From NCBI GenBank assembly GCA_021325615.1, contig JAJPGU010000008.1, forward strand, positions 1 through 64,000: 64,000 nt of DNA, in the 5' to 3' direction. This stretch comes from Nitrososphaerota archaeon (GTDB taxonomy: Archaea; Thermoproteota; Nitrososphaeria; Nitrososphaerales; Nitrosopumilaceae). The first letter of the stretch is position 1. Each line of letters starts with the position of its first letter. Below the pieces are notes generated by a model. That model had not been told where the DNA came from, did not search any database, and saw only the letters and a program-made list of their open reading frames with translations. The translations under genes were made by a program, and so were the position numbers. Below, one piece after another: positions 1-64,000 of this stretch.

Positions 1-469
1 TAGAACAGCAGTATAAATCCCAAGCTTCGGCGAGGGGTGAGCTGGCTGTCACTAACAACCCAATACATCAGTTCAGTCACATACATAGAGACTATACGCG
101 ACGATTTACTACGTCATTTTTCTATACTTATTTGAAATCCGTCCCTAGCGGAGCCTAGGGTCTGCCTACACACATGAATCTATTGCACAATCCTGACTTG
201 CGCAAGCAATTGGTTGAAACAAAAAGGGTTCGGAAGATAAATTTCCACCGTGACGGGCTCTTGCCCATCAAATGTGGTCTATTCTCCGTTCTGATACGTG
301 ATACGTGAAACTTGCAGAAATAGTTTGTGTCTGGCAAGCAAGTTGGCGCCACGCGGTTTCATGTCTTTCAGGACGAAGGGTGAACCTCAAAGGGGCGTGT
401 TTTCATAGAACAATTCTCTATAACTATCTGCAAAATGATTTTTGTAGTAGAATTGGTTATCTTATCCCG
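1..469. other. Intergenic stretch at left edge, no gene recognised
   Basis: No open frame here looks like a protein. A TATA-like box (AGTATAAATCC) lies near position 10 and a tandem repeat GATACGTGATACGTG near 291. The last 60 bases are AT-rich and probably hold the promoter of the gene starting at 470. Nothing else is recognised. Confidence 0.5.
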
Positions 470-886
470 ATGGAAGACCGTGACTTGGGCAAACTGTGCA
501 GGAAGATTCTGGACGTAAGCAAGAACATTCTCCGAGTCTCAGTCATAACCAGCGGCGGGCGCCCCCTTGAGGAGGTCAGCCGCGGGGGAAGGAATTCCCT
601 TGACGGGGGAGATCTGAAGGAGATGCTATTGATGCAGTGTGCCCTGGCCATGTCGATGGGAAGGGACTTTGACGAACCATTTGGCAAGATAATGTTTACC
701 CACATGGAAAGGGAGAATGTCTCGCTGTTATCGTTTCCTCTTGGGGGAGACACCGTGCTTGTGGAATCCGGGCCGTCCACGGGTTCCTTGTCGCTTGCAA
801 GCGATGTTGCGTCCGTGATAAGGGCGGTTGCCTCAGGGCCTGATGCCAAGCCGCGGGCTTCGGCACCGCTTGTCAAGGCACGATGA
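470..886 (+). CDS. Roadblock-like small signalling protein (paralogue 1 of 5)
   Basis: 138 residues, cytosolic, no signal peptide or membrane segment. It has an N-terminal helix, a strand with G-G-R-P, a middle helix containing MGRDFDEPFGKIMF, then MERENVSLLSFPLGGDTVLV. This is the layout of small thaumarchaeal proteins resembling the Roadblock/LC7 fold, which in other systems binds small GTPases or forms dimers. Four further members of the same layout lie in the window at 2264, 3158, 35063 and 35457. ATG at 470 was chosen because the upstream in-frame sequence is AT-rich and promoter-like, with a TATA-like tract near 437-446. The tail after about residue 115 is Ala/Pro/Arg-rich and probably disordered. 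The partner is unknown. The fold call is from pattern only. Confidence 0.7.
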   Translation: MEDRDLGKLCRKILDVSKNILRVSVITSGGRPLEEVSRGGRNSLDGGDLKEMLLMQCALAMSMGRDFDEPFGKIMFTHMERENVSLLSFPLGGDTVLVESGPSTGSLSLASDVASVIRAVASGPDAKPRASAPLVKAR

Positions 887-907
887 TACTGCAGAAATCA
901 CCGGCAT

Positions 908-1207
908 TTACTCGATCTGCTTGTCTGCAAGCAAGTTTTTCATTATCGATATGATGAAGGAAGACGTCCTTATGTTGTCATGGCTATAGTTTGCGTGGTT
1001 GAACCTTGTGGACTCGTGCAGGGTGGCTGCCTTTGACCAGACCTGCCTTATCGTAGAGCGGTCGATTGTCCACAGCGAGTCGTCTGAGGTGGACACCACT
1101 ATCCTGCCCCCGGAATACTTGGCCGAAAACGGCTTGGACTGGGTCGCGAACTGGCGCGGTACTGCAAGATCCCTTGTCAAAAGGTCCCAAAACTCGTCAA
1201 ACTTCAA
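908..1207 (-). CDS. Conserved-looking small hypothetical protein
   Basis: 99 residues beginning MKFDEFWDLL; soluble and basic, with SDDSLWTIDRSTIRQVW in the middle and a helical end. No known domain was recognised. The TTG start at 1207 is supported by a TATA-like GGTTAAATC centred about 27 bases upstream, the spacing seen for other leaderless genes here. It ends 21 bases from the Roadblock-like gene, tail to tail. Aromatic-rich W/F/R composition could suggest nucleic-acid or protein binding, but that is a guess. Confidence 0.6.
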   Translation of the reverse strand: MKFDEFWDLLTRDLAVPRQFATQSKPFSAKYSGGRIVVSTSDDSLWTIDRSTIRQVWSKAATLHESTRFNHANYSHDNIRTSSFIISIMKNLLADKQIE

Positions 1208-1320
1208 TGGTCATATGATCCGAAAACTTTGATTTAACCTCTAGGGTGCGGGATGGGGGAGCCAATAACCGGGCTTTCCATGAGGGATGACGGGTTGAAA
1301 AAAATGGGGTTGGGATGTTG

Positions 1321-2106
1321 CTAGAAGTTTTGCACACATCTGCCAAGAAGTGCCGAGCTGCCTATCGGAGTGCCGTTTCCATCCTGGAACTGGAGGTATA
1401 TCCAGGGATTGCCGCCAACCCCGCCAAGGGATGGCTGTTTTGGAAATTCAATTGAAACCCCCGACGGTAGAATCTGGGCACTGACAACTTGGCTGTTTGT
1501 ATGGGTCCCATCGGCATTGTTGGTGAAAATTACCTTTGCCGTAACAGACGTGTCTGTCGTCATGGTGCCGCCAAAGTCAATATCGGATGCCGTATTGTCG
1601 CATTTCATGGCTGACACCTCGGCAGTAAGGGTTGTCGGCATGGAAAATGTTGCAAACCCGTCCATGTTCCCCTGCACACACCTTCCGAGGAAGACTGGAG
1701 CAGTCAGAGGGTTGCCGCTTCCGTCAATTAGTTGGACGAAGATATACGGGTTGCCTCCCACTCCGCCATTGACCGGCTGTTTTGGGATGGTGATTGTGGC
1801 ACCCTGCGGTACTGCGCTTGCTGTGGCGGTGGACGTATACGAATGCGTTCCGTCTGCGTTGTTCTGGAATGTGAATTGTGCGGAAATTGGGCTCAAGTCA
1901 AGTGCCCCGTCAAGCGTCACGTATGGTCCTGGGCTGTTGGAACAACCAGAGGCACTCAGCCCGATTTGTGCGGTAACGGGCATCATGTAACTTGTGGTCT
2001 CGGTCTGCGTCGCAAATGCGGGAATGGTGGAATATCCGACCATCACAAAGGCAAGCATGCATGCGGCCAGATGCTTCTTGGCAAGTCTAGTTGCATCAAA
2101 TGTCAT
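1321..2106 (-). CDS. Secreted protein with two tandem copies of a beta domain
   Basis: 261 residues. A signal peptide (residues 1 to about 32, ending AFA) is followed by two homologous domains of about 110 residues. Each has one Cys near its start, then T/F-x-NNADGTH, a proline-rich K-Q-P, GGVGGNP, a Q-x2-DG-x-G-x-P strand and a closing LGRCVQ. The two Cys per domain could form a disulfide. There is no C-terminal anchor, so the protein is probably released or held in the pseudo-periplasm. A TATA-like CTTATAGAT lies about 26 bases upstream of the ATG, so the transcript is probably leaderless. The family was not recognised; an adhesive or Ig-like role is inference. Confidence 0.8.
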   Translation of the reverse strand: MTFDATRLAKKHLAACMLAFVMVGYSTIPAFATQTETTSYMMPVTAQIGLSASGCSNSPGPYVTLDGALDLSPISAQFTFQNNADGTHSYTSTATASAVPQGATITIPKQPVNGGVGGNPYIFVQLIDGSGNPLTAPVFLGRCVQGNMDGFATFSMPTTLTAEVSAMKCDNTASDIDFGGTMTTDTSVTAKVIFTNNADGTHTNSQVVSAQILPSGVSIEFPKQPSLGGVGGNPWIYLQFQDGNGTPIGSSALLGRCVQNF

Positions 2107-2263
2107 TGGAATTTCCTATGTTGAAATCTATAAGTGAGTTAATGATCATTTTATCCTGCGATGGATTCGTAATTTTTCTAGTAAAGACGAGTTCATTTTC
2201 TGATGACAACTGCGGGTGCCTTGGGGCTGGTGGGTTTGCGCCATCATGCCTTGAGGGCTTCCT

Positions 2264-2650
2264 CTAGCCCATGTGGGCATGTATGATGTCTTCGATCTCG
2301 TCTGCCATGTCTGCAACCTCCTGCCTGCTTGCATTGTCGCAGCTTACAAGGAAAATCCAGCCTGCCTTGTGGAACATGAGGATGTGGCCCTTTGCCCTTA
2401 TGAGGTGTGTAAAGATGTTCTCCCCTACAATGTCATCATAGACCTTGAGGAGCCCTCCTAGAAAGTGGACGTCCTTTGCTATGGATTCTGACTGGTCGCC
2501 GTTGATTAATGACCTTGGGGTGGTGTGGCTAAATACCGTCTCGCCGTGGTTGTCGACGACAAGGACATACCGTATGGTCTTGCTGACTGGCAATATCCTA
2601 TCTACAATCTCCTTGGGCATGAGAAAGTGGTTCTGGTATCTTGTCAACAT
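2264..2650 (-). CDS. Roadblock-like small signalling protein (paralogue 2 of 5)
   Basis: 128 residues with the layout of the other family members: N-terminal helix, IRYVLVVDNHGETVF strands, a central helix with GGLLKVYDDIVGENIFTHLIRAKGHILMF, a strand with WIFLVSC and a closing acidic helix. It is most like the gene at 3158, sharing K-x-YDDI-G, a basic residue before the hydrophobic strand, and LVSC. It lies 7 bases downstream of a winged-helix gene with GGAG before its ATG, so the two are very likely co-transcribed. A link between this fold and the regulator is inferred from that spacing. Confidence 0.75.
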   Translation of the reverse strand: MLTRYQNHFLMPKEIVDRILPVSKTIRYVLVVDNHGETVFSHTTPRSLINGDQSESIAKDVHFLGGLLKVYDDIVGENIFTHLIRAKGHILMFHKAGWIFLVSCDNASRQEVADMADEIEDIIHAHMG

Positions 2651-2657
2651 TATTCTC

Positions 2658-2924
2658 CTACTTTAGCTTGATATCTTCTGGTTTTGTGAACATGTCGCTT
2701 ATCTCGTCTGCCATGTCGAGAAACTTGAGGCCCTTTTCAGTCGTCCTATAAATCTGGGTCCCCTCGTCATAGGAAATCATCTTGTTCTCGCTTAGAAGTT
2801 TGAGGTAGCTTGTGAGCTGTGCATAGGACAGAAATGCGATGTACATTATCCTCGTCTTAGTGGTTCCAGACCTTGCGGCCTTGAGAATGGTGGTGATAAT
2901 CTCTGTCCGGCTTCGGTTTTTCAC
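2658..2924 (-). CDS. Winged-helix transcription regulator, ArnR1/HTH_45-like
   Basis: 89 residues starting with GTG. It contains NRSRTEIITTILKAA, then T-K-T-R-I-M, LSYAQLTSYLKLL (recognition helix), and a wing ending TTEKGLKFLDMADEI. This pattern is typical of the single-domain archaeal winged-helix family near ArnR1. A longer frame reaches 3077, but the 2930-2990 interval is AT-rich and holds a TATA-like CTTTAATAG centred 27 bases before the GTG at 2924, so the longer N-terminus is probably promoter DNA. It is followed after 7 bases by the Roadblock-like gene. DNA-binding function is known for the family; the target is unknown. Confidence 0.8.
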   Translation of the reverse strand: MKNRSRTEIITTILKAARSGTTKTRIMYIAFLSYAQLTSYLKLLSENKMISYDEGTQIYRTTEKGLKFLDMADEISDMFTKPEDIKLK

Positions 2925-3157
2925 AAATTGTTCTGTTGATTTTACTATTAAAGTAATTTGGAATAATCTTCTAGAATAATTTTCTATAAGATGTTCGAGG
3001 AGAGCGTCGGACATGGCCAAGGCTGCAAGGCCGGTACATGCCGGGAAAGTGAATGTCGGTTCGTCGTCTGGTGGCACGGCGGGCGAAATTTTGCGCGGCC
3101 CGGGGCGATAATGGTTAAAAACTCAAAGCCCTGTAGGTAGGAGGGGGTAGAACCATT

Positions 3158-3535
3158 GTGAATTTTGAAAAACTGCTAGGAGACATTATGAACCTTTCAG
3201 AATCGATACGGTTCGGTTTTGTAACAAACGAGCAAGGCAAGATTGTACAGAGCAAGGTTTCTTCAAACGCTTTCCTGCTTGACCGGGAGCAGGTTTCACT
3301 CCTTGGAGTCGACCTGCAGATACTGCGGAAGATTCTAAAGATGTATGACGACATAATAGGACAAAGCACATCGCTGCATATGGTCAGGGACAAGGTTCAT
3401 GTCCTGATTTTCTATGTGGGCGAGTGGACAATTCTTGTAAGCTGTAACCGGGACACCGATAGGCACGTACTTGCAGACCTCTCGGAGCATATAGGGGGCC
3501 TGTTGCAGGAAGCCTCGTCTGGAGAAAAGTGTTAG
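3158..3535 (+). CDS. Roadblock-like small signalling protein (paralogue 3 of 5)
   Basis: 125 residues from a GTG start. Layout: helix MNFEKLLGDIMNL, strands IRFGFVTNEQGKIV, helix with LRKILKMYDDIIGQ, strand VRDKVHVLIF, then WTILVSC and a final helix. It closely resembles the product at 2264 on the other strand, so the two flank the winged-helix gene as a diverged pair. No signal peptide or metal motif is seen. The Roadblock-type fold is inferred from strand and helix order, not from a search. Confidence 0.75.
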   Translation: MNFEKLLGDIMNLSESIRFGFVTNEQGKIVQSKVSSNAFLLDREQVSLLGVDLQILRKILKMYDDIIGQSTSLHMVRDKVHVLIFYVGEWTILVSCNRDTDRHVLADLSEHIGGLLQEASSGEKC

Positions 3536-4004
3536 ACGGTGGGTTTGTGTGTAAACTGTGGGGGAGTGGATGTTGGATTGTACCCATTCTTACACCAGTG
3601 CGCTCGTAGGAGACCCACCAACCTACCGACATGCTATTGAGGATGGTGGCGGATAAGTACATGCTAAGATTGTTCTGTAAGATGAACACGACTGCTGGTC
3701 GGCGGGCCTGTGAAAAACATGAAAGGAAGGATGAAACTGTAGGATGAGTTCGGATGGGGTTAGGAGGAACTCTTTACTATCACTACAGTTTCAAGCTGAA
3801 GTTCAAACTTATGCCAATTAAGTACTGTGTAAGATTGTTCTAGCATTCATCTTATGGTACGACCTTCCATTTGAGATGGAAAACATCCTGCCTTGGTACC
3901 GCTCACTGCCTTTGCGTGCGTTGCCAGAGGCCGTGCCGGCCGGAATGGGGCGTCTTGGGGGAAATAAGAAAACCGCGGTATCTCGGCTTTGGGGGGTTGT
4001 AATT
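3536..4004. other. Intergenic stretch with repeats, no convincing gene
   Basis: Frames that cross this interval have no recognisable protein character. It holds the stem-loop element at 3731-3794. It also holds an imperfect direct repeat at 3655-3676 and 3820-3841: AAGTAC, four variable bases, then TAAGATTGTTCT. The direct repeats are 165 bases apart and bracket the stem-loop. Confidence 0.5.
3731..3794. repeat. Structured repeat element, copy 1
   Basis: Outer arms GAAACTGTAG (3733-3742) and CTACAGTTTC (3783-3792) pair perfectly, and an ATG precedes the left arm. An inner stem GAGTTC/GAACTC encloses a loop with GGATGGGGTT. A second copy in inverted orientation lies at 49344-49406, with the same outer arms and loop motif but a different inner stem (AAGTTG/CAACTT) that still pairs. 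Paired changes in the inner stem argue that the folded form matters. The role is unknown: small RNA, terminator-like structure or mobile-element remnant. Confidence 0.6.
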
Positions 4005-4226
4005 CTAGCTGCAGGTGTTCTTTACCTTGTCTGCTTCCCTTTTAAGAAGGGCGACTTGGACCATCTCCCGGAACATCATCTCCTCGACAAGAAGTATCGA
4101 ATAGATCTCAAACGCCTGCCTGTAGTCCAGGCTTGCCTTGTCAGGAAGGGCTCCCCTGGAAGCCAGCCTTGCGCTCATGAACTTCCACATCTCCTCAAAC
4201 GTTGGTTTGTCGGTATTTGCCATCAT
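4005..4226 (-). CDS. Small hypothetical protein, second gene of a tiny operon
   Basis: 73 residues, helical, beginning MMANTDKPTFEEMWKFM. The F/L-EEMWK N-terminus resembles that of the 47-residue product at 39013. Its ATG overlaps the stop of the upstream 50-residue gene by one base (TAATG), which implies coupled translation. No domain was recognised. With a small DNA-binding-like protein in front, a toxin-antitoxin pair or a regulator with a cofactor are both possible; neither is shown. Confidence 0.6.
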   Translation of the reverse strand: MMANTDKPTFEEMWKFMSARLASRGALPDKASLDYRQAFEIYSILLVEEMMFREMVQVALLKREADKVKNTCS

Positions 4227-4378
4227 TATCTTCTAGACCTGTGATGGCTTACCAATAAGTTGAGGAAGGCGCTGTTGTCAAGAGACTTGTTCTTCTTCTT
4301 TGCCTCCTTTACCGCTTTTTTAAAGTGCTCGTAGCACTCGTTCTTCACGGTGATTGTCTTGTATTCTTTTCTTGGCAT
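4226..4378 (-). CDS. 50-residue basic protein, ribbon-helix-helix-like
   Basis: Translates to a protein starting MPRKEYKTITVKNECYEHFK and ending in SHHRSRR. A short beta segment (YKTITVK) followed by two helices, with many Lys, matches the size and pattern of Arc/MetJ-type ribbon-helix-helix DNA-binding proteins or antitoxins. The ATG is 4 bases from the GTAC-type motif at 4382-4401. The same motif precedes the metallophosphatase gene, so this protein is a candidate for binding it. The stop overlaps the next gene (TAATG). Confidence 0.6.
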   Translation of the reverse strand: MPRKEYKTITVKNECYEHFKKAVKEAKKKNKSLDNSAFLNLLVSHHRSRR

Positions 4379-4381
4379 ACC

Positions 4382-4401
4382 TATGGTTGTACGGTACGTT
4401 G
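4382..4401 (-). promoter_or_regulatory. GTAC-S-GTAC motif upstream of the 50-residue gene
   Basis: Plus-strand sequence TATGGTTGTACGGTACGTTG. The core GTAC-G-GTAC is an inverted repeat. A near-identical copy (17 of 20 bases) lies at 5765-5784, in the same orientation and at the same distance from a start codon. Probably an operator; the binder is unknown. Confidence 0.5.
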
Positions 4402-4494
4402 ATAAACTCTTGGTATACTGAATATGGAAAAATGTAACTGTATTTCCCTTTTTTTGGGAATGAACTTAGGCAGCAAGACAAGGTAAATATGGAT

Positions 4495-5757
4495 CTAGGA
4501 GTCCCGTCCGCCGAGATCTATCTGGAACTTGTCTACAGATCTATATTCCTCATTCCAGACATCCTGGGGGTTCGGGACTGCGTTATAGGCGCCAGTGATC
4601 TTATCACTCGTGACCTGGATTGACATGAAGCCATAGTGGTCAACGCAGTAGTTCTCCAGGGTGAGGCCGTTCACGTTTGGCATCCTGAAAGGGAGGGCCA
4701 CATTCTTGCCGTAATATGGGTTGAGTTTGTGCAGGTTGTGGTATCCGCCGGATCCTGCCACTATGTAGGTAAGGTCGCTACCTGCAAACTGGCGGGTGAA
4801 ACGCTGGTAGTTGTGGACATGCCCGGTGAGCACGAGGTCCGCCGCCCTGCCGCCCTTTTTGAAGGCATCATCGAGGACCTGCTCTATTGTGGCGCTGCCT
4901 CCATGCTCGTTATCTGCCGAATAGGCTGGGTGGTGTACTGATACTATGAGGGCCTTGTCCTTTGGGGCGGAGGCCAGCTCTGACGCGAACCACTCTGTCT
5001 GGTTCTGATCGAATTGGCCCCCCTCTGGCACGTTGGAGTAGAGGCCAATGATGGTCACAAAGGGAGCCTCCAGGGTCCAGTAGACGTTTGGTTGGGTCAT
5101 GGCATCCCTTGGGGACTCGCCCGCCTCGGACGTCAGGCGGGGCTCATTGGCACAAAAGTTCTCAATAAAGGCTGCAAGGGTGGGTGCGCCCCCAGCTACC
5201 ACGTCGCCGTCATGGTTGCCAGGGATTGCAAGTATTGGGCCAGGATAATGCATGTACGGCTCGTAGAACTGTGCATAATAATTGCTTGACTCCCCGTAGA
5301 AATACACCACATCCCCGAGGTGGTAGAAAAAGGAGGGGTTTGAAACTGCACTGTCAGCCTCCATGGCATCTGCAACCGTTTGTTGCGGGGTACCGTTAAT
5401 GATCCCGCCAGTATCTCCAATACAATGAAATGAAATCCCGCCAGAGTCTTTGATTTTGGCAATCTCGGAGGCAGGCAAGACAGTGTCAAGCGAGAGGCGG
5501 TAGGGGGGCTTGCCTGTGGGTGGGGGGAGGGGCTGGAACTGCTGGTTCCCATGAGACTCCTGCCGGAAGGTTGGCCCCTTTCCGTGGGGCCTTGGGAGAT
5601 GGAAGGTTCGGCGCACCCTCAAACTGCCCCCTTGCTGACTTGGCAAACAATTATTCCAAATCTTTTGCCTGGACAGGGCGGCATGCCAGTGCTTTGCCGT
5701 GGGGTCGCGCGCCTTGGAAGTACTGGTGCGCGCATGTGGAAGTGGTTCATAACGCAA
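4495..5757 (-). CDS. Calcineurin-like metallophosphoesterase
   Basis: The frame is 420 residues. The catalytic domain covers about residues 105-410, with the family's metal-binding motifs in order: GDTGG, YHLGDVVYFYG, IPGNHDG, VSVHHPAY and LTGHVHNYQRF. This identifies a dinuclear-metal phosphatase or phosphodiesterase of the purple-acid-phosphatase-like branch. The first 90 or so residues are basic, Pro-rich and not homologous-looking, and no signal peptide is visible. The TTG start at 5757 is therefore uncertain and the real start could be downstream. The gene carries the GTAC-type motif 8 bases before its start, shared with the small operon at 4005-4378. The substrate is unknown. Confidence 0.85.
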   Translation of the reverse strand: MRYEPLPHARTSTSKARDPTAKHWHAALSRQKIWNNCLPSQQGGSLRVRRTFHLPRPHGKGPTFRQESHGNQQFQPLPPPTGKPPYRLSLDTVLPASEIAKIKDSGGISFHCIGDTGGIINGTPQQTVADAMEADSAVSNPSFFYHLGDVVYFYGESSNYYAQFYEPYMHYPGPILAIPGNHDGDVVAGGAPTLAAFIENFCANEPRLTSEAGESPRDAMTQPNVYWTLEAPFVTIIGLYSNVPEGGQFDQNQTEWFASELASAPKDKALIVSVHHPAYSADNEHGGSATIEQVLDDAFKKGGRAADLVLTGHVHNYQRFTRQFAGSDLTYIVAGSGGYHNLHKLNPYYGKNVALPFRMPNVNGLTLENYCVDHYGFMSIQVTSDKITGAYNAVPNPQDVWNEEYRSVDKFQIDLGGRDS

Positions 5758-5764
5758 AACATCA

Positions 5765-5784
5765 TATGGTTGTACCGTACCTTT
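5765..5784 (-). promoter_or_regulatory. GTAC-S-GTAC motif upstream of the metallophosphatase
   Basis: Plus-strand sequence TATGGTTGTACCGTACCTTT, differing at three positions from the copy at 4382-4401. Both sit within 30 bases upstream of a minus-strand start. The shared core GTAC-S-GTAC suggests one regulator for both units. Confidence 0.5.
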
Positions 5785-5852
5785 GCGATTTAAGTCTGTC
5801 GCAGGAATTGCAGCACCGGGTAGAAGATTTTTACAGATGAATTTTACTTAAC

Positions 5853-7382
5853 GTGGCATGTGGGAGATTGACCGCAAGCAATTTTAGACAAAAGGGAACA
5901 TCCAGAGGGGTGATCGCTAGGCTTCAGGCAGTAAAGCCGTCTTACTTGGTGATGACAGTTCTGGCTGTGTCTGGATTCACCCACATCTGGAATGCCGCAG
6001 GCTTTCCCGATCTCTTCTTCGATGAGGGGGTGTACATGAGGAGGGCAATGCATGTGCTTGCAGGGCTTGGGCCCCAGGAATCCTTCTTTCACGACCATCC
6101 GTTTTTTGGTCAGATTTTCCTTGCATCCGTTTTCTACGTTGTCGGGTATCCTGCATCACTTCACGCCTCTCCAACCGCCGAATCGATTTCGGGCCTCTAT
6201 GCGGTGCCAAGGGTTCTGATGGGCCTGCTTGCAATAGCCGACACGTACCTCACCTACAAGATTGCTGAGGCAAGATATGGCGTAAGGGTGGGACTCATCT
6301 CTGCCATGTTTTTTGCAGTCATGCCGATGACGTGGGTGGTGCGCAGGATACTGCTTGACTCGATATTAATGCCGTTCCTTTTGACATCAATCCTCCTTGC
6401 AATGAAATCCAAGGGGGCAAGACACAAGAGCCTCATTGCCTTGGTCTCGGGAGTGGCCATGGGGATTGCAATATTTACAAAAATTCCGGTCTTTGCAATG
6501 ATTCCATTGGTTGCAGGCCTGGCGTACTTTGGAAGCGGAAAGAGCCTGAAGGCGCTTGCCCTTTTCTTGCTACCTGCAATCCTGATACCTGCAGCCTGGC
6601 CCATCCAAAGCCTAGAGGCTGGGCAGTTTGATATGTGGCTGCACGACGTTGCATTGCAGGCCCACAGGCCCACCTATGGCCTTCCATATATCTCAGGCAT
6701 GTTCCTGCGCATGGATCCCGTCCTCTTCATACTTGGGGTTGCAGGTGCTGCCTTTGCGATCTCAAGGAGGGATACCCTGGTACTGATGTGGCTTGTTCCC
6801 TTTCTAATCTTGCTGCTGGCAGTGGGGTATAACCAATATTTTTACTGGATTCCGGTGCTTCCGGTTTTTTGCATTGCGTCTTCCTTGTTGATTGAAAGGC
6901 TTGTCGTACGAAACGGCGTGGAGGTGAAAAAAAAGGCGTTGCTTGCAGTCGTGCTTGGAATCGGGGCGTTTGGTCTTGCAAGCACCATTGCGCTGATTTC
7001 AACCGACATGACATCGAGCCAGTTTCAGGCAGCGGCATTTGTCCTCCACCTTGTGAAAGAAAATGACAATGAAACGACTATCCTTGCAAGCCCAGTCTAC
7101 TCGTGGGTCTTTGCATCAGCCTTCCACAGGGGGGACGTCATGCCTGACTATACGCAGGTCTTGTGGCAGCCGGTCCCCACTAGAAAATTCCTGCTCGTTG
7201 CAGACGAGCACTATTTTATAGACATGGCAAGGGGCATGCCGGTGGAAAGGCTTTTCAACGATTCAAGGACGGTGAAAACCTTTGAAGGAAATGCGGGAAG
7301 GTACGACACGCTGCTTTATCCCTACACGAGCATCAAGGAGACCTATGGCGGTGGGCACATTGAGGTGAGGGAAAAAGGCTGA
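5853..7382 (+). CDS. GT39-family (PMT/ArnT-like) membrane glycosyltransferase
   Basis: 509 residues with about ten membrane segments. The first outside loop holds LFFDEGVYMRRAMHVLAG followed by a His-rich HDHPFFGQ, matching the acidic Asp-Glu motif of protein O-mannosyltransferases and ArnT. Such enzymes move a sugar from polyprenyl phosphate to an acceptor on the outer face of the membrane. The frame opens with GTG at 5853; a GTG at 5910 has a better TATA-like box (ATTTTAGAC, 26 bases upstream), so the protein may start there. It converges with the gene for a polyprenyl-phosphate-mannose synthase 8 bases away, which could supply its donor. Acceptors here may be the many Ser/Thr-rich surface proteins (inference). 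Confidence 0.85.
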   Translation: MACGRLTASNFRQKGTSRGVIARLQAVKPSYLVMTVLAVSGFTHIWNAAGFPDLFFDEGVYMRRAMHVLAGLGPQESFFHDHPFFGQIFLASVFYVVGYPASLHASPTAESISGLYAVPRVLMGLLAIADTYLTYKIAEARYGVRVGLISAMFFAVMPMTWVVRRILLDSILMPFLLTSILLAMKSKGARHKSLIALVSGVAMGIAIFTKIPVFAMIPLVAGLAYFGSGKSLKALALFLLPAILIPAAWPIQSLEAGQFDMWLHDVALQAHRPTYGLPYISGMFLRMDPVLFILGVAGAAFAISRRDTLVLMWLVPFLILLLAVGYNQYFYWIPVLPVFCIASSLLIERLVVRNGVEVKKKALLAVVLGIGAFGLASTIALISTDMTSSQFQAAAFVLHLVKENDNETTILASPVYSWVFASAFHRGDVMPDYTQVLWQPVPTRKFLLVADEHYFIDMARGMPVERLFNDSRTVKTFEGNAGRYDTLLYPYTSIKETYGGGHIEVREKG

Positions 7383-7390
7383 GCGGGCAG

Positions 7391-8560
7391 CTATCCCCAG
7401 ACCTTTTCCTTGAAAGTCCATTTTTTGTTCAGGACAAAGTTTCCTATTGAGGCAATGGCAACGGCGATGAAGAGGGAGGGGGCGTAGCTCATGTGTCTCA
7501 AATCTACCAGCAGATAAATCATGCCAAGCTGGAAGGCCGCGCCTATGCCGCTGAACATAAGGAAGGAACCGTACTGGCGGAGCGTCTTCTTGAGATTCAT
7601 GTCCATGTCCTCAAACGTCCAAACCTTGTTGAGGAAGAAGTTCGATGTCATTGAGAACAGTATTCCTATCATCGTGGCATAGACATCCCAGAGGTTTGAA
7701 AGGACAACGCCAAAGAGGAAGGACACCACGTAATTCACCAGCAGCCCTGATGCCCCTACTGTGTAGAATCTCCCAGCCTTGGAGAAGAAGCGGACCGAGG
7801 TCCTCCTTTCGCGCATTGTCTTGCCGTACCTGTAAAGCCTCCAGACTGACTTTATGTAGTCGAGGACGACGGACCTGTCAAGCTTGCTTGTGCCTGACCT
7901 TCTGTCTGTAAAGTTGTACGGGATCTCCCTTACCTTTGCACCCCTTGCCTTTACGAGTATTTCCAAAAGTATCTTGTACCCTATGGCGTCAAAATTGATG
8001 TTCCTTATCACGTGTCGCCTAAAGGCAAAAAAGCCCGACATGGGGTCCTTTATTTTTATCCCGAGGCTTCGCTGGGCAATCTTGGTTGCACCCTTGCTTA
8101 TCAGCTTGCGCTTGAAGGGCCAGCCGGTAATTGAGCCCCCCTCCACGTATCTTGAGGCTACAACGATGTCGCAATCTGCCTTTTTCAACTCCTCCAGCAT
8201 CTTTGCTATTGTCTCCGGCGGGTGTGAAAAGTCGCAGTCCATTACGACAACGGCCTCGCCCACGGATGCCCTGATGCCTGCAAGTATTGCAGAGCTGAGG
8301 CCCTTCTGGTCCCTGCGGCTGATGACCCTTATCTCAAGGCCGCCTGCGGACCTTGACCTTCCGGCGTATTCCTCTGCTATCCTCCCCGTGCCGTCAGGGG
8401 AGTTGTCATCCACAACCACAATCTCGGCATTGGATGTGGGCGGGAGGCTTGCCGAAACAATGTCTAGCATCTTTGTAATATTCTGAGACTCGTTGTATGT
8501 TGGAATTATTATTGAAAGCGACCTTGAGCGAGTGAATAGCTCAGGCTTTGTCAGAGACAT
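7391..8560 (-). CDS. Dolichyl-phosphate mannose synthase (GT2) fused to GtrA domain
   Basis: 389 residues from ATG 8560. The N-terminal half is a GT2 glycosyltransferase: IIPTYNESQNI, IVVVDDNSPDGTG, VVVMDCDFSHPPE and RYVEGGSITGWPFKRKLISKGAT, all typical of DPM1. The C-terminal 130 residues have four membrane segments with NYVVSFLFGV, NFFLNKVWTFE and NFVLNKKWTFKE, typical of GtrA, a polyprenyl-phosphosugar membrane domain. The protein should make polyprenyl-phosphate mannose (or glucose) and help present it at the membrane. A longer frame to 8656 is unlikely because the 8565-8610 interval is AT-rich. It faces the GT39 transferase tail to tail, consistent with a shared pathway. Confidence 0.9.
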   Translation of the reverse strand: MSLTKPELFTRSRSLSIIIPTYNESQNITKMLDIVSASLPPTSNAEIVVVDDNSPDGTGRIAEEYAGRSRSAGGLEIRVISRRDQKGLSSAILAGIRASVGEAVVVMDCDFSHPPETIAKMLEELKKADCDIVVASRYVEGGSITGWPFKRKLISKGATKIAQRSLGIKIKDPMSGFFAFRRHVIRNINFDAIGYKILLEILVKARGAKVREIPYNFTDRRSGTSKLDRSVVLDYIKSVWRLYRYGKTMRERRTSVRFFSKAGRFYTVGASGLLVNYVVSFLFGVVLSNLWDVYATMIGILFSMTSNFFLNKVWTFEDMDMNLKKTLRQYGSFLMFSGIGAAFQLGMIYLLVDLRHMSYAPSLFIAVAIASIGNFVLNKKWTFKEKVWG

Positions 8561-8707
8561 GGTTTGAATCTGCCCTTTTTCGAGCCGAGTGGCTATTAAA
8601 ATATTGAGTTTCAAGCGGTGCACCAATATGTCAGCCCTGTGCCGCGGCATGCGCACCTTGGACTGGAGATGGCTTTTCGCTTTCTGGAATATGCATCAGA
8701 AGCTGCC

Positions 8708-9322
8708 TTATGGCCTCCTTGCCTTTGTGATGCCCTCTGATCTGCACCATGCCATAGTGTACCCAAGCTCCTTTCTCAAAAGATCCGGGTCAAAATCTAT
8801 GTCGATGTATGCAAGGTCGATGCCAAAGGAGAAGACGTAGTACCTTGCTATCTCCTTGGGTATTATGCCGCGAAGGGAAAGGTGGGAGAGTCGCTCGTGG
8901 AATTGGTAAAACTTCCACCTGTAAAGTTCTACATCCTCTATAGTTTCCCTAGGCTGTCTTGAAAGGTCTTCAAACGGCATCCACACGTAGTCCTTGAGCT
9001 GGGCCTCTATCTCTGCAAGCTTGGTGTACTCTGTCTCAAAGTCCTTGAGAATCTGGTAATACTGGTTCTTGTTCTGGCTAGACTGGGACAAGCCGCTGAA
9101 AACTATGGCGCCTAATGCGCTGAAAAGGCCTGCAACGGAAACAATAATGGTTACGTACTGGCGTACTGGCGCGGTGCTCACGACCTCGACTCCGGTACCT
9201 CCCTCTGAAAGAAGATTGTACAGGAAAAGCCCTATGGAGAGTGAAAGGATGCCTATTGCAAAGAGGCTCTTTGAATGGAGGCTAGACTCGACAAGTCTTG
9301 CAACGCGGGTCTTGTTCTTCAT
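8708..9322 (-). CDS. Membrane protein with cytosolic coiled-coil domain
   Basis: About 204 residues. Two membrane segments (around residues 20-40 and 60-80) are followed by a soluble helical domain with YYQILKDFETEYTKLAEIEAQ and an aromatic-rich end. Two ATG codons are near the start; the second, at 9322 (MKNKTRV), gives a more typical N-terminus. No family was recognised. Its neighbours do not suggest a role. Confidence 0.65.
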   Translation of the reverse strand: MKNKTRVARLVESSLHSKSLFAIGILSLSIGLFLYNLLSEGGTGVEVVSTAPVRQYVTIIVSVAGLFSALGAIVFSGLSQSSQNKNQYYQILKDFETEYTKLAEIEAQLKDYVWMPFEDLSRQPRETIEDVELYRWKFYQFHERLSHLSLRGIIPKEIARYYVFSFGIDLAYIDIDFDPDLLRKELGYTMAWCRSEGITKARRP

Positions 9323-9468
9323 GAAAGTAAAACGCACCCAATCTCCAAATCTAGGGAATCTTTTTGCTCATGCCATAAAAAATTAGTGTATCTTTTCTAC
9401 TCGCATCCTTTTACAGAAGAATCTTACCATATCATGATAGGCTGTGTAAGGGATATGAATGTGAAGTC

Positions 9469-10461
9469 TTGCTAAACTCGGTTGCGGGGGTTCTAGTCGG
9501 CAAGGGTTTGCTTACGGTAGTTTGTGTCCTGGCTCTGTCATGTGTTTTACTGCCGACTGCCGGAGACTCCTTTGGATTATGTTATCCTTCTATGAAATGC
9601 GGAAACGCAACGGACAACAACCAGGCCATGTCATTTTGGAAGTATTCGAACTCTACGCTGTTCTTTGGCAATTATTCAAACTCTACCTTGCCTGGGTCAA
9701 ACCAATTGCTTGGATTTGACCAGTTCTCGAACATGACTATGACTGCAAGTGGGACATCACGGGTGCTTGATGAGGCTATCGGGATAGGGGACTCGATCGC
9801 GGCAAACGGGACAGACCACAAGATTCCTTTGAGGATTCTTGATTCCATGCTGGGTAGGCTTGGGGACAAGTCGGGCTCGGGCTCTGTAGACCTTCAGGGG
9901 GGACAATATGTGGATGGAAACTATACCGTGCCTGAACTGAAGAACCTGACAGTCTCTGCATGGGTACGGCCTGACTATGGTATGGGATCTCCGGTATTTA
10001 CCGTGGTAGGGGACGAGAATGCTTTTGTGCTAGCACTGGACAACATCCTGCCGCCAGAAAAGGTTGCAACCTTCTCGGTTTTTGACGGCATAAAATGGAC
10101 GGAGGTAACATCATCATCCGCGATTCCGGAACAGTGGACCCACCTTGCAGCTACTTTTAACGGGACCACCATCAGGATTTATGTAAACGGTGCCTTGGAT
10201 GGGTCGGCAAGGGTTGGCCCGGTTCCTGCCCTTGTCGATGGCATACTTGTCACGAGGACATCGCAGAATATAGTCTCCAATGACAATGTGACTATCGGGG
10301 CATATTATGAAAAGGAAAGGGGGGAAACGAGGAATCTCTTCTCGGGGGCAATTTCTGATGTTAATCTTTATGGTACCGCGCTTTCCCCTGACCAGGTCCA
10401 GCAGATATTCCATATTCCAAGGACGGACATCCATGGCAATCTGAATGCAGGGCGCGGTTGA
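9469..10461 (+). CDS. Secreted LamG/concanavalin-like lectin domain protein
   Basis: 330 residues from a TTG start. A hydrophobic signal segment (about residues 12-30) is followed by an Asn/Ser-rich region with many N-x-S/T sites and then a LamG-like domain (about residues 155-310). The latter shows LTVSAWVRPDYG, PEQWTHLAATFNGTTIRIYV, NGALDGSARVG and a closing ISDVNLYGTALSPDQVQQI. Such domains bind glycans or other surface ligands. No C-terminal anchor is seen. Abundant N-glycosylation sequons fit a surface location. Confidence 0.8.
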   Translation: MLNSVAGVLVGKGLLTVVCVLALSCVLLPTAGDSFGLCYPSMKCGNATDNNQAMSFWKYSNSTLFFGNYSNSTLPGSNQLLGFDQFSNMTMTASGTSRVLDEAIGIGDSIAANGTDHKIPLRILDSMLGRLGDKSGSGSVDLQGGQYVDGNYTVPELKNLTVSAWVRPDYGMGSPVFTVVGDENAFVLALDNILPPEKVATFSVFDGIKWTEVTSSSAIPEQWTHLAATFNGTTIRIYVNGALDGSARVGPVPALVDGILVTRTSQNIVSNDNVTIGAYYEKERGETRNLFSGAISDVNLYGTALSPDQVQQIFHIPRTDIHGNLNAGRG

Positions 10462-10543
10462 TTCTGGCATGGGCTCGGTGGCAACATCTGCCCGTTGTAG
10501 GAATTTGCCAAGGTGTATAACCATGTTAATCCCTGTGCCGCAT

Positions 10544-10960
10544 ATGGTAGAAGCAAGCCTCCGTACTGGAAGGATCCATGATCTCAGTCACTTTGGGCTG
10601 AGGCTGGTAGTGGGTGTTTTTTTTATTATCCACAGCCAGGCAAAGTTTGGGAGCGGCTTTGGGAAGTTCCTTTCAGGCCTAGGACTTCCACCCGAGATGG
10701 CAGTTCTTGTGGGACTCCTTGAGCTGGCAGGAGGAGGACTACTTGTAGCAGGTGTCCTGTCAAGAATAGCAAGTGCCATGCTGGCAGTGGACATGCTTGG
10801 GGCAATAATTTACGTCAAGAAGCTAAAGGCGTTTTCAGGAACCCAGGGTGTGGAACTGGAACTTTTGGCGTTCATTATCGTGCTTACAATCGCGGTTCTG
10901 GGCCCTGGAAGGATCTCGATTGCCCATGTGGCAAGGGGAATCCCGAGGTTCCTGCAGTAA
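10544..10960 (+). CDS. DoxX-family membrane protein
   Basis: 138 residues with four membrane segments: LRLVVGVFFIIHSQAKF, MAVLVGLLELAGGGLLVAG, IASAMLAVDMLGAIIYV and LELLAFIIVLTIAVLGPG. The G-FFI-H-x2-K-F and ELAGG-LL-x-G patterns match DoxX/SURF4-type proteins, whose exact role varies (quinone-linked or redox stress). The ATG at 10544 is placed about 28 bases after a TATA-like GTGTATAACC; ATG codons at 10523 and 10445 are in frame but overlap or precede that box. A homologue-level alignment would settle the start. Confidence 0.8.
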   Translation: MVEASLRTGRIHDLSHFGLRLVVGVFFIIHSQAKFGSGFGKFLSGLGLPPEMAVLVGLLELAGGGLLVAGVLSRIASAMLAVDMLGAIIYVKKLKAFSGTQGVELELLAFIIVLTIAVLGPGRISIAHVARGIPRFLQ

Positions 10961-11018
10961 GGGTCGGGCAAAACACGCGAAATAAAAGCTGAAATTGGCA
11001 TGAGGTTACCCGAATAGC

Positions 11019-12359
11019 GTGAAAAATTCCGCAACCGGATTTGATCCCTTGGAGTTTTGTGACGTGTGTTTCCAGAAGGCCAGGCCGAACCTCTGCGAGA
11101 CGTACAAAAATACCTTTACGAAGATAACGTCTATCCACTTCTCGCAGCAAAACAAGCTTGACAGGCTCCTTAACAAGCTGGGGGCTGCGCCTAGGATGGT
11201 AGACCGGAAGTGGACTTGCACATTGGAGGGGCCTGCACGCCATGAGTTTCTTGACTCTCTTTGGGGGATTGGAATCTCTGTGCATACTCTTGACGATCAT
11301 CTGAAAGTGCTGACAAGGCTTTACAAGCCAGACATACGGCCCCTTGGGACCATTGAGGAGGTGGAGATGTCCGGCCTGGACTCGTGGGAGGAATTCGACC
11401 CCAAAACGAGGACCTGGCGAGAGGTAAATGTTGCATCAAGGGGGGAAAGGCATTTTGCCACGGCAAGGCTTGGAAACGTCCTTAGGTGCTCAACCATAGA
11501 TGGAACCAGTTACTATAGGATGAATCGGCAGGATGATTCGGTGCAGTTGGTCCCTATGGAAAGGCGGGCCGCATTCAACATAATCTGTACCATCGCCGAG
11601 CCTGTAACCGTCCCGTGGAAGGCTGATGCCTCTGGGCAAAAGGTCTTCGTGAATGCTTCCGACCTTGGCCCAGTTCCGGACGAGATTTTTAGCTTCCTGA
11701 GGCGGGTTGGAAAGAAGGAGAGAGGCGGTCAAGCGATTGTTTTTGAGGTTGAGGACCTTGACAATGTGAGGGCGGCACTGGCCTGCATTAAGATTGGACT
11801 TGAAAAGTCTTCCGAGACCGTTGAGGCGGACCCGTCCTGCACAACCGGGGGATCTGTCGCAATAGGAATCGTTGAGAAGGAAAGGCTTGATGCTCTCAAG
11901 GGAATCATCAAGGAGATGGGAGGGGAAGTAGAGTCCCATGAGGACCACATGGTGGTTTTGGGAAAACGCGGCTCCGTAAAGGTTTCATTTACCAGCGATG
12001 AAAAGAGCTACAACGAGGGGAGTGATCTTAGAGTCTCGGTATATGCACTAGAGGCTCCTCCGAGGTTTTCTGAGATACTCCTGATGATAAAGAAAAAACT
12101 GGGGCTTCTTGATGTTCCGCTTGAGAGCTCCGTTGCACAGCATTGGCCAATAGTTAACGACTCGGACCTCCAATACGTGGTGCAGTCGGCAATCTCGTGG
12201 TATGGCTCAAATCCGGTACTGGCGTGCAAGATAATAAGCGGAAACGATAAGCTTGGCCAAATAAAGGAATGGAACAGGAAAATCAAGGAAGGAAAGATAA
12301 GGTCGAGCCTTGATACGATAACGCTTGGAAAGATAATCAAGCGAATTGAAATGGTTTGA
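11019..12359 (+). CDS. Large hypothetical protein, not recognised
   Basis: 446 residues from a GTG start, soluble. The N-terminus has FCDVCFQKARPNLC, a Cys-x2-Cys-x8-Cys cluster that could bind metal or form disulfides. The rest alternates beta-rich and helical stretches without known motifs. Residues about 270-330 (a helix with RLDALKGIIKEMGGEVESHEDHM) look like a small alpha/beta unit, and the last 60 residues are basic. No signal peptide is present. Neighbours give no functional hint. Confidence 0.7.
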   Translation: MKNSATGFDPLEFCDVCFQKARPNLCETYKNTFTKITSIHFSQQNKLDRLLNKLGAAPRMVDRKWTCTLEGPARHEFLDSLWGIGISVHTLDDHLKVLTRLYKPDIRPLGTIEEVEMSGLDSWEEFDPKTRTWREVNVASRGERHFATARLGNVLRCSTIDGTSYYRMNRQDDSVQLVPMERRAAFNIICTIAEPVTVPWKADASGQKVFVNASDLGPVPDEIFSFLRRVGKKERGGQAIVFEVEDLDNVRAALACIKIGLEKSSETVEADPSCTTGGSVAIGIVEKERLDALKGIIKEMGGEVESHEDHMVVLGKRGSVKVSFTSDEKSYNEGSDLRVSVYALEAPPRFSEILLMIKKKLGLLDVPLESSVAQHWPIVNDSDLQYVVQSAISWYGSNPVLACKIISGNDKLGQIKEWNRKIKEGKIRSSLDTITLGKIIKRIEMV

Positions 12360-12459
12360 TGCCAGCCATTTGAAAGAACACGCAAGGCTGGCAGGTCTTA
12401 TAGGCTGCATTATTTTTCAAAGACTTGGGATGTATCAAAAAGGAAGGGAGGGCTGAACC

Positions 12460-12981
12460 CTATGACGACGTCCACTTTATGTTGTATGTCACTTGGCCTG
12501 GCACCAGGGTATTCCATGTCACCGTCTGCTCCGTACCGGGCGTTAGGTTTGCGGGGTGACTCTCAGTCACAGTCCTTGTAACATACTGGTTCGCGTTCAC
12601 GCCGTTTATGCACTGCCCAAGTTCATATCCAGCAGCACTTGTGTCAACCCAGGTGCTTCCACCGAGCGAGTTTCCCTGCGAACTTTGACTCTGGGTGTGG
12701 ATTGTATATGTCACCGTATATGATTTGGTGTCTTGGAGCCTGAACGTCAGGTTAGGATGTGCAATCGGGTTGTAGGTCATATCTCCTACCTTTATCTTCA
12801 GCGTAGTTATGGTGCCGTCGTATCGGTTGCCGCACGTGCTAGGTGCCTGGCCCATGGCATAAGCCTCGTGGGCAGATACTGCTACCGACAAGACTAGGAT
12901 GGACGCAAAGAGCGTCATGGACAGCCTTCTGCTGGAACTGGCAGGACTTGTTATGTTTGGCTTTGTCATTGATGGATTCAC
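12460..12981 (-). CDS. Secreted hypothetical protein
   Basis: 173 residues (169 if the second ATG, MTKPN, is used). The signal segment SMTLFASILVLSVAVSAHEAYA is followed by a mature part that is mostly beta, with two Cys (TCGNRYDG and ELGQCINGV) likely to pair. Strands such as YTVTYTIHTQSQ and QVTYNIKW suggest an Ig-like sandwich. No anchor. The function is not recognised. Confidence 0.7.
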   Translation of the reverse strand: MNPSMTKPNITSPASSSRRLSMTLFASILVLSVAVSAHEAYAMGQAPSTCGNRYDGTITTLKIKVGDMTYNPIAHPNLTFRLQDTKSYTVTYTIHTQSQSSQGNSLGGSTWVDTSAAGYELGQCINGVNANQYVTRTVTESHPANLTPGTEQTVTWNTLVPGQVTYNIKWTSS

Positions 12982-13093
12982 TACTTGAATCTCTATCTGT
13001 TTATGGGCAGAATTTTCTAAAAATCAGTTATGTAGTGTCTTTCCTGCTTGCGTCATAATTGGTTTGCCACGGTTCTATCTTTCGGGGTTTCTC

Positions 13094-13300
13094 TCAGCCT
13101 TCCCAATACCACTTTTGCGTGAACCCGTCGTGTTTTGAAGGATGGGCTGCCCTAAAATGCCTCTCTAGCCTAATCTTGTCGCTGAATTCCATGTTGCATT
13201 CCTTGCATCTGAATTTGTCCTTCCCGCCGTCCTCGTTACTGCCGGGCAATGCCTCGATGTGGTAGTTCCTACGAATTAGGTATTTCGCATATTCTCGCAT
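13094..13300 (-). CDS. Single C2H2 zinc-finger protein
   Basis: 68 residues. FRCKECNMEFSDKIRLERHF gives Cys32-x2-Cys35-x12-His48-x4-His53 with the conserved Phe and Leu of a classical C2H2 finger. Basic N- and C-terminal flanks follow the usual design of archaeal one-finger proteins, which may bind DNA, RNA or protein. Such small C2H2 proteins are known in thaumarchaea, but few have roles assigned. Confidence 0.8.
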   Translation of the reverse strand: MREYAKYLIRRNYHIEALPGSNEDGGKDKFRCKECNMEFSDKIRLERHFRAAHPSKHDGFTQKWYWEG

Positions 13301-13390
13301 GCCTAGATTCCAAATGGTTGTAACAAGGGACTGTTTTAGGGCAATGTCACAGATAAGTCAGATAAATATCTGGATGGAAGAGCCCATCTG

Positions 13391-14248
13391 TTGAACTTGA
13401 CAATGGGGGGCTCTCTGGGTTTTGCATGCATCCTTGTCATGACATTGGCAGCCTCCGGAATTTACGGGGCTGGAGGTATGCCTGAGAAGAATGACATTGC
13501 CATGAAACCGTGGTTGAAAACACTAGAGCACTGGCAGGACCGGGGGCGGATCACAGTAACTGAGTATAGTGAGGCCATACAATATCTCGTGGGCAAGGAC
13601 CTGATAACGCATGAGGAAGGGGAGGAGCTTATTGAAGCGGCGGGCCCTGTCCACGTACCCGATGGGGACGACAGGTGCTGGGACAGGAACTTTCCAAAGG
13701 TTGACTGGTCAGGGTGCGACTTTTCGGGCCAGAACCTCAACCACGAGGATCTTGCCGACGCGGATCTTGCGGGGGTGGATTTCTCCCGCGCCAACCTTGA
13801 AAAGGCATACCTTTTGGACGCGGACCTGCTCGACGCAAACCTGAGTCATGCAGATATCGAAAACATAGACCTGCCGGGAGCCGACATGGCAGGTGCGGAC
13901 CTCTCCGGATCAAAGGCGACTTTTTCGGACTTTCATTTTGCAAATTTGACTGACGCCAACCTGACAGGAGCTAACCTCCAGCAAAGTTCGCTGAATTGGT
14001 CCACTTGGAAGGGGGCCATACTTGTCGGGGCAAATCTTTTCAGTTCGGAGGGCTATTCAACGGATTTCTCTGGCGCCGATCTCGAGGGGGCAGACCTCTC
14101 AGACGCCAACCTTAACGGCGCCAACTTTAGCGGTGCCGACCTTCACAACGCCAACCTCCACAGTGCAAACCTTGGCGGGGCTGACCTTTCAGGGGCAAGG
14201 CTTGACTGCGTGGGAAACCCAATCTGCACAGGCGCAAAATCCAAGTAG
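13391..14248 (+). CDS. Secreted pentapeptide-repeat protein
   Basis: 285 residues. A signal segment (about residues 1-26) is followed by a 38-residue module with PWLKTLEHWQDRGRI and YSEAIQYLV. This module resembles a diverged copy of the W-repeat found at 16490, 45862 and 48260. The remainder from about residue 105 is a run of A-D/N-L-x-x pentapeptides (such as ADLAGVDFS and ANLTGANLQ), giving a right-handed quadrilateral beta-helix. A Cys pair near the end may cap it. The TTG start follows a TATA-like ATAAATAT by about 22 bases; an ATG four codons later is also possible. The exported location is inferred from the signal segment. Confidence 0.85.
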   Translation: MNLTMGGSLGFACILVMTLAASGIYGAGGMPEKNDIAMKPWLKTLEHWQDRGRITVTEYSEAIQYLVGKDLITHEEGEELIEAAGPVHVPDGDDRCWDRNFPKVDWSGCDFSGQNLNHEDLADADLAGVDFSRANLEKAYLLDADLLDANLSHADIENIDLPGADMAGADLSGSKATFSDFHFANLTDANLTGANLQQSSLNWSTWKGAILVGANLFSSEGYSTDFSGADLEGADLSDANLNGANFSGADLHNANLHSANLGGADLSGARLDCVGNPICTGAKSK

Positions 14249-14322
14249 GGGAAATGTCCCGCACCGAGGGGTGGTTTTTAATAGCACCGTTTTTAAGTCA
14301 AAGCGGCCAACTTAAGGCGCGG

Positions 14323-16335
14323 ATGATTCCTCCCGGCTCATTTGATCAACTTTATCGTACTTTTTATGAAATTTCGCCAGACTTGGTGTGCACGCTTGAC
14401 GGAGGAGGTACAATCCTTGATGCCAACCAAAGGATGCTTGATCACTTTGGATATTCAAAGGGCGACATAGTGGGGAGGTCGTGCTTCGAGTTTATCATAG
14501 ACACCTACAAGAAGGCAGCCCTTGACGGTCTGGCGGAGATGAGAAGATTGGGAATTGGGCCTGCAATCGAGCTTGGCCTTGTTAAGAAGAACGGCGAGAC
14601 CTTCTTTGGGGTGTGCAGGGGTGCCAGAATTTCCGGGGATGGGAAGGAGAATGAGGGATATCTGATAACAATACAAGACATATCGCCAATAAGGAAGGCT
14701 CTGGAAAAGGCAAAGGTTGCAGAAGAGGACGCGAAAAACCGGTATTCCGAGCTGAAAAAGGCCCATGATTCACTACTTATGCTGGAAAGGAAATACAGGA
14801 ATCTTTATGAAAATTCGCCGGACCTTCTGCGTACGATTGATCTGAACGGGACTGTAATAGACTGTAACCAGTCATATGCGAAAAGCCTTGGCTACTCAAA
14901 GGAGGAGGTAATAGGAAGGCCAATCTCTGAATTTACGGCAGAAAAAAGCCATGGGGAGCTGAGAAATGGGCTGGAGGAATGGAAGGCGACTGGCGTCATA
15001 TCAAACAGGGAGATTTGGCTGAGGCGGAGGGACGGGACTGAATTCCCAACGCTGCTTTCAGGTACCAGCATCTACGATGAGGGGGGCAGGGTGGTCGGAA
15101 GGACAGTCTCACTCCGAAACATTTCGGATCTTTACCAGACAAGGATGGTGATGGAGCGGGACCAGGCAAAGATAAGGGAACAGTACGAGGAACTAAAACG
15201 CGCAAATTCCCTTCTTGAGGCGGCCGAAAAAAAGTTCCGAAGCCTCTATGATACCTCGCCAGACCTTCTTCGTACCATAGACTCTAATGGGATCATCCTT
15301 GACTGCAACGAGTCATACGCAAGGAGCTTGGGCTACACCAAGGAAGAGATTGTGGGTGCAATGATTTACGACCATACGGCCGACAAGAACCTGGGCAACA
15401 TGAAGGCAATTCTGAACTCATGGAAGGACGGAGGCTCCGTCTCAAACAAGGAGATCTGGATGAAGAGAAAGGACGGGACAACCTTTCCAGCACTGCTGAG
15501 CGCAACCTCTTTTGAGGAGGGGAACAGCATGCGAAGCAACACCGTAATCAAGGACATTACTGAAATCTACATGGCAAAAAAGAAAATAGAAGAGGACGAG
15601 ATGCGGATACGGGAGCAATATGAGGAGTTGCGAGACGTGGAAAAGTCAAAGGAGGAATTTCTTACCATGATAACCCATGAGTTGAAGACCCCGCTTGTTC
15701 CAATTCAAGGATATGTGGACATACTCCTTGCTGAAAAATTCGGGCCGTTGACTGACGACCAGCGGCGGAGGCTGGACATAATAAAATCAAACGTGCGATA
15801 TCTCATGAAATTAATGTCCGACCTCCTTGACGTGCAGAAGATAGGGCTTGGCCAGCTAAAGCTAAACAAGGCAAGCTGCAATCTGGAGGATCTGGTCCTG
15901 GGGGTGGTAGAAAACATGAGACCGGACATGGAAAAGAACGGAATATCGCCTGTGATGGAACTGCAGCATGAAATTTTCTGCACATGTGACAAGCTAAGGA
16001 TTTCTCAGGTCATAAACAACCTCATTAACAATGCCCTTGATTTTTGTCCAAAGGAGGACGGCAGGATAACTGTAAAACTATTCAGGGAAGGCAATCAGTG
16101 CAGGATGGTTGTAAAGGACAACGGCATAGGTGTAGCAAGGGGAAAACTTGACAAGATATTCGTCAAGTTCTATCAGGTAGACACTTCTACTACGAGGGAG
16201 CATGGCGGCTCGGGAATCGGCCTTGCCGTCTGTCGCGGAATCATTGAGGCACACAACGGCAGGATCTGGGCAGAGTCTGAGGGCGAAGGAAAAGGGACGG
16301 AGATTCACATCTCGCTTCCAATGGGGGAGGGCTGA
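14323..16335 (+). CDS. Three-PAS sensor histidine kinase
   Basis: 670 residues, no membrane segment. Three PAS domains (about residues 8-125, 165-285 and 305-425) each start with Y-x-SPDL-x-T/C and contain the G-YSKE/TKEE pattern, with coiled-coil linkers between them. Then come HisKA with phospho-acceptor His452 in MITHELKTPLVPIQGYVDIL, an N-box (INNLINNALDF), DNGIG and GGSGIGLAVC of the ATPase domain. It autophosphorylates on His in response to an internal cue such as redox state or a small ligand. ATG 14323 was chosen because TTTTTAAGT lies about 30 bases upstream; a longer frame from 14254 runs through that box. No response regulator is adjacent, so this is an orphan kinase. Confidence 0.92.
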   Translation: MIPPGSFDQLYRTFYEISPDLVCTLDGGGTILDANQRMLDHFGYSKGDIVGRSCFEFIIDTYKKAALDGLAEMRRLGIGPAIELGLVKKNGETFFGVCRGARISGDGKENEGYLITIQDISPIRKALEKAKVAEEDAKNRYSELKKAHDSLLMLERKYRNLYENSPDLLRTIDLNGTVIDCNQSYAKSLGYSKEEVIGRPISEFTAEKSHGELRNGLEEWKATGVISNREIWLRRRDGTEFPTLLSGTSIYDEGGRVVGRTVSLRNISDLYQTRMVMERDQAKIREQYEELKRANSLLEAAEKKFRSLYDTSPDLLRTIDSNGIILDCNESYARSLGYTKEEIVGAMIYDHTADKNLGNMKAILNSWKDGGSVSNKEIWMKRKDGTTFPALLSATSFEEGNSMRSNTVIKDITEIYMAKKKIEEDEMRIREQYEELRDVEKSKEEFLTMITHELKTPLVPIQGYVDILLAEKFGPLTDDQRRRLDIIKSNVRYLMKLMSDLLDVQKIGLGQLKLNKASCNLEDLVLGVVENMRPDMEKNGISPVMELQHEIFCTCDKLRISQVINNLINNALDFCPKEDGRITVKLFREGNQCRMVVKDNGIGVARGKLDKIFVKFYQVDTSTTREHGGSGIGLAVCRGIIEAHNGRIWAESEGEGKGTEIHISLPMGEG

Positions 16336-16433
16336 AAATTACGTGCAGGCACGGCATGGAGAATTGTCCTTTGGTAAGTTTGGCATCATGTGATAGTATG
16401 ACATGGGATTTCGCAGGAGCCATGTGACAGTTA

Positions 16434-16453
16434 ACAATGTTTCTGAACTTTGT
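16434..16453 (+). promoter_or_regulatory. 20-bp inverted-repeat operator, site 1
   Basis: ACAATGTTTCTGAACTTTGT, preceded by GTTA. It ends a few bases before the AT-rich TATA-like region (16456-16468) of the W-repeat gene at 16490. It matches site 23492-23511 at 15 of 20 positions, plus the shared GTTA to its left. Confidence 0.55.
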
Positions 16454-16489
16454 TTCTTTAATCTAAAATAGGGAGCAGGAATATCTGGG

Positions 16490-17170
16490 ATGATGCTTGG
16501 GCGCCGTTCCTTAAAAAACACCATGGCGTTGGTCTTTTCACTTGTAATCATATCGTCGGTTTTGGAATGTGGTGGACAGGTCTTTGCACAGCAGCCCCCG
16601 CAATGGCAGGCAAACCAGATGCCATGGGGCAACCACACCTACGCCGGTGCTCTAAAACCATGCTTCCCGCTAGGGGGTCACGGCCACAGGGGACACTTTG
16701 TGCGTCATGGAAACCAGACCAGCTTCGGAATGCATCCGTACGGGATGAATGGGACATGGATAAGGAATGGCACCCATAACTTTGGACAGTTTGGGAACCA
16801 TGCGGGCTTTAGGCTGCCCCCGTGCCCGGCAAATGCCCAAAACTCGACAGCAGGCCTCCCGGCAGGCGGAAACCAGTCAGCCTCCATGGGCCCCACATCG
16901 GGCAAGATACCAAGCTGGGTCAGGAACAACGCAAAGTGGTGGTCCGAGGGGCAGATGGGTGACTCTGACTTTGTTCAGGGAGTGCAGTTCCTCATCCAGC
17001 AAGGGATAATGAAGATCCCTCCGACCCAGGCAAACCAGACCTCTGGCGGCCAGCCGATTCCGGCATGGGTCAAGACTAATGCCAAATGGTGGTCGCAGGG
17101 CCAGATCTCCGACGATGATTTCATAAAAGGGATTCAATACTTGGTTTCTAATGGCATCGTCAAAATCTGA
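16490..17170 (+). CDS. Secreted protein with two C-terminal W-repeats
   Basis: 226 residues. Signal segment about residues 10-30 (ending FAQ), then a His/Gly/Asn-rich middle with several N-x-S/T sequons and potential metal-binding His, then two copies of a 36-residue module at about residues 143-180 and 189-226. Each copy has the pattern P-x-WV-x-x-N-AKWWS-x-GQ, then D-x-DF and a GIQYL-like helix. The module recurs in the products at 45862 and 48260. TATA-like sequence 25 bases before the ATG supports leaderless start. The next gene follows after 9 bases, so the two form an operon under operator site 1. Confidence 0.8.
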   Translation: MMLGRRSLKNTMALVFSLVIISSVLECGGQVFAQQPPQWQANQMPWGNHTYAGALKPCFPLGGHGHRGHFVRHGNQTSFGMHPYGMNGTWIRNGTHNFGQFGNHAGFRLPPCPANAQNSTAGLPAGGNQSASMGPTSGKIPSWVRNNAKWWSEGQMGDSDFVQGVQFLIQQGIMKIPPTQANQTSGGQPIPAWVKTNAKWWSQGQISDDDFIKGIQYLVSNGIVKI

Positions 17171-17179
17171 GGGATCCGA

Positions 17180-18805
17180 TTGATGCTCAAAAACCTGGCG
17201 CTCGCGCCCATACTTTTTGTCGCGTTGGCTGCAGCACCGCTTGCCTTATCGGGCCAGATCCCCCTTGCCCTTGCAGACAACGGGCTCATTTTTACAAGTA
17301 GCAACTCCACCGCCGTTTCAACCGGGCCGGACTCTACATCCGTCTCGATTTCCCCAAGCTCTCCAACGGCCAATGCGGGAGCGTCTGTAACGCTAATCGT
17401 AACGGTTGAAGACGCGCAGAACCCATCAAACACCCCATCGGGGAGCGTTCTTTTGTCTGACAACAACGCAGGGGGTACGTTCAGCCCGTCCTCATGTACG
17501 GTATCCGGCGGCACGTGCAGCGTATCCTATACCGCATCGCAAACCTCGTCGGGGACCATAACTATAACGGCAAGCTATGCGGGAGACTCGGGGCACAACC
17601 CAAGCTCTGGAACCTATTCAATTACAATAAGCCCTCTCAATCCCACCAGCACCACCATCTCACCTAACACGGGAGCACTGCCCGCAAACAGGACTATGGA
17701 GTTTTCAATAGTGGTAAAGGATACGGCAGCCTCCCCCCTTGCGCTCTCCGGCAGCGTGACCATTAGCGACAACAACGCGGGGGGAACCTTTACCCCGGAC
17801 TCGTGCACACTTACTGCTGGGCAGTGTGTCACTACCTATGTTGCTGCTGTGAACCCTCCAAACGTGATAAAAATCAACGCGACATACGGCGGGGACAGCC
17901 AGCACTCTGGCAGCTCGGCGGTATCTAGCATATCGACGTCCACGCTAGACGGTACTGTTACCACGCTGACTCCAAATCCTGCCACATACTCTTCTGGGGG
18001 CAGCGTCGCGTTTACGGCTACGGTCTCTGATGCTGCAAACCCGTCCTCATCCATGATAGGTATAATCTCATGGGGCGACGGGGGAGCAGGGGGTATTTTC
18101 AACCCGAACAACTGTATCCTGTCAAACAACAAATGCGCGGTAACGTACACGCCTCCCTCTCAAATTGCAGGCCCTGTTACAATCACGGCTACTTATGCGG
18201 GCGACTCTGGTCACTCTGGCAGCTCGGGAACTTCCTCACTTTCCTCCGGCACTGCCACAAGTCAGCAATCCTCTGGCCCTTCGGCAACAAGCCCTGCAAC
18301 GACACCAGCAAGCCCGCAACAGAACCCGCCCTCTGCACAGCAGCCGGGTACGACGCAGACAGCCCCCTCCTCAACACAATCCTCGCCTACCACATCCCAG
18401 GGCACAGACCAGCCAAATGCGCCCTCAAACCCGTCGACCCAGACCCAATCTTCCGCGTCTCCTGCACCAAATCCGTCGGCAATGGCGGGAACGGGACAGC
18501 AGGGACAGGCCCCGCCTTCCAGCCCTGCGGGAACGACAAACAACGGACACGCCAATCCATCCGTGGGTACTGCGCCACTCGAGGGTGCTGGTTCTCAGAA
18601 TCCACAAGTGCAGCCATCTGATCAGGGCGCTAGCCCCGCCGCCGTGCCACAATCTTCACCGCCTTCAAAGACCCAATCGGGAATTTCAAGTCCTGCCAAT
18701 CCATCGCAGCAGGGAACGCCTACTGTCAGCCAGATAATAAACTCGCCTGAAACAATCTTTGACAAGTTTATCTCTCTCTTTGAAAGCCTCTTCAAGAAAT
18801 TCTAG
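17180..18805 (+). CDS. Secreted Ig-like repeat stalk protein
   Basis: 541 residues. Signal peptide (residues 1 to about 32), three Ig-like repeats of about 95 residues each with NNAGGTF (or GGAGGIF), a Cys pair and ITASYAGDS/NATYGGDS closing strands, and then a Ser/Thr/Pro/Gln-rich stalk (about residues 355-515). It ends in a short amphipathic helix (FDKFISLFESLFKKF) rather than a sorting signal. The layout suits a glycosylated surface fibre or adhesin. It starts 9 bases after the W-repeat gene and is probably co-transcribed. The stalk would be a plausible substrate for the GT39 transferase at 5853 (inference). Confidence 0.8.
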   Translation: MMLKNLALAPILFVALAAAPLALSGQIPLALADNGLIFTSSNSTAVSTGPDSTSVSISPSSPTANAGASVTLIVTVEDAQNPSNTPSGSVLLSDNNAGGTFSPSSCTVSGGTCSVSYTASQTSSGTITITASYAGDSGHNPSSGTYSITISPLNPTSTTISPNTGALPANRTMEFSIVVKDTAASPLALSGSVTISDNNAGGTFTPDSCTLTAGQCVTTYVAAVNPPNVIKINATYGGDSQHSGSSAVSSISTSTLDGTVTTLTPNPATYSSGGSVAFTATVSDAANPSSSMIGIISWGDGGAGGIFNPNNCILSNNKCAVTYTPPSQIAGPVTITATYAGDSGHSGSSGTSSLSSGTATSQQSSGPSATSPATTPASPQQNPPSAQQPGTTQTAPSSTQSSPTTSQGTDQPNAPSNPSTQTQSSASPAPNPSAMAGTGQQGQAPPSSPAGTTNNGHANPSVGTAPLEGAGSQNPQVQPSDQGASPAAVPQSSPPSKTQSGISSPANPSQQGTPTVSQIINSPETIFDKFISLFESLFKKF

Positions 18806-18820
18806 AAGATTCATTCACTA

Positions 18821-18840
18821 ACTTTGTTCGTTAACAAGGT
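18821..18840 (+). promoter_or_regulatory. 20-bp inverted-repeat operator, site 2
   Basis: ACTTTGTTCGTTAACAAGGT, 12 bases upstream of the TATA-like TTTATAAATT of the 47-residue gene. It matches the reverse complement of site 3 (22378-22397) at 18 of 20 positions. Similarity continues through the spacer and TATA box. Confidence 0.65.
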
Positions 18841-18878
18841 GTCGCAATTTTTTATAAATTATTTGTGAATGATTTAGT

Positions 18879-19022
18879 ATGACGATAATAAGCAACATGG
18901 CAGTCGCATCGCTTGTGATGGTTGTTATGCCGTTCTATGGTGACATTTTTTCAGCAGTTGCCCAAGTCTCTGCAAAATCTCTCATGCCGGTCTTGCTTTC
19001 TACCTTGGGCATTACCTTTTAG
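18879..19022 (+). CDS. 47-residue hydrophobic peptide
   Basis: Begins MTIISNMAVASLVMVVMPFY and ends in LLSTLGITF. It has an apolar N-terminal half that could span or insert in the membrane and a small amphipathic second half. A good TATA-like box (18851-18860) lies 25 bases before the ATG, and operator site 2 is just upstream, so a transcript is likely. Translation is unproven; the RNA itself might be the product. No family recognised. Confidence 0.5.
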   Translation: MTIISNMAVASLVMVVMPFYGDIFSAVAQVSAKSLMPVLLSTLGITF

Positions 19023-19176
19023 GGCCGCTCTCGCTTCCGGAGGTTTGCATCTTTCAGTCACTGCGCCACGGCAACAAACCTGTCGGGATTGCAAAAAATT
19101 TTGCCAACTGCAATTCATTCAGAAATTAATTATTTTTGAGTAATTGCTTAAATACAAGAAAAGAAACTCGTCTTTA

Positions 19177-20217
19177 GTGAGAATTAACGCCAAAGCGCTT
19201 GCATTACTTGGAATTTTGATAAGTGCTACCGGTGTAGCTCCAGTCTTTGCTGCAAATTCTACTAACAGTACAAACTCAACCATGGCCTCTCCGCCTGCCA
19301 TGGGCTCAAACACCACAATGACCCAGGCTACGTCTACAGGGTCAAATTCACCGATGGCCTCTTCTTCATCTAACAATACAAGTCCTACCGTCCCGGCGAA
19401 CCTTCCACCTCCTGCATACATGATAACAAATGCCACGGCGGGGAATTCGGGCTCCATAGTCCAGATGGGCGGCGCCACACCTGCGGTGTCTGTGACAACC
19501 GACAAGTCCTCGTACAACGATGGTGACAAGATTACAATCTCGGGAACGACCCATGACTACCTTGGGGATACCCCGCTTACCCTTATTCTTAGAAACCCAG
19601 ATGGCAACGTAGTTACTGTGAACCAGATTCCGGTTACTACTGCGAAAACGTTTTCGATTACAATGACTGCCGGCGGAGCCTTATGGCAGGCTGCCGGTGC
19701 CTATTCTGTATACGTGCAGTTTGGAGGTCCTGACAGATCCGCCAAGACCACATTCCAGTTCTCAGGCTCGACAGTAGGTCCTGCAGGGAACACCATCTTG
19801 GTAGACGGCACCAACTCCTCGATAACCTATACAATAACCAACGGCAAGGTAACTGACGTAAAGGCAGACACCAACTCAAAGTCACTCATAGTTTCGATCG
19901 AAACCACGGGAGATGGAGTTCTCACAATAACCATGCCAAGGGCACTCATCGATGCCAAGAAGACCGACGGCTCTGATGACACCTTCTTTGTGCTAAATGA
20001 CGGCCAGGAGAACGACCAGGCCCAGGAAACCCACACCACAACCACAGCAAGGACGCTTGAGATTCCATTCACGAACGGAACATCTCAGATAGAAATAATC
20101 GGTACCGTGGTGGTGCCGGAGTTTGGCGAGATTGCAGCCATGGTGCTGGCGGTTGCGATAGTATCCATAATCGCAATCTCCTCAAAGACCGGGCTGAGGT
20201 TCCTGCCAAAGCCCTAG
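19177..20217 (+). CDS. PEFG-CTERM surface protein (beta-domain paralogue)
   Basis: 346 residues. Signal peptide ending VFA, a Ser/Thr/Asn-rich segment, a first beta domain (TDKSSYNDGDKITISGT ... LWQAAGAYSVYVQFG), a second beta domain (SITYTITNGKV ... TMPRALIDAK) and a C-terminal VPEFG, membrane helix and basic tail. PEFG-CTERM is the thaumarchaeal archaeosortase signal: the protein is exported, cut and probably linked to lipid. GTG 19177 is chosen over an upstream TTG at 19144 because it gives a 28-residue signal region of the same length as the paralogue at 33294, and a TATA-like CTTAAATAC lies 26 bases before it. Confidence 0.88.
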   Translation: MRINAKALALLGILISATGVAPVFAANSTNSTNSTMASPPAMGSNTTMTQATSTGSNSPMASSSSNNTSPTVPANLPPPAYMITNATAGNSGSIVQMGGATPAVSVTTDKSSYNDGDKITISGTTHDYLGDTPLTLILRNPDGNVVTVNQIPVTTAKTFSITMTAGGALWQAAGAYSVYVQFGGPDRSAKTTFQFSGSTVGPAGNTILVDGTNSSITYTITNGKVTDVKADTNSKSLIVSIETTGDGVLTITMPRALIDAKKTDGSDDTFFVLNDGQENDQAQETHTTTTARTLEIPFTNGTSQIEIIGTVVVPEFGEIAAMVLAVAIVSIIAISSKTGLRFLPKP

Positions 20218-20252
20218 GGATGTCCCCTTAGGCCTTTTCAAAGTACGGTCGA

Positions 20253-21677
20253 TTACTGGGTTGCATGCGCGTCCCTCCTTTTTGCATTCAGTTCGAGAAG
20301 GGAGGGTATCATAGATGACACAAGCAGGGCAGCGGAAAGGTAAAAGATTGCGTGGATGGAGTTCACAAAGCCTACGCCGCTTGAAAAGCTCGCAGCCTTG
20401 CCTACGAAAATCGTCTCAAGTTCTGAGATTGGGACTGCCCTTGTGATGATGAGGAAGGATATGCCTATGCTGGTTACGTTCCCGAGGGTGACGAGAGTAG
20501 TTGTCATGCCGGAAGCTATTCCCCTCCTTTCGGGCGAGACGGAATTCATGACGACTGTCCTATTTGGGGCGGCAAACATCCCCATTCCTGATCCTATGAG
20601 AACGAGAGGTATCATCAACTGGACAAAACCCTCGTGCTGCTTGAGCGAGGTCATGAGAAGGAATCCTACTGCAGAAATCCCTAGGCCTGCAAGGATGAAG
20701 AACCTGGAGCCATGCTTGTCAGAGAGCCAGCCGCTTATTGGTCCGAACGTGGCCATTGTGAACGATACGGGTATTAGGTAGAGGCCAGATTCTAGGGTGC
20801 TGAGCCTCATTGTTGGACCTTGGAGGTAAAATGACATCACAAGAATCAACGCACCCCTTGCGAGGGCATTGAAGAACACGCTAAGGTTGCCAATGTTAAA
20901 GACACGTATCTTGAAAAGCCTGACATCGAACATGGGATCCCTGATCTTGGACTCGGCGTAGACAAAAACCGCCAGCAGTGCAATCCCACCTAAAATCATC
21001 AGCATCTCTTGAGCCGCGGACAGCATTTGCAGGGGTCCTAGGGTGACCCCGAGGAAGAGGCTTAAAAGGCCAAGTGCGAGTATGCAGTTCCCGACCCAGT
21101 CTACCCTGCCGCCAGTCCTAGTTCCAAGCTCCTTGAGCTTTGTGTAGGACCAGACGGCGCCAAAGGCGCCTATGGGCACGTTTACCCAGAAAATTGACCT
21201 CCACCCGAGGGTGTCAGTCAGCAGCCCTCCGAGTACCAAGCCTGCGACTGATCCAAATACTATGGAAACCTGGTTCAAGCCTAGGGCCTTTCCTCTCTCC
21301 TTTGCGTCAAAGGCATCCGTGAGTATTGCCGCGCTGTTTGAAAAAAGGAACGCTGCCCCCACTGCTTGGATGGATCTAAACAATATCAGTTCTAGGCCAG
21401 AGCTTGAAAATCCGCATAGGAGGGAGCCGCCGGTGAATATGATGAGCCCGAGATTGTAAAGCCTGACACGGCCAAACATGTCAGCAAGCCTCCCGAAACT
21501 AAGGAGAGCTATCGTAGTGACAAGCCCAAAACATAGCACAATCCACATTGTTTCAAGGATTGATGCGTGTAGGTCTGCCGAGATCTTTGGGAGGGCGATT
21601 ATCACAATATTCGTGTCAAGGGATGCCATCAAGATCGTAATCGTGGTGTTTGTGAGGGCTATCCATTTGTACTGCAT
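20253..21677 (-). CDS. MFS drug/H+ exporter, DHA2 (14-helix) type
   Basis: 474 residues with about 14 membrane helices. Motif A appears as FGRLADMFGRVRLY between helices 2 and 3, motif D1-like LDTNIVIIALPKI in helix 1, and motif C-like GLVLGGLLTDTLGWRSIFWVN in helix 5, all typical of EmrB/QacA proton-driven exporters. The ATG follows a TATA-like GCATATAAAAG by 26 bases. Substrates cannot be read from sequence. Neighbouring export genes (MacB operon) suggest a detoxification or envelope-stress cluster. Confidence 0.9.
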   Translation of the reverse strand: MQYKWIALTNTTITILMASLDTNIVIIALPKISADLHASILETMWIVLCFGLVTTIALLSFGRLADMFGRVRLYNLGLIIFTGGSLLCGFSSSGLELILFRSIQAVGAAFLFSNSAAILTDAFDAKERGKALGLNQVSIVFGSVAGLVLGGLLTDTLGWRSIFWVNVPIGAFGAVWSYTKLKELGTRTGGRVDWVGNCILALGLLSLFLGVTLGPLQMLSAAQEMLMILGGIALLAVFVYAESKIRDPMFDVRLFKIRVFNIGNLSVFFNALARGALILVMSFYLQGPTMRLSTLESGLYLIPVSFTMATFGPISGWLSDKHGSRFFILAGLGISAVGFLLMTSLKQHEGFVQLMIPLVLIGSGMGMFAAPNRTVVMNSVSPERRGIASGMTTTLVTLGNVTSIGISFLIITRAVPISELETIFVGKAASFSSGVGFVNSIHAIFYLSAALLVSSMIPSLLELNAKRRDAHATQ

Positions 21678-21802
21678 CAGGTCTTACCGTCTGTGATCTT
21701 TTATATGCATCATACTAATTTGAACCAAAGGCTGCTTCCTCTATGGGATGGTGGGAGTGGTAGAAAAATATGGATAAAAAGGGGAGGAGCGTGCCGAGGA
21801 TT

Positions 21803-22336
21803 TTATTCTTGGTATCCGCTCTGCGTGGTTGCACCGGATGAGGACTGACCTTGGCTTGGGTTTCCGCTAGGGATTTTTGACCAAGCTCCTGCATGCAGGC
21901 CCATCATGCCGTGTGCCCTAAATCCAGATCCGCCCATGCCTCCAAACGCCATCATGTTCAAGGGATGTCCAGTTGATGTCTTTAGCACTTGACCGTTTCC
22001 GGCATCCACGATTACGGAGTAGATGCTGACGCCGTCCGTTACCTTGAAGACGTAAACGGCATACCCCTGCTGTATTGCAAGGCCTCCGGCAAGAACCTGG
22101 CCGTTTGGCACCTGTCCTGCCGCGGTAGTTGCTGCGGCAGTAAAGGATGTCTTCACGCTACCAAGTATCATGTGCGGTAGGTTGATTGAGCCCTGGATGG
22201 CCGTCTGGCCTGAACCGGAACCTGAACCCGGCGCCGTCTGTGCATATGCCAGTGAGCTTCCGACGGTGGCAACAATTGCCACGCCGAGAATCACGGCAAG
22301 CAGTTTCTGGTTGTTCTTCAGAACCTGTGTGTTCAT
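21803..22336 (-). CDS. Secreted PepSY-like protein
   Basis: 177 residues. Signal peptide (about residues 1-33, ending AYA), then a PepSY-like unit (VLAGGLAIQQGYAVYVFKVT, SVIVDAGNGQVLKTS) and a Gly/Met/His-rich tail with GGMGGSG and AHGMMGLHAG. PepSY domains often inhibit proteases or bind metals; the Met/His tail could bind copper. The promoter carries operator site 3 just upstream of CATTATAAATTG, and this promoter is nearly identical to that of the 47-residue gene at 18879. Confidence 0.8.
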   Translation of the reverse strand: MNTQVLKNNQKLLAVILGVAIVATVGSSLAYAQTAPGSGSGSGQTAIQGSINLPHMILGSVKTSFTAAATTAAGQVPNGQVLAGGLAIQQGYAVYVFKVTDGVSIYSVIVDAGNGQVLKTSTGHPLNMMAFGGMGGSGFRAHGMMGLHAGAWSKIPSGNPSQGQSSSGATTQSGYQE

Positions 22337-22377
22337 TCCACCGTATATTGTGCCTTCAATTTATAATGGATTGTGCC

Positions 22378-22397
22378 ACCTTGTTAAGGAACAAGGT
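22378..22397 (-). promoter_or_regulatory. 20-bp inverted-repeat operator, site 3
   Basis: Plus strand ACCTTGTTAAGGAACAAGGT: arms ACCTTGTT and AACAAGGT pair perfectly. It lies immediately upstream of the TATA box of the PepSY gene on the minus strand. Read on that strand, operator, spacer and TATA box match site 2 and its promoter at most positions. Confidence 0.65.
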
Positions 22398-22489
22398 TAA
22401 TGATTGTGATGGCCCTTTGATAACGACATGGGCAGGACCTGGAAGGAAGGAACTCTCACAGGGTTTGGGGGTGATCTCTGGTACCAGTG

Positions 22490-23035
22490 CTAGTCTTTGC
22501 CGAGCTCGTCGTCTATCTTGTCCTGTGTTGCCTTGTACTTCTTGTACCGGGAATTCCATTTTGAAAAGAACCTGTATTCCTTTAATGCCACATAGAGCAA
22601 TACTGCCGCAAATATTATGCAGAGGAAAATGAAGGCCTGGATGCCTATGAAAATTGGCAGGTCTTGGTGGGGCGGGTGGAACGGGGCATGGAAGGGGATC
22701 TCCCGTATGGTGGCATTGCCAACTTTCTCGACTAGGTAAAACTGCGATCCATTCTGGGGCATAAATCCGCCCTGCATAATGGGTCTTTCAAACTGCTCAT
22801 GGTTGGACTCGAGTCTGAAAACACTGTAACGCGGATGGCCAATGAGTATTCCGCCCATTACGAGGGCCACAGGGGCGAAAATAAGGGCTGAGGCTATGAA
22901 TATGAGGAATATGCGCCTTGAACTATTAGTGTGCGAAAGAAGGTCATCAATCATCTTGAACATGTTTTCAGGAGCTTCCTTTGGCCCCTCTCCCTTGTCA
23001 GGAGTCTTGTCTTTTTCATCATCTGGTCTAGACAT
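22490..23035 (-). CDS. Two-helix membrane protein with charged ends
   Basis: 181 residues. An acidic/basic cytosolic N-terminus (MSRPDDEKDKTPDKGEG), a first membrane helix (IFLIFIASALIFAPVALVMG), an outside loop of about 65 residues with HAPFHPPHQD (His-rich, possibly metal-binding), a second helix and a basic coiled C-terminus. Unrecognised family. The promoter region contains a half-site (ACTTTGTTC at 23079-23087) of the operator family upstream of TGTTTTATTCGC, inside the end of the winged-helix gene. Confidence 0.7.
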   Translation of the reverse strand: MSRPDDEKDKTPDKGEGPKEAPENMFKMIDDLLSHTNSSRRIFLIFIASALIFAPVALVMGGILIGHPRYSVFRLESNHEQFERPIMQGGFMPQNGSQFYLVEKVGNATIREIPFHAPFHPPHQDLPIFIGIQAFIFLCIIFAAVLLYVALKEYRFFSKWNSRYKKYKATQDKIDDELGKD

Positions 23036-23075
23036 TCAGTTGATCAACTCCCCCGTGTGCGAATAAAACATTTCG

Positions 23076-23381
23076 CTAACTTTGTTCCCGATCACTTTTT
23101 TCACTCCTGGGAAAGATTTCCTCATAAGGCTCCAAAACCATTCGGCAAAACTGCCTTCCTTTCTCGGTAACGGAATATTTTATCACCTTTTTGTTGCCCC
23201 ATGGTATCTCTGTCCTTTTTATGAAACCCTTGCGCTCTAGGCTCTCGAGAATATCGCGGTGTTTCATCAGATTTAGCCCGCAATAGCTTAGGAGGTTGGT
23301 TTGGTTGAGCTCCCCATACTCGGTAAGTTTCAAAAGTATGTCCTTTCGAATATAAACTCGGTCACGATATTCATGGGACAA
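23076..23381 (-). CDS. Winged-helix transcription regulator
   Basis: 101 residues from a TTG start (MSHEYRDRVYIRKDILLKL). It has a winged-helix pattern: L-x-EYGELNQTNLLSYCGLN (helices 2-3), HRDILESLERKGFI (recognition region), a wing with KKVIKYSVTEKG and a C-terminal helix. Archaeal single-domain regulators of this kind bind inverted repeats as dimers. The gene lies among the promoters that carry the 20-bp repeat, and its own promoter has ACTTTGTTG at 23389-23397 between TATA and start. It is therefore the leading local candidate for the binder (inference). Confidence 0.8.
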   Translation of the reverse strand: MSHEYRDRVYIRKDILLKLTEYGELNQTNLLSYCGLNLMKHRDILESLERKGFIKRTEIPWGNKKVIKYSVTEKGRQFCRMVLEPYEEIFPRSEKSDREQS

Positions 23382-23491
23382 GGTATCGACTTTGTTGGGC
23401 GTAAAAATCTGTATTAAGCTTTTACTTGGAGTCTATGCTGTCTGGCAAGGTAGCTGGCGGACGGCATCTTGTTGTCCCGCGCTCTCCGTTA

Positions 23492-23511
23492 ACAATGTTC
23501 ATGAACAAAGT
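23492..23511 (+). promoter_or_regulatory. 20-bp inverted-repeat operator, site 5
   Basis: ACAATGTTCATGAACAAAGT, with TGTTCATGAACA as a perfect core palindrome. It ends 10 bases before the TATA-like ATTTAATTTA (23521-23530) of the transcription unit that leads to the MacB operon. Confidence 0.65.
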
Positions 23512-23550
23512 TTGACAATTATTTAATTTATCACCGGCGAATGATGAGAC

Positions 23551-23637
23551 GTGGGCACTACTTTAGAATCTACTGTGGAGAACTATTTTCACAACCCCTT
23601 CGATCTTAGTGCCTACTCCACCAGTGGAGGTGCCCAC
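23551..23637 (+). ncRNA. Inverted-repeat leader or small RNA before the MacB operon
   Basis: Arms GTGGGCAC (23551-23558) and GTGCCCAC (23630-23637) pair perfectly. Inside, CTGTGGAG (23573-23580) pairs with CTCCACCAG (23616-23624) with one bulge. The left arm begins about 25 bases after a TATA-like box, at the predicted transcription start. The ABC genes begin 140 bases further on with their own GGGAGG ribosome site, so this may be a structured 5' leader or a separate RNA. A 79-residue frame (GTG 23551 to 23790) crosses it but has no protein-like features. Confidence 0.45.
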
Positions 23638-23776
23638 AATGAATTCAAGTCAACCGTGGAAAAAACTCCAGTCAAATCTGGTTTTGGGACGGATTGTGCA
23701 AGCCGGATTTTTACCATTGTAATAAATTTTTTACAAGGGTATGTAATTATAGCAAGAAAGTCGAGGGAGGATAAGA

Positions 23777-24529
23777 ATGTCTTTGAGTAGGGATAAATCA
23801 GGGACTAGACAAGCGACAACATTGGTAAGCAGGGCTAATGAAACAGCCAACGCTTTAGAAGTCCGAGGCCTTTCAAAAATTTACGATTCCACGGCAGGCC
23901 GCGTGGTGGCGCTGGATAACATTAATTTCACGGTGAAAAAGGGCGAGTTTGTCTCGATAGTGGGCCCATCGGGGAGCGGTAAATCCACGCTGCTCAACAT
24001 GGTGGGAGCCCTTGACAGGCCAACTGTGGGGCAGGTGCTCATCAACGGTATTGACATCTTTGCATTGAACGACTCGCAGATAGCTACAATGAGAAACAGC
24101 CTCATAGGCTTCATCTTCCAGTCGTTTAATCTCATAAACAGGACCACCGTCCTAAAAAACGTAAAACTTCCCGGAACAATATCTGGGATGTCCGTTTCTG
24201 AGGCCAACGAGAGGGCTATGAAGATACTTGACGCGTTGGGGATAGGTGACAAGGCATCACAAAAACCAATCAACCTAAGCGGAGGCCAGCAGCAACGCGT
24301 TGCAATTGCAAGGGCCCTTGTAAACAATCCGGCAATAATCCTTGCCGACGAGCCAACTGGAAACTTGGATACAAAGACTGGTGACGACGTTTTTGATATG
24401 TTAAAGATGCTTTCTCGCAAGTTCAATCGAACAATCATCATGGTCACCCACAACCCCGAACTTGCAGAATCAACTGATAGATCTATTTTGATAAGAGATG
24501 GAGGAATCGAGAAAGATGTCATCAATTAG
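23777..24529 (+). CDS. MacB/LolD-type ABC transporter ATPase
   Basis: 250 residues. Walker A GPSGSGKST (63-71), Q-loop FIFQSFNLI, signature LSGGQ (167-171), Walker B IILADEPTGNLD (187-198) and H-loop VTHNPEL. The short LEVRGLSKIYDST start and AxMRNSLIGFIFQ are typical of the MacB/LolD/FtsE group, which drives shape changes in a FtsX-like permease rather than classical import. GGGAGG precedes the ATG by 7 bases. The frame overlaps the next gene by 14 bases. It operates with the products at 24516 and 26623. Confidence 0.95.
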   Translation: MSLSRDKSGTRQATTLVSRANETANALEVRGLSKIYDSTAGRVVALDNINFTVKKGEFVSIVGPSGSGKSTLLNMVGALDRPTVGQVLINGIDIFALNDSQIATMRNSLIGFIFQSFNLINRTTVLKNVKLPGTISGMSVSEANERAMKILDALGIGDKASQKPINLSGGQQQRVAIARALVNNPAIILADEPTGNLDTKTGDDVFDMLKMLSRKFNRTIIMVTHNPELAESTDRSILIRDGGIEKDVIN

Positions 24530-26636
24530 GGTTCCAAGAGGACATGCTGCAAAGTTGGCATCATTTGCCGTAATCGGCATATTGCTTGCATCCTCGTTTA
24601 GCTTTCCGTCATATGGGCAGGTAATGCAGGAAAATGACTGCTCGGCACCTCTCACAACCAATATCGACGCCAATTATCAGGGTCCTGTAGTCATTGATGC
24701 ATACTGGGTAGATCAGGGGACTGCCGATGCTGCCGCAACCAATTCCGTGCCAATCAAGAAGGAGGTAGGGCCGGGAGAAGGCGCGTCCGTATTTGCGGTG
24801 GTCATAAACAACAAGGGGAATAACCCGCTCAATTCCGTAGTCGCATACCTGAATCTTCCTGAAGGGTTCCAACCAACCGGCGAGAGCAAGATCCCACAGC
24901 TTCTCCAGCAATACAATCCTGCCTCAAAGGTTGCAAGCAATTATGCGCTTGCTAGCTACTATGGACAGGTAGGGGCCGGGGCAACCGTTACTCTGTTCTT
25001 TAACGTAAACGTACTGCCTTCTGCCAAAGTAGGTTCGTACAGTACTAACATGGTGATTAATTACAAGATTGGGGTAGGAGCGGCAAACCTAAATGTGCAG
25101 AGCTGCACGTCGGCATTGCTAGAGGTCCCGCTGGTTCTGCCAGGGAAGGTGGTGATGAATGTTGTCACCGACACCTCTGAAATCGCTCCTGCAAAGGCAG
25201 ATCCGATAGACATTACGGTTTCTAACAACGGCTCTGCCACTGCCACAGGTGTGGTTGCAACAATAACGAATCTTGGGCAGAAGGGCAACTCTGGCTCGAG
25301 CTCTAGCTCTTCCACACTTACCCTGTCGTCTACCACAACTAACATCGTAAACCTCGGTGCCACCCAGTTCAACTTGGGAAATATCCCGCCAAATGGAACC
25401 GCGGATATTGCTACCACTGTATATCCGTCGACCTCTGCTGCGGGGCAGACCCAGGATGTTTCGATAATGCTGACATATGAGAATGCATGGGGAAAACAGA
25501 TCAGCACCACGCTTAACACCGGTATTGTGGTAAATCCCATCCCGCCAGAATCTCTTAGCCTGAATTATATCGGCAACTCCACTTCTGCAGTAATCACCTC
25601 GGGAAACCTCTCAAGCCTTAACTTTGCAGTGGCAAACAACAGCACGGTTCCAGCATCAAACATAGTGGTATCACTGGTTCCACAGTCGACATCCGTGTCG
25701 GTGGTGGGCCAGTCTACGTGGACCATACCGCGGCTCGAGCCGGGCCAGCAGCAGCTGCTATCTACTGAGGTATTTGCGGCAAATTCATTGATTGACACCC
25801 CAACTTCATTTACGCTTACTGCAAACTATGTTGCAAACGGCCAGACACAGTCAAACTCGCTGACCCTTGGCGCCTTTGTGGTGGGAGACATAAAGTTGCA
25901 AATTTACGGCCTTGCGGTAAACTATGTGGGCTCTACGCCACAGATAGCGGGAAGCCTCCTGAACCAGGGCAGTACGACGGGTCTATACGGTACGATACAG
26001 CTTGCACCTTCCCCGCTACTTGAGGCGTTAAAGCAGGCAAGGATGGCAAACGCCAACAGCTCAAACTATACCTCGTCATTCCAGTCGGCCAATGCCCAGT
26101 CCTCGCAAGGGCAGGGTGGGTTTGGTGGCGGCGGCCGCGGTGGGTTTGGCGGCGGACAGGGCGGATTTGGCGGAGGCGGACAGGGTGGGTTTGGCGGCGG
26201 CGGACAGGGCGGACCCGGTGCCGGGGGACCTGCCGCATCGCAGCAGTTTCTGGGGGACCTTACGTCAGACTCTCCAATTCCTTTCAGCATCCCCATCTAC
26301 GGACTCAACCTTTTGAAGCCGGGGGTTTATCCTGTGGCATTCAAGGTCGTGTATGCAGATGATCTCAAAAACTTCCACACTCTGGTCCTCACTGAAAACT
26401 TGATGGTGCCCAGGCCTCAGCAGACCCATGCCCGCGTTGCCCAGTCGCCACTTGAGATGATAACAGGCAATCCACTCATTCTGGCAGGGATAGGGGCGGC
26501 AGTGGCAGGAGGGGTAGCCGCAGTGGTGCTCCGAAAGAGGAAGACCCGCAGAAAACTAAAGATGCTTACAGGAAGCGATACCGACATCGTTACGGTTCTC
26601 GAAAACGCAGACAAGAAGAAAAATGAATCCAAGTGA
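24516..26636 (+). CDS. Surface subunit of the MacB-type system (CARDB-like, Gly-rich)
   Basis: 706 residues from ATG 24516 (an ATG at 24498 is also in frame). Signal segment ending SYG, several beta domains of CARDB/alpha-adaptin type (VVINNKGNNPLNSVVAYLNL; ITVSNNGSATATGVV; FAVANNSTVPASNIVVSL), then an NANSSNYTSS stretch and a glycine run of GGFGGG and GGRGGFGG repeats (about residues 535-570). It ends with a membrane helix (LILAGIGAAVAGGVAAVVL) and a basic cytosolic tail. It sits between the ATPase and permease with overlaps on both sides, so it is probably the external partner, in the place of the MacA adaptor in bacteria. Confidence 0.8.
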   Translation: MSSIRVPRGHAAKLASFAVIGILLASSFSFPSYGQVMQENDCSAPLTTNIDANYQGPVVIDAYWVDQGTADAAATNSVPIKKEVGPGEGASVFAVVINNKGNNPLNSVVAYLNLPEGFQPTGESKIPQLLQQYNPASKVASNYALASYYGQVGAGATVTLFFNVNVLPSAKVGSYSTNMVINYKIGVGAANLNVQSCTSALLEVPLVLPGKVVMNVVTDTSEIAPAKADPIDITVSNNGSATATGVVATITNLGQKGNSGSSSSSSTLTLSSTTTNIVNLGATQFNLGNIPPNGTADIATTVYPSTSAAGQTQDVSIMLTYENAWGKQISTTLNTGIVVNPIPPESLSLNYIGNSTSAVITSGNLSSLNFAVANNSTVPASNIVVSLVPQSTSVSVVGQSTWTIPRLEPGQQQLLSTEVFAANSLIDTPTSFTLTANYVANGQTQSNSLTLGAFVVGDIKLQIYGLAVNYVGSTPQIAGSLLNQGSTTGLYGTIQLAPSPLLEALKQARMANANSSNYTSSFQSANAQSSQGQGGFGGGGRGGFGGGQGGFGGGGQGGFGGGGQGGPGAGGPAASQQFLGDLTSDSPIPFSIPIYGLNLLKPGVYPVAFKVVYADDLKNFHTLVLTENLMVPRPQQTHARVAQSPLEMITGNPLILAGIGAAVAGGVAAVVLRKRKTRRKLKMLTGSDTDIVTVLENADKKKNESK

Positions 26637-27885
26637 TATCTTCTCGCTTGCCTATGACGCTCTGGTTGACCGCAAAGTAAGGACAATTCTTACCGTCCTG
26701 ATGGTTGTACTGGGGGCAAGCCTTGTGGTAGTGATTAACGGTTTAAGCGAGGGCCAGTCTGCATTCCTCCAGCAGCAGCTAAATTCGCTTGCGTCAAACG
26801 TCATTACTGCTACATCGGGCTCGCATTCTTACTACGGCGGCGCATCGTCGCAGTCTTCACTCATCCTCAACGATGTTATAGTAAACAAGCTGAGGAGCCT
26901 TCCATATGTGACCCAGGTGGTCCCCATGTATTCTGGCTCCGTGACAATCAACTCTTACGGAAATGTCCAGCGAGTCTCCATAGTGGGAATGGATCCGACC
27001 AAACTTACGGTGGAACTTCCTAACCTACAGTTTGTGGATGGATCAAACCTGTCTCCCTCTGACAGGTCTGCGGCGGTTGTGGGAGATACAATTGCAAACC
27101 CACCGGGAGCCACAACTCCATTTGTCACGGTCGGTCAGACCCTCAAGATAACCTATAGTTACACTGACTCCTCAGGCAAGTCGCAGCAGGAGTCGAGGAA
27201 CTTTCTTGTCAGTGCAATAATGACGCCCTCTGGAAACCCCAGGATTGACAACTCGCTTATCATAAACCTTGACGCCGCAAACCAGATACTCCACAAGTCG
27301 AACAGGTATGACTCGCTCCTCATCCAGACCCAGGATGACACATACGTGAATACGGTCCAGCAAGAGATTACGGACATTTACGGGAAAAACATTGGGCTCA
27401 ATACTCCGCAGGCATTCATCCAGGTAAGGCAGCAGACCGCGCAGGGAAATGCAATGTTCGTGGAAATGATTGGGTTAATCGCGCTTGTCGTAGGGGCGGT
27501 AGGGATTGTCACCACCCTTTACAACTCTGTCACCGAAAGAATCCGAGAGATTGGAACCATGAAGGCAATAGGGGCGCAGAACGCTGCAATCCTTGCCCTC
27601 TTCCTTGTGGAGGCCGCAATGATAGGTGTGATTGGGGCATCCCTTGGGCTTGCAACTGGCATAGTGGGCGGCTACGCAATGACAAGCTTCCCTTCTCACC
27701 AGGCTGGCGGGCCAGGGGGGTTTGGTCCTGGAGGGGGGAGCATAAGCTCGTTCCCGCCGATATTTCTGCCGCTTGACCTGATCAGGGTGTGGCTCCTCTC
27801 GGTTGGTCTTGCTGTAGCGGCAGGCATATTTCCGGCATGGAAGGCCTCAAAGCTGTCTCCAATGGTGGCGCTAAGAAGGGAATAG
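26623..27885 (+). CDS. MacB/FtsX-type ABC permease
   Basis: 420 residues. One N-terminal membrane helix (KVRTILTVLMVVLGASLVVVI), a large external domain (about residues 45-280) and three C-terminal helices with VTERIREIGTMKAIGAQ and LRRE at the end, the FtsX-domain hallmarks of MacB permeases. A Gly/Pro-rich insertion (GGPGGFGPGGGSISSFPP) lies in the last external loop, recalling the Gly-rich run of the surface subunit. Overlaps the upstream gene by 14 bases. Together the three genes form a likely mechanotransmission exporter or lipoprotein-handling system. Confidence 0.93.
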   Translation: MNPSDIFSLAYDALVDRKVRTILTVLMVVLGASLVVVINGLSEGQSAFLQQQLNSLASNVITATSGSHSYYGGASSQSSLILNDVIVNKLRSLPYVTQVVPMYSGSVTINSYGNVQRVSIVGMDPTKLTVELPNLQFVDGSNLSPSDRSAAVVGDTIANPPGATTPFVTVGQTLKITYSYTDSSGKSQQESRNFLVSAIMTPSGNPRIDNSLIINLDAANQILHKSNRYDSLLIQTQDDTYVNTVQQEITDIYGKNIGLNTPQAFIQVRQQTAQGNAMFVEMIGLIALVVGAVGIVTTLYNSVTERIREIGTMKAIGAQNAAILALFLVEAAMIGVIGASLGLATGIVGGYAMTSFPSHQAGGPGGFGPGGGSISSFPPIFLPLDLIRVWLLSVGLAVAAGIFPAWKASKLSPMVALRRE

Positions 27886-27917
27886 GAAAGATACTCGGGC
27901 ACGAGCTGCATTCTGTC

Positions 27918-28328
27918 TCAGGTACACCATGTTGTTATCATGCTGTCCACCCTGAGGACCCCGTCCAAACCAAGCATGGTTTGGTTTACTATCCGGTCTG
28001 CCTCGCCTGAGACCGTGGGTATGGTAATGCTCGAGGTGGCGTTTGCGTCAGGGCTTCTGACCTCGATATATGTCCACCAGTCGTGGCCGTCGAGGACCTC
28101 GGAGCTAAAGTCTATTCCTGACAGGCTCTGCTTCAGGGAGTCTATCGTCTTTGCCTCGTCAAACTTTGAAGGATCCTTGTACAATACCGTGTAGGTTGTC
28201 TTGCACTGGGGACCAATAGGCGGGTTCTCCGGAAGGGCGTGTGCATGCGGCACAAGTAGGAAAAGCATGACTGAATAAACTGCAAAAATTACGGGCAGTA
28301 CAATGGCTAGCTTCTGGTGCCTGTTCAT
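27918..28328 (-). CDS. Secreted or anchored hypothetical protein
   Basis: 136 residues from ATG 28328. An N-terminal hydrophobic segment (LAIVLPVIFAVYSVMLFLLV) with HAHA after it, then a soluble domain with two Cys (GPQCKTTYTVLYKDPS and TTWCT at the end) and WWTYIEVRSPDANATSSI. The two Cys at the extremes may form a disulfide closing a ferredoxin-like alpha/beta fold. A longer frame to 28448 has no support. It converges with the MacB operon. Confidence 0.65.
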   Translation of the reverse strand: MNRHQKLAIVLPVIFAVYSVMLFLLVPHAHALPENPPIGPQCKTTYTVLYKDPSKFDEAKTIDSLKQSLSGIDFSSEVLDGHDWWTYIEVRSPDANATSSITIPTVSGEADRIVNQTMLGLDGVLRVDSMITTWCT

Positions 28329-28476
28329 GTAATCACTTTTGGCACGCGTTACCTTAAGCAGGCTGGAAATGGAGGCAGGTTTGAGGTTCCACAGTGGAAA
28401 AACCCATCGTTTGGTCTGATGGAATCCAGACATGCCTTGGGGTGGCAAACCGCAAAAATCATGCTATGGCTTTGGA

Positions 28477-28806
28477 CTAGGAGCTAAGAAGCGAGACCCT
28501 TGTTATCTTTTTTATCTCGTCCTTGGTCAGGCCTTCTGAGGCAAGAAAAACTGCAAGCTTTACTGCATCCTGCCCCCCATCGGGCACCTTGAGGAGATTG
28601 ACGGTCCCTACCTCCCTTGCTTCAGGAAGATCTGCGATGGCTGGACCTCTTGGTGAGGGCTCGGATGTAAGGTGCTGCCTGACCGTTCCAAGTAGCATAT
28701 CAATCCTCCCAAGGTCGATCCGTGACAACTGATCCTCGAGATCCTTGGTGTCCTTAAAGTCCAGCGATATCTCTGCCCCTGAAAGGTTCATCCTTATCCG
28801 TGCCAT
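28477..28806 (-). CDS. Small soluble hypothetical protein
   Basis: 109 residues beginning MARIRMNLSGAEISLDFKDT. A beta-rich start, then helices (DLEDQLSRIDLGRIDMLLGTV), a Pro-rich linker and a helical end with GLTKDEIKKITRVS, which resembles a DNA-binding or protein-docking helix pair. TATA-like TTTAATCTTAAATG lies upstream of the ATG. No family recognised. Confidence 0.6.
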   Translation of the reverse strand: MARIRMNLSGAEISLDFKDTKDLEDQLSRIDLGRIDMLLGTVRQHLTSEPSPRGPAIADLPEAREVGTVNLLKVPDGGQDAVKLAVFLASEGLTKDEIKKITRVSLLSS

Positions 28807-28898
28807 CCGACGTAAGGTCTTGGGGGCTGTTACATTTAAGATTAAACTATTGGGTGTCACAACAAACGATGACACGGCGAGTCTGTCGTGCCAAGAAT

Positions 28899-29294
28899 CT
28901 ATCCGCCGTAGCCTGAATTCCCGATAAACGGGGCGCTTGCTGGCTGGCGGTATGGCGTTGTCACATCGATTCCCTGGTCTGAGGTGACCCTGACCGATGT
29001 GAGATCACTGCCGGCGGGGGGCGAGAGCGAAATCTTCTCGCCTGGGCTGAGGAGCGCAATGAGGTCGGGTTTTGCGGTGCCCCCATAATCCACTTTTACA
29101 TTTGTGAGGGCATCCATTCCAGTGTTCTTTATGCTCACATGAGTCTCGGTACCCATGCTGTCCTTGACAATTATCGGGTCGACGGATATGTCGTACTTTT
29201 GGGTTGGCGTGGATATGAGGAAGTTGAATACTAGGAAGATTGCTATTCCCGCGAGGGCCCCACCTATGCCTATAGCAGCTAGCGGAATTTTCAA
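28899..29294 (-). CDS. Membrane-anchored CARDB-like domain protein
   Basis: 131 residues. An N-terminal anchor (LAAIGIGGALAGIAIFLVFNFLI) is followed by one external beta domain with VKDSMGTETHVSIKNTG and LTNVKVDYGG, typical of CARDB-type folds, then a Pro/Gly tail (SAPFIGNSGYGG). It may accompany other surface proteins such as the MacB surface subunit, which uses the same type of fold; that link is inference. Confidence 0.7.
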   Translation of the reverse strand: MKIPLAAIGIGGALAGIAIFLVFNFLISTPTQKYDISVDPIIVKDSMGTETHVSIKNTGMDALTNVKVDYGGTAKPDLIALLSPGEKISLSPPAGSDLTSVRVTSDQGIDVTTPYRQPASAPFIGNSGYGG

Positions 29295-29484
29295 CTAATA
29301 ATGGATGCATGGCTAAATATTTCAATCATGCTGTGCGGGGGTGGGCGGAGCGCTTGGGGAAATTTTGGTCCTTTTGGCCCTTGGCGGTTCCCCAGCCTTC
29401 CAGATATGTGATCTAATTTATTTTTCAAACAGAACAAGAAAATGTGCTTAAACTTTTTTAAAACATGGGGGCAAAGTATGGTCA

Positions 29485-30000
29485 TTGAACACCCGCAACT
29501 GCTATGACCTGTTAGGTTTGAACGAAGGTGCTTCGATGCATGAAGTGAAGTCCGCTTACAGGAAACTTGCCCTGCGATACCATCCGGACAAAAGCATGTC
29601 AAAGGAGGAGGGTGAGAAATTCAAGCTCATCACGGAAGCCTATGGCATACTCAGGTCGCACAATCACTGCGGGCAGCCCTCCTGCCAGGGTCGGACGGCA
29701 AGGACAGGTTTTGTGGTAGACACAAGGGGAGGATGCTGGACAGGCTTGAAAATCGAAAAAATCTTCAGGGAGGAACTTGGGTATTGTTCAAGGTACGCTG
29801 GCAGGCTGCTGTGCGAAATTGGCAAGTATGAGCAGGGGTTGTGGAAGCAATGCGAGAGGACGTTGGGTTATGCGACATCCAAGGTAAGTCCCACTGTGGT
29901 AGGAAAGTACGCAGGAGTACATATCTGGCGCACTAGGGTGGCATGTGACCCATTCTTGAAAAAGGGACTGCAGGCCGTCAAGACGCGACTCTCGATTTAG
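29485..30000 (+). CDS. J-domain protein with unrelated C-terminus
   Basis: 171 residues. Residues 5-58 form a J domain: [26 protein letters not shown] with the HPD motif at 33-35, and [11 protein letters not shown], so it should stimulate an Hsp70 (DnaK). The remaining 110 residues lack the Gly/Phe linker and zinc repeats of DnaJ and contain five or more Cys ([33 protein letters not shown]). The TTG start follows TTTTTTAAAAC by about 25 bases. The C-terminal part probably picks the client, but its identity is unknown. Confidence 0.75.
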
Positions 30001-30073
30001 ATCCCGGACAGAACCACGGGTGGACCGGGTCAGGAAAAATAAATTAAAAAAAGGGAATAGGTTTTCTTTCAGC

Positions 30074-31024
30074 CTATTTGCGTCTTACTGCTGACCAGAC
30101 TCCTACGCCACTCATGACAGCGATTGCTGCAATTCCTGCCGCATATGCTGGGGTGGGATCTGAGCCTGCCGAACTTGGTTCCTCAGTACCGCCTGAGCCT
30201 ATTGTGGGTTGGGTTCCTGTTGGTGTGCCAAGAGGAATGCCACTTTGCTGGCCCTGGGTTGATGCACTTGATGCTGGTACCTGTGAACCATACTGCGGTG
30301 CCTGTGAAGGCGGTGCAGGTGTTGTCGGGGCAGATGGTGGTGGCGTGTTTGGAGGTACGCCATATGATGATCCCAGAGGGACTCCACTTTGCTGGCCCTG
30401 GCTTGATTCATTTGATGCTGGTACCTGTGAACCATACTGCGGTGCCTGTGAAGGCGGTGCAGGTATTGTCGGGGCAGACGTAGTAACGTTTGCCGGTGCA
30501 CTATATGGAGACCCTAGCGGGATGCCTCCTTGCTGGCCTTGACTTGACGGCGAGGTAGTGTTCATGCTTGATCCAGAAGGCATGTTCATCCCAGACGATG
30601 TACCTGTGGTTGCAGCTGTGCTTGGAGCAGCAGATGCACTAACAATCACCTTGCCTGTCATCCATGGGTGGACTTGGCAGAAGTAATTGAAGGTGCCAGG
30701 CGTGTTGAATGTGTACGAAAAGTCCTTTCCTGCCGCAATCAGGCTGCTGTCAAAGACAGTACCAGTCTGATTGTCAGATGGATTGCCACTTGTTACTGTG
30801 TGGCTGACCTTGTCGTTGTTCTTCCATTCCACTGTTGTACCTGGCGCCACCGTGATCACGTCCGGGTCAAAGCAATTGTTCGATTGAGAACAAGTTGGAC
30901 CGGAACCTGCGCCCGCCGAAATGTTTACTGTTTGAGATTCTTGGGCAAAAGCCGAAGGGGCTATTGCAAGAATCGCAACTAGCGTCAAAACACCAAATAA
31001 TGCGCCCGTTGGTTTTGACATCAT
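30074..31024 (-). CDS. Secreted cupredoxin with repeat stalk and membrane anchor
   Basis: 316 residues. Signal peptide ending AFA, then a plastocyanin-like domain (about residues 28-125) with the copper ligands His (KVSHTVTSG), Cys (YFCQVHPWM), His and Met of a type 1 site. A stalk of 48-residue Pro/Gln/Ser repeats follows, and the protein ends with a membrane helix (AAGIAAIAVMSGVGVWSAV) and RRK. Blue copper proteins are proposed electron carriers in thaumarchaeal ammonia oxidation. The ATGATG start has CTTATTAATTG about 24 bases upstream. The product at 37948 is a shorter paralogue with a PEFG-CTERM anchor. Confidence 0.9.
   Translation of the reverse strand: MMSKPTGALFGVLTLVAILAIAPSAFAQESQTVNISAGAGSGPTCSQSNNCFDPDVITVAPGTTVEWKNNDKVSHTVTSGNPSDNQTGTVFDSSLIAAGKDFSYTFNTPGTFNYFCQVHPWMTGKVIVSASAAPSTAATTGTSSGMNMPSGSSMNTTSPSSQGQQGGIPLGSPYSAPANVTTSAPTIPAPPSQAPQYGSQVPASNESSQGQQSGVPLGSSYGVPPNTPPPSAPTTPAPPSQAPQYGSQVPASSASTQGQQSGIPLGTPTGTQPTIGSGGTEEPSSAGSDPTPAYAAGIAAIAVMSGVGVWSAVRRK
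30240..30480. repeat. Coding tandem repeat, 144-base period
   Basis: Two near-identical units of about 96 bases (starting at 30240 and 30384) lie 144 bases apart inside the cupredoxin gene. They encode the Gln-Ala-Pro-Gln-Tyr-Gly-Ser stalk. A third, weaker unit follows. Nearly identical DNA suggests recent expansion or ongoing recombination. Confidence 0.75.
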
Positions 31025-31213
31025 TGTGTTCAATACCAACCGGATCAATTAATAAGTTCTATGAATCGGGATGAAACGCGGATCCCTGCCGTGGCAATGG
31101 GTCAGGGCATGTAGGAAATGGGAATTTAGGCACAAAAATTGCAAAATCTTGCATAATTTTGGCAGGGGCTTTCGTGCCCGTACAATAAATAACGGAGCCT
31201 TGCAACCCAAGTC

Positions 31214-31354
31214 ATGACAAGCACAAAGTGCATAGTATGCGGGATCGGGTTCTTCTCTGCCACCGGCTCGAACAAGTGTTCCAAGTGTGCGGGAAAAGAG
31301 AACGCCGGGACCATGGAAAGCGACCACTCCTGCGGGTGCGGTCACCACCACTAA
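31214..31354 (+). CDS. 46-residue zinc-ribbon-like protein
   Basis: Translates with two C-x2-C pairs (Cys6/9 in TKCIVCG and Cys22/25 in NKCSKC) and a C-terminal DHSCGCGHHH. The two pairs fit a zinc ribbon; the Cys-His tail could hold a second metal. A TATA-like ACAATAAATAACG lies about 26 bases before the ATG, and GC-rich coding bias supports a real gene. Possible roles: metal handling or nucleic-acid binding. Confidence 0.65.
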   Translation: MTSTKCIVCGIGFFSATGSNKCSKCAGKENAGTMESDHSCGCGHHH

Positions 31355-31459
31355 GCGCCAAACTGGCGTTCAGTTATTATTTTTTGATAGCCTCGGGGCA
31401 GCCATGAAGCAAGGTCTTAACACTTTGTTAATATTACGAATGGTGGGATTTTCTGAATC

Positions 31460-32518
31460 GTGAAGGCTCTTGTTTATGACGAATATGCTCCTGACAACGA
31501 TTTTCATCGAATACTGAAGATAAGGGAGGTGCCGGATCCCATGCCAAAGCCAAACGAGGTCGTTTTCAGGGTCCGCTATGCTGGACTCAACTACGACGAC
31601 ATCTGGGGGATGCGGGGAAAGCCAATAGAGATTCCGATGCCGCACATCTCCGGGACTGACGCGTCAGGCGAGGTCGTTGCGGTGGGCGAGGATGTCACCA
31701 CAGTTAAGGTGGGGGACAGGGTCGTCTCGCACGGGAACATCTCCTGCCGTATCTGCAGGGACTGCACGGACGGGAGGGAATATGACTGCAGACACAGGAA
31801 GATCTGGGGTTTCCAGACCGGCCCGCTTTGGGGAGGTTTCTGTGAGCTTACACACCTTCCCGAGGTCAACGTGGTAAGGATCCCAGACGGCGTAAGCTAC
31901 GAGGAGGCGGCGGCAGCGTCGATGGTACTTGTAACATCATGGCACATGCTTGTCGGGAGGGCAAAGATACGGCCTGGCCAGACGGTGCTGGTGATGGGAG
32001 GGGCATCCGGCGTGGGAACGTTTGGCATACAGATTGCAAAACTTTACGGCTGCAATGTCATAACAACTGCTAGCCCAAACAAGCTAGAGCAATGCCTGAA
32101 CCTTGGGGCAGACTTTGCGGTAGACCATAGGAAGGAGGACTGGCACAAGGAGGTCTACGCGATTTCAAAAAAACTCGGGACGGGGCCGGGGGTGGATGTG
32201 ATATTTGAGCACATCGGGGGCCCCCACTGGAACAAGGAGCTTACGCTGCTCAAGTATGGTGCGACAATTGTAACCACCGGAGCAACCACGGGATACGACG
32301 TGCAGACCGACCTGAGGCACATATTTTTCAAGGGGGTAAGCGTCCTTGGGTCTACGCAGGGGACTCGCGCGGAACTTGAGGAGGGCCTGTACTGGATGGC
32401 AAGGGGGAAAATCAAATCGGTAATTGACTCAATTTACACCTTTGAGGATGCGGCCGAGGCGCATACCAAGATGCTCAAGGGCGGCGTCTTCGGGAAGATC
32501 CTACTCAAGCCCTCATGA
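31460..32518 (+). CDS. Zinc-type MDR oxidoreductase (alcohol dehydrogenase/enoyl reductase superfamily)
   Basis: 352 residues. N-terminal GroES-like domain with a four-Cys structural zinc site (Cys96, 99, 102 and 110) and a Rossmann domain with GGASGVGTFGIQIAKLYG for NAD(P)H. At the position of the catalytic-zinc Cys there is Asn-Tyr (AGLNYDDIW), as in MDR enoyl and quinone reductases rather than true alcohol dehydrogenases. In Sulfolobales a related MDR enzyme is the acryloyl-CoA reductase of the 3-hydroxypropionate/4-hydroxybutyrate cycle; the thaumarchaeal counterpart is unsettled, so this is a weak candidate. GTG start, TATA-like TTAATATTAC about 30 bases upstream. Confidence 0.85.
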   Translation: MKALVYDEYAPDNDFHRILKIREVPDPMPKPNEVVFRVRYAGLNYDDIWGMRGKPIEIPMPHISGTDASGEVVAVGEDVTTVKVGDRVVSHGNISCRICRDCTDGREYDCRHRKIWGFQTGPLWGGFCELTHLPEVNVVRIPDGVSYEEAAAASMVLVTSWHMLVGRAKIRPGQTVLVMGGASGVGTFGIQIAKLYGCNVITTASPNKLEQCLNLGADFAVDHRKEDWHKEVYAISKKLGTGPGVDVIFEHIGGPHWNKELTLLKYGATIVTTGATTGYDVQTDLRHIFFKGVSVLGSTQGTRAELEEGLYWMARGKIKSVIDSIYTFEDAAEAHTKMLKGGVFGKILLKPS

Positions 32519-32597
32519 CTGGAATTTGATCAATTTCACAATCTCGTAAACTGATTGTCATAGAAAACATGAAAACGGAACACGCCAAACCCAATGC

Positions 32598-32921
32598 ATG
32601 ATTCCCTTCCTTCTGGCCGTCTGGGGATGCATACCCGAGGTATCCCAGGGCTGCACCGACATGAGCAACGCATCGTCGGCATATCTTGGCATAATAGTGG
32701 GCACTGTAATAGGCGGGGTGGTAAGCTGGTGGATTTACAACAGGCAGAAGAAGACATCCGACCAGCAGGACCGCATACTCTGCAGGATAAAGGACCTTGA
32801 GGAAAACCATGACGCCATATTGAAAAAACTCGCGGCATTTGACGACAAGCACGAGTCGTCAATAAGCGCAATAGGAGAGCTTGACAGGAAGCTCCGCTCG
32901 ATTCTGGACGGGAAGGGATAG
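32598..32921 (+). CDS. Small membrane-anchored coiled-coil protein
   Basis: 107 residues (87 if the ATG at 32661 is used). One membrane helix (YLGIIVGTVIGGVVSWWIY) followed by a charged coiled coil (QQDRILCRIKDLEENHDAIL). N-terminus outside, coil inside. No family recognised; such proteins often organise membrane complexes. Confidence 0.65.
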   Translation: MIPFLLAVWGCIPEVSQGCTDMSNASSAYLGIIVGTVIGGVVSWWIYNRQKKTSDQQDRILCRIKDLEENHDAILKKLAAFDDKHESSISAIGELDRKLRSILDGKG

Positions 32922-33042
32922 GACAAGCAGGGCACATGTCCCGTGCAATGTAATATCCAGCAAGCAAATTGCAATGATACTAATTCGGGAAAGGAAAATT
33001 CTGTAACTCTTTCTTAAATATGCGGGACGCGGATTATTAGGC

Positions 33043-33108
33043 GAAGAAAACCCAGGACCAGACACACAGTACCAAGACGCTAAAGTTTTGGTACTCCGGG
33101 TTTTCTTC
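33043..33108 (+). ncRNA. Candidate structured RNA at a predicted transcription start
   Basis: Outer arms GAAGAAAACCC (33043-33053) and GGGTTTTCTTC (33098-33108) pair perfectly over 11 bp. Inner arms AGTACCAA (33068-33075) and TTGGTACT (33088-33095) pair over 8 bp. A TATA-like TTAAATATG at 33014-33022 is 25 bases before the left arm. No protein-like frame occupies 32922-33293. Beyond the hairpin, TGCCAAAGTCTGCA near 33120 is partly complementary to sequence near 33210-33235, so the RNA could be larger. It might also be a distant leader of the PEFG gene at 33294, but that gene has its own TATA box. Confidence 0.5.
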
Positions 33109-33293
33109 ATGAGGCCATATTGCCAAAGTCTGCAAGACCTGGAGTCGCTTGGACCTTGCGGTACTTGTGGAGGTTGGGACTGGCTTCTTTTGCGGGGCCT
33201 GCAGGTTCCTGCAAGTTTTGCCAAATACTGCTGATCTGGAAATTAACACTTTTTTTACAATTCCTTATATAACGGGTAGAACGTTGGCATTTA

Positions 33294-34286
33294 TTGAATA
33301 AAAAGACTGGCGGACTTTTGCTAATAGCAATAATGTTTGGCTCGATGGGAGCCATTCCTGCCTTTGCGGCAACGAACTCCACCAGCACCAATTCCACTTC
33401 TACAAATTCTCCGGCGGCGACAAACAACACCGCCAATTCAAGCCCGGTTGTAAACACCACGCACGTCATGCCGACGCCTCCGGCAAACCTTCCTCCGCCT
33501 GCATACATGCTTAACAGCACCACCACGGGGGTACCGTCGACAAGCCAGCTGGCGGTGACCGTGGCAACTGACAAGCAGTCATACAACGACGGCGACAAGG
33601 TGACAATATCCGGAACAACACGGGACTACATGGCAGACACCCCGCTCACTTTGATTGTGAGGAACCCAGTGGGCAATGTGGTCAAGGTAGACCAGGTCCA
33701 GGTGGGAACCGACAAGACTTATTCTACTACTCTGACGGCGACAGGCCTCCTATGGCAGGCTGCCGGAACTTATACGGTATCAGTACAATATGGCAGCCCG
33801 GACAGGTCTGCCAAGACGACATTCGCATTTACAGGGTCTGCAGTCAGCGCGGGACCTAGCACCATACAGGTGGACGGCACGAGCTACTCTATCACATATA
33901 CCATTACAAATGGAAAGGTCCTTGACATCAAGGCAAACCCGCAGTCCAAGTCGCTGGTAGTTACCATCCAGACAACAGGGGACGGCCTGCTTACCATTAC
34001 CATGCCCAGGGCACTTATTGACGCAAAGAAGTCTGACGGAACCGACGACCAGTTCGTTGTCCTAAACGACGGGCAGCAGAACGGCCAGGTCAACGAGACC
34101 CAGAACACCGCCAACCAGAGGACCCTTGCGATACCCTTCAAGAACGGCACTCAGCAGATTGAGATAGTGGGTACCTTCGTGATTCCGGAGTTCGGCCCGG
34201 TGGCTGCACTTGTCCTCACGGTAGCAATCATATCGATTGTAGCCATATCGAGGAAGACCGGCCTGCGATTCAGCCCGAGATACTAG
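33294..34286 (+). CDS. PEFG-CTERM surface protein (beta-domain paralogue)
   Basis: 330 residues, a full-length paralogue of the product at 19177: signal peptide ending AFA, Thr/Ser/Asn-rich segment, PPANLPPPAYM, a first domain with TDKQSYNDGDKVTISGTTRD, a second with SITYTITNGKV and TMPRALIDAKKSDG, then IPEFG, membrane helix and RKTG end. The C-terminal archaeosortase signal predicts export and lipid attachment. The TTG start lies about 25 bases after TTATATAACG. The second domain is also shared with the product at 51132. Confidence 0.9.
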   Translation: MNKKTGGLLLIAIMFGSMGAIPAFAATNSTSTNSTSTNSPAATNNTANSSPVVNTTHVMPTPPANLPPPAYMLNSTTTGVPSTSQLAVTVATDKQSYNDGDKVTISGTTRDYMADTPLTLIVRNPVGNVVKVDQVQVGTDKTYSTTLTATGLLWQAAGTYTVSVQYGSPDRSAKTTFAFTGSAVSAGPSTIQVDGTSYSITYTITNGKVLDIKANPQSKSLVVTIQTTGDGLLTITMPRALIDAKKSDGTDDQFVVLNDGQQNGQVNETQNTANQRTLAIPFKNGTQQIEIVGTFVIPEFGPVAALVLTVAIISIVAISRKTGLRFSPRY

Positions 34287-34330
34287 GCCCGAACACAACC
34301 CTATTTTAGAGGCCAGGCAGTAGCAAACCC

Positions 34331-34462
34331 GTGGAAAACCTACTTACCAACGACGAGATAGACTGGCTCTGCAAGTTTCTCGAGGGCAAGGGGAGCAACA
34401 ACGAGACAATAGGCAGGATTGTTACGGTGACTACCAAGCTCCAGAAGATGAAGCGAAGGTAG
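34331..34462 (+). CDS. 43-residue helical protein
   Basis: GTG start; reads VENLLTNDEIDWLCKFL then GKGSNNETIGRIVTVTTKLQ and a basic KMKRR end. Two or three helices, soluble. A TATA-like CTATTTTAGAG lies about 23 bases before the start. Too short to classify; the pattern of helices with a basic end would suit a small binding protein. Confidence 0.5.
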   Translation: MENLLTNDEIDWLCKFLEGKGSNNETIGRIVTVTTKLQKMKRR

Positions 34463-34521
34463 CCGGCCAGAAAGGGATTCTTGTTTAGGATATAAATCAG
34501 GCTTGGACAAACCAGCAGGAA

Positions 34522-35028
34522 ATGGCAAGCTCCGAAGTCCTTTACAGGGAGGCAAGCCTCTTCTCAAACGGCGCCATCTGGCTACTTGCTATCTGCCTTA
34601 CATTCTGCAGCGTATACTTTGCGCTGCCGCCGATTTTTGCAATGTGGGGAGACAAGTCTCCCTCGATGGCGGTAGCAGTGGGGGCAAGTTCCTTCATAGC
34701 GGTTGGGTTTGCTCTTCCGGTGTTTCTGCTGGTGGTAAAGATGAGGATCCAGGTGCGCACGGACGGTCTTTACGTCAAGATGATCCCGTTCCACCTGTCA
34801 TTTAGAAAGATATCGCTTGCAGGGCTTGAGAGGTGCGAACCGTACTCGCCAGGCGCGAAGGAGGAGAACAAGTTGGGGCTTGGAAAGGCCCTTGGGAAAA
34901 AGGCCTACTCTCTAGGGGGGCGGCGCGGAATCCGGCTTGACTTTCAGGACGGAAGGACAATTTTTGTCGAATCCAGAAGGCCTGAGAAGATAACCCAGGC
35001 AATCCTAAACTCGGCAGGCAAGTCATAG
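34522..35028 (+). CDS. Membrane protein with PH-like cytosolic domain
   Basis: 168 residues. Two membrane helices (IWLLAICLTFCSVYFALPPIF and MAVAVGASSFIAVGFALPVFLLVV) followed by a beta-rich cytosolic domain: RTDGLYVKMIPFHLSFRKIS, ERCEPYSP, GIRLDFQDGRTIFVESRRPE. The two-helix plus PH-like pattern, with a final helix EKITQAIL, resembles uncharacterised families such as DUF6141. A TATA-like GGATATAAATC lies about 30 bases before the ATG. Role unknown. Confidence 0.75.
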   Translation: MASSEVLYREASLFSNGAIWLLAICLTFCSVYFALPPIFAMWGDKSPSMAVAVGASSFIAVGFALPVFLLVVKMRIQVRTDGLYVKMIPFHLSFRKISLAGLERCEPYSPGAKEENKLGLGKALGKKAYSLGGRRGIRLDFQDGRTIFVESRRPEKITQAILNSAGKS

Positions 35029-35062
35029 GGCACGCCGCGGGGGCGAAGCCGTTATCTAGCAG

Positions 35063-35455
35063 TTGTACAATAAACTGGTGGGTGGGGGATTGACAAACCA
35101 GAACCTCGGGGACTACGACACTATATGCAAGGCGGTAATGGATCTTGATCCAAGGATAAGATTTGTCGGCGTGATAAACGAGAGGGGCAAGCTCCTGGGC
35201 GGGGGGCTAAGGGAGGGTCTCAAATCCCTTGAGGAACAAAAGGATGACGAGATGCTCTTCACCGAGGTGGCGCTGCGTGCAAGGATGCGGAAGGAGTTTG
35301 ACTCGCAGCTTGGAAAGGTAAAGTTTGCAATGTCCGTGCGCGAGAAGGTTGTCATCATGAGTTTCCCGATATCAGAGCGCGAGATACTGTATGTCTCGGC
35401 AAGCACCGAGATAGACTATGGCTCCATCCCGAAGATTATCCTGACGATGCTCTGA
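35063..35455 (+). CDS. Roadblock-like small signalling protein (paralogue 4 of 5)
   Basis: 130 residues from TTG 35063, or 121 from TTG 35090. It has the family layout: helix, IRFVGVINERGKLLGGGLRE, helix with RARMRKEFDSQLGKVKF, then VREKVVIMSFPISEREILYV. It resembles its convergent neighbour at 35457, sharing RF-x-GVI, GLK-x-L, FD-x-QLG-x-x-KF and REKV-x-x-x-SF, so the two are probably an old duplication. One base separates the two stop codons. Confidence 0.75.
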   Translation: MYNKLVGGGLTNQNLGDYDTICKAVMDLDPRIRFVGVINERGKLLGGGLREGLKSLEEQKDDEMLFTEVALRARMRKEFDSQLGKVKFAMSVREKVVIMSFPISEREILYVSASTEIDYGSIPKIILTML

Positions 35456-35456
35456 C

Positions 35457-35840
35457 TTACTGGTAGTTCTTCACAATTGGTAGGCAGCTGTCAATTATTC
35501 TCAGGACCTCGGATCTGACCACGTTCCTGTCTATTGAGACCCAGACCGTGTTTTTTCCGAGGGCAAAAGATATTGTCTGGACCTTTTCGCGCTCCTCCCA
35601 GAGGAACTTTATCCTGCCAAGCTGCGTGTCAAACTGGGACGACATGCCGCGGTGCGTGGCAAGGTCTGAAAACTGATTCCTCGTCTTTGCGGTGCCAAGC
35701 AGGGGCTTTAGGCCGGACCTCCTTACGTGCGCCATGAGCCTCCCCTTCCCGCTTATGACGCCTGCAAACCTTACATAGCGGCTGATGCTCGCTATCCGTT
35801 CTGATATCTCCTGTGCCTGGGACCTGTTCAACACCACCAT
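35457..35840 (-). CDS. Roadblock-like small signalling protein (paralogue 5 of 5)
   Basis: 127 residues. Helix SQAQEISERIASIS, strands VRFAGVISGKGRLMAHVRRSG, helix with SSQFDTQLGRIKFLW, then REKVQTISFALGKNTVWVS and a final helix. Very close in layout to the product at 35063 with which it converges. Fold assignment is by pattern; no partner GTPase is encoded in the window. Confidence 0.75.
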   Translation of the reverse strand: MVVLNRSQAQEISERIASISRYVRFAGVISGKGRLMAHVRRSGLKPLLGTAKTRNQFSDLATHRGMSSQFDTQLGRIKFLWEEREKVQTISFALGKNTVWVSIDRNVVRSEVLRIIDSCLPIVKNYQ

Positions 35841-35959
35841 TCACGGCGTTCGGTATTTAACTTTGGCGAGCCCCAGACCTAGGCCTAAAACAATTCTGAG
35901 TCAATAGAGAAAAAAGTTAGATTTCGGCAATTAACAATGGTTACAAAAAGTAAACCACG

Positions 35960-36715
35960 TTGAAAGGGATTCATATCATACCAGTTGCGGCAGTGATTGT
36001 TGCACTCGTTGTGGGCTTTTCAAGCATACAGCAGTCCCAGTCTGAGCTTACTTACAGCATGCTGGTGTCAGTAAAGCCGCAAACAGATCCCATAATGCAG
36101 GGCGATTATCCAGTAATAGTTGGCAACGTGACTGACCAGGCATACAGGCCGGTCGCCGACGCCAACGTTTTCATAATTTTCGGCCCGGAAGCCGTGACGA
36201 CTACCACTGATAGCAACGGGCAGTTTAGGTACCAGTCTGCCATACCTGCCACCCCTGGAACTTTTGAGATAGATGTTACCGTTACCAAGCCGGGATACGT
36301 AAAGCAGCTTGCCGCATCGGACTACACCGTAGACCCATATCCGACAACCATGACGACCGCGGCAAACACTACGGTGCCTATCACAAACACGATCTCCGGC
36401 CTGCCGGTGTTGGCGGGAAACTATACCGTCTATCTGGGAAAGGTTTCCCAGTGGAACCTTGAGACCACGTGTTTTGTCGACTTTTCAGACAAGTACTTGA
36501 GGTTTCTGAGGACTTGCGACCTGTACAACCTGGAGCCGCAGGACTTTAAGGTAGACCAGCCGGTGATACCGCTTGTCACGGTTATCCAGTACAACGGGAC
36601 ATACAGGCTGTTCTCTGACAGCGTCTACGACAAGGCCTACTACCTGGGCAACGAGACTGCCGAGGGGTTTGTGGCATCGGAGTGGCAGGGCTATGTGGCC
36701 CCTGGTCTGAACTAG
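35960..36715 (+). CDS. Secreted protein with carboxypeptidase-regulatory-like domain
   Basis: 251 residues from a TTG start. Signal segment (IIPVAAVIVALVVGFSSI), then a beta domain with VIVGNVTDQAYRPVADANVF, TTTDSNGQFRYQSAIP and GTFEIDVTVTKPGY. This is the usual pattern of CarboxypepD_reg/transthyretin-like domains in surface proteins. The second half has two Cys (TTCFVDFSD and LRTCDLYN) and is Tyr-rich. There is no C-terminal anchor. TTACAAAAAG precedes the start by about 15 bases. Confidence 0.75.
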   Translation: MKGIHIIPVAAVIVALVVGFSSIQQSQSELTYSMLVSVKPQTDPIMQGDYPVIVGNVTDQAYRPVADANVFIIFGPEAVTTTTDSNGQFRYQSAIPATPGTFEIDVTVTKPGYVKQLAASDYTVDPYPTTMTTAANTTVPITNTISGLPVLAGNYTVYLGKVSQWNLETTCFVDFSDKYLRFLRTCDLYNLEPQDFKVDQPVIPLVTVIQYNGTYRLFSDSVYDKAYYLGNETAEGFVASEWQGYVAPGLN

Positions 36716-36735
36716 GAACCTACAAGAGACGGGGA

Positions 36736-37332
36736 TCAGGCGCAGAGGTCGCGGTCCCTTATCCTTACTGCATCCCTCTTCCACTCTAGTGCAAACAGGT
36801 TTCCAGGCTCGTCCTCAAGCACCCTGTCAAAATATGCGATTGCCTCGTCGTACCTTCCAAGGTGCATCAACGAAAGCCCCTTGTTTACCGTGACGTTTAG
36901 GTCACCCGGACTCTGTTCCAACACCAGGTCAAAACACATTATGGCCTCGCGGTACCTTCCAAGGCTGTCAAGCGTGTAGCCCTTGAGGGAGAGCACCCCG
37001 ACATCCCTTGGGGAAACCTTTAGCGCCTCGTCGAAGCACATCAGTGCCTCCTCCTCGCGGGACATGCTGGGGTTTGAATAGCAGAGGCCTTTGTTTACAA
37101 GGGCTGCAAAGTTTTCAGGGTCGGTTCTCAGCACGGCGTCATATGCCTTGACTGCCTCCTCAAACCTTGTTCCCATCTGGAGCGAGACTGCCCTGTCGTA
37201 CAAAATCTCGATGTTTTCTGGGTCCATCCTGCTTGCCCTGTCAAAATATGCGATTGCCTCGTCCTGCCTTCCCTGCCTCTGCAGGGCAAGGCCCCTCCTG
37301 TGCAGCGACCTGGATTTTGCAGAGTCCAACAT
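36736..37332 (-). CDS. TPR-repeat protein
   Basis: 198 residues, about five tetratricopeptide repeats with the A-x3-Y/F-DR/EAL-x-x-DP-x-N periodicity (GRQDEAIAYFDRASRMDP, FEEAVKAYDAVLRTDPEN, YREAIMCFDLVLEQSPGD, RYDEAIAYFDRVLEDEPGN). A pure scaffold, cytosolic. The gene at 39185 encodes a second TPR protein. The interaction partner is unknown. Confidence 0.88.
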   Translation of the reverse strand: MLDSAKSRSLHRRGLALQRQGRQDEAIAYFDRASRMDPENIEILYDRAVSLQMGTRFEEAVKAYDAVLRTDPENFAALVNKGLCYSNPSMSREEEALMCFDEALKVSPRDVGVLSLKGYTLDSLGRYREAIMCFDLVLEQSPGDLNVTVNKGLSLMHLGRYDEAIAYFDRVLEDEPGNLFALEWKRDAVRIRDRDLCA

Positions 37333-37430
37333 GTATCATATTACGGAATGCGGATAAAGGTGTGCCGGGCGGGCTGGCCTGTGGGAATCTCAGCAAACGT
37401 CAAATAGTAAGTTGGACTCTACATATCAAC

Positions 37431-37934
37431 ATGAAGGAAGAATATGTAAAATTAAGCAATGTAGAGGTTAGCAGGTTGATTTCCAGCATAAAGCAGCACT
37501 TTTCCGAACTTGGACTGCAGGTCATCCACGAGGACTCGCACGACGGTTACTGGAGCATCAAGGCCCACAAAGGTGGCAAGGTGTCAGTCATCACCGGAAG
37601 CATTCGCGATGTCGAGATAATGATAACAGGGTCGGACAACTCTTACGACCTCACGTTACGCACGGGTGCATGGGGGAGGGACATTGCCATACCTGCACTC
37701 CTTGCAAGTGCCGTCTCATTTGGGGCTGGCGCAGCCGTAGCGGGAGCCGAGGCCTACAGGGCACACAAATTCGAGAAGAACTTTTGGGAGTGGCTAAACC
37801 AGCAGGTCAAATCCCTTAATGCGACCATTACCGAGCCCAAACCATCCTTGCCGCAGGGCGGGACATGCGCCAAGTGCGGCCAGCCGCTTCAGGAGGGGGC
37901 CAAGTTCTGCATGCACTGCGGCGCGCAGCAGTAG
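37431..37934 (+). CDS. Protein with C-terminal zinc ribbon
   Basis: 167 residues starting MKEEYVKLSNVEVSRLI. An N-terminal alpha/beta domain (about residues 1-85), a short hydrophobic stretch (IPALLASAVSFGAGAAVAGA) that may be a membrane-associated helix, and a C-terminal zinc ribbon C-AKCG-x9-FCMHCG. A longer frame reaching 37167 overlaps the divergent TPR gene and is not supported. The zinc ribbon and helix combination resembles many thaumarchaeal proteins of unknown role. Confidence 0.75.
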   Translation: MKEEYVKLSNVEVSRLISSIKQHFSELGLQVIHEDSHDGYWSIKAHKGGKVSVITGSIRDVEIMITGSDNSYDLTLRTGAWGRDIAIPALLASAVSFGAGAAVAGAEAYRAHKFEKNFWEWLNQQVKSLNATITEPKPSLPQGGTCAKCGQPLQEGAKFCMHCGAQQ

Positions 37935-37947
37935 GGCTTTCCTAGGT

Positions 37948-38430
37948 TCAAAACCTTCCCCTTGCGAGGAAGACTGTGAAGAATACCGATGCCACAAAGA
38001 CCAGGGCGGCAGCCGGGCCAAACTCTGGCGTCGTGCTGCCCGGGACAGACGGGGCGCCGACTATTACCTGGCCCGTCATCCAGGGGTGTATTGTGCAGAA
38101 ATAGTCAAAGGTCCCCTGGGACATGAATATGAAGGAGTAGGTGCCCTGCGGGCCTATCTGGCCGCTGTCAAAAACCGACCCGACATCATTTCCTGACGGG
38201 TCGCCGCTTGTCACCGTGTGGGCCGTGGTGTCATTGTTAGTCCAGAAGACCTCGGTCCTTGGGGAAATGGTTATGGTGTCTGGATCATAGCAGGTCTTTG
38301 CGGAAACGCACGGCTGGCTTGCCTCGCTGCCACTAACTATGCTCACGGAAACGGGCGACTCCTGGGCAAATGCAGGCGCGGCAGCTGATGCAGACAGGAG
38401 GGCCACGAAGGCGGCAATGGCTAATTTCAT
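37948..38430 (-). CDS. Secreted cupredoxin with PEFG-CTERM anchor
   Basis: 160 residues from ATG 38430. Signal peptide ending AFA, plastocyanin-like domain with ligands His (TAHTVTSGD), Cys, His and Met (YFCTIHPWM), then TPEFG, a membrane helix and RGRF. It is the short paralogue of the product at 30074, with the sorting signal instead of a repeat stalk and helix anchor. It should hold one type 1 copper at the cell surface and may carry electrons; that role is inferred from the family. Confidence 0.9.
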   Translation of the reverse strand: MKLAIAAFVALLSASAAAPAFAQESPVSVSIVSGSEASQPCVSAKTCYDPDTITISPRTEVFWTNNDTTAHTVTSGDPSGNDVGSVFDSGQIGPQGTYSFIFMSQGTFDYFCTIHPWMTGQVIVGAPSVPGSTTPEFGPAAALVFVASVFFTVFLARGRF

Positions 38431-38539
38431 CTTCCATGGCTTGGAATCTCCTACAATCAAACGTATCGCTCATTGCCAAGCAGTCCCGGCAACAGGACTT
38501 GGGACAAGGGAGTGTTGCTGACAAATTAAAATAGGAGGA

Positions 38540-38911
38540 GTGGTGAGGTCTCGCGTGAAGGGCTCAAGCGCGCTTGACGTCTATGACCAGAAAAAGGCCG
38601 ACAAGGCACTGAAGATGCTTTATGCCGACAAGAGCAACGAGTTCCGGGAGCTTGCCCTCGCGACTGGATACCCGGTGGGTGGCAAGGACTGGGAAAAGGT
38701 GATCCTAAACTTTTGCCTTGATTTTGACGACTGCTTCAAGGCGTGGTCGGACGAAGCCATGCCGTCGGACCACAACAAGGTTCACAAGTGCATGACCATG
38801 ATGAGGCAGATTGCCCGCGGCAAGCCAAACATGACCGAGGTAACAAAACTGCAGACCATAGCTTACAGGATAGCGGAAGACTTCAAGTCGATTTACAAGC
38901 GGACCGAATGA
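38540..38911 (+). CDS. Helical hypothetical protein
   Basis: 123 residues (118 if GTG 38555 is the start, which is about 28 bases after TTAAAATAGG). Mostly helical, with paired Cys (FCLDFDDCFKAW) and HKCMTMMRQIARGKPNM. No domain recognised. AGGAGG lies just before GTG 38540 but overlaps the TATA-like tract, so the two start models compete. Confidence 0.6.
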   Translation: MVRSRVKGSSALDVYDQKKADKALKMLYADKSNEFRELALATGYPVGGKDWEKVILNFCLDFDDCFKAWSDEAMPSDHNKVHKCMTMMRQIARGKPNMTEVTKLQTIAYRIAEDFKSIYKRTE

Positions 38912-39012
38912 GGCCAAGGGCCGACGCGGCGCCGGGTTGTGGAGGCAATAGACGCTCCAGAACTAAAACGCTTGACACCTTGCCATATTACTTTGAAATC
39001 AGTCTAGATGGG

Positions 39013-39156
39013 ATGACAAGCCCCGAGATCACATTGGAAGAGATGTGGAAGACGCTTGAAACCTTTGGAATAAGCCGCAAATCCCTTGAGAAGCTGCACC
39101 CAACTACTGAAACAATCTCGCACATTTATCGCTCGCTAAAATGCCAGGTCCGATAG
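39013..39156 (+). CDS. 47-residue hypothetical protein
   Basis: Begins MTSPEITLEEMWKTLETFGI and ends LKCQVR; two helices. The EEMWK start recalls the product at 4005. A TATA-like CCATATTACTTTG lies about 28 bases before the ATG. A small but plausible gene. Confidence 0.45.
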   Translation: MTSPEITLEEMWKTLETFGISRKSLEKLHPTTETISHIYRSLKCQVR

Positions 39157-39184
39157 GAAGATTCTGGGTGCCTGGGTCGGGCCG

Positions 39185-40096
39185 CTAGCTTACTGCATTT
39201 TTGAATCTCTGGGTTGGCCTTATGCGGTCGAGATCCCCGTCCTGCACAGCTGCCTCCTTCCACGAAGGGTCAAGGCGCACTGCCTTTTCGAGTGAGGTGA
39301 TTGCGCCGTACTCGTCCCCCTTGAGGGAACAGAGACAAGCCTTGTTGTAGAGGGCCTCGGCATTGTTGTTTTCAAGCCGGATCACACTGTTGTAAAGTTC
39401 AAGTGCCTCGGCATTTTTTCCAAGCCGGTAAAGCGCATGAGCCTTGAAGGTCAGGGCGTTTATGTAACCCGAGTCAACCTTGAGCGCTATATCAAAGCAC
39501 TCCAAGGCCTGCTGGTACCTGTCGTCCTTGTAAAGCGTGATTCCCTTGTTGGATAGCAGGTGTACATTTTCTGGGACTCTCTCTAGCGCCCTGTTGAAAC
39601 ACTCAAGTGCTTTTTCATACTCGCCTCTGGCATCGAGAACAACGCCCTTGTTGTTGAGCGCAGCCATCTTTGAGGGGTTTTTTTCAAGGATGCGGTCATA
39701 AATCCCGACTGCCCTTTCGGACTCGCCCCTCATGTGGTAAAAGTTTGCAACTTTTAGGAGGTATTCCTCGCCCTCGTCGACTGTCATGCCAAGTTTTAAA
39801 ATCTGGGACCTGAGGGCCTCATTCTCGTCCAGCAGAGAGAGGATCTCGCGGACCGCGTCATCCTCCATTTGGAGGGGTTGTTCTGACCTGAGAACCATGG
39901 GCATCCCGTGCGCGGTAAGGGCCTTTGCAACATAGCGGATATTCTCCTCAAACCTGGTCGCGTCGTCCTTTGTGGGGGCTGCCTGCACTTCCTGGGGCTG
40001 GGGGGCCTCTACGGGTTCCTGAATTTCGGCAGGTTTTGTTTCAGCCACGCTTTCCTTCTCGGCAGGCTTGACCTTGTTCAGGGAGGGAAATCTCAA
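39185..40096 (-). CDS. TPR-repeat protein with disordered N-terminus
   Basis: 303 residues. The first 50 are Glu/Pro/Lys-rich and disordered (KPAEKESVAETKPAEIQEP), followed by about six TPR units (GESERAVGIYDRILEKNP, GEYEKALECFNRALERVPEN, DRYQQALECFDIALKVDSG, GKNAEALELYNSVIRLENN, DEYGAITSLEKAVRLDPSW). Likely a cytosolic scaffold. It is related in repeat design to the gene at 36736. Confidence 0.88.
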   Translation of the reverse strand: MRFPSLNKVKPAEKESVAETKPAEIQEPVEAPQPQEVQAAPTKDDATRFEENIRYVAKALTAHGMPMVLRSEQPLQMEDDAVREILSLLDENEALRSQILKLGMTVDEGEEYLLKVANFYHMRGESERAVGIYDRILEKNPSKMAALNNKGVVLDARGEYEKALECFNRALERVPENVHLLSNKGITLYKDDRYQQALECFDIALKVDSGYINALTFKAHALYRLGKNAEALELYNSVIRLENNNAEALYNKACLCSLKGDEYGAITSLEKAVRLDPSWKEAAVQDGDLDRIRPTQRFKNAVS

Positions 40097-40228
40097 TTCT
40101 ACCCTACTGGAAATTATCCGTTTAATAATACAATCCTTTTTTTGCTAGGGCTTGGGTGTGGAATGGGAGCCGATGGCGGACTGCAAGCGGAAAAGACATT
40201 CTCCCCATGATGTTGCACAAGGCGGGAT

Positions 40229-40462
40229 CTAACCTAGGTCGGTTCCTGAAATTCGCCTGTAAATCTCCCTTACGCATGAGATCTTTGTATCTGTCTCCCT
40301 CATGGCTAGGTTGTAAAAGTCAAAAGGGAAGGTGGAGTTGTTCTTGTACATCTCCATCATCTGGGTCATCTTGTCCTGCAGTTCGTTTATCATTTGTGCG
40401 CATTGGTCATGCAAAATCTGCCTGAACTCCTCGGGAATTGCAATCTCCTCTGCACCGTCCAT
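40229..40462 (-). CDS. Small helical hypothetical protein
   Basis: 77 residues, almost all helix (EEFRQILHDQCAQMINELQD then KMTQMMEMYKNNSTF), Met-rich. AT-rich sequence just upstream (TTATAGTG) is promoter-like. No family recognised. Confidence 0.55.
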   Translation of the reverse strand: MDGAEEIAIPEEFRQILHDQCAQMINELQDKMTQMMEMYKNNSTFPFDFYNLAMRETDTKISCVREIYRRISGTDLG

Positions 40463-40525
40463 TTCTGTATTTTATAGTGTAAAGTTACTTAACTATTTTA
40501 CGGAAAAATTATCTATACCACCCTT

Positions 40526-40587
40526 GCGGCCTTGCGTCTGCGCCATGCCGTGCTGGCCGGGCCCAGCGGCAAGGCGGGTAAGGCCGC
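40526..40587 (+). promoter_or_regulatory. GC-rich inverted repeat, possible 5' leader of the HD gene
   Basis: GCGGCCTT (40526-40533) and AAGGCCGC (40580-40587) pair perfectly. CCTTGC nearby can instead pair with GCAAGG at 40569-40574, so two exclusive folds are possible. A TATA-like AACTATTTTACGG lies about 30 bases upstream. The HD gene starts at 40633, which would make a structured leader of about 100 bases, unusual for this mostly leaderless genome. Confidence 0.4.
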
Positions 40588-40632
40588 ATTGCTAGGATCA
40601 TATTTTTCAATGGCGGCAGCCATTATGATGTA

Positions 40633-41322
40633 ATGAGCCAGCATGTAACGAAGGCTGAGTTTATGGCGTTTGTTGAAAGGGAGGCAAAGATTCACGTTGA
40701 CAGTTTTATCGAGGGCGCGGTGCACATGGCAGAAGAGGTACACGCCGGCGTCCGCAGGGAGGATGGTGCCGCTCCCTTCCTTGAGACCCACATCTTCCCG
40801 GTGGCAATGGACGTGATAAGGCACTACGGAAGGGTGAACAAGCCCATGACCACCATCCAGATAGTCTCAGCAATCCTCCATGATGTCATGGAGGACAATG
40901 ACAGGATACTCGATCTCCATGCTGCCAAGTCATACGGGTTTGACGCTTACTTTTCACACCGGTTTGGGGATTATGTTTACCGGGCGGCTAACACGCTGAA
41001 GACCAAGCCTCTGGATATCTACCCGGGGGCTGATCAGGGGCAGCAGGAACTTGAGAGGTTCCGGGACTATTGCAACGTGCTTGCAAGGTCGGATTATGAC
41101 ATCAAGGCCATAAAGCTTGCGGACAGGATTAACAACATGAAGTTTATTTCAAGGGTTCCGGGACACGAGAAAATAGCAAGATACCTCAGGGAGGCTGAAG
41201 ACTTTTACCTTGCATATACGGTAATCGAACCCCGGATGGACGATTTTTACGGGGATTTGCGGAAGGCGTACGAGGATCTCAGGTCTGCGGTAAGGGAGCC
41301 CGTAAGGGTTGCGGCCAAATAG
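40633..41322 (+). CDS. SpoT/MESH1-like HD-domain hydrolase
   Basis: 229 residues. It has the HD_4 pattern of (p)ppGpp hydrolases: His53 in THIFPVA, His83-Asp84 in AILHDVMED and Asp164 in IKLADRINNM, the four metal ligands expected for a Mn-dependent enzyme. No synthetase, TGS or ACT domain, so it corresponds to a small alarmone hydrolase or another nucleotide 3'-phosphohydrolase. Substrate unproven, since few archaea make ppGpp. A divergent homologue at 50228 lacks the HD Asp. Confidence 0.85.
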   Translation: MSQHVTKAEFMAFVEREAKIHVDSFIEGAVHMAEEVHAGVRREDGAAPFLETHIFPVAMDVIRHYGRVNKPMTTIQIVSAILHDVMEDNDRILDLHAAKSYGFDAYFSHRFGDYVYRAANTLKTKPLDIYPGADQGQQELERFRDYCNVLARSDYDIKAIKLADRINNMKFISRVPGHEKIARYLREAEDFYLAYTVIEPRMDDFYGDLRKAYEDLRSAVREPVRVAAK

Positions 41323-41325
41323 GCC

Positions 41326-43194
41326 CTATCCGTACTGGTAGCTTATCCCCTTCTCGCCCGCGGGGTGTCTCCAGTCCGTTTCCTCAGAACAGGTACCGCA
41401 CTCGATGCATCCTTCATGCTGGATCATGACTCCATCTTTTTCCATAAAGTAGCACCGAGTAGGACAGAGCGTTATCATCTTCTCCATGAACTCGCTCTTT
41501 GGCTTGAGCACCTTGATGTGGGACCGTGGGTCATCGTTGTATTTTAGCTTGGCAATCCTTTCGGCAATGGAAGGTATTGTGGGGGTGTATGATGCCGTGA
41601 CTGGCTTGCCAAGCCTCTCGGCCATCTCTGTAGGCACCTTGACGTAGGTGTCGGCAGTCTCGATTATCGGCAAAAGCTTGTCGTACCCTAGGATGTTGGC
41701 AAACCCTACTGCAAAGCTCCTGAGTGTATTGCTTGACATCATCTTGACAACCATTCCGTACTTGGATGAGATGATATCCTTGGGTACGCCCTTTGCCGCG
41801 TCAAGAAATATCTTGAGATAATCCTTGTCGATGGCCTTCATGTCGTGGGTATAGGGGCTCTCCTCCAGCGACTGGGTATAGTACCTGCCCATGTGGTCGT
41901 CGGAGAAATCGTTCCTGTCTAGGGCCCTTGCAACGGCGGAGGCGGCCCTTGCCGCATCGTCGATTCCTACGTTGAGCCCCTCTATCCTGGGGCCCACGAA
42001 TATCCCCCTCCCTGCCGCATCGCCCACGAAAAGGACGTTTTTGATGTAGGGCATTTCCATCCTGCACCGCTTGCCGTCTGGGACAAGCTTTGCTCCGTAC
42101 TCTGCCTCTACGTAGTCCGTCTCGAATTTTATGCCGTATTTTTCGGCCATCTGGGCTCTAAGTGATGCCATCTGTTCGTCCATTTCTTCGGCCGAGCCGA
42201 ACTTGCCGTCCCTTATCATCTTCTCTCTCTGGGTCCGGGACAGGGAGGATCCCCTCAGCTCGGTCCAAGTCTTTATCATCTTTGTAACGGCAAATCTGAT
42301 CCTCATTTGTTCTTCTTTTGGGAGGTTCTTGTCAACCTCGCCCCTTACCGGCACCTCGTCCCTTACAAGCTCGCTTATCATGGGATTCCGGAGGAGTGCG
42401 TTGACAAGGTCGTAGGGCTCCGAGGGATTTTCAAGCAGCGAATCAAGGTGGTAGACCGCTCCTAGAGAAAGGGTATCCCTGTTTGTGTAGAGGAACCCTC
42501 CGCCTATGTGGTTGAGGGTTACGTCGCCCGCGAACAGGTAGGCCGCACCCTCCTCTTGGCCAATTGAGAACCTCTGGTTCATGATGTCCTCTGGAAGTTT
42601 TACTATTACCTTTACACCCTGGTAAAGCTGCCCCGGTGAAAACTTTTTACGCGCTCCCGTTAGAAAGGCGATTTCCGAGTTTACCCCGTCTGCGGCAATC
42701 ACGGCCTTTGTCTCAATGTCCTCCAACTCGTCCGTCTCTACCACGGTGCGGCCATCCTCCCACCTGATGGATCTTACGTGGACGCCCGGGACGACTCCGC
42801 CGCCGGTCTTCTGGGCGGCCTCGTCGGCCTGTTGCAGGAACCACCTGTTCAGCCTGCCCAAAAGAACGGAGCAGCCAAAATTTGCCTCGTAGTTGTGAGC
42901 GGCGGTAAGGTCTATTGAAAATACCTTGTCCTTGGATGTTGCATGAAGTATGTACTTTGTAATCTTCCTCTCAAAGGGGGCATCGGAAAGAAAATTCTCG
43001 TAAATGTCCTCGACATTGTACACCCTTGCCTTCTTGGGCTTTTTTGAGTATAGGATTCCCCCCGAGATGTTCTTGGTGCCCACCTTCTCGCCCGCTTCCA
43101 GGAGCACGGCCTGCTTTCCAAGGGATGAAAGCTGCTTTAGGGCAGCAAGCCCCGCCGAGCCCCCGCCTACTATTACTACGTCGTATTTCTCCAC
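41326..43194 (-). CDS. ETF:quinone oxidoreductase, FixC-FixX fusion
   Basis: 622 residues. N-terminal FAD fold YDVVIVGGGSAGLAAL, then GTKNISGGILYS and NEGDAAGRGIFVGPRIEGLN-like FAD-binding end (GDAAGRGIF), as in FixC and ETF-QO. The C-terminal 50 residues are a ferredoxin-like FixX unit with CPTRCYF and HEGCIECGTCSEE. The enzyme passes electrons from ETF to a quinone at the membrane, or bifurcates. It is the last gene of an EtfB-EtfA-FixCX operon, 11 bases after EtfA. Bacterial FixC and FixX are usually separate; fusion in one chain is seen in mitochondrial ETF-QO. Confidence 0.9.
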   Translation of the reverse strand: MEKYDVVIVGGGSAGLAALKQLSSLGKQAVLLEAGEKVGTKNISGGILYSKKPKKARVYNVEDIYENFLSDAPFERKITKYILHATSKDKVFSIDLTAAHNYEANFGCSVLLGRLNRWFLQQADEAAQKTGGGVVPGVHVRSIRWEDGRTVVETDELEDIETKAVIAADGVNSEIAFLTGARKKFSPGQLYQGVKVIVKLPEDIMNQRFSIGQEEGAAYLFAGDVTLNHIGGGFLYTNRDTLSLGAVYHLDSLLENPSEPYDLVNALLRNPMISELVRDEVPVRGEVDKNLPKEEQMRIRFAVTKMIKTWTELRGSSLSRTQREKMIRDGKFGSAEEMDEQMASLRAQMAEKYGIKFETDYVEAEYGAKLVPDGKRCRMEMPYIKNVLFVGDAAGRGIFVGPRIEGLNVGIDDAARAASAVARALDRNDFSDDHMGRYYTQSLEESPYTHDMKAIDKDYLKIFLDAAKGVPKDIISSKYGMVVKMMSSNTLRSFAVGFANILGYDKLLPIIETADTYVKVPTEMAERLGKPVTASYTPTIPSIAERIAKLKYNDDPRSHIKVLKPKSEFMEKMITLCPTRCYFMEKDGVMIQHEGCIECGTCSEETDWRHPAGEKGISYQYG

Positions 43195-43205
43195 GCCATT
43201 TCACC

Positions 43206-44390
43206 CTATGCTTGGACTACCTGCCTCTGCTTCTTCAGCTCCTCCAGAAATACGGGGACCACGTCCTCCATCCTGCCCCTCACAAAGATGTCACACTCGT
43301 TCTTTATGGCTGCGTCTTCGTCGGGGTTTATGGCGATTACAAGTTCCGAGTCCCTCATTCCTGCGATGTGCTGCATCGCGCCGCTGATTCCTATGGCAAA
43401 ATACACCTTGGGGCTAACCTTCCTTCCGCTTATTCCGATCACCCTGTCCGGTATGAGATATGTTGAGTCTATTGACTGGCTGACGGAAAACGGTCGCTTG
43501 GACAGGGGTAGGGTTATGCCTATCTGTGCGCCAATTTCGGATGCTAGGCTTTCGATCATCTTGATGTTTTCCTCGGGCGAGTCCTTGACGCCACGCCCAA
43601 AGCTTACGACTGCCTTGGCACTGTCAAAGTCAATCTCGCTTTTGATTACCTTCCTGTCGATTATCTTTACAAGGAGATCCTTTTCGTCGAACCTTGGGGA
43701 ATACTCTATCACGGTGCCGCTCCTTGTGGAATCTTCCTTGGGGACCTCGAATACCCCGGGGATGATGCTGCAGGCCTGCGGATGGTAGTCCTTTTGCAGG
43801 GCGGGGTTTTTGTTGTCGAGGCAAAGAATGGTTGTCCACAGGAACCCCGAAAAGTCTGGACGGTACATCTCTAGGGTCTTGTCATACGTGATCGGCTTAC
43901 CGCCAGTTTTGTTCTGGTGGGTTATCTGGAGGTCTGCAACCACAAGCTTGTTGATGTCCGAGGCAAGTCCCGACTCTAACTCTGCCATGACGGTAGCGGA
44001 AAGGTGCCTGCCAATGCTGTCGGCACCAAAGAAGAGGTATCTTGGCCTCTTAAACTGTGGGGCGTATTCGGGTTCGACCTTTTCAGCAATACCCTTGTCG
44101 AGAGATATCTGGGAAATTACCTTTGTGAAAATAGTATTCCTCACGTGCCTCAGCTCCGGGCTGTCTGCACACACCACCGCGTCCGCGCCGTGGGCAATCA
44201 GGATTTTTGGCACCTCGCCCACGTTGCTGCCAAGAAGTACAGCTACGACCTTTTCCTTGGACGAGTACCTCTTGTTAAAGTCGTCCATCATCCTCCTTGC
44301 CTCGCCTAGCATCTCCAGGCTTACCTGGAGCAGCCTTCCATCCTCGTGTTCAATCACAATGTAGACGTGCCTGTAGTCTCCGTCTGTCAT
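43206..44390 (-). CDS. etfA: Electron transfer flavoprotein alpha subunit
   Basis: 394 residues. N-terminal alpha/beta domain and a C-terminal FAD domain with ISGRKVSPKVYFAIGISGAM, QHIAGMRDS and VIAINPDEDAAI, all ETF-alpha signatures. The region before (RPFSVSQSIDSTYLIPDRVI) differs from the bacterial VGQTG form, so the FAD site is somewhat diverged. Its ATG overlaps the EtfB stop by four bases. Partner of the products at 44387 and 41326; the acyl or other donor is not encoded nearby. Confidence 0.92.
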   Translation of the reverse strand: MTDGDYRHVYIVIEHEDGRLLQVSLEMLGEARRMMDDFNKRYSSKEKVVAVLLGSNVGEVPKILIAHGADAVVCADSPELRHVRNTIFTKVISQISLDKGIAEKVEPEYAPQFKRPRYLFFGADSIGRHLSATVMAELESGLASDINKLVVADLQITHQNKTGGKPITYDKTLEMYRPDFSGFLWTTILCLDNKNPALQKDYHPQACSIIPGVFEVPKEDSTRSGTVIEYSPRFDEKDLLVKIIDRKVIKSEIDFDSAKAVVSFGRGVKDSPEENIKMIESLASEIGAQIGITLPLSKRPFSVSQSIDSTYLIPDRVIGISGRKVSPKVYFAIGISGAMQHIAGMRDSELVIAINPDEDAAIKNECDIFVRGRMEDVVPVFLEELKKQRQVVQA

Positions 44391-45268
44391 TTGATCACCA
44401 TTGTTGAAAGGGCCTGCCTTATCCTTGAGACCGCCTTGGCAACCTGCTCCGCGTCCTGCCCGTCTATCACGTCTGCCTGCCTTGTTGCCTTTCCTTTTGG
44501 GATGCGCTCCACCTTGTATACGATGGTGGGGGAGCCTGCGATGCCTATCATTTTGGGGTCTGCCTCTATCTGGGAGGCGTTGAATATCTTGAGGTACTGC
44601 TTGAAGTTCTGGGCCCGGGCGGCGGCCTCCCTCTGGTACTTTTCATAGGCAAGCCTCTGGGAAACTGTACTGAACCTGGCCTTGTAGGAAGGGTCTATTG
44701 CAATGAATACTGGAAGAGGAGCCTCGATCTCTTCGATTACGTCATAAATCCCCTGAAGTCTGACAAGCCGTTTGGCCCTGACCGTCCTTTCCTGCTCGTT
44801 TATTTCATACTCGATTACGTTGCCAAGGAATGTCATTCCAAGTTTCCAGGCGGTCTGGGGACCGGTCTGCCCCGTCTCCCCGTCCGAGGCCCTGTGGCCT
44901 GAAAAGACAATGTCCATCTTTGAGCCCATCTTGAGTATTCCGCACTTGAGGACCTCCGCCGTTGCAAGGGTGTCGGCTCCCGCAAAAATCCTGTCGCTGT
45001 AAAGGAAGAGCTCGTCTGCGTCTGAAAGGATCTGGGCTTGCTGCAGCATCGACTCTGCGGTGGGAGGCCCCATGGTTCCAATCGATATCTTCGCGCCGTG
45101 CCTTACCTTGGCATAGAATGCCGCATTGACTGCAATCGCACTGTGGGGTCCAAGTATGTTCTTGGTCTCGGCGCGGTTCAGGGTGCCGTCGGGGTTGTAG
45201 CTTACATTCCCTTCGGAGAAATCAGGCTCGAGCTTGACAATCACGGCAACATTGAATCCCGCCATCAT
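44387..45268 (-). CDS. etfB: Electron transfer flavoprotein beta subunit
   Basis: 293 residues from ATG 45268 (MMAGFNVAVIVKLEPDF), the first gene of the ETF operon. It shows NRAETKNILGPHSAIAVNAA, the nucleotide-binding SDRIFAGADTLATAEVL and GHRASDGETGQTGPQTAWKL, ETF-beta hallmarks. The longer frame from 45313 runs through a TATA-like TAGATAAAAT that is about 25 bases before the chosen start. The long N-terminal loop and the FixCX partner fit the Fix/bifurcating ETF group, though the bifurcation FAD site was not proven. Confidence 0.92.
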   Translation of the reverse strand: MMAGFNVAVIVKLEPDFSEGNVSYNPDGTLNRAETKNILGPHSAIAVNAAFYAKVRHGAKISIGTMGPPTAESMLQQAQILSDADELFLYSDRIFAGADTLATAEVLKCGILKMGSKMDIVFSGHRASDGETGQTGPQTAWKLGMTFLGNVIEYEINEQERTVRAKRLVRLQGIYDVIEEIEAPLPVFIAIDPSYKARFSTVSQRLAYEKYQREAAARAQNFKQYLKIFNASQIEADPKMIGIAGSPTIVYKVERIPKGKATRQADVIDGQDAEQVAKAVSRIRQALSTMVIK

Positions 45269-45411
45269 ATCTAGATACAGCACTGCGATTTTATCTATTT
45301 TGGTGGTTACCATGGGTGTGGCAATCAGTATCGGGCCCTTCCGACATGTGGCTCTGGGCCCGTCCTATCCTGAATCAGGCTGGCTCAGAATAAATAGCAG
45401 GAACGGAAATC

Positions 45412-45786
45412 ATGCTGGTACTGGTATGTCGTGCCTGTGTAAAATGCCGGCAGATTGGCGGGGCTTGGCAAGCGGTGAATTCGGTGATAAGGGGGAATAA
45501 GAAACCGTTCAACCTGAGGGTGGCAGTTCTGGCTGTCTTGTGCGCGGGGCTGGTGGTCTTTTCAGCCGCGTGGTACCACACGCTCGTTGCCATGGACTGT
45601 AGATCTTCAAATAAAATCAATTCCGGGCAGGGAGCCAGCGGGGATGGGGGATCGGGTGACAACTGTATCGAGCAACTCGATTTCCACTGGATAAAGTTCT
45701 ATGGGATAAATTCCTTCATTTATGGCGTTTCTGCACTGGCCATTGTTCTGACCGTTAGGAAAAAGAGGGACCGGAATGACTCTTGA
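45412..45786 (+). CDS. Two-helix membrane protein
   Basis: 124 residues. Membrane helices LRVAVLAVLCAGLVVFSAAWYHTLV and FIYGVSALAIVLTV enclose an outside loop with MDCRSSNKINSG and DNCIEQLDF (two Cys, Gly/Ser-rich). Basic cytosolic ends. A TATA-like AATAAATAG lies about 20 bases before the ATG. Not recognised. Confidence 0.6.
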   Translation: MLVLVCRACVKCRQIGGAWQAVNSVIRGNKKPFNLRVAVLAVLCAGLVVFSAAWYHTLVAMDCRSSNKINSGQGASGDGGSGDNCIEQLDFHWIKFYGINSFIYGVSALAIVLTVRKKRDRNDS

Positions 45787-45861
45787 TAAAGGGAAGGTCC
45801 GTGAGAACCAAAAAAAAATTTATAATTGAGGATCTACTCTTCTCCTACTCGGGACCCTCCC

Positions 45862-46881
45862 GTGAAAAAATACCTAATAGCGGCATTTCTGATGATCTTG
45901 CTTGGCGTATCCTTTTCAACCATTTATTCTGACAAGGCCTCGGCGCAGGAGGGCGGGGTGCCTGCGTGGGTAAAGAGGACTGCACAATGGTGGGCGGAAA
46001 ACCAGACAAGCGACTCTGAATTTCTGGATGCCATGCAGTACCTAATTGACAATAACATACTCCATGTAGTGCCTCCTTCCACGGCCATGGTCAACTCTTC
46101 CGTGCCTGGTACGGGCCGCGCTGGATTGGAACTTAGCGACCTACAGTCTAGGTATGATACGCTCGAGTCAAAATACAACATGCTTTTGCAGCAGGTGAAA
46201 AGCATCTCATCACAGGGGGTTACACCGGCAGAGAACAATGATTCTATTTATGCCGTAGCCGTGAGACCGGTAATTCAGACCGACGGGTTTTTTGAGACCA
46301 CGACCTATCAAGGCTCCATACTGAAAATTACCGTAGAGATCCGGGACGGTTCAGGGCTGGTGCTTGTCAATACAGCGATACCAACCGGTGTTGACTTTCA
46401 GTCTTCTGCCCGGACTGCGGTGATGGTTGCGCAAAACGTGACTGGCATGGATCTCTCAAAGAAGGATGTGATATTTTCAATCAGCTCTGCAAACAACGAG
46501 GACCTCCAGGCAGTAGACGGTGGCAGTGCAGGCGGCGCGATGACGGTCCTGTTGGTTTCGGACCTGCTAGGCAAGACGATAAACCACCAGGTGCTGATGA
46601 CTGGTACAATCCAGCCGGACGGCACGATTGGGCAGATAGGCGCCGCATCAGAAAAGGCAGAGGCGGCGGGGCAATTCGGAGCAAAGACGTTCCTTGTGCC
46701 GCAGGGCCAAGCCGTGGTATCTGTCCAGAACTGTAGCGAGAAAAGCCAAGGGCCAATCACATATCAGACCTGCACCGTTGAACAGAAACCCCTCTCGCCC
46801 ATGATGGTAAGCAAATATGGAATGCAGGTCATTGAGATTAACACAATTCGGGATGCCCTCAAGTACTTTGATTCCACGTGA
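45862..46881 (+). CDS. Secreted Lon-like (S16) protease with a W-repeat
   Basis: 339 residues from GTG 45862. Signal peptide (KKYLIAAFLMILLGVSFS), one W-repeat with VPAWVKRTAQWWAENQ and a QYLI helix, a coiled linker (LQSRYDTLESKYNMLLQQV), then an S16 proteolytic domain. The catalytic Ser222 is in VDGGSAGGAM and Lys265 in GAASEKAEAA; their spacing of 43 residues equals that of E. coli Lon. There is no AAA domain, so this is an exported ATP-independent peptidase. The W-repeat may tether it to substrate proteins carrying the same module. An upstream TTG at 45826 is also in frame. Its stop overlaps the next gene by four bases (GTGA). Confidence 0.85.
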   Translation: MKKYLIAAFLMILLGVSFSTIYSDKASAQEGGVPAWVKRTAQWWAENQTSDSEFLDAMQYLIDNNILHVVPPSTAMVNSSVPGTGRAGLELSDLQSRYDTLESKYNMLLQQVKSISSQGVTPAENNDSIYAVAVRPVIQTDGFFETTTYQGSILKITVEIRDGSGLVLVNTAIPTGVDFQSSARTAVMVAQNVTGMDLSKKDVIFSISSANNEDLQAVDGGSAGGAMTVLLVSDLLGKTINHQVLMTGTIQPDGTIGQIGAASEKAEAAGQFGAKTFLVPQGQAVVSVQNCSEKSQGPITYQTCTVEQKPLSPMMVSKYGMQVIEINTIRDALKYFDST

Positions 46882-47276
46882 TTTTGGTGCAATTAGTTGC
46901 AATCTGCGAAATCAAGTTTATCTTTAAGCAGGTAATATTTTATTTTGGCACGATAGTTACACACAATCATTCAAAAAGCGAGATACCGGAACCGCTGTTG
47001 CGGGTTCTTTCAGAGGAAAGCGCGGTAAGGATTTTACGGTCTGCAACCTCGCCAAAGAATGCCTACCAGCTTAGCCAGGACTGCGACATCTCGCTTACAA
47101 CAGTATACAGGCAGATTAAGAGGCTCAATGACAAAAAACTTCTGGTAGTTTCAGGTTCGATAGACGAAAGTGGAAAGAAGCACTTTGTGTTCAAGAGCAA
47201 GCAGTCTGTATACTGCAAGTGTGCATGCTCCCATATCGACCTGGTCCCCTTCGTGGAAGCCGAGACGGCCAAATAG
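46878..47276 (+). CDS. Winged-helix regulator, ArsR-like
   Basis: 132 residues if the overlapping GTG 46878 is used; the first 28 or so are AT-rich and may be promoter (TAATATTTTATTTTG at 46933-46947). The core is a winged helix: LLRVLSEESAVRILRSAT, SPKNAYQLSQDCDISLTTVY, RQIKRLNDKKLLVVSG and KKHFVFKSK. It probably binds DNA as a dimer. CKCACSH near the end (three residues Cys/His) could sense metal or redox. Coupling to the secreted protease suggests it controls that gene. Confidence 0.75.
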   Translation: MILVQLVAICEIKFIFKQVIFYFGTIVTHNHSKSEIPEPLLRVLSEESAVRILRSATSPKNAYQLSQDCDISLTTVYRQIKRLNDKKLLVVSGSIDESGKKHFVFKSKQSVYCKCACSHIDLVPFVEAETAK

Positions 47277-47349
47277 ACCTGAAAGGGTAGGCGTCGGGGC
47301 TCGGATGGGAAAAGCCGGTAAGTTGGGGAACCTTTCTTATTAGGCAAGG

Positions 47350-47943
47350 GTGGGTTTGGATCTAGGCTTGGCAAAACTGAGGGTTCCACGGGGAGTGGTA
47401 GTGGCATCAATCGGACTTGCAGTCCTCGTTGTAGGCTCGATGATTTTCGACAACTCTTATGATGTGGTAGAGTCGGTCATGCTCGGCAAAAAGTTCCTCG
47501 CGCACGGGCAGGTAATTCCTGCTGGAGGGTTCATCAACTACACGATACCCTGGGACAATCTGTACGAGCACAGCGTTCTCATTGTGGATGCCGCACCGGT
47601 CTCAAGCCAGGTAAAACTGCATGTGGACGAACCGGGGGGAGGGACCTTTGATAAGGAGACCTCAAAAGGGTATGCATACCATATCATAGGAAAGAGCACG
47701 CAACAGCAGGGCCCCTACAAGGTACTGGTATCAAACGATGGGAGCGAACCCGCCACCGTTAGCGTCATACTTGGCGAGGATCCTTACCTTAGTGGCAAAT
47801 GCAATCAAAGTGATCAATTTTCATGCTATGCAATTCCTGCGACAATAGGGTTCGTAATAGGGGGAATGCTTTCTCTAATTGTGGGGTCTGTCATAGCCGT
47901 AAGCGACTTTAGGAGGAAAAAGAAGCAAACCCCCACATCCTAG
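47350..47943 (+). CDS. Membrane protein with external beta domain
   Basis: 197 residues. An N-terminal membrane helix (VVVASIGLAVLVVGSMIF), an outside domain of about 115 residues (GGFINYTIPWDNLYEHSVLI ... PYKVLVSNDGSEPATVSVIL), a second helix and a basic RRKKKQ tail. A CNQSDQFSC loop likely makes a disulfide. Unrecognised. GTG start; a TTG codon six codons in is also possible. Confidence 0.65.
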   Translation: MGLDLGLAKLRVPRGVVVASIGLAVLVVGSMIFDNSYDVVESVMLGKKFLAHGQVIPAGGFINYTIPWDNLYEHSVLIVDAAPVSSQVKLHVDEPGGGTFDKETSKGYAYHIIGKSTQQQGPYKVLVSNDGSEPATVSVILGEDPYLSGKCNQSDQFSCYAIPATIGFVIGGMLSLIVGSVIAVSDFRRKKKQTPTS

Positions 47944-48065
47944 CGAATCCCATTATCCGTATTTGGCCGAGGTTGTGGAAAACACATATCCTATAGCAAG
48001 AGGCTGTCGATCAAAAAATTTCTGCATAACCTTAAGAGGAACCTTGACAAACTTAGGCTTAAGAA

Positions 48066-48248
48066 ATGAGGTATGTATCAGAGTGGTACAGACAGGTTAT
48101 GCTCATGCCGCCTAGGAGGAGGAAAGCGCTGCTTGTATGCCTATGGTGCCTTGCTCCTGTGGAGATGGCGGTGATTACGGGTATTTTTTACTTGGGAAGG
48201 AAGATTCACCAAAATTACTATGTATCTGGCCGCCCTGCTGGAGTCTAG
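48066..48248 (+). CDS. Small one-helix membrane protein
   Basis: 60 residues: basic N-terminus (RQVMLMPPRRRKA), a hydrophobic helix (LLVCLWCLAPVEMAVITGIFYL) and a basic/aromatic end. The positive-inside rule fits a real membrane protein. TATA-like ACCTTAAG is about 33 bases upstream. Confidence 0.5.
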   Translation: MRYVSEWYRQVMLMPPRRRKALLVCLWCLAPVEMAVITGIFYLGRKIHQNYYVSGRPAGV

Positions 48249-48259
48249 GGGAAATTTTC

Positions 48260-49129
48260 TCACGGCTTGATTATGTTGTTGCTAACTAGGTACTGTATCC
48301 CCTTTGCAAAGTCGCTGTCTGAGATTTCGCCCCTTGCCCACCATCCTGCTGATGTTTTCACCCATGAGGGGATCTCGGGTGATGCCTGGGCGGCTGGCGC
48401 CTGATCTGGGACAGTGATTATCCGCTTTTCCAATAGGTACTCGATACCGCTCAGGAAACTCTTATCATCTATTTGGCCATCGGACCACCACTTGGCGCTT
48501 TGCTTAACCCATGGTGGAATCTGGGTCCCAGAAGGGGGGTTGCCCACATAAAACGTGTATACCGACCTTTCAAACTGGGCAGCGTTCTGGTAAAAACCTG
48601 CCTGTGATGTGGCAAGGACCAAGAAATACTGGCGCCCGTCCATGAGCCAGAATGAGAATTCCTCGATTGCCGGGGCGTTCTTGGTCTGGTTGTCAGATAC
48701 CACGGCCTCAATTACAAACCCGTCGGAAAACCTCTGAATGTTCTGCTGGTAAACCGTAAACTTTGAGAGATCGAAGAGCTTTGCCATGGCAAATTTCAGG
48801 ATGAGGGGATCAGGGGTGGAAAGGACTAGGTTGGTTATCGGGTTTCCCTTGTAGTAATAGATGGCAAAGTTTGCCTCGTTGTCGGGGTTTTCGTTTGAGA
48901 AGACGGCTAGGGCCGTATCCGACTTGTTCTCTTGGTTTACCGGAATCCAACCCTGCGGTGGCAGCAGGGAAAAGTTGTACGTGGTGTCGTTATAGGTGTT
49001 GGTACGGAGGTTTGCGGGGTTGAACATAGACGTAAGGGGACCCTGAGTCGAGTTGGTCTGGGCCCACGCGTGGCCAGCGGCAAAGAAGAGGACAAAGACT
49101 AGAGGGATGGAAAGGAGAAATGGCCTCAA
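48260..49129 (-). CDS. Secreted PsbP-like protein with two W-repeats
   Basis: 289 residues. A strong signal peptide MRPFLLSIPLVFVLFFAAGH, then a PsbP-like domain (about residues 30-185: YNFSLLPPQGWIPVNQENKS, FAIYYYKGNP, EEFSFWLMDGRQYFLVLATS) and two W-repeats at about 200-236 and 253-289 (PPWVKQSAKWWSDGQ and PSWVKTSAGWWARGE). TTG 49129 is chosen because TCTTATAGAT lies 26 bases upstream; the longer frame to 49381 includes that promoter. PsbP-like domains bind ligands or proteins at membranes in other systems. Confidence 0.8.
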   Translation of the reverse strand: MRPFLLSIPLVFVLFFAAGHAWAQTNSTQGPLTSMFNPANLRTNTYNDTTYNFSLLPPQGWIPVNQENKSDTALAVFSNENPDNEANFAIYYYKGNPITNLVLSTPDPLILKFAMAKLFDLSKFTVYQQNIQRFSDGFVIEAVVSDNQTKNAPAIEEFSFWLMDGRQYFLVLATSQAGFYQNAAQFERSVYTFYVGNPPSGTQIPPWVKQSAKWWSDGQIDDKSFLSGIEYLLEKRIITVPDQAPAAQASPEIPSWVKTSAGWWARGEISDSDFAKGIQYLVSNNIIKP

Positions 49130-49343
49130 CAGGTTTGGATTTGCAATGCCATCTATAAGATTCTGTCTACTTGAACCATCAGGGCACGGGCGGTGACACG
49201 GCATAATGGGGGGAGTTGCAAGAGCCGGTTTTTTCTCTGCCAGTGCGGCGGGGTGAGTGGGTGTAGGGCGACTATCCGAGACTGGTTGCAAGTAGGTGCA
49301 GATTAATGCACGGATCTTAAATAACGAATGGAAAGAAGGGAGA

Positions 49344-49406
49344 CAGAAACTGTAGAAAAGTTGGATCATGAACAACCCCATCCATTCAACTTGACTACAG
49401 TTTCAT
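49344..49406. repeat. Structured repeat element, copy 2 (inverted)
   Basis: Outer arms GAAACTGTAG (49346-49355) and CTACAGTTTC (49395-49404) are identical to those of copy 1 at 3731-3794, the spacer is 39 rather than 40 bases, and the loop reads AACCCCATCC, the complement of GGATGGGGTT. The inner stem AAGTTG/CAACTT differs from copy 1 but pairs. It lies 12 bases beyond the stop of the gene at 49418 (minus strand), so it could act in that gene's 3' end. Confidence 0.6.
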
Positions 49407-49417
49407 TTGAGAGAATT

Positions 49418-49945
49418 TTAGGCTGACTTGGGAATCTTGCGGGACCTTATGAATCGTGCAAGGTGCACCGCGCCAATAAATGGCCACGCGATTGACATGA
49501 GAAGAAAGATCTGCCAGACAACCGGCGCGATGCCGAGTCTTTCTGCAACGGAATTTAGGGGGAAGAGATATTGGATGAGGGAGGGTGGGATGTATGAACC
49601 AAGGTACGATACTATTGGGTCCTGCAAGGCGTGCCATCCAACAAATACCGTGGCAAAGAAAAAGGCTGCCTTTTTACCGACGTACCTTTCAAAGCCGCGC
49701 CCCTCGAGTCTGTCAAGCCTTTCCACAAGGCTGCGTATTTCGGCATAAAGTGAGTTGATTGCCTCCTCGGCGTGCCTCTGCGTGGATTCTGAATCCTGCG
49801 CCCCGAGGTAGAGCGGGATTATTCCCTCGAGGTATTTCTGGTCCGACAGGGGAAGGGGCTTTCCTCTTGACAGGATCTCAAGCAAGTATTCTAGCCTTCC
49901 TCTGTCTCCCTTGCCAAGTACTATGAGCTGCTGAATGGAATTCAT
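49418..49945 (-). CDS. Membrane protein with N-terminal helical sensor-like domain
   Basis: 175 residues from ATG 49945 (MNSIQQLIVLGKGDRGRLEY). A helical start with EYLLEILSRGKPLPLSDQKY, similar to SHOCT-like linkers, a coiled coil (INSLYAEIRSLVERLDRLEG) and two membrane helices. The frame to 50092 has no start support and overlaps the gene at 50004 on the same strand. This arrangement is common in thaumarchaeal proteins of unknown function. Confidence 0.7.
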   Translation of the reverse strand: MNSIQQLIVLGKGDRGRLEYLLEILSRGKPLPLSDQKYLEGIIPLYLGAQDSESTQRHAEEAINSLYAEIRSLVERLDRLEGRGFERYVGKKAAFFFATVFVGWHALQDPIVSYLGSYIPPSLIQYLFPLNSVAERLGIAPVVWQIFLLMSIAWPFIGAVHLARFIRSRKIPKSA

Positions 49946-50003
49946 GAGGTTTTCTGACAATGGAATCTTGGCGCTCAAGCCCAGATAAAAGCGATAGGGT
50001 GGA

Positions 50004-50150
50004 TTATCGAAGAGACTTGAATTTCTTGATGGCTTCTCGGGCCAAATCCTCCTGGGATTTTTTAGAAATTTTTGTAGGATCCTCGGAGGCAAGCGCCTCC
50101 CTGTATTCTTCCTCTGTATTCGACTTCATTTTTTTGCCCTCGTCTTTCAT
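50004..50150 (-). CDS. Small charged hypothetical protein
   Basis: 48 residues, MKDEGKKMKSNTEEEYREAL then EDPTKISKKSQEDLAREAIK. Highly charged, helical, probably disordered. A TATA-like TGATATATCC is near 50167. An upstream in-frame ATG at 50231 would add 27 residues but crosses that box. Low-complexity composition makes the call tentative. Confidence 0.45.
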   Translation of the reverse strand: MKDEGKKMKSNTEEEYREALASEDPTKISKKSQEDLAREAIKKFKSLR

Positions 50151-50227
50151 TAGACGCCGTAAGGATATATCATTGATATCTCTTCCGATCCTGGGAGCCA
50201 CGGGGCGACTATCACCCATGGCGTTAG

Positions 50228-50776
50228 TCATAGATTTGCTGGACGCATGCCAAAATAAGAAAAGATTTCGTTTATTCCTGCAATAATTCCATGAATTCCG
50301 GGATAGTCCGAGGCCGCCTCCGTGAGGCCTCCCTTCATGACTGAAAGGTAGAATGATTCTTTTTTTGCTTGCTTGGTCTTCCTAGTCCTTGAAAGGGGCG
50401 AATTTTTCATGTCCTTGAGAAGCGTTGAGACGTCGCAAAGCTTTATGATCTTTGACTCGGGAGGGGAATCCTTAAGCTGCCTGACAAACTGTTTTTCCGT
50501 CTCTGCCCTTGGAAGGGTCTTGTCAAGTGTGAGGGACAGGACAAGCACCGCAATCCTTCCGCCAAATCTTTTTTCAATCTCGTCAAATGTGGACATGGAG
50601 TCATTTATGGTGCCATGCAGCCAGCCGGCAGCAAGGACCTCGGGATCGGTAATTCCAAGACCCTTCAGCCTTGATACTACGCCTTTCAGGTGCTCGACAT
50701 AGGCCACGCCATCGGGCCTAAGTCTTGCCCCGTACTTCTCCCTTGCAAACAACTCCGCGGAATCGGCAACCTGCAT
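50228..50776 (-). CDS. HD-like protein with altered active site
   Basis: 182 residues. It aligns by pattern with the SpoT-like product at 40633: His29 (YVEHLKGV), then GWLHGTINDS where HD is His54-Gly55, then Asp115 in IKLCDVSTLL. The Asp of the HD pair is Gly, so hydrolase activity is doubtful; it may bind nucleotide without cleaving it. The basic stretch RTRKTKQAKK near residue 136 is unusual. It is coupled (TAATG) to the upstream coiled-coil gene at 50776. Confidence 0.75.
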   Translation of the reverse strand: MQVADSAELFAREKYGARLRPDGVAYVEHLKGVVSRLKGLGITDPEVLAAGWLHGTINDSMSTFDEIEKRFGGRIAVLVLSLTLDKTLPRAETEKQFVRQLKDSPPESKIIKLCDVSTLLKDMKNSPLSRTRKTKQAKKESFYLSVMKGGLTEAASDYPGIHGIIAGINEIFSYFGMRPANL

Positions 50777-51033
50777 TATTCCTCCGGCCTCCCAAGTTCT
50801 TCGCATAGTTTTTTGTAGTCCTCTACTAGGCCTTTGAACGAGGAAAAAATCACCGAAATGTCCCTTTGAGCCACCTCAAAACGCATGGTCTTTTCCACAA
50901 GATACGAGGGGTCCTTGGGGTCCAGCCCAGTTTCCTCCCAGAGGCCTTCGGCATCTGAAATCAGTTTCTGCAGCCTGTCTTCTTTCTGCTTTATTTTTTC
51001 CCTCATCTGTTTTACCTTGACTATGTCTGGCAA
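50776..51033 (-). CDS. Small coiled-coil protein
   Basis: 85 residues, charged coiled coil (VKQMREKIKQKEDRLQKLIS) and a second helix pair. First gene of a two-gene operon with the altered HD protein; TAATG overlap suggests joint translation and possibly a physical complex. Unknown role. Confidence 0.65.
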   Translation of the reverse strand: MPDIVKVKQMREKIKQKEDRLQKLISDAEGLWEETGLDPKDPSYLVEKTMRFEVAQRDISVIFSSFKGLVEDYKKLCEELGRPEE

Positions 51034-51131
51034 CCTTGTCTTGGAAAGAAGGAGAGTGCCTATAATATCTTAGTAAGGCCGGACGCCCGCCGGGAGCCAC
51101 TGGGAGCAAGTCAGGAGTATCCGAAAAGATT

Positions 51132-51680
51132 GTGGGCGCCAGCAAAGGAAAAATACGGGTCCATATCAAACCTCTTGTGCTCTGGAAGATTCTGATTTTT
51201 TCTGCAATGGGGTTGCTTTCAATCCCTACTGCGGATTCTTTTGCCCAGCCTTCTGAGAACTACGTGGTAAACAATCCGCAGGGCCCAGGCTCGTACACCG
51301 TGAACTATACCATTTCAAGCGCTACGGTAGAGGACATGAGAATTAATACCGCAGACACATCGCTTGTCATCTTGATCAACTCGACGGGGGATGGCAACCT
51401 GGTGATTGACCTTCCAAGAACCCTGATAGACGCCAAGGCGGGGTCGGCCGATGACCAGTTCATAGTGTTGGTAGACGACACCTACTCGGCCTTTCATGAA
51501 ACCAAGACCTCCGCAGACAGGACACTCAGCATTCCGTTTGCCGGAGGGTCGGAGAGGATCGAAATAATTGGAACGCAGGCGGTGCCGGAATTTGGACCTG
51601 CAACGGCAGCGGTCCTTGCATTGTCGGTGTTGACAATCATTGTAGTCTCAAACAGGGGAAGGATTGGACTCGGAAAATAG
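51132..51680 (+). CDS. Short PEFG-CTERM surface protein
   Basis: 182 residues from GTG. Signal segment (LWKILIFSAMGLLSIPTADSF), one beta domain (YTVNYTISSATVEDMRINTA ... LVIDLPRTLIDAKAGS ... ADRTLSIPFAGGSERIEIIG) and VPEFG, membrane helix, basic tail. The domain corresponds to the C-terminal domain of the products at 19177 and 33294, which makes it a mini member of that family. The sorting signal predicts lipid-linked surface display. Confidence 0.85.
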   Translation: MGASKGKIRVHIKPLVLWKILIFSAMGLLSIPTADSFAQPSENYVVNNPQGPGSYTVNYTISSATVEDMRINTADTSLVILINSTGDGNLVIDLPRTLIDAKAGSADDQFIVLVDDTYSAFHETKTSADRTLSIPFAGGSERIEIIGTQAVPEFGPATAAVLALSVLTIIVVSNRGRIGLGK

Positions 51681-51690
51681 GATAACCTGA

Positions 51691-51963
51691 CTAACTAAAG
51701 CCTGCACCAAACGCATCGCCATGCTGGAGGGGATCGAACTCTCCAGTACTTTTCAATTTGAGGTAGAGGAAGGCCTCGTTTACCATCCTAGTGGCAAGAT
51801 CATCATTTGCATTAAACCGAGCCTTTGCAAAATCGTGGTATCTTTTCAGTTTGCCCTCATCCTGCTCATCAAGCGGAGTCCCGTCCTCTGTGATTTTGCC
51901 GGCAATCAAATCAATTTGAGAGTCGTATTCTTCGCCCATGATTTGGTAATGGCCTGCCTTCAT
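51691..51963 (-). CDS. Small acidic hypothetical protein
   Basis: 90 residues, or 82 if MGEEYDSQ is the start. Helical with EDGTPLDEQDEGKLKRYHDF and a Gly/Phe end. Cytosolic. No family recognised. It converges with the PEFG gene 10 bases away. Confidence 0.55.
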   Translation of the reverse strand: MKAGHYQIMGEEYDSQIDLIAGKITEDGTPLDEQDEGKLKRYHDFAKARFNANDDLATRMVNEAFLYLKLKSTGEFDPLQHGDAFGAGFS

Positions 51964-52010
51964 TTAAGGGATTGTCATGATTTGTCCTGCTGTCAGGAAA
52001 ACGCCTTCCA

Positions 52011-52130
52011 CTATTCGTCCTCTGAATCGTCGTCTTCAAACTCGTCGTCAAGGAATTCTATCTGTTCTCCTGTCTGTTCCGTGGTCTCATCGAGAAACTC
52101 AACCCTGGGCTTTTTCCTTTTTTCTACCAT
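52011..52130 (-). CDS. 39-residue acidic-tail protein
   Basis: Begins MVEKRKKPRVEFLDETTEQT and ends in a run of Asp/Glu (FEDDDSEDE). Basic start and very acidic end, disordered. The coding match to neighbouring composition is fair but the evidence is mainly the open frame. Confidence 0.4.
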   Translation of the reverse strand: MVEKRKKPRVEFLDETTEQTGEQIEFLDDEFEDDDSEDE

Positions 52131-52181
52131 GTTTCAATTTGTAATGAATGGTACATCAACATTGCGGGTTCGATGGCAGGC

Positions 52182-52526
52182 CTAGCCTCGCAAAAAGTCA
52201 CGGATAACCACGGCGTTGTTATGCTCCTCGTCCCTTGCACCAAAGACCAAGGTGATCTTCTTTTTTTCCTTTTCGAGCTTCTTCAGGGTCAAGACTGATT
52301 CCTTGCTTTTCTCGATCTCACTCCTGAACCTCCTTTTGAATTCGGGCCACTTTTTTGGATCGTGAGCAAACCACTTCCTCAAGCGGTCGCTTGGGGCAAT
52401 GTCCTTGAGCCACATGTCTATCTTTGCAGAGTCCTTGGATAGGCCTCGTGGCCATAGCCTGTCAACGAGAACCCGAAAGCCGTCCCCTGGGTCGGCAGGC
52501 TCGTATACTCGCTTTATCATTATCAT
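52182..52526 (-). CDS. DUF488 family protein
   Basis: 114 residues. IKRVYEPADPGDGFRVLVDR, LWPRGLSKDSAKID, PSDRLRKWFAHDPKKWPEF and the final TLVFGARDEEHNNA give the DUF488 (YeaO-type) pattern. The family is widespread and uncharacterised, sometimes near stress genes. ATG at 52526 or 52520. It lies 10 bases from the alpha/beta hydrolase in the same direction, so they may be co-transcribed. Confidence 0.9.
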   Translation of the reverse strand: MIMIKRVYEPADPGDGFRVLVDRLWPRGLSKDSAKIDMWLKDIAPSDRLRKWFAHDPKKWPEFKRRFRSEIEKSKESVLTLKKLEKEKKKITLVFGARDEEHNNAVVIRDFLRG

Positions 52527-52536
52527 TGGCTGTCAA

Positions 52537-53334
52537 TTATTGGACATGCTTGGATAAAAATTCGAGCACATGGCTTGAAAACTCCGACGGCCGCTCCTCG
52601 TACGGAACATGACCGCACCCATTCATTACTACAAACTTGCATTGGGGGATCGATGCGGTAAAGCCGCTTGAATATTCAAGGGGTATCATCTTGTCCTCGC
52701 TCCCCCAGATTAACAGTACGGGGATCTTGATAAGGTCCAATTTCTCGGTTATGGGAGGGGAGTTTTTCATCCCGAGGAGGGTGGAGAGAAATGCCATCTT
52801 GGTGTTTGATCTTGACATGCTGGCGATGAAGTTTTCAACCGCATTATCGCTGACTTGGCCTGCCTCTCCTGCCATCATTTGGTAGGCCATCTTGACAGAT
52901 TCGCGGTTTGGATAAAGCGCAGCCATGATGTATGCGTCTAGGGCAGGGGTGGACTTTTTCATGATTCCTGCAGGACAGACCATGACTGCTTTTTTAATGA
53001 CGGGGCTTTGGGTTGCCGCGCATTCGGCCACAATCTCGCCGCCAAGGGATGTTCCTATCAGGTATACATTGTCAAGGGAAAGCGACTCCAAAAGCCCGAG
53101 GGTAACGTGTCTGAAAAGATCCGGGGTATAATCGATCTGCGGCTTGTCACTGAGGCCAAATCCTGGAAGGTCTGGGGCAACTATTCTGTACTTGGAGCTA
53201 AGCATTGGTATTACGGGGAGCCACCTTTCTGCCATCCCGCCAAGCCCGTGGAGCAGCACAATCGTCTCACCAGATCTTCCCTCCTCGAGATACCTTATCT
53301 TTTTTCCATCGACGGTGGCGTAATTTTCCTGCAT
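52537..53334 (-). CDS. Alpha/beta hydrolase (paralogue A flanking the PHA island)
   Basis: 265 residues. Oxyanion HGLGGMAERW, APDLPGFGLSDKP, nucleophile Ser96 in LIGTSLGGE, then LIWGSEDKMIPLE and catalytic His in MNGCGHVPYEERP. This is a carboxylester hydrolase fold of the C-C hydrolase/haloperoxidase type. Closely similar to the product at 56560, with Ser96 at the same residue number. Both bracket the PHA genes, so a role in 3-hydroxyacyl ester or oligomer cleavage is plausible but unproven. TATA-like AATACTTATC is about 28 bases upstream. Confidence 0.88.
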   Translation of the reverse strand: MQENYATVDGKKIRYLEEGRSGETIVLLHGLGGMAERWLPVIPMLSSKYRIVAPDLPGFGLSDKPQIDYTPDLFRHVTLGLLESLSLDNVYLIGTSLGGEIVAECAATQSPVIKKAVMVCPAGIMKKSTPALDAYIMAALYPNRESVKMAYQMMAGEAGQVSDNAVENFIASMSRSNTKMAFLSTLLGMKNSPPITEKLDLIKIPVLLIWGSEDKMIPLEYSSGFTASIPQCKFVVMNGCGHVPYEERPSEFSSHVLEFLSKHVQ

Positions 53335-53422
53335 ACTTGAATTTGTGATATCTGTTGTGAGATAAGTATTTGCGGTTGGTTGATTCCGAATTACTCGCTT
53401 TGCATTATCTCAAGGCAGGTAA

Positions 53423-53866
53423 TCAGGGCTTTCTGAAAATGGCAAGGGACCACGCAAGCACCTTCGAATAGCGGTCCAGCATGAGGTGTATGTACTGGTC
53501 TGTCGTCTTGAGTGCCGCAATCTGGTTCTGGAGGACTGTCTTTTGTATGTTGTTTGCCATCTCGATCTGGGCGATACCAGACCGTGTCATGGCCTTTGTG
53601 TATTCCCCAAAGAATCGCAGGGTGTTCTGGCTTAGGCCCATTCGTGAAAGGATCTCGTTTTCCGAGATATAGCACGCTCCGAAGAGGTCCTGGAGGGAAT
53701 GTAGGTATTCGGCATAAAACTCAGAATACGTCTGCATGTTCAGGGGAAGCAGGGATTCCAGCTTGCCAATTAGGGTGTTGGCATTTTCATGCATGACATC
53801 GCACACCGAAATAGCCTGCTCGGTAGAATTTCCAGTCATTTCCGGCTGGGCCTTTTTCTGGGCCAT
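53423..53866 (-). CDS. Phasin-like helical protein, PHA island
   Basis: 147 residues from ATG 53866 (MAQKKAQPEMTGNSTEQAIS), which is about 26 bases after TCTTTTAATG, implying a leaderless transcript. Helical throughout with FYAEYLHSLQDLFGACYISE and KTTDQYIHLMLDRYSKVLAW. No catalytic motif. The helical character, size and position divergent from phaE suggest a granule-associated (phasin-like) protein, by analogy to other PHA loci. Confidence 0.65.
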   Translation of the reverse strand: MAQKKAQPEMTGNSTEQAISVCDVMHENANTLIGKLESLLPLNMQTYSEFYAEYLHSLQDLFGACYISENEILSRMGLSQNTLRFFGEYTKAMTRSGIAQIEMANNIQKTVLQNQIAALKTTDQYIHLMLDRYSKVLAWSLAIFRKP

Positions 53867-54046
53867 CAAGAATACATTGTACACGGTTTCTTTTAATGAT
53901 TTTCTGGCACGCGGTGGCAGTCACGAGGCGCGACGCCTATGGGGGAGGGGGTCGCCAATGTCCTGTTCCAATAGGCCAGACTCTCGGGATGAAAAGCGAA
54001 AATTCAGAAATCCCTATAAGTTCAGCGGACTATCAAGAGGTATTTC

Positions 54047-54628
54047 ATGACAACGGAAGATTTTGCCAAGTCAATGGGTTATTACAAACACGTTTCGCTT
54101 TTCTGGACAGACCTGTTGGCGCTCATGTCTAGCAGGCAGCAATCCATACTGTCCACGGGGCCGTTTAGGAAGCTTGGGGTGAACGCAAAACAGGTCGGGT
54201 CAGAGATGATAGAGATAAACCAGGAACTTGTGGAATTCAATGCAAGGCTCTCGGAATACTACAAGCAGCTGGCGGATACGTGGAACGAAGCCCAAAAGCA
54301 ATTCAACAAAAAGGTGCCTGAAATTCCCACCGATACGGAACACCTGGACTCTACAAAGCGCATATGGATAGACATTTTCGAGAACTATTTTACGCGCCTT
54401 TTTGACTCGCCGGAGTTTGCCGAGAACTTTGGCAAGGTGGTCTCAAGTGAACTCGAACTTGCCAAGCGATGGAACAACATCATGTCGCTTGTCCTTGAGG
54501 CCGGGAACATGCCTACCAAGAAGGAGGTCGACGAGCTTTACAAAGAATTACACATGTTGCGAAAAAGAGTTGCCAAACTCGAAAAAATAGCAAATGTTGG
54601 AGGGAATGGGAATGGAAAGCGAACTTAG
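54047..54628 (+). CDS. phaE: PHA synthase subunit PhaE (class III)
   Basis: 193 residues, helical. It has the PhaE-like tail: IFENYFTRLFDSPEFAENFG, ELELAKRWNNIMSLVLEAGN, MPTKKEVDELYKELHMLRKR and VAKLEK, ending in a coiled coil. PhaE activates and stabilises PhaC on the granule surface. Shorter than bacterial PhaE (about 350) but typical of archaeal forms. Overlaps phaC by 17 bases if the PhaC ATG is 54612, so the two are translationally coupled. CCCTATAAG lies about 30 bases upstream. Confidence 0.9.
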   Translation: MTTEDFAKSMGYYKHVSLFWTDLLALMSSRQQSILSTGPFRKLGVNAKQVGSEMIEINQELVEFNARLSEYYKQLADTWNEAQKQFNKKVPEIPTDTEHLDSTKRIWIDIFENYFTRLFDSPEFAENFGKVVSSELELAKRWNNIMSLVLEAGNMPTKKEVDELYKELHMLRKRVAKLEKIANVGGNGNGKRT

Positions 54629-55682
54629 GGTAGACCCACGCATACTTGAAGAGTTCTTGCAGATGAACCGGAACATACTTGACGCCCCCAAACTTGTTGC
54701 CGCGCCCGACGAGATAAGCCTCGGGATGACGCCATACGATGTGGTCTACTCGGAGGGAAAGATGCGGCTTTTGCACTTTAGTTCGGACAAGCCAAGGCAG
54801 GTCAGGACGCCACTGCTAATCGCATATGCCCTGATAAACCGATACCATATACTCGATATCCATCCCCAGAAGAGCTGGGTAAGGAACCTGCTTGACCAGG
54901 GGATCGACGTATACCTTATCGACTGGGGGACCCCTACTGCGCTGGACAAATATCTAGGGTTTGATGACTACGTGAACATCTACATGGACAACTGCGTTGA
55001 TTTCATATCAAACGAGGCGGGAGTGGACAAGGTGTCATTGCAGGGATATTGTACGGGGGGAACGCTTGCGACTGTATACTCTGCATTACACAGTGAGAAG
55101 GTGCGGAACCTGGTCCTTACTGCTCCGGTGATAGACGGAAGCAAAGACAGCACAGTCGTTGCGAACCTAGCAAAGCACATCGACGTGGATAAGATGGTGG
55201 AGGTCATAGGAAACATGCCTCCGGAGTTCATGTATTACGTCTTTTCAATCCTAAAGCCCTTCGAGCAGGGGCTTGAAAAATACGTGCAGTTTTTCAAAAA
55301 CATACACAACAAGGAATATGTGGAGAACTTTATACGCGTGGAGAAATGGCTAAGCGACACACCGCCCGTGCCGGGTGAGCTCTTCAGGGAATGGGTCAAG
55401 AACATCTACCAGGACAACCTTCTCATACGGAACAAGATGAACGTGTCGGGAAAGACAATAAACCTAAGAGAAATTTCAATGCCTGTCTTTACTCAGGTGG
55501 CTGTGGGAGACCACCTCGTATCTCCCGAATGCAGCATGCCTATCCACTACGCGGTATCTACGGAGGACAAGACCCTTAGGATTTACGCAACGGGACACGT
55601 AGGGATGATAGCAAGCTCATTCTCGCAGAAAAGGATCCTGCCAGAACTTGGGCAGTGGATAAAAGAAAGATCTGAAAAATAA
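54612..55682 (+). CDS. phaC: Class III PHA synthase catalytic subunit PhaC
   Basis: 356 residues. Catalytic Cys147 in LQGYCTGGTLAT (lipase-like box with Cys for Ser), Asp300 in VAVGDHLVSP and His329 in GHVGMIAS. The offsets Cys-Asp 153 and Asp-His 29 equal those of Allochromatium vinosum PhaC (Cys149, Asp302, His331). It polymerises 3-hydroxyacyl-CoA to polyhydroxyalkanoate with PhaE. The ATG at 54612 has GGAGGGAATGGG before it; ATG 54594 and 54606 are alternatives. The precursors could come from crotonyl-CoA and 3-hydroxybutyryl-CoA of the carbon-fixation cycle (inference). Confidence 0.96.
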   Translation: MESELRVDPRILEEFLQMNRNILDAPKLVAAPDEISLGMTPYDVVYSEGKMRLLHFSSDKPRQVRTPLLIAYALINRYHILDIHPQKSWVRNLLDQGIDVYLIDWGTPTALDKYLGFDDYVNIYMDNCVDFISNEAGVDKVSLQGYCTGGTLATVYSALHSEKVRNLVLTAPVIDGSKDSTVVANLAKHIDVDKMVEVIGNMPPEFMYYVFSILKPFEQGLEKYVQFFKNIHNKEYVENFIRVEKWLSDTPPVPGELFREWVKNIYQDNLLIRNKMNVSGKTINLREISMPVFTQVAVGDHLVSPECSMPIHYAVSTEDKTLRIYATGHVGMIASSFSQKRILPELGQWIKERSEK

Positions 55683-55700
55683 AATGGTGGATGGAACCAG

Positions 55701-56117
55701 CTAGTTTCTTACTGGAGTCCATGCCGAGAACCATGACTGCAATATGTTTGCATTCATGTCTGAGAATGCCTTGGCGTTCTCATTGAACGTCTTTACATTC
55801 TGTCGTACTGCATCGATTGCCGCAAGCACTGCCTTGCTCTGAACGGAGGCAGTCTTTACCACTTCCTCCGTTGCATCGTTTACCGCCTTGAGGTATGACG
55901 ATGGGACGTTTGAGGACATCCCTGTTCGTGAGGCATACTCTTGGTTCATTGCGATTGCATTCTCGATTGTGTTCTTGCACGCCGTTGCGTATTCCTGCTG
56001 TAGGTTGGTAACCGCCTGCAGGTACTGTGCCGCGTTCTTCTCTGTCTCATCAAAGTAGCGGCCGACGTTTTGTTTGCACACTGAAAATATCTCCTTTGTC
56101 TCTGTTGCTTTGCTCAT
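55701..56117 (-). CDS. Phasin-family protein
   Basis: 138 residues from ATG 56117. Amphipathic helices typical of Phasin_2-like proteins: FDETEKNAAQYLQAVTNLQQ, NTIENAIAMNQEYASRTGMS, SYLKAVNDATEEVVKTASVQ and AAIDAVRQNVKTFNENAKAF. Such proteins coat PHA granules and control their size. It is the second gene of an operon with the AbrB-phasin fusion; the ATGA overlap of four bases indicates coupling. Converges with phaC. Confidence 0.8.
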   Translation of the reverse strand: MSKATETKEIFSVCKQNVGRYFDETEKNAAQYLQAVTNLQQEYATACKNTIENAIAMNQEYASRTGMSSNVPSSYLKAVNDATEEVVKTASVQSKAVLAAIDAVRQNVKTFNENAKAFSDMNANILQSWFSAWTPVRN

Positions 56118-56533
56118 TGTTTCACCTCCTCTTTCTGCTTCTTTCTCTGGACTGGAATCACGATAACCTGTACAAGGTCTTCCTCGCCTATTCCAAGGGC
56201 CTCGCGTTCGGCCTCGGGGATGGAGATTCGACCATTGCTGCCAACCGATGTCTTGAAGGCTGCCCACGACAGGAGCGACGGTAGGAACTGGGATGGGTTG
56301 AATAAGTTGAACATGCCGCCGGGGTTCATGTTTGCCATGTTCTGGACAAAATCGGACTGTGCCTTTGCAGTCTTGTTTGAGATCTCCTTGAGCATGTCAA
56401 GGGGGTTTGGTTGGTTGTTCTTGCTCATCATCTCGCCAAAAGTCTTGATAAAGTCCATCTGCGCCTTGCCGCTTCGGTGGATCCACTCGCGAAACATTTC
56501 GCTTGGGTCGTATTGGTTTTCATTACCAGTCAT
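56114..56533 (-). CDS. Phasin-like/AbrB-domain fusion, likely PHA regulator
   Basis: 139 residues. The N-terminal 90 are helical and phasin-like (EMFREWIHRSGKAQMDFIKT and NKTAKAQSDFVQNMANM), and the C-terminal 40 form an AbrB/SpoVT swapped-hairpin domain (KTSVGSNGRISIPEAEREAL, GIGEEDLVQVIVI). A protein that binds the granule with one part and DNA with the other could sense polymer level. In Haloferax mediterranei the AbrB-like protein PhaR represses its own phasin operon. The ATG is 27 bases after TTAAATACC and abuts a palindrome (see 56522-56548), which fits autoregulation. Confidence 0.85.
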   Translation of the reverse strand: MTGNENQYDPSEMFREWIHRSGKAQMDFIKTFGEMMSKNNQPNPLDMLKEISNKTAKAQSDFVQNMANMNPGGMFNLFNPSQFLPSLLSWAAFKTSVGSNGRISIPEAEREALGIGEEDLVQVIVIPVQRKKQKEEVKQ

Positions 56534-56548
56534 TGGTAATTATTACCA
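56522..56548 (-). promoter_or_regulatory. Three-half-site operator at the AbrB-phasin start
   Basis: Plus strand ATTACCA (56522-56528), TGGTAAT (56534-56540) and ATTACCA (56542-56548). The last two form the perfect palindrome TGGTAATTATTACCA, directly upstream of the ATG (56533) and inside the predicted TATA-to-start interval. The third half-site lies in codons 2-4. Alternating half-sites suit AbrB-type dimers or tetramers. Confidence 0.65.
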
Positions 56549-56559
56549 TTGACAGGTAT

Positions 56560-57369
56560 TTAACCCTGTTGCTGTCGGGCGAACACTATCCTTGAATCGA
56601 TGAAATCAATGATGAGTCTTGAAAAGGCATCTGGAACCTCGACATGGGGGAGGTGGCCGCATCTATCCATGGCAAGGAAGGTGCAGTCCTTGATGGAGGA
56701 GGAAAACGTGGAGGCAAAAGCAATCGGTATTACCGTGTCCTGCCTGCCCCAGAGCAGCAGGGTGGGAACCTGGATCCTTGAGAGCACAGGCTCTACCGCG
56801 GAATTTTTTATCCCGAGAACTGCCGAGAGGAACGCAAGCTTGGCGTTTGGCGTACTCATCCTTCTTACAAAGTCTGAGACCGTAAAGTCGTCTACCTCAC
56901 CGGAATTTGACATCATAGAAAAGGCCTCTCTAACGCTTGCTTTGTTGGGGTAGAGTGCTGCCATTATGTAAACGTCGACTGCAGCCGTGCTTGACTTCAT
57001 TGCCCCTGACGGCGCCACCATGACCAGCCTTTCGACGGCCTGGTTTGTGGCAGCAAGGTGGGCGGCGACCTGACCTCCAAGGGAGGTGCCAACAAGAATT
57101 ACGGATCGAAGCCCAAGGTTCTTTATAAATGCCCCAAGGAACTTTGAGAAAAATTCTACAGTGTAGTCTTCTGAAGGCTTGTCGCTGTATCCGAAACCTA
57201 TCATGTCTGGAGCTATCACGCGGTACCTGCTGCTCAGGAGCGGGATGACCTTGAGCCACCTTTCTGCCGATCCACCAAGCCCATGGACAAGTAATACCGT
57301 CTTCTCGGAACACCCGTCCTCAAGATACCTTATGTTATACCCCCAGATCTCTGCAAACTTGGTTTGCAA
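56560..57369 (-). CDS. Alpha/beta hydrolase (paralogue B flanking the PHA island)
   Basis: 269 residues from TTG 57369. LLVHGLGGSAERWLKVIPLL, APDMIGFGYSDKPSEDYTVE, Ser96 in LVGTSLGGQVAAH, then LLWGRQDTVIPI and MDRCGHLPHVEVPD for the His. About half of its residues match the product at 52537 over the whole length, so they are duplicates. It lies just upstream of the AbrB-phasin operon in the same direction. It may act on PHA oligomers or acyl esters; no direct evidence. Confidence 0.88.
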   Translation of the reverse strand: MQTKFAEIWGYNIRYLEDGCSEKTVLLVHGLGGSAERWLKVIPLLSSRYRVIAPDMIGFGYSDKPSEDYTVEFFSKFLGAFIKNLGLRSVILVGTSLGGQVAAHLAATNQAVERLVMVAPSGAMKSSTAAVDVYIMAALYPNKASVREAFSMMSNSGEVDDFTVSDFVRRMSTPNAKLAFLSAVLGIKNSAVEPVLSRIQVPTLLLWGRQDTVIPIAFASTFSSSIKDCTFLAMDRCGHLPHVEVPDAFSRLIIDFIDSRIVFARQQQG

Positions 57370-57460
57370 CTCCTTTTATCGGTATGACATGTATGTTATT
57401 TCTTTTTCGTTGGAAACTTTTGGTCTGGTGTAAACTGTTTTTGGCACGGGCGATCGCATC

Positions 57461-58549
57461 CTAGCCGCAGGCGGCAAGGGCCTCCTTGGCATCCCTCTCG
57501 CCGCCGCTTATGAGATCCTTTATGGTTGCGACGGAAAAATCGGCATCCTCGAAAAGGAAGTGGCGGTGTTCCCGGCGCTGGATCCTCACGATCTCTTCTA
57601 TTATCCCGCCTCGTTCGGATGCTAGCTTGTGGTACTCCGGCTCGAGGTTCTCCAGCATCTGCTTAGACTTGGGGTCTGCCGTATTCGAGAGGATCTCGTG
57701 CATCTGCCGGATTAGGGTGAGGTAGCGGCCAACTATCTTTGACATGTGTACGTTGTGCTCCGTCTTGTCAGTATACATTATGTCCCTTGCCCTGTGCCAT
57801 ATCTCAAACATGTTGTTCGGAATCTCATGCTGGGTCTTTGGGAAGAGGTCTACGACAAAGACCTTCTTGTCATGCTTCGGGGACGCATTTATCACCTCGC
57901 GTAGAGGCGTGTTGGAAAGCAGGGTTCCGTCCCAGAGGTATTTGCCGCTTTTCTTGGTCCATGATATACCGTAAAAGGGGTAGCCGGCGCTTGCAAGAAC
58001 TTGGTCGGGCTCCATCTTGTCGTACATGCTGTCAAAGACTGATGGTTTGGCATTTTGGACGTCAGTCGAAGTGATGATAAGCCTCGGCTTTTGGGAACCA
58101 CGGATCTTCTCAAAATCGACATACTGGTTGAGGGTGTTCTTGAGGGGAGTTATGTCATAGAGATACTGCCAGAGATACGGCATGAAATAATCGGTACTGG
58201 GATAGAACCACTTCGGGAAGAAAATCTTCGAATTCCCATAGATTGCAGAGTTTGCAACCGCAACATAGGGTCTAACTTCGTCGGGAAGGCCGGGCGGCGT
58301 AATGCCGTCGGCGATGTCAAGCCAGAACTCCTCAAGAGCCTTTGCAGGCTCGTCGCTTCTGCTCCCGCAAATGATTGAGGCGTTGACAGCACCTATTGAC
58401 GTGCCCGCAACTATGTCGAACTTGATGCCGTGTCTGTGCAGCGCCTTGAAGACTCCGCACTCGTATGCACCGAGGGACCCTCCTCCCTGGAGCACTAGGA
58501 CCGTTTCAAAACCAAGGCTGCCTTTTTCGCGGGAAGAAAGGGACTGCAT
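57461..58549 (-). CDS. Patatin-like hydrolase, candidate PHA depolymerase
   Basis: 362 residues from ATG 58549. LVLQGGGSLGAYECGVFKAL (oxyanion loop), Ser51 in VAGTSIGAVNASI (G-x-S-x-G) and Asp in YLWDGTLLSNTPLRE make the Ser-Asp dyad of patatins. In Haloferax mediterranei a patatin-like protein on PHA granules (PhaZh1) degrades native polymer. Position beside the PHA island therefore makes this the best PhaZ candidate here, although phospholipase activity is equally typical. TTTTAATAATTTG lies about 28 bases before the ATG. The C-terminal 130 residues are helical and of unknown role. Confidence 0.88.
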   Translation of the reverse strand: MQSLSSREKGSLGFETVLVLQGGGSLGAYECGVFKALHRHGIKFDIVAGTSIGAVNASIICGSRSDEPAKALEEFWLDIADGITPPGLPDEVRPYVAVANSAIYGNSKIFFPKWFYPSTDYFMPYLWQYLYDITPLKNTLNQYVDFEKIRGSQKPRLIITSTDVQNAKPSVFDSMYDKMEPDQVLASAGYPFYGISWTKKSGKYLWDGTLLSNTPLREVINASPKHDKKVFVVDLFPKTQHEIPNNMFEIWHRARDIMYTDKTEHNVHMSKIVGRYLTLIRQMHEILSNTADPKSKQMLENLEPEYHKLASERGGIIEEIVRIQRREHRHFLFEDADFSVATIKDLISGGERDAKEALAACG

Positions 58550-58655
58550 CTTGATATCATAATCAGGTGTCAAATTATTAAAAGATTGAAGATTGCGATT
58601 TATTCACTTGGAACGAGAAGACTTGATTATATACTGGGATTGCACCTAATCAGGT

Positions 58656-60041
58656 ATGACAATCAAGACAATCAATCCCTCGACTGAGGAGGTAATTGCG
58701 CAGTATGATGTGATAACAAAGGACGACCTAGGAAAGAAAGTCGATAAGGCAAGGAAGGCCTTTTCCAGCTGGAGGTCGGACATGGACCGCAGGTCGGATT
58801 TTCTCAACATATTTGCAGATGTGCTTCGCAAGAACAAGCAACTCCTTGCCTGCGCTGCGACAAGGGAGATGGGAAAGACAATCAAGGAATCCCTTTCAGA
58901 GGTGGAAAAATGTGCTTGGGTGATGGAATTCTATGCAGACAACGCCGCAAACTTTCTCCACGACGAGTCAATTAACACCGACGCGCGGAAGAGCTTCATA
59001 GCCTTTGAGCCGATAGGGGTAATCGGAAGCATAATGCCGTGGAACTTTCCCTACTGGCAGGCCCTGAGGTTTGCTGCGCCGTCCATCATGGCGGGAAACA
59101 CAGTTGTTCTAAAGCCCGCAAGCGCGACAATGCAGTGCGGTATAGAGATTGAAAATATGTTTGTCAAGGCGGGGATACCGGAAGGCGTTTTCCAGACCGC
59201 TGTTGCCGACTCTGCAATGGCGGAACAACTCATAGACCTTGTGAATGCCGTGACATTTACCGGCAGCAACGTCGCAGGATCAAAGGTAGCCCAGCGCGCA
59301 ACCTCCCAGGTAAAAAAATGCGTCCTGGAACTTGGCGGCAGCGACCCCTTTATAGTGTGCTCTGACGCAGACGTCGACAAGGCATCGACCGGCGCCGTCA
59401 AGGGGAGGTTCATTAACTGCGGGCAGAGCTGCATAGCATCAAAGAGGTTTTTTGTGACAAAGAACCAGGCAGCCAAGTTTACGGAACAATTCGTCCAAAA
59501 GGTGGAAAAGCTCCGCGTTGGGGATCCCACGTCGGAGGATACCGACATGGGGCCACTGGTAAATCTTGCGGGTCTTGAAAAGATAGAGGAACTTGTAAAG
59601 GATGCCGTGTCAAAGGGTGCAGAGGTACTCACTGGCGGGAAAAGGTTAGGGACCAAGGGGTACTTCTACGCGCCGACCGTACTTGGCAAAGTGACTCCAA
59701 AAATGCGCATCGCCCAAGAGGAGGCCTTTGGGCCGGTGGCACCAATCACGGCGGTAGAGGACGAGATGGAGGCCATACGCCTAGCAAACGAGTCGCAGTA
59801 TGGGCTTGGCGGGAGTATCTGGACCCAGGACCTTGCCAAGGCCGACAGGCTCTCAAGGCTGGTCGAGTCGGGAATAATCACAGTCAACAACATGGTGGCT
59901 TCTGATCCAAGGATCCCCTTTGGCGGGGTGAAGCAGAGCGGGTTTGGACGGGATCTCTCAAGGTATGGGATGCTCGAGTTTGTCAACATCAAATCGGTTA
60001 GGTTTTACGACAACCTTCTTGTCCAGCATCACGTGGAGTAA
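58656..60041 (+). CDS. Aldehyde dehydrogenase, succinate-semialdehyde type
   Basis: 461 residues. Catalytic Cys259 in NCGQSCIASKRFF, Glu in CVLELGGSDPFIV, NAD(P) site FTGSNVAGSKVAQ, and PWNFPYWQALRFAAP for substrate positioning. Best fits GabD/SSADH-like enzymes, oxidising succinate semialdehyde to succinate, an intermediate of 4-hydroxybutyrate metabolism in these archaea. ATG 58656 follows GATTATATACTGG by about 26 bases. The gene is monocistronic or leads the island's right side. Substrate is from family resemblance only. Confidence 0.9.
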   Translation: MTIKTINPSTEEVIAQYDVITKDDLGKKVDKARKAFSSWRSDMDRRSDFLNIFADVLRKNKQLLACAATREMGKTIKESLSEVEKCAWVMEFYADNAANFLHDESINTDARKSFIAFEPIGVIGSIMPWNFPYWQALRFAAPSIMAGNTVVLKPASATMQCGIEIENMFVKAGIPEGVFQTAVADSAMAEQLIDLVNAVTFTGSNVAGSKVAQRATSQVKKCVLELGGSDPFIVCSDADVDKASTGAVKGRFINCGQSCIASKRFFVTKNQAAKFTEQFVQKVEKLRVGDPTSEDTDMGPLVNLAGLEKIEELVKDAVSKGAEVLTGGKRLGTKGYFYAPTVLGKVTPKMRIAQEEAFGPVAPITAVEDEMEAIRLANESQYGLGGSIWTQDLAKADRLSRLVESGIITVNNMVASDPRIPFGGVKQSGFGRDLSRYGMLEFVNIKSVRFYDNLLVQHHVE

Positions 60042-60134
60042 GGGCTGGTCCATGTGGGCCTACCCGGATGCCGCGGGCGGGAAGGGAGCGAGTGGCCGGG
60101 CGCGGATTTAAATTGTTCAGCAAAATTAATCAGG

Positions 60135-60728
60135 TTGGATCAAGCAGGACTCACAATGGACTTTGAAGGCGTAGGGGAGAAGAACAAGACCGTAACCTTT
60201 AGGATAGACAAGGAGGTGCTGGACAAGATAAAGTCGCACGCCTCCTTTGAAAGGATCACGCTAAACGCGCTGGTAAACCAGCTGCTGGCCCACGCCGTGG
60301 ACTGGGATCTTGTGGCATCCAAGTCAGGATGGGTCCCGGTTTCAAAGGTCCTTCTAATGGCATGGTTTGACAAGCTTGATGACAAGGTTATCCAGAGCAT
60401 TGCGGAGGAGAAGGGCAGGCTTATCTCAAAGGACATGCTTTATGCCATGAAAGGCAAATACAACGTCTGGGAGTGGATCTCGGTCCTTCGTGGAAGGTCC
60501 AAGGCCGCTGGGTTCAGCTTCACGCAACTGGAAGACGGGGACCAGATGAAGTTCATCATGCGACACGACATGGGGCTGAAATGGTCAAAGCACTTTAAGC
60601 ATTTTTACGAGTCGGCCTTCAAGGAACTTGGATGCCCGATACGATTCGATCTTACTGAGAACACAATAGTTTACAAGATTGACAAGAAGCATCTGTCTGC
60701 AAAGTATGGGGAATCCGGGGGAGATTGA
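60135..60728 (+). CDS. Ribbon-helix-helix protein with unrecognised C-terminal domain
   Basis: 197 residues from TTG 60135, which is about 25 bases after TTTAAATT; ATG 60156 (MDFEGVGEKN) is the other option. Residues 15-55 show a ribbon-helix-helix: KNKTVTFRIDKEVLDKIKSH and ITLNALVNQLLAHAVDWD. The rest, with SKVLLMAWFDKLDDKVIQSI, is helical and may sense a ligand. It overlaps the malic-enzyme start by four bases (TTGA), so it probably controls or partners that gene. Confidence 0.8.
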   Translation: MDQAGLTMDFEGVGEKNKTVTFRIDKEVLDKIKSHASFERITLNALVNQLLAHAVDWDLVASKSGWVPVSKVLLMAWFDKLDDKVIQSIAEEKGRLISKDMLYAMKGKYNVWEWISVLRGRSKAAGFSFTQLEDGDQMKFIMRHDMGLKWSKHFKHFYESAFKELGCPIRFDLTENTIVYKIDKKHLSAKYGESGGD

Positions 60729-61897
60729 AATTGGCAATGGACAAAAACTCAAGGCGGGCAATTGCACTTCACAAGAAGCTCAGGGGGAAGATTATGGTGA
60801 CAGGTAAGATGAAGAACCTGAAATCTGAAGACATCAAGCTGGTCTATACCCCTGGAGTTGCCGCAGTATGCGAGGCGATTTACCGCCAGCCAGCAAAAAA
60901 GTACGAGCTTACGTCCAAGGGTGACAACGTTGCCATAGTAACGGATGGTACGAGGATACTTGGACTTGGAAACATAGGACCTTACGCCGCACTCCCGGTC
61001 ATGGAGGGAAAGGCAGTACTCTACCGGGAATTTGGCGGGGTGAGCGCGTTTCCTATATGTCTTGGAACAACAAAGAAGGAGGAAATTGTTGCAGCCGTGA
61101 GGGCAATCGAGCCTGTCTTTGGCGCAATCAACCTTGAAGACATCGAGTCGCCAAAGGTGCTTGAAATATCAGACGAGCTTTCAAGGACGCTTTCGATACC
61201 AGTCTTCCATGACGACCGGCACGGGACCTCGGTGGTAGTCCTCTCGGGGCTGATAAACTCGCTAAAATTAGTAAAGAAACAGGCGGGGTCAATACGGATA
61301 GTTATAGCAGGGGCGGGCTCTGCGGGATTTGGGATTTGCAACCTCTTGGCATCCGCAGGGTGCAAGAACATCATAGTAACGGATTCTGACGGCGCAATTT
61401 ATTCGGGGAGGCGCCGCAACATGAACAAGTACAAAAATGATATTGCGAGGGCCACCAACAAGAAGCGGGAGCGGGGGCTGCTTGGGGAGGTGTTGCGGGG
61501 TGCCGACGTATTCATCGGGGTTTCCGGGAGGAAGAACCTCATAAGCCCGGCAATGATAAGCACAATGGCAAGGGATCCAATTATTTTTGCGCTGACAAAC
61601 CCCGACCCGGAGATCCAACCCGGTGCTGCCAAGGCTGCAGGGGCAAGGATTGTCGCAACTGGGAGCTATCTCTATCCGAACAAGGTAAACAACGCCCTGG
61701 TCTTTCCCCACATCATGCGCGTGATATTGGACAGAAAGATAAGGGCAATCACTCCGGGGCTTCTAATAGCCACGGCGCGGGCCATTGCAGCATCTGTGCC
61801 GCCTGCAAAGCTCCACTATGACAACATCCTTCCAGACATGTATGACAGAAGGATCCAGAAAAACATCTCAAAGGCAATTTGCAGGCTTGGGAGATGA
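60725..61897 (+). CDS. NAD(P)-dependent malic enzyme
   Basis: 390 residues (386 from ATG 60737). KLVYTPGVAAVCEAIYRQP, the TDGTRILGLGNIGPYAA motif, VFHDDRHGTSVVVLSGLIN and Rossmann VIAGAGSAGFGICNLLASAG are the malic-enzyme hallmarks. It decarboxylates malate to pyruvate with NAD(P)H production, linking the carbon-fixation cycle to pyruvate. Single domain, short form, without a C-terminal PTA domain. The first gene of the pair is the ribbon-helix-helix protein. Confidence 0.93.
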   Translation: MKLAMDKNSRRAIALHKKLRGKIMVTGKMKNLKSEDIKLVYTPGVAAVCEAIYRQPAKKYELTSKGDNVAIVTDGTRILGLGNIGPYAALPVMEGKAVLYREFGGVSAFPICLGTTKKEEIVAAVRAIEPVFGAINLEDIESPKVLEISDELSRTLSIPVFHDDRHGTSVVVLSGLINSLKLVKKQAGSIRIVIAGAGSAGFGICNLLASAGCKNIIVTDSDGAIYSGRRRNMNKYKNDIARATNKKRERGLLGEVLRGADVFIGVSGRKNLISPAMISTMARDPIIFALTNPDPEIQPGAAKAAGARIVATGSYLYPNKVNNALVFPHIMRVILDRKIRAITPGLLIATARAIAASVPPAKLHYDNILPDMYDRRIQKNISKAICRLGR

Positions 61898-61955
61898 GTG
61901 CGGAATGGCACGCTGCCGGCCCTACACTTAAGTATAGACCCAAGACAGTTTAGCC

Positions 61956-62561
61956 ATGAAAGATCCTGAGGTCCAGAAAAACCGCAAGGTGTCATTTGAT
62001 ATCAACGAGCACATCTTGAACAGGTGGTCTCCTAGGTCCTTTAGCGGTGAAGAAATCGCCGACGGGGATCTCTTTTCGCTCTTTGAGGCTGCAAGGTGGG
62101 CCCCATCGTCCTATAACAACCAGCCATGGAGGTTCATCTATGCAAAGAGGAACTCGGAACACTGGAGTCATCTCTTTGACCTGCTCGGTGATTTTAACAA
62201 GCAGTGGTGTGACAAGGCGTCAGCCCTTGCAGTCATCGTAGCACGCAAGACCTTTGAGCACAACGGCCAGCCGTCCTTTACGCACCAGTTTGATGCCGGG
62301 GCTGCATGGGAAAACCTTGCCATCCAGGCAACGAGCCAGGGGCTTGCAACGCACGCCATGGCGGGATTCGATTATGACAAGGCAAGGAAGGTGCTGGAGG
62401 TTCCTGATGAATACGAGGTAATGGCAATGATTGCAATAGGCAGGAAGGGGCCAAAGGAGAGGCTCTCACCGGAACTGCAACAGCGCGAGGTGCCAACTGA
62501 CCGGAAGCCTCTTGGCGAGATCCTGATGCTGGGCAAGTTTGGAAACAGCGCGGGTACATAG
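61956..62561 (+). CDS. Nitroreductase-family FMN oxidoreductase
   Basis: 201 residues. RWSPRSFSGEEI, AARWAPSSYNNQPWRF and LATHAMAGFDYDKARKVLEV match the nitroreductase fold that binds FMN as a dimer. It reduces quinone, nitro or related acceptors with NAD(P)H. The natural substrate is not clear. ATG 61956 is preceded by ACACTTAAGTATAG. Confidence 0.9.
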   Translation: MKDPEVQKNRKVSFDINEHILNRWSPRSFSGEEIADGDLFSLFEAARWAPSSYNNQPWRFIYAKRNSEHWSHLFDLLGDFNKQWCDKASALAVIVARKTFEHNGQPSFTHQFDAGAAWENLAIQATSQGLATHAMAGFDYDKARKVLEVPDEYEVMAMIAIGRKGPKERLSPELQQREVPTDRKPLGEILMLGKFGNSAGT

Positions 62562-62656
62562 AATACGTGAAAAGCACCGCCTAAATCTTGGAAACCCTCG
62601 CGGGAAAGAAATCAGCAGAATCTTGATAAACGTGTAAAAGAGAAGTAGATACCATC

Positions 62657-63907
62657 TTGCCAATAGACACTGGAGACACCGCATGGGTAATGATTGCCTC
62701 CAGCTTGGTCTTGCTGATGATTCCGGCCCTTGGAATGTTTGAGGCGGGCCTTTTGCGAAAGAAAAACGCAGTATCTGTTTTCATGCAGATCTTCTTCGGT
62801 CTTGCACTGCTCAGCGTGATGTGGTTCACATTCGGGTTCAGCCTTACGTTTGGCCCTGACACGGGGGCGGGAGCGACCGGAAACCTTGACTGGGCCTTTC
62901 TCAAGGGGGTACCGCAGCATGACTCCCTAAAATATGCGCCAAAGGTCCCGGGCGTACTTTTCGCAATGTTCCAGATGATGTTCGCAGTAATTACGCCGCT
63001 GATTCTTACGGGAGCCGTCGCCGAGCGGATGCGGTTTAGTGCATTCATACTTTTCATCGTGGCATGGAGCGGCCTCATTTACTATCCTCTGGTCCACTGG
63101 GTCTGGGGCGATGGCTGGCTGCACAGCCTGGGCGTTGTCGACTTTGCAGGCGGGATAATCATTCATACTACAACCGGGATGGGAGGAATAGCTGCCGCAC
63201 TGGTGCTAGGCAGGAGGATGAACTTTGGGCCGGGCATAATGGTACCGCACAGCATACCGCTTGCCGTGCTTGGCTCGTCGCTCCTGTGGCTTGGCTGGTT
63301 TGGTTTCAATGCGGGAAGTGCATATGCTGCAGGCAGCATCTCTGGGCTGACAATCATAAACACCCAGATCGCCTCCGCCGTCTCGGCATTAATATGGGTG
63401 CTAGTGTTTTGGAAGAGGACAAAAAAGTCAAGCGTCGTTGCCGCCATCAACGGGGCAGTGGCGGGACTTGCTGGAATCACCCCTGCGTCAGGCTATGTCG
63501 GAGTGGAATATGCTTTTGTGATAGGAATTATTTGCGGGCTTGCCTCCTCCCTTACCGTGCCCCTCTTCAAGAACAGGTGGAGGATTGATGACGCACTTGA
63601 CATAGGATCGGTACACGGAGTTGCCGGCATACTGGGGTCCCTGCTCGTAGGGGTGTTTGCAAGCGACGCGGTAAACCATGCAGGCGTCAACGGGATCTTG
63701 TTTGGAAATCCGCACCAGCTTGAGGCACAGGCAATTGGGGTTGGCATTGCAGTCCTGCTAGGCTTTGGAGGGACCTGGGTCATACTTAAGATACTCCAGG
63801 CGCTCACGCCAATCAGGGTGCCTCCTGAAGTGGAGGACTCGGGCCTTGACATTCAGGAGCATGCCGAGCGCGCCTATTCGGACGAGGACGAGTTTGGCAA
63901 GCTGTGA
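62657..63907 (+). CDS. amt: Ammonium transporter Amt
   Basis: 416 residues, 11 membrane helices. MIPALGMFEAGLLRKKNAVS, the His pair of the pore (HTTTGMGG with the first, IGSVHGVAGILGS with the second) and the AWSGLIYYPLVHWVWG region are all Amt/Mep hallmarks. It imports NH4+ for ammonia oxidation and assimilation. TTG 62657 follows GATAAACG by about 28 bases. The cytosolic end (SGLDIQEHAERAYSDEDEFG) keeps the AY-x-D/E pattern that GlnK-regulated Amt proteins have; no glnK gene follows within the window. Confidence 0.97.
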   Translation: MPIDTGDTAWVMIASSLVLLMIPALGMFEAGLLRKKNAVSVFMQIFFGLALLSVMWFTFGFSLTFGPDTGAGATGNLDWAFLKGVPQHDSLKYAPKVPGVLFAMFQMMFAVITPLILTGAVAERMRFSAFILFIVAWSGLIYYPLVHWVWGDGWLHSLGVVDFAGGIIIHTTTGMGGIAAALVLGRRMNFGPGIMVPHSIPLAVLGSSLLWLGWFGFNAGSAYAAGSISGLTIINTQIASAVSALIWVLVFWKRTKKSSVVAAINGAVAGLAGITPASGYVGVEYAFVIGIICGLASSLTVPLFKNRWRIDDALDIGSVHGVAGILGSLLVGVFASDAVNHAGVNGILFGNPHQLEAQAIGVGIAVLLGFGGTWVILKILQALTPIRVPPEVEDSGLDIQEHAERAYSDEDEFGKL

Positions 63908-63952
63908 ATTTTGAATACCTTAAAATAGAAATTTTTCCATTTTGTGGTACAA

Positions 63953-64000
63953 ATGCCGACCTTTGAAAAGGAATGCCCAGTATGCAAGAAAAAATTCACG
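63953..64000 (+). CDS. Start of a zinc-binding protein, cut by the window end
   Basis: Sixteen codons are visible: MPTFEKECPVCKKKFT. One C-x2-C pair suggests a zinc ribbon or finger. TTAAAATAG lies about 28 bases upstream of the ATG. The rest is outside the window. Confidence 0.5.
   Translation, partial: MPTFEKECPVCKKKFT

What the first reader, a model, noticed from the sequence alone, without database searches (positions are those of the whole stretch)
3731..3794. Structured repeat with compensatory changes, present twice
Copies at 3731-3794 and 49344-49406 (inverted) share outer arms GAAACTGTAG/CTACAGTTTC, a nearly equal spacer (40 and 39 bases) and a loop GGATGGGGTT. The inner stems differ (GAGTTC/GAACTC and AAGTTG/CAACTT) but both pair. 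Conserved pairing despite sequence change points to selection on structure, as in a structured RNA or a folded protein-binding site. No known family is recognised.
Basis: seen in the sequence. Interest (0 to 1): 0.75.

Follow-up and report, generated by a model that had tools for sequence, protein, structure and literature searches.

The report
Hairpin small-RNA family in acid-soil archaea
The two look-alike hairpins are genes for small non-coding RNAs, about 60 bases long and each with its own promoter, from a previously uncatalogued family in ammonia-oxidising soil archaea (Nitrosotalea and a sister genus); they keep a fixed closing stem and an exposed C-rich loop, and probably act as regulators through that loop.

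Summary
Covariance-model searches found about 45 relatives. They lie in 15-16 of 37 Nitrosotalea genomes, essentially one clade plus G011, G024 and G027. Three genomes of one other genus also carry them; 20 further genera of the family had no hit. Three lines of evidence point to RNA. First, in the outer stem all 39 single-sided departures are G-U wobbles on one strand, and five further pairs changed on both sides. Second, the inner stem of the copy-2 orthologue group covaries (5 of 8 pairs) around an invariant CAACCCCAUCC loop. Third, on that same strand 36 of 40 members have an archaeal TATA box at the distance from the stem base that leaderless genes keep from their ATG, and a T-rich tract follows the stem. 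Copy 1 is therefore transcribed from the minus strand and copy 2 from the plus strand. Lengths (55-76) rule out a conserved ORF; Rfam has no match. About 15 subfamilies share the terminal helix and mostly an unpaired ACCC loop, but differ in promoter and inner stem. Best reading: lineage-specific trans-acting sRNAs recognising a partner through the C-rich loop. The target is unknown; searches for start-codon complementarity were negative.

The parts
3733..3792 (-). Copy 1: small RNA gene of subfamily A, read 3792 to 3733: GAAACUGUAG-UGAUAGUAAA-GAGUUC-CUCCUAACCCCAUCC-GAACUC-AUC-CUACAGUUUC
   Evidence: RNA strand from promoter position and G-U asymmetry of relatives
3783..3792 (-). Copy 1 outer stem, 5' arm
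3733..3742 (-). Copy 1 outer stem, 3' arm
3767..3772 (-). Copy 1 inner stem, 5' arm GAGUUC
3746..3751 (-). Copy 1 inner stem, 3' arm GAACUC
3752..3766 (-). Copy 1 exposed loop CUCCUAACCCCAUCC; AACCCCAUCC invariant in subfamily A
   Evidence: alignment; unpaired in folds
3812..3825 (-). Copy 1 TATA-box motif GTACTTAATTGGCA, start at -33 from the stem base
   Evidence: PSSM 5.2
3823..3840 (-). Copy 1 upstream element GAACAATCTTACACAGTA, shared with the other subfamily A members and similar in C and E
3713..3732 (-). T-rich stretch following copy 1 (putative terminator)
   Evidence: T 47-75% at positions 2-9 after the stem over 40 members
49346..49404 (+). Copy 2: small RNA gene of subfamily B: GAAACUGUAG-AA-AAGUUGGA-UCAUGAA-CAACCCCAUCC-A-UUCAACUU-GA-CUACAGUUUC
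49346..49355 (+). Copy 2 outer stem, 5' arm
49395..49404 (+). Copy 2 outer stem, 3' arm
49358..49365 (+). Copy 2 inner stem, 5' arm AAGUUGGA
   Evidence: covariation in orthologues
49385..49392 (+). Copy 2 inner stem, 3' arm UUCAACUU
   Evidence: covariation in orthologues
49373..49383 (+). Copy 2 exposed loop CAACCCCAUCC, invariant in all 10 subfamily B members
49313..49326 (+). Copy 2 TATA-box motif GATCTTAAATAACG, start at -33
   Evidence: PSSM 6.1
49286..49301 (+). Degenerate copy of the TTGCAAnTAnTTGCAA palindrome that precedes subfamily B promoters
   Evidence: upstream sequences

Best explanation
The two hairpins are paralogous genes of a new family of small non-coding RNAs (55-76 nt; 60 and 59 nt here). 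SUPPORTED BY COMPUTATION: each gene lies in an intergenic region and has its own archaeal promoter (upstream operator-like element, then a TATA box starting 29-37 bases before the stem). The RNA closes on itself through a constant terminal helix of about 11 bp (GRRRCUGURGG/CCUACAGUUUC), contains a subfamily-specific inner stem, exposes an unpaired C-rich G-poor loop (AACCCCAUCC in both copies) and is followed by a T-rich tract. INFERRED: transcription starts at the first base of the helix and ends just after it, giving a compact RNA with both ends locked in the helix. The helix serves as stability element and/or handle for a common protein, while the invariant single-stranded loop recognises a partner in trans. 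The different operator-like sequences upstream suggest that each paralogue is switched on by its own signal, as with sibling regulatory sRNAs. LEAST CERTAIN: that the partner is RNA (G-rich sites in mRNAs) rather than a protein.
For: The family is real: relatives with the same arms and 25-55 nt interiors in 7 of 37 genus genomes by exact pattern; about 36 copies in 16 genomes by covariance model; 2 of 22 genera of the family at E <= 1e-4. It is RNA, and the strand is known: all outer-stem single-sided changes are G-U on one strand, with 5 two-sided compensations and a sixth in L287 (GGAACUG/CAGUUCC). A TATA motif trained on the organism's own genes starts at -29 to -37 with score above 5 in 36 of 40 members on that strand and 1 of 40 on the other; leaderless genes peak at -33/-34 from ATG. 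T is enriched directly after the stem. Structure plus loop selection: the subfamily B inner stem is 95.8% paired, 5 of 8 pairs changed on both sides, 0 of 500 shuffles as high in covariation score, with the 11-nt loop invariant. It is a shared device: an ACCC motif occurs in 33 of 44 members and 12 of 15 subfamilies (shuffles 11.9, maximum 18), at mean unpaired probability 0.94, and the reverse motif GGGT occurs in none. It is an independent gene: subfamily B keeps its place next to the same downstream convergent genes in 9 genomes, although in the window genome the upstream neighbour differs.
Against: No expression data were available. Start regions of 1826 genes show no excess of pairing with the loops over gene bodies or shuffled loops, and no perfect 11-nt target is conserved in B-bearing genomes, so RNA targeting is unproven. 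Most Nitrosotalea genomes outside the clade lack the family, so it is dispensable to the genus. The models used to find members favour paired outer stems, so outer-stem pairing percentages are partly circular; the inner stem, the promoters and the G-U asymmetry are not built into the models, although strand assignment used the model score.
Confidence: 0.6

Rival explanations
1. Protein-binding decoy or scaffold: the RNAs are real, but the C-rich loop is a binding site for a protein (a single-strand or poly-C type RNA binder), and the RNAs titrate it, in the way RsmY/CsrB sequester CsrA.
For: The loop is invariant over orthologues while no complementary target is conserved or enriched. A short similar motif (ACCC) recurs across otherwise unrelated subfamilies, as expected for a protein motif.
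Against: Each RNA carries one motif, not the multiple copies typical of sponges. The loop is invariant over 10-11 nt, longer than most single-protein motifs. No candidate protein was identified.
Confidence: 0.28
2. DNA element: inverted repeats acting as operators, recombination sites or miniature transposons, not RNA.
For: Perfect inverted arms with variable interiors at scattered sites; arms conserved in sequence.
Against: Departures in the arms are G-U wobbles on one strand, which a DNA cruciform or dimeric site would not favour. Promoters are positioned on that strand only. Inner-stem covariation. Orthologues are syntenic in subfamily B with diverged interiors, unlike mobile elements.
Confidence: 0.04
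3. Cis-acting 3' UTR terminator or leader hairpins of neighbouring genes.
For: The RNAs sit close to gene ends (for B, about 80 nt after an upstream gene in most genomes), and hairpin plus T tract resembles a terminator.
Against: Own promoters. Copy 2 persists in the window genome although its upstream neighbour is a different gene on the opposite strand. Downstream genes in B and C are convergent, so it is not a leader.
Confidence: 0.06
4. RNA-modification guide (H/ACA- or C/D-like).
For: Constant framework with variable interior; multiple paralogues per genome.
Against: No Rfam match. No C (RUGAUGA) or D (CUGA) boxes conserved. The 3' ACA lies inside the closing helix and there is no conserved bulged pocket. 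The loop does not pair with tRNAs beyond one 8-nt chance hit. rRNA could not be tested: the own genome has a 3660-bp masked stretch.
Confidence: 0.03

Closest known systems
Intergenic trans-acting sRNAs of archaea (for example Haloferax volcanii sRNA132, PMC6560208; review PMC3432209)
   Same: Short intergenic RNA gene with its own promoter; regulatory function likely in trans.
   Different: No sequence relation was tested or is known. Here about 15 paralogous subfamilies share one invariant terminal helix that begins at the predicted +1, and a shared C-rich loop; found only in Nitrosotalea and one sister genus.
C-rich-loop sRNAs of Firmicutes (RoxS/RsaE, IsrR; PMC5419742, PMC9410917)
   Same: Unpaired C-rich motifs as the presumed recognition element (comparison from search abstracts and own knowledge; papers not read in full).
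   Different: Those pair with Shine-Dalgarno regions; here no excess pairing with start regions was found. The organism is an archaeon that uses many leaderless mRNAs.
CsrA/RsmA-sequestering RNAs (RsmY, CsrB)
   Same: Invariant short motif displayed in hairpin loops; possible protein titration (from own knowledge).
   Different: The motif is ACCC rather than GGA, one copy per RNA; no candidate protein.

Membership tests
Structured non-coding RNA family (any) | Base pairing conserved with compensatory or wobble change across homologues | tested here: met
Structured non-coding RNA family (any) | Independent transcription signals on one strand | tested here: met
   TATA position in 36/40 on the RNA strand against 1/40 on the other; T-rich downstream
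Structured non-coding RNA family (any) | No protein coding | tested here: met
   Lengths 55-76, not multiples of three among orthologues, and no conserved ORF; contrast with the coding case at 23551
Archaeal trans-acting sRNA | Expressed as a discrete transcript | not testable with these tools
   no expression data available
Archaeal trans-acting sRNA | Complementarity to target mRNAs | tested here: inconclusive
   no enrichment at gene starts and no conserved perfect target; imperfect or few targets not excluded
C-rich sRNAs that block Shine-Dalgarno sites | Loop complementary to ribosome-binding regions genome-wide | tested here: not met
H/ACA or C/D guide RNA | Rfam match, box motifs, guide pocket | tested here: not met
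   no Rfam match; no conserved boxes in alignments
Miniature transposon or repeat element | Near-identical copies or insertion at varied sites | tested here: not met
   interiors diverged; subfamily B syntenic across genomes

The most novel reading that the evidence does not exclude
A modular RNA system particular to this lineage: a dedicated protein recognises the invariant terminal helix of every member and presents interchangeable C-rich loops to different partners, so that several stress- or nutrient-responsive promoters feed into one RNA-protein machine. This would be a small-RNA platform with a built-in common handle in archaea, not previously described.
Probability: 0.2. Interest if true: 0.75.

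Novelty: new member of a known kind. Interest (0 to 1): 0.55.

Why it matters
I found no report of post-transcriptional regulation in Nitrosotalea, the acidophilic ammonia oxidisers of acid soils, in the paper searches made here, and Rfam holds nothing like this family. It offers compact, conserved RNA genes with predicted boundaries, strand and promoters. That makes sRNA function directly testable in a carrier such as Candidatus Nitrosotalea sp. TS (a genome with members of subfamilies B and C), and gives a clean case of lineage-specific sRNA birth and paralogue diversification in archaea.

Tried and rejected
(1) Loop as a global anti-Shine-Dalgarno or start-codon blocker: no excess of 7-mers or of duplex energy at 1826 gene starts over gene bodies or shuffled loops. 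(2) One conserved perfect target: GGATGGGGTTG occurs elsewhere only at unrelated sites, and six of ten B-bearing genomes have no site besides the RNA gene itself. (3) tRNA targets: one 8-nt chance match. rRNA could not be checked: a 3660-bp stretch of contig C6 is masked and no rRNA was recognised in C6:1-40000. (4) A wider ncRNA class: the hairpin at window 23551 with CACAACCCC looked like a relative with a different stem. Its 11 orthologues have lengths 87, 93 or 96 and begin with GTG/ATG (one TAT) at the leaderless distance, so it is best read as a small ORF; rejected. (5) A genome-wide scan for any hairpin starting at a predicted +1 gave only mild enrichment (23 against 8-18 in control offsets), so no general claim is made. 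(6) Weak CM hits (L094, L095, L098, L100-L105) were set aside for lack of promoter or pairing. (7) Shared function of neighbours: no common theme was found (Pfam on window neighbours; other neighbours judged only by eye from their sequences). (8) Bacterial hits of the exact pattern (Desulfamplus, Oscillospiraceae, Opitutia and others) were treated as unrelated and not followed up.

Full report
OBSERVATION. Both inverted repeats are in the sequence as described: 3733-3792 and 49346-49404, 10-bp perfect arms GAAACTGTAG/CTACAGTTTC, spacers of 40 and 39. They fold far better than shuffled sequence on either strand. In the window genome (32 contigs, 1.82 Mb, put together from fetched stretches) about 50 inverted repeats have arms of at least 10 bp and spacers of 25-55, but only GAAACTGTAG occurs at two places. 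Rfam finds nothing in the window at gathering thresholds, nor in 13 loci at E up to 1.

FAMILY. An exact pattern search found the arms in 7 of 37 genomes of the genus and in none of 24 other genomes of the order. A covariance model of the nine first copies (R1) found members in 16 of 37 genomes of the genus, one of them a weak and doubtful hit. A model of 36 copies (R2) added a second genus of the same family, with three carrier genomes, and nothing in 20 other genera of the family. Record titles of matching contigs include Candidatus Nitrosotalea sp. TS and soil Thaumarchaeota/Nitrosopumilaceae MAGs. A marker protein shows that the subfamilies of copies 1 and 2 and subfamily C occur in the clade of genomes about 84% or more identical to the window genome; G027, G011 and G024 (74-79%) carry other subfamilies. 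Subfamily B (copy 2) is syntenic: it sits before the same convergent pair of genes (a membrane-protein-like gene and an HD-domain gene) in nine genomes, while in the window genome the upstream neighbour is different.

RNA, AND WHICH STRAND. In the outer stem, 39 departures from the consensus are G-U wobbles on one strand and 5 are two-sided Watson-Crick replacements (L096, L097, L099 and a tentative third own-genome copy at contig C8:17387-17341); none is a mismatch in the first ten pairs. L287 adds another two-sided change, GGAACUG/CAGUUCC. The search models favour paired stems, so the fraction paired is partly circular. The inner stem of subfamily B was not in any model and gives independent support: 95.8% of cells paired, 5 of 8 pairs changed on both sides, covariation score above all 500 shuffles, and no slid register comparable. 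The arms for that count were aligned by hand.

A TATA-box matrix trained on the window genome's own genes (peak start -34/-33 before ATG, the leaderless distance) places the best site at -37 to -29 from the stem base, score above 5, in 36 of 40 members on the RNA strand and 1 of 40 on the other strand. T makes up 47-75% of positions 2-9 after the 3' arm. Together these predict a primary transcript that starts at the first base of the helix and ends just after it. Copy 1 is read from the minus strand (3792 to 3733) and copy 2 from the plus strand. Member lengths (55-76) and indels that are not multiples of three exclude a conserved ORF.

ANATOMY. The constant part is the terminal helix. The variable part is an interior of 33-54 nt with a subfamily-specific stem. 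About 15 subfamilies can be told apart; the larger ones have their own upstream element: GAACAATnTTACnCA-like in A, C and E; a TTGTTCATGAACAA palindrome in C; TTGCAAnTAnTTGCAA in B. The 3' half of the interior is C-rich and G-poor (C 42%, G 9%). ACCC is present in 33 of 44 members and 12 of 15 subfamilies, against 11.9 (maximum 18) members in shuffles, with mean unpaired probability 0.94. Copies 1 and 2, from different subfamilies, share ten identical loop bases, AACCCCAUCC, which are invariant throughout A and B.

HOW IT PROBABLY WORKS (inference). The closed helix protects the ends and may be the handle of a common protein. The invariant loop is the business end. The operator-like sequences suggest regulated expression. 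I favour trans-acting regulation by loop-RNA pairing, but the tests made here for pairing with gene starts and for a conserved perfect target were negative, so a protein-binding decoy is a serious rival. rRNA could not be tested because a stretch of the own genome is masked and no rRNA was recognised around it.

A TRAP AVOIDED. A hairpin at window 23551 with the same CACAACCCC loop and the same TGTTCATGAACA operator as subfamily C first looked like a relative. Its 11 orthologues all have lengths divisible by three and nearly all begin with GTG or ATG at the leaderless distance from the TATA box, so it is best read as a small protein gene.

VERDICT. A genuine, previously uncatalogued, lineage-restricted archaeal small-RNA family. 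The RNA nature and strand are well supported (I put this near 0.9). The mode of action is open.

Noticed in passing
window 23495-23790 (+): ATGTTCATGAACAA palindrome, TATA box and a putative leaderless small ORF starting GTG at 23551 (VGTTLESTVENYFHNPFDLSA...), found in 11 of 12 genomes examined upstream of the gene at 23777; shares its operator with subfamily C RNAs.
   Followed up: partly
window 18824-19025 (+): TTGTTCGTTAACAA operator plus TATA box in front of a leaderless ~47-aa hydrophobic ORF (MTIISNMAVASLVMVVMPFYG...): possibly a further member of the same regulon.
   Followed up: no
window 3658-3675 (-): Second copy of the promoter element AGAACAATCTTA (GAACAATCTTAGCATGTACTTATCC), about 165 bases downstream of the copy 1 promoter on the same strand; it may drive another short transcript or be a partial duplication.
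   Followed up: no
own genome contig C8:17387-17341 (-): Tentative third member in the window genome: GAGACTGCGGAG...CTCCGCAGTTTC, 47 nt, two compensatory changes in the outer stem, TATA box at about -33.
   Followed up: partly
own genome contig C13:6174-6189: Perfect TTGCAAnTAnTTGCAA palindrome between two divergent ORFs (522 and 576 bp): candidate regulon partner of the subfamily B promoters.
   Followed up: no
L049, L050, L060, L061, L071 (Desulfamplus sp. MAG nS315bin3): Several contigs of one bacterial MAG carry the same arm pattern with ~69-70 bp elements matching on both strands; presumably an unrelated repeat family of that genome.
   Followed up: no
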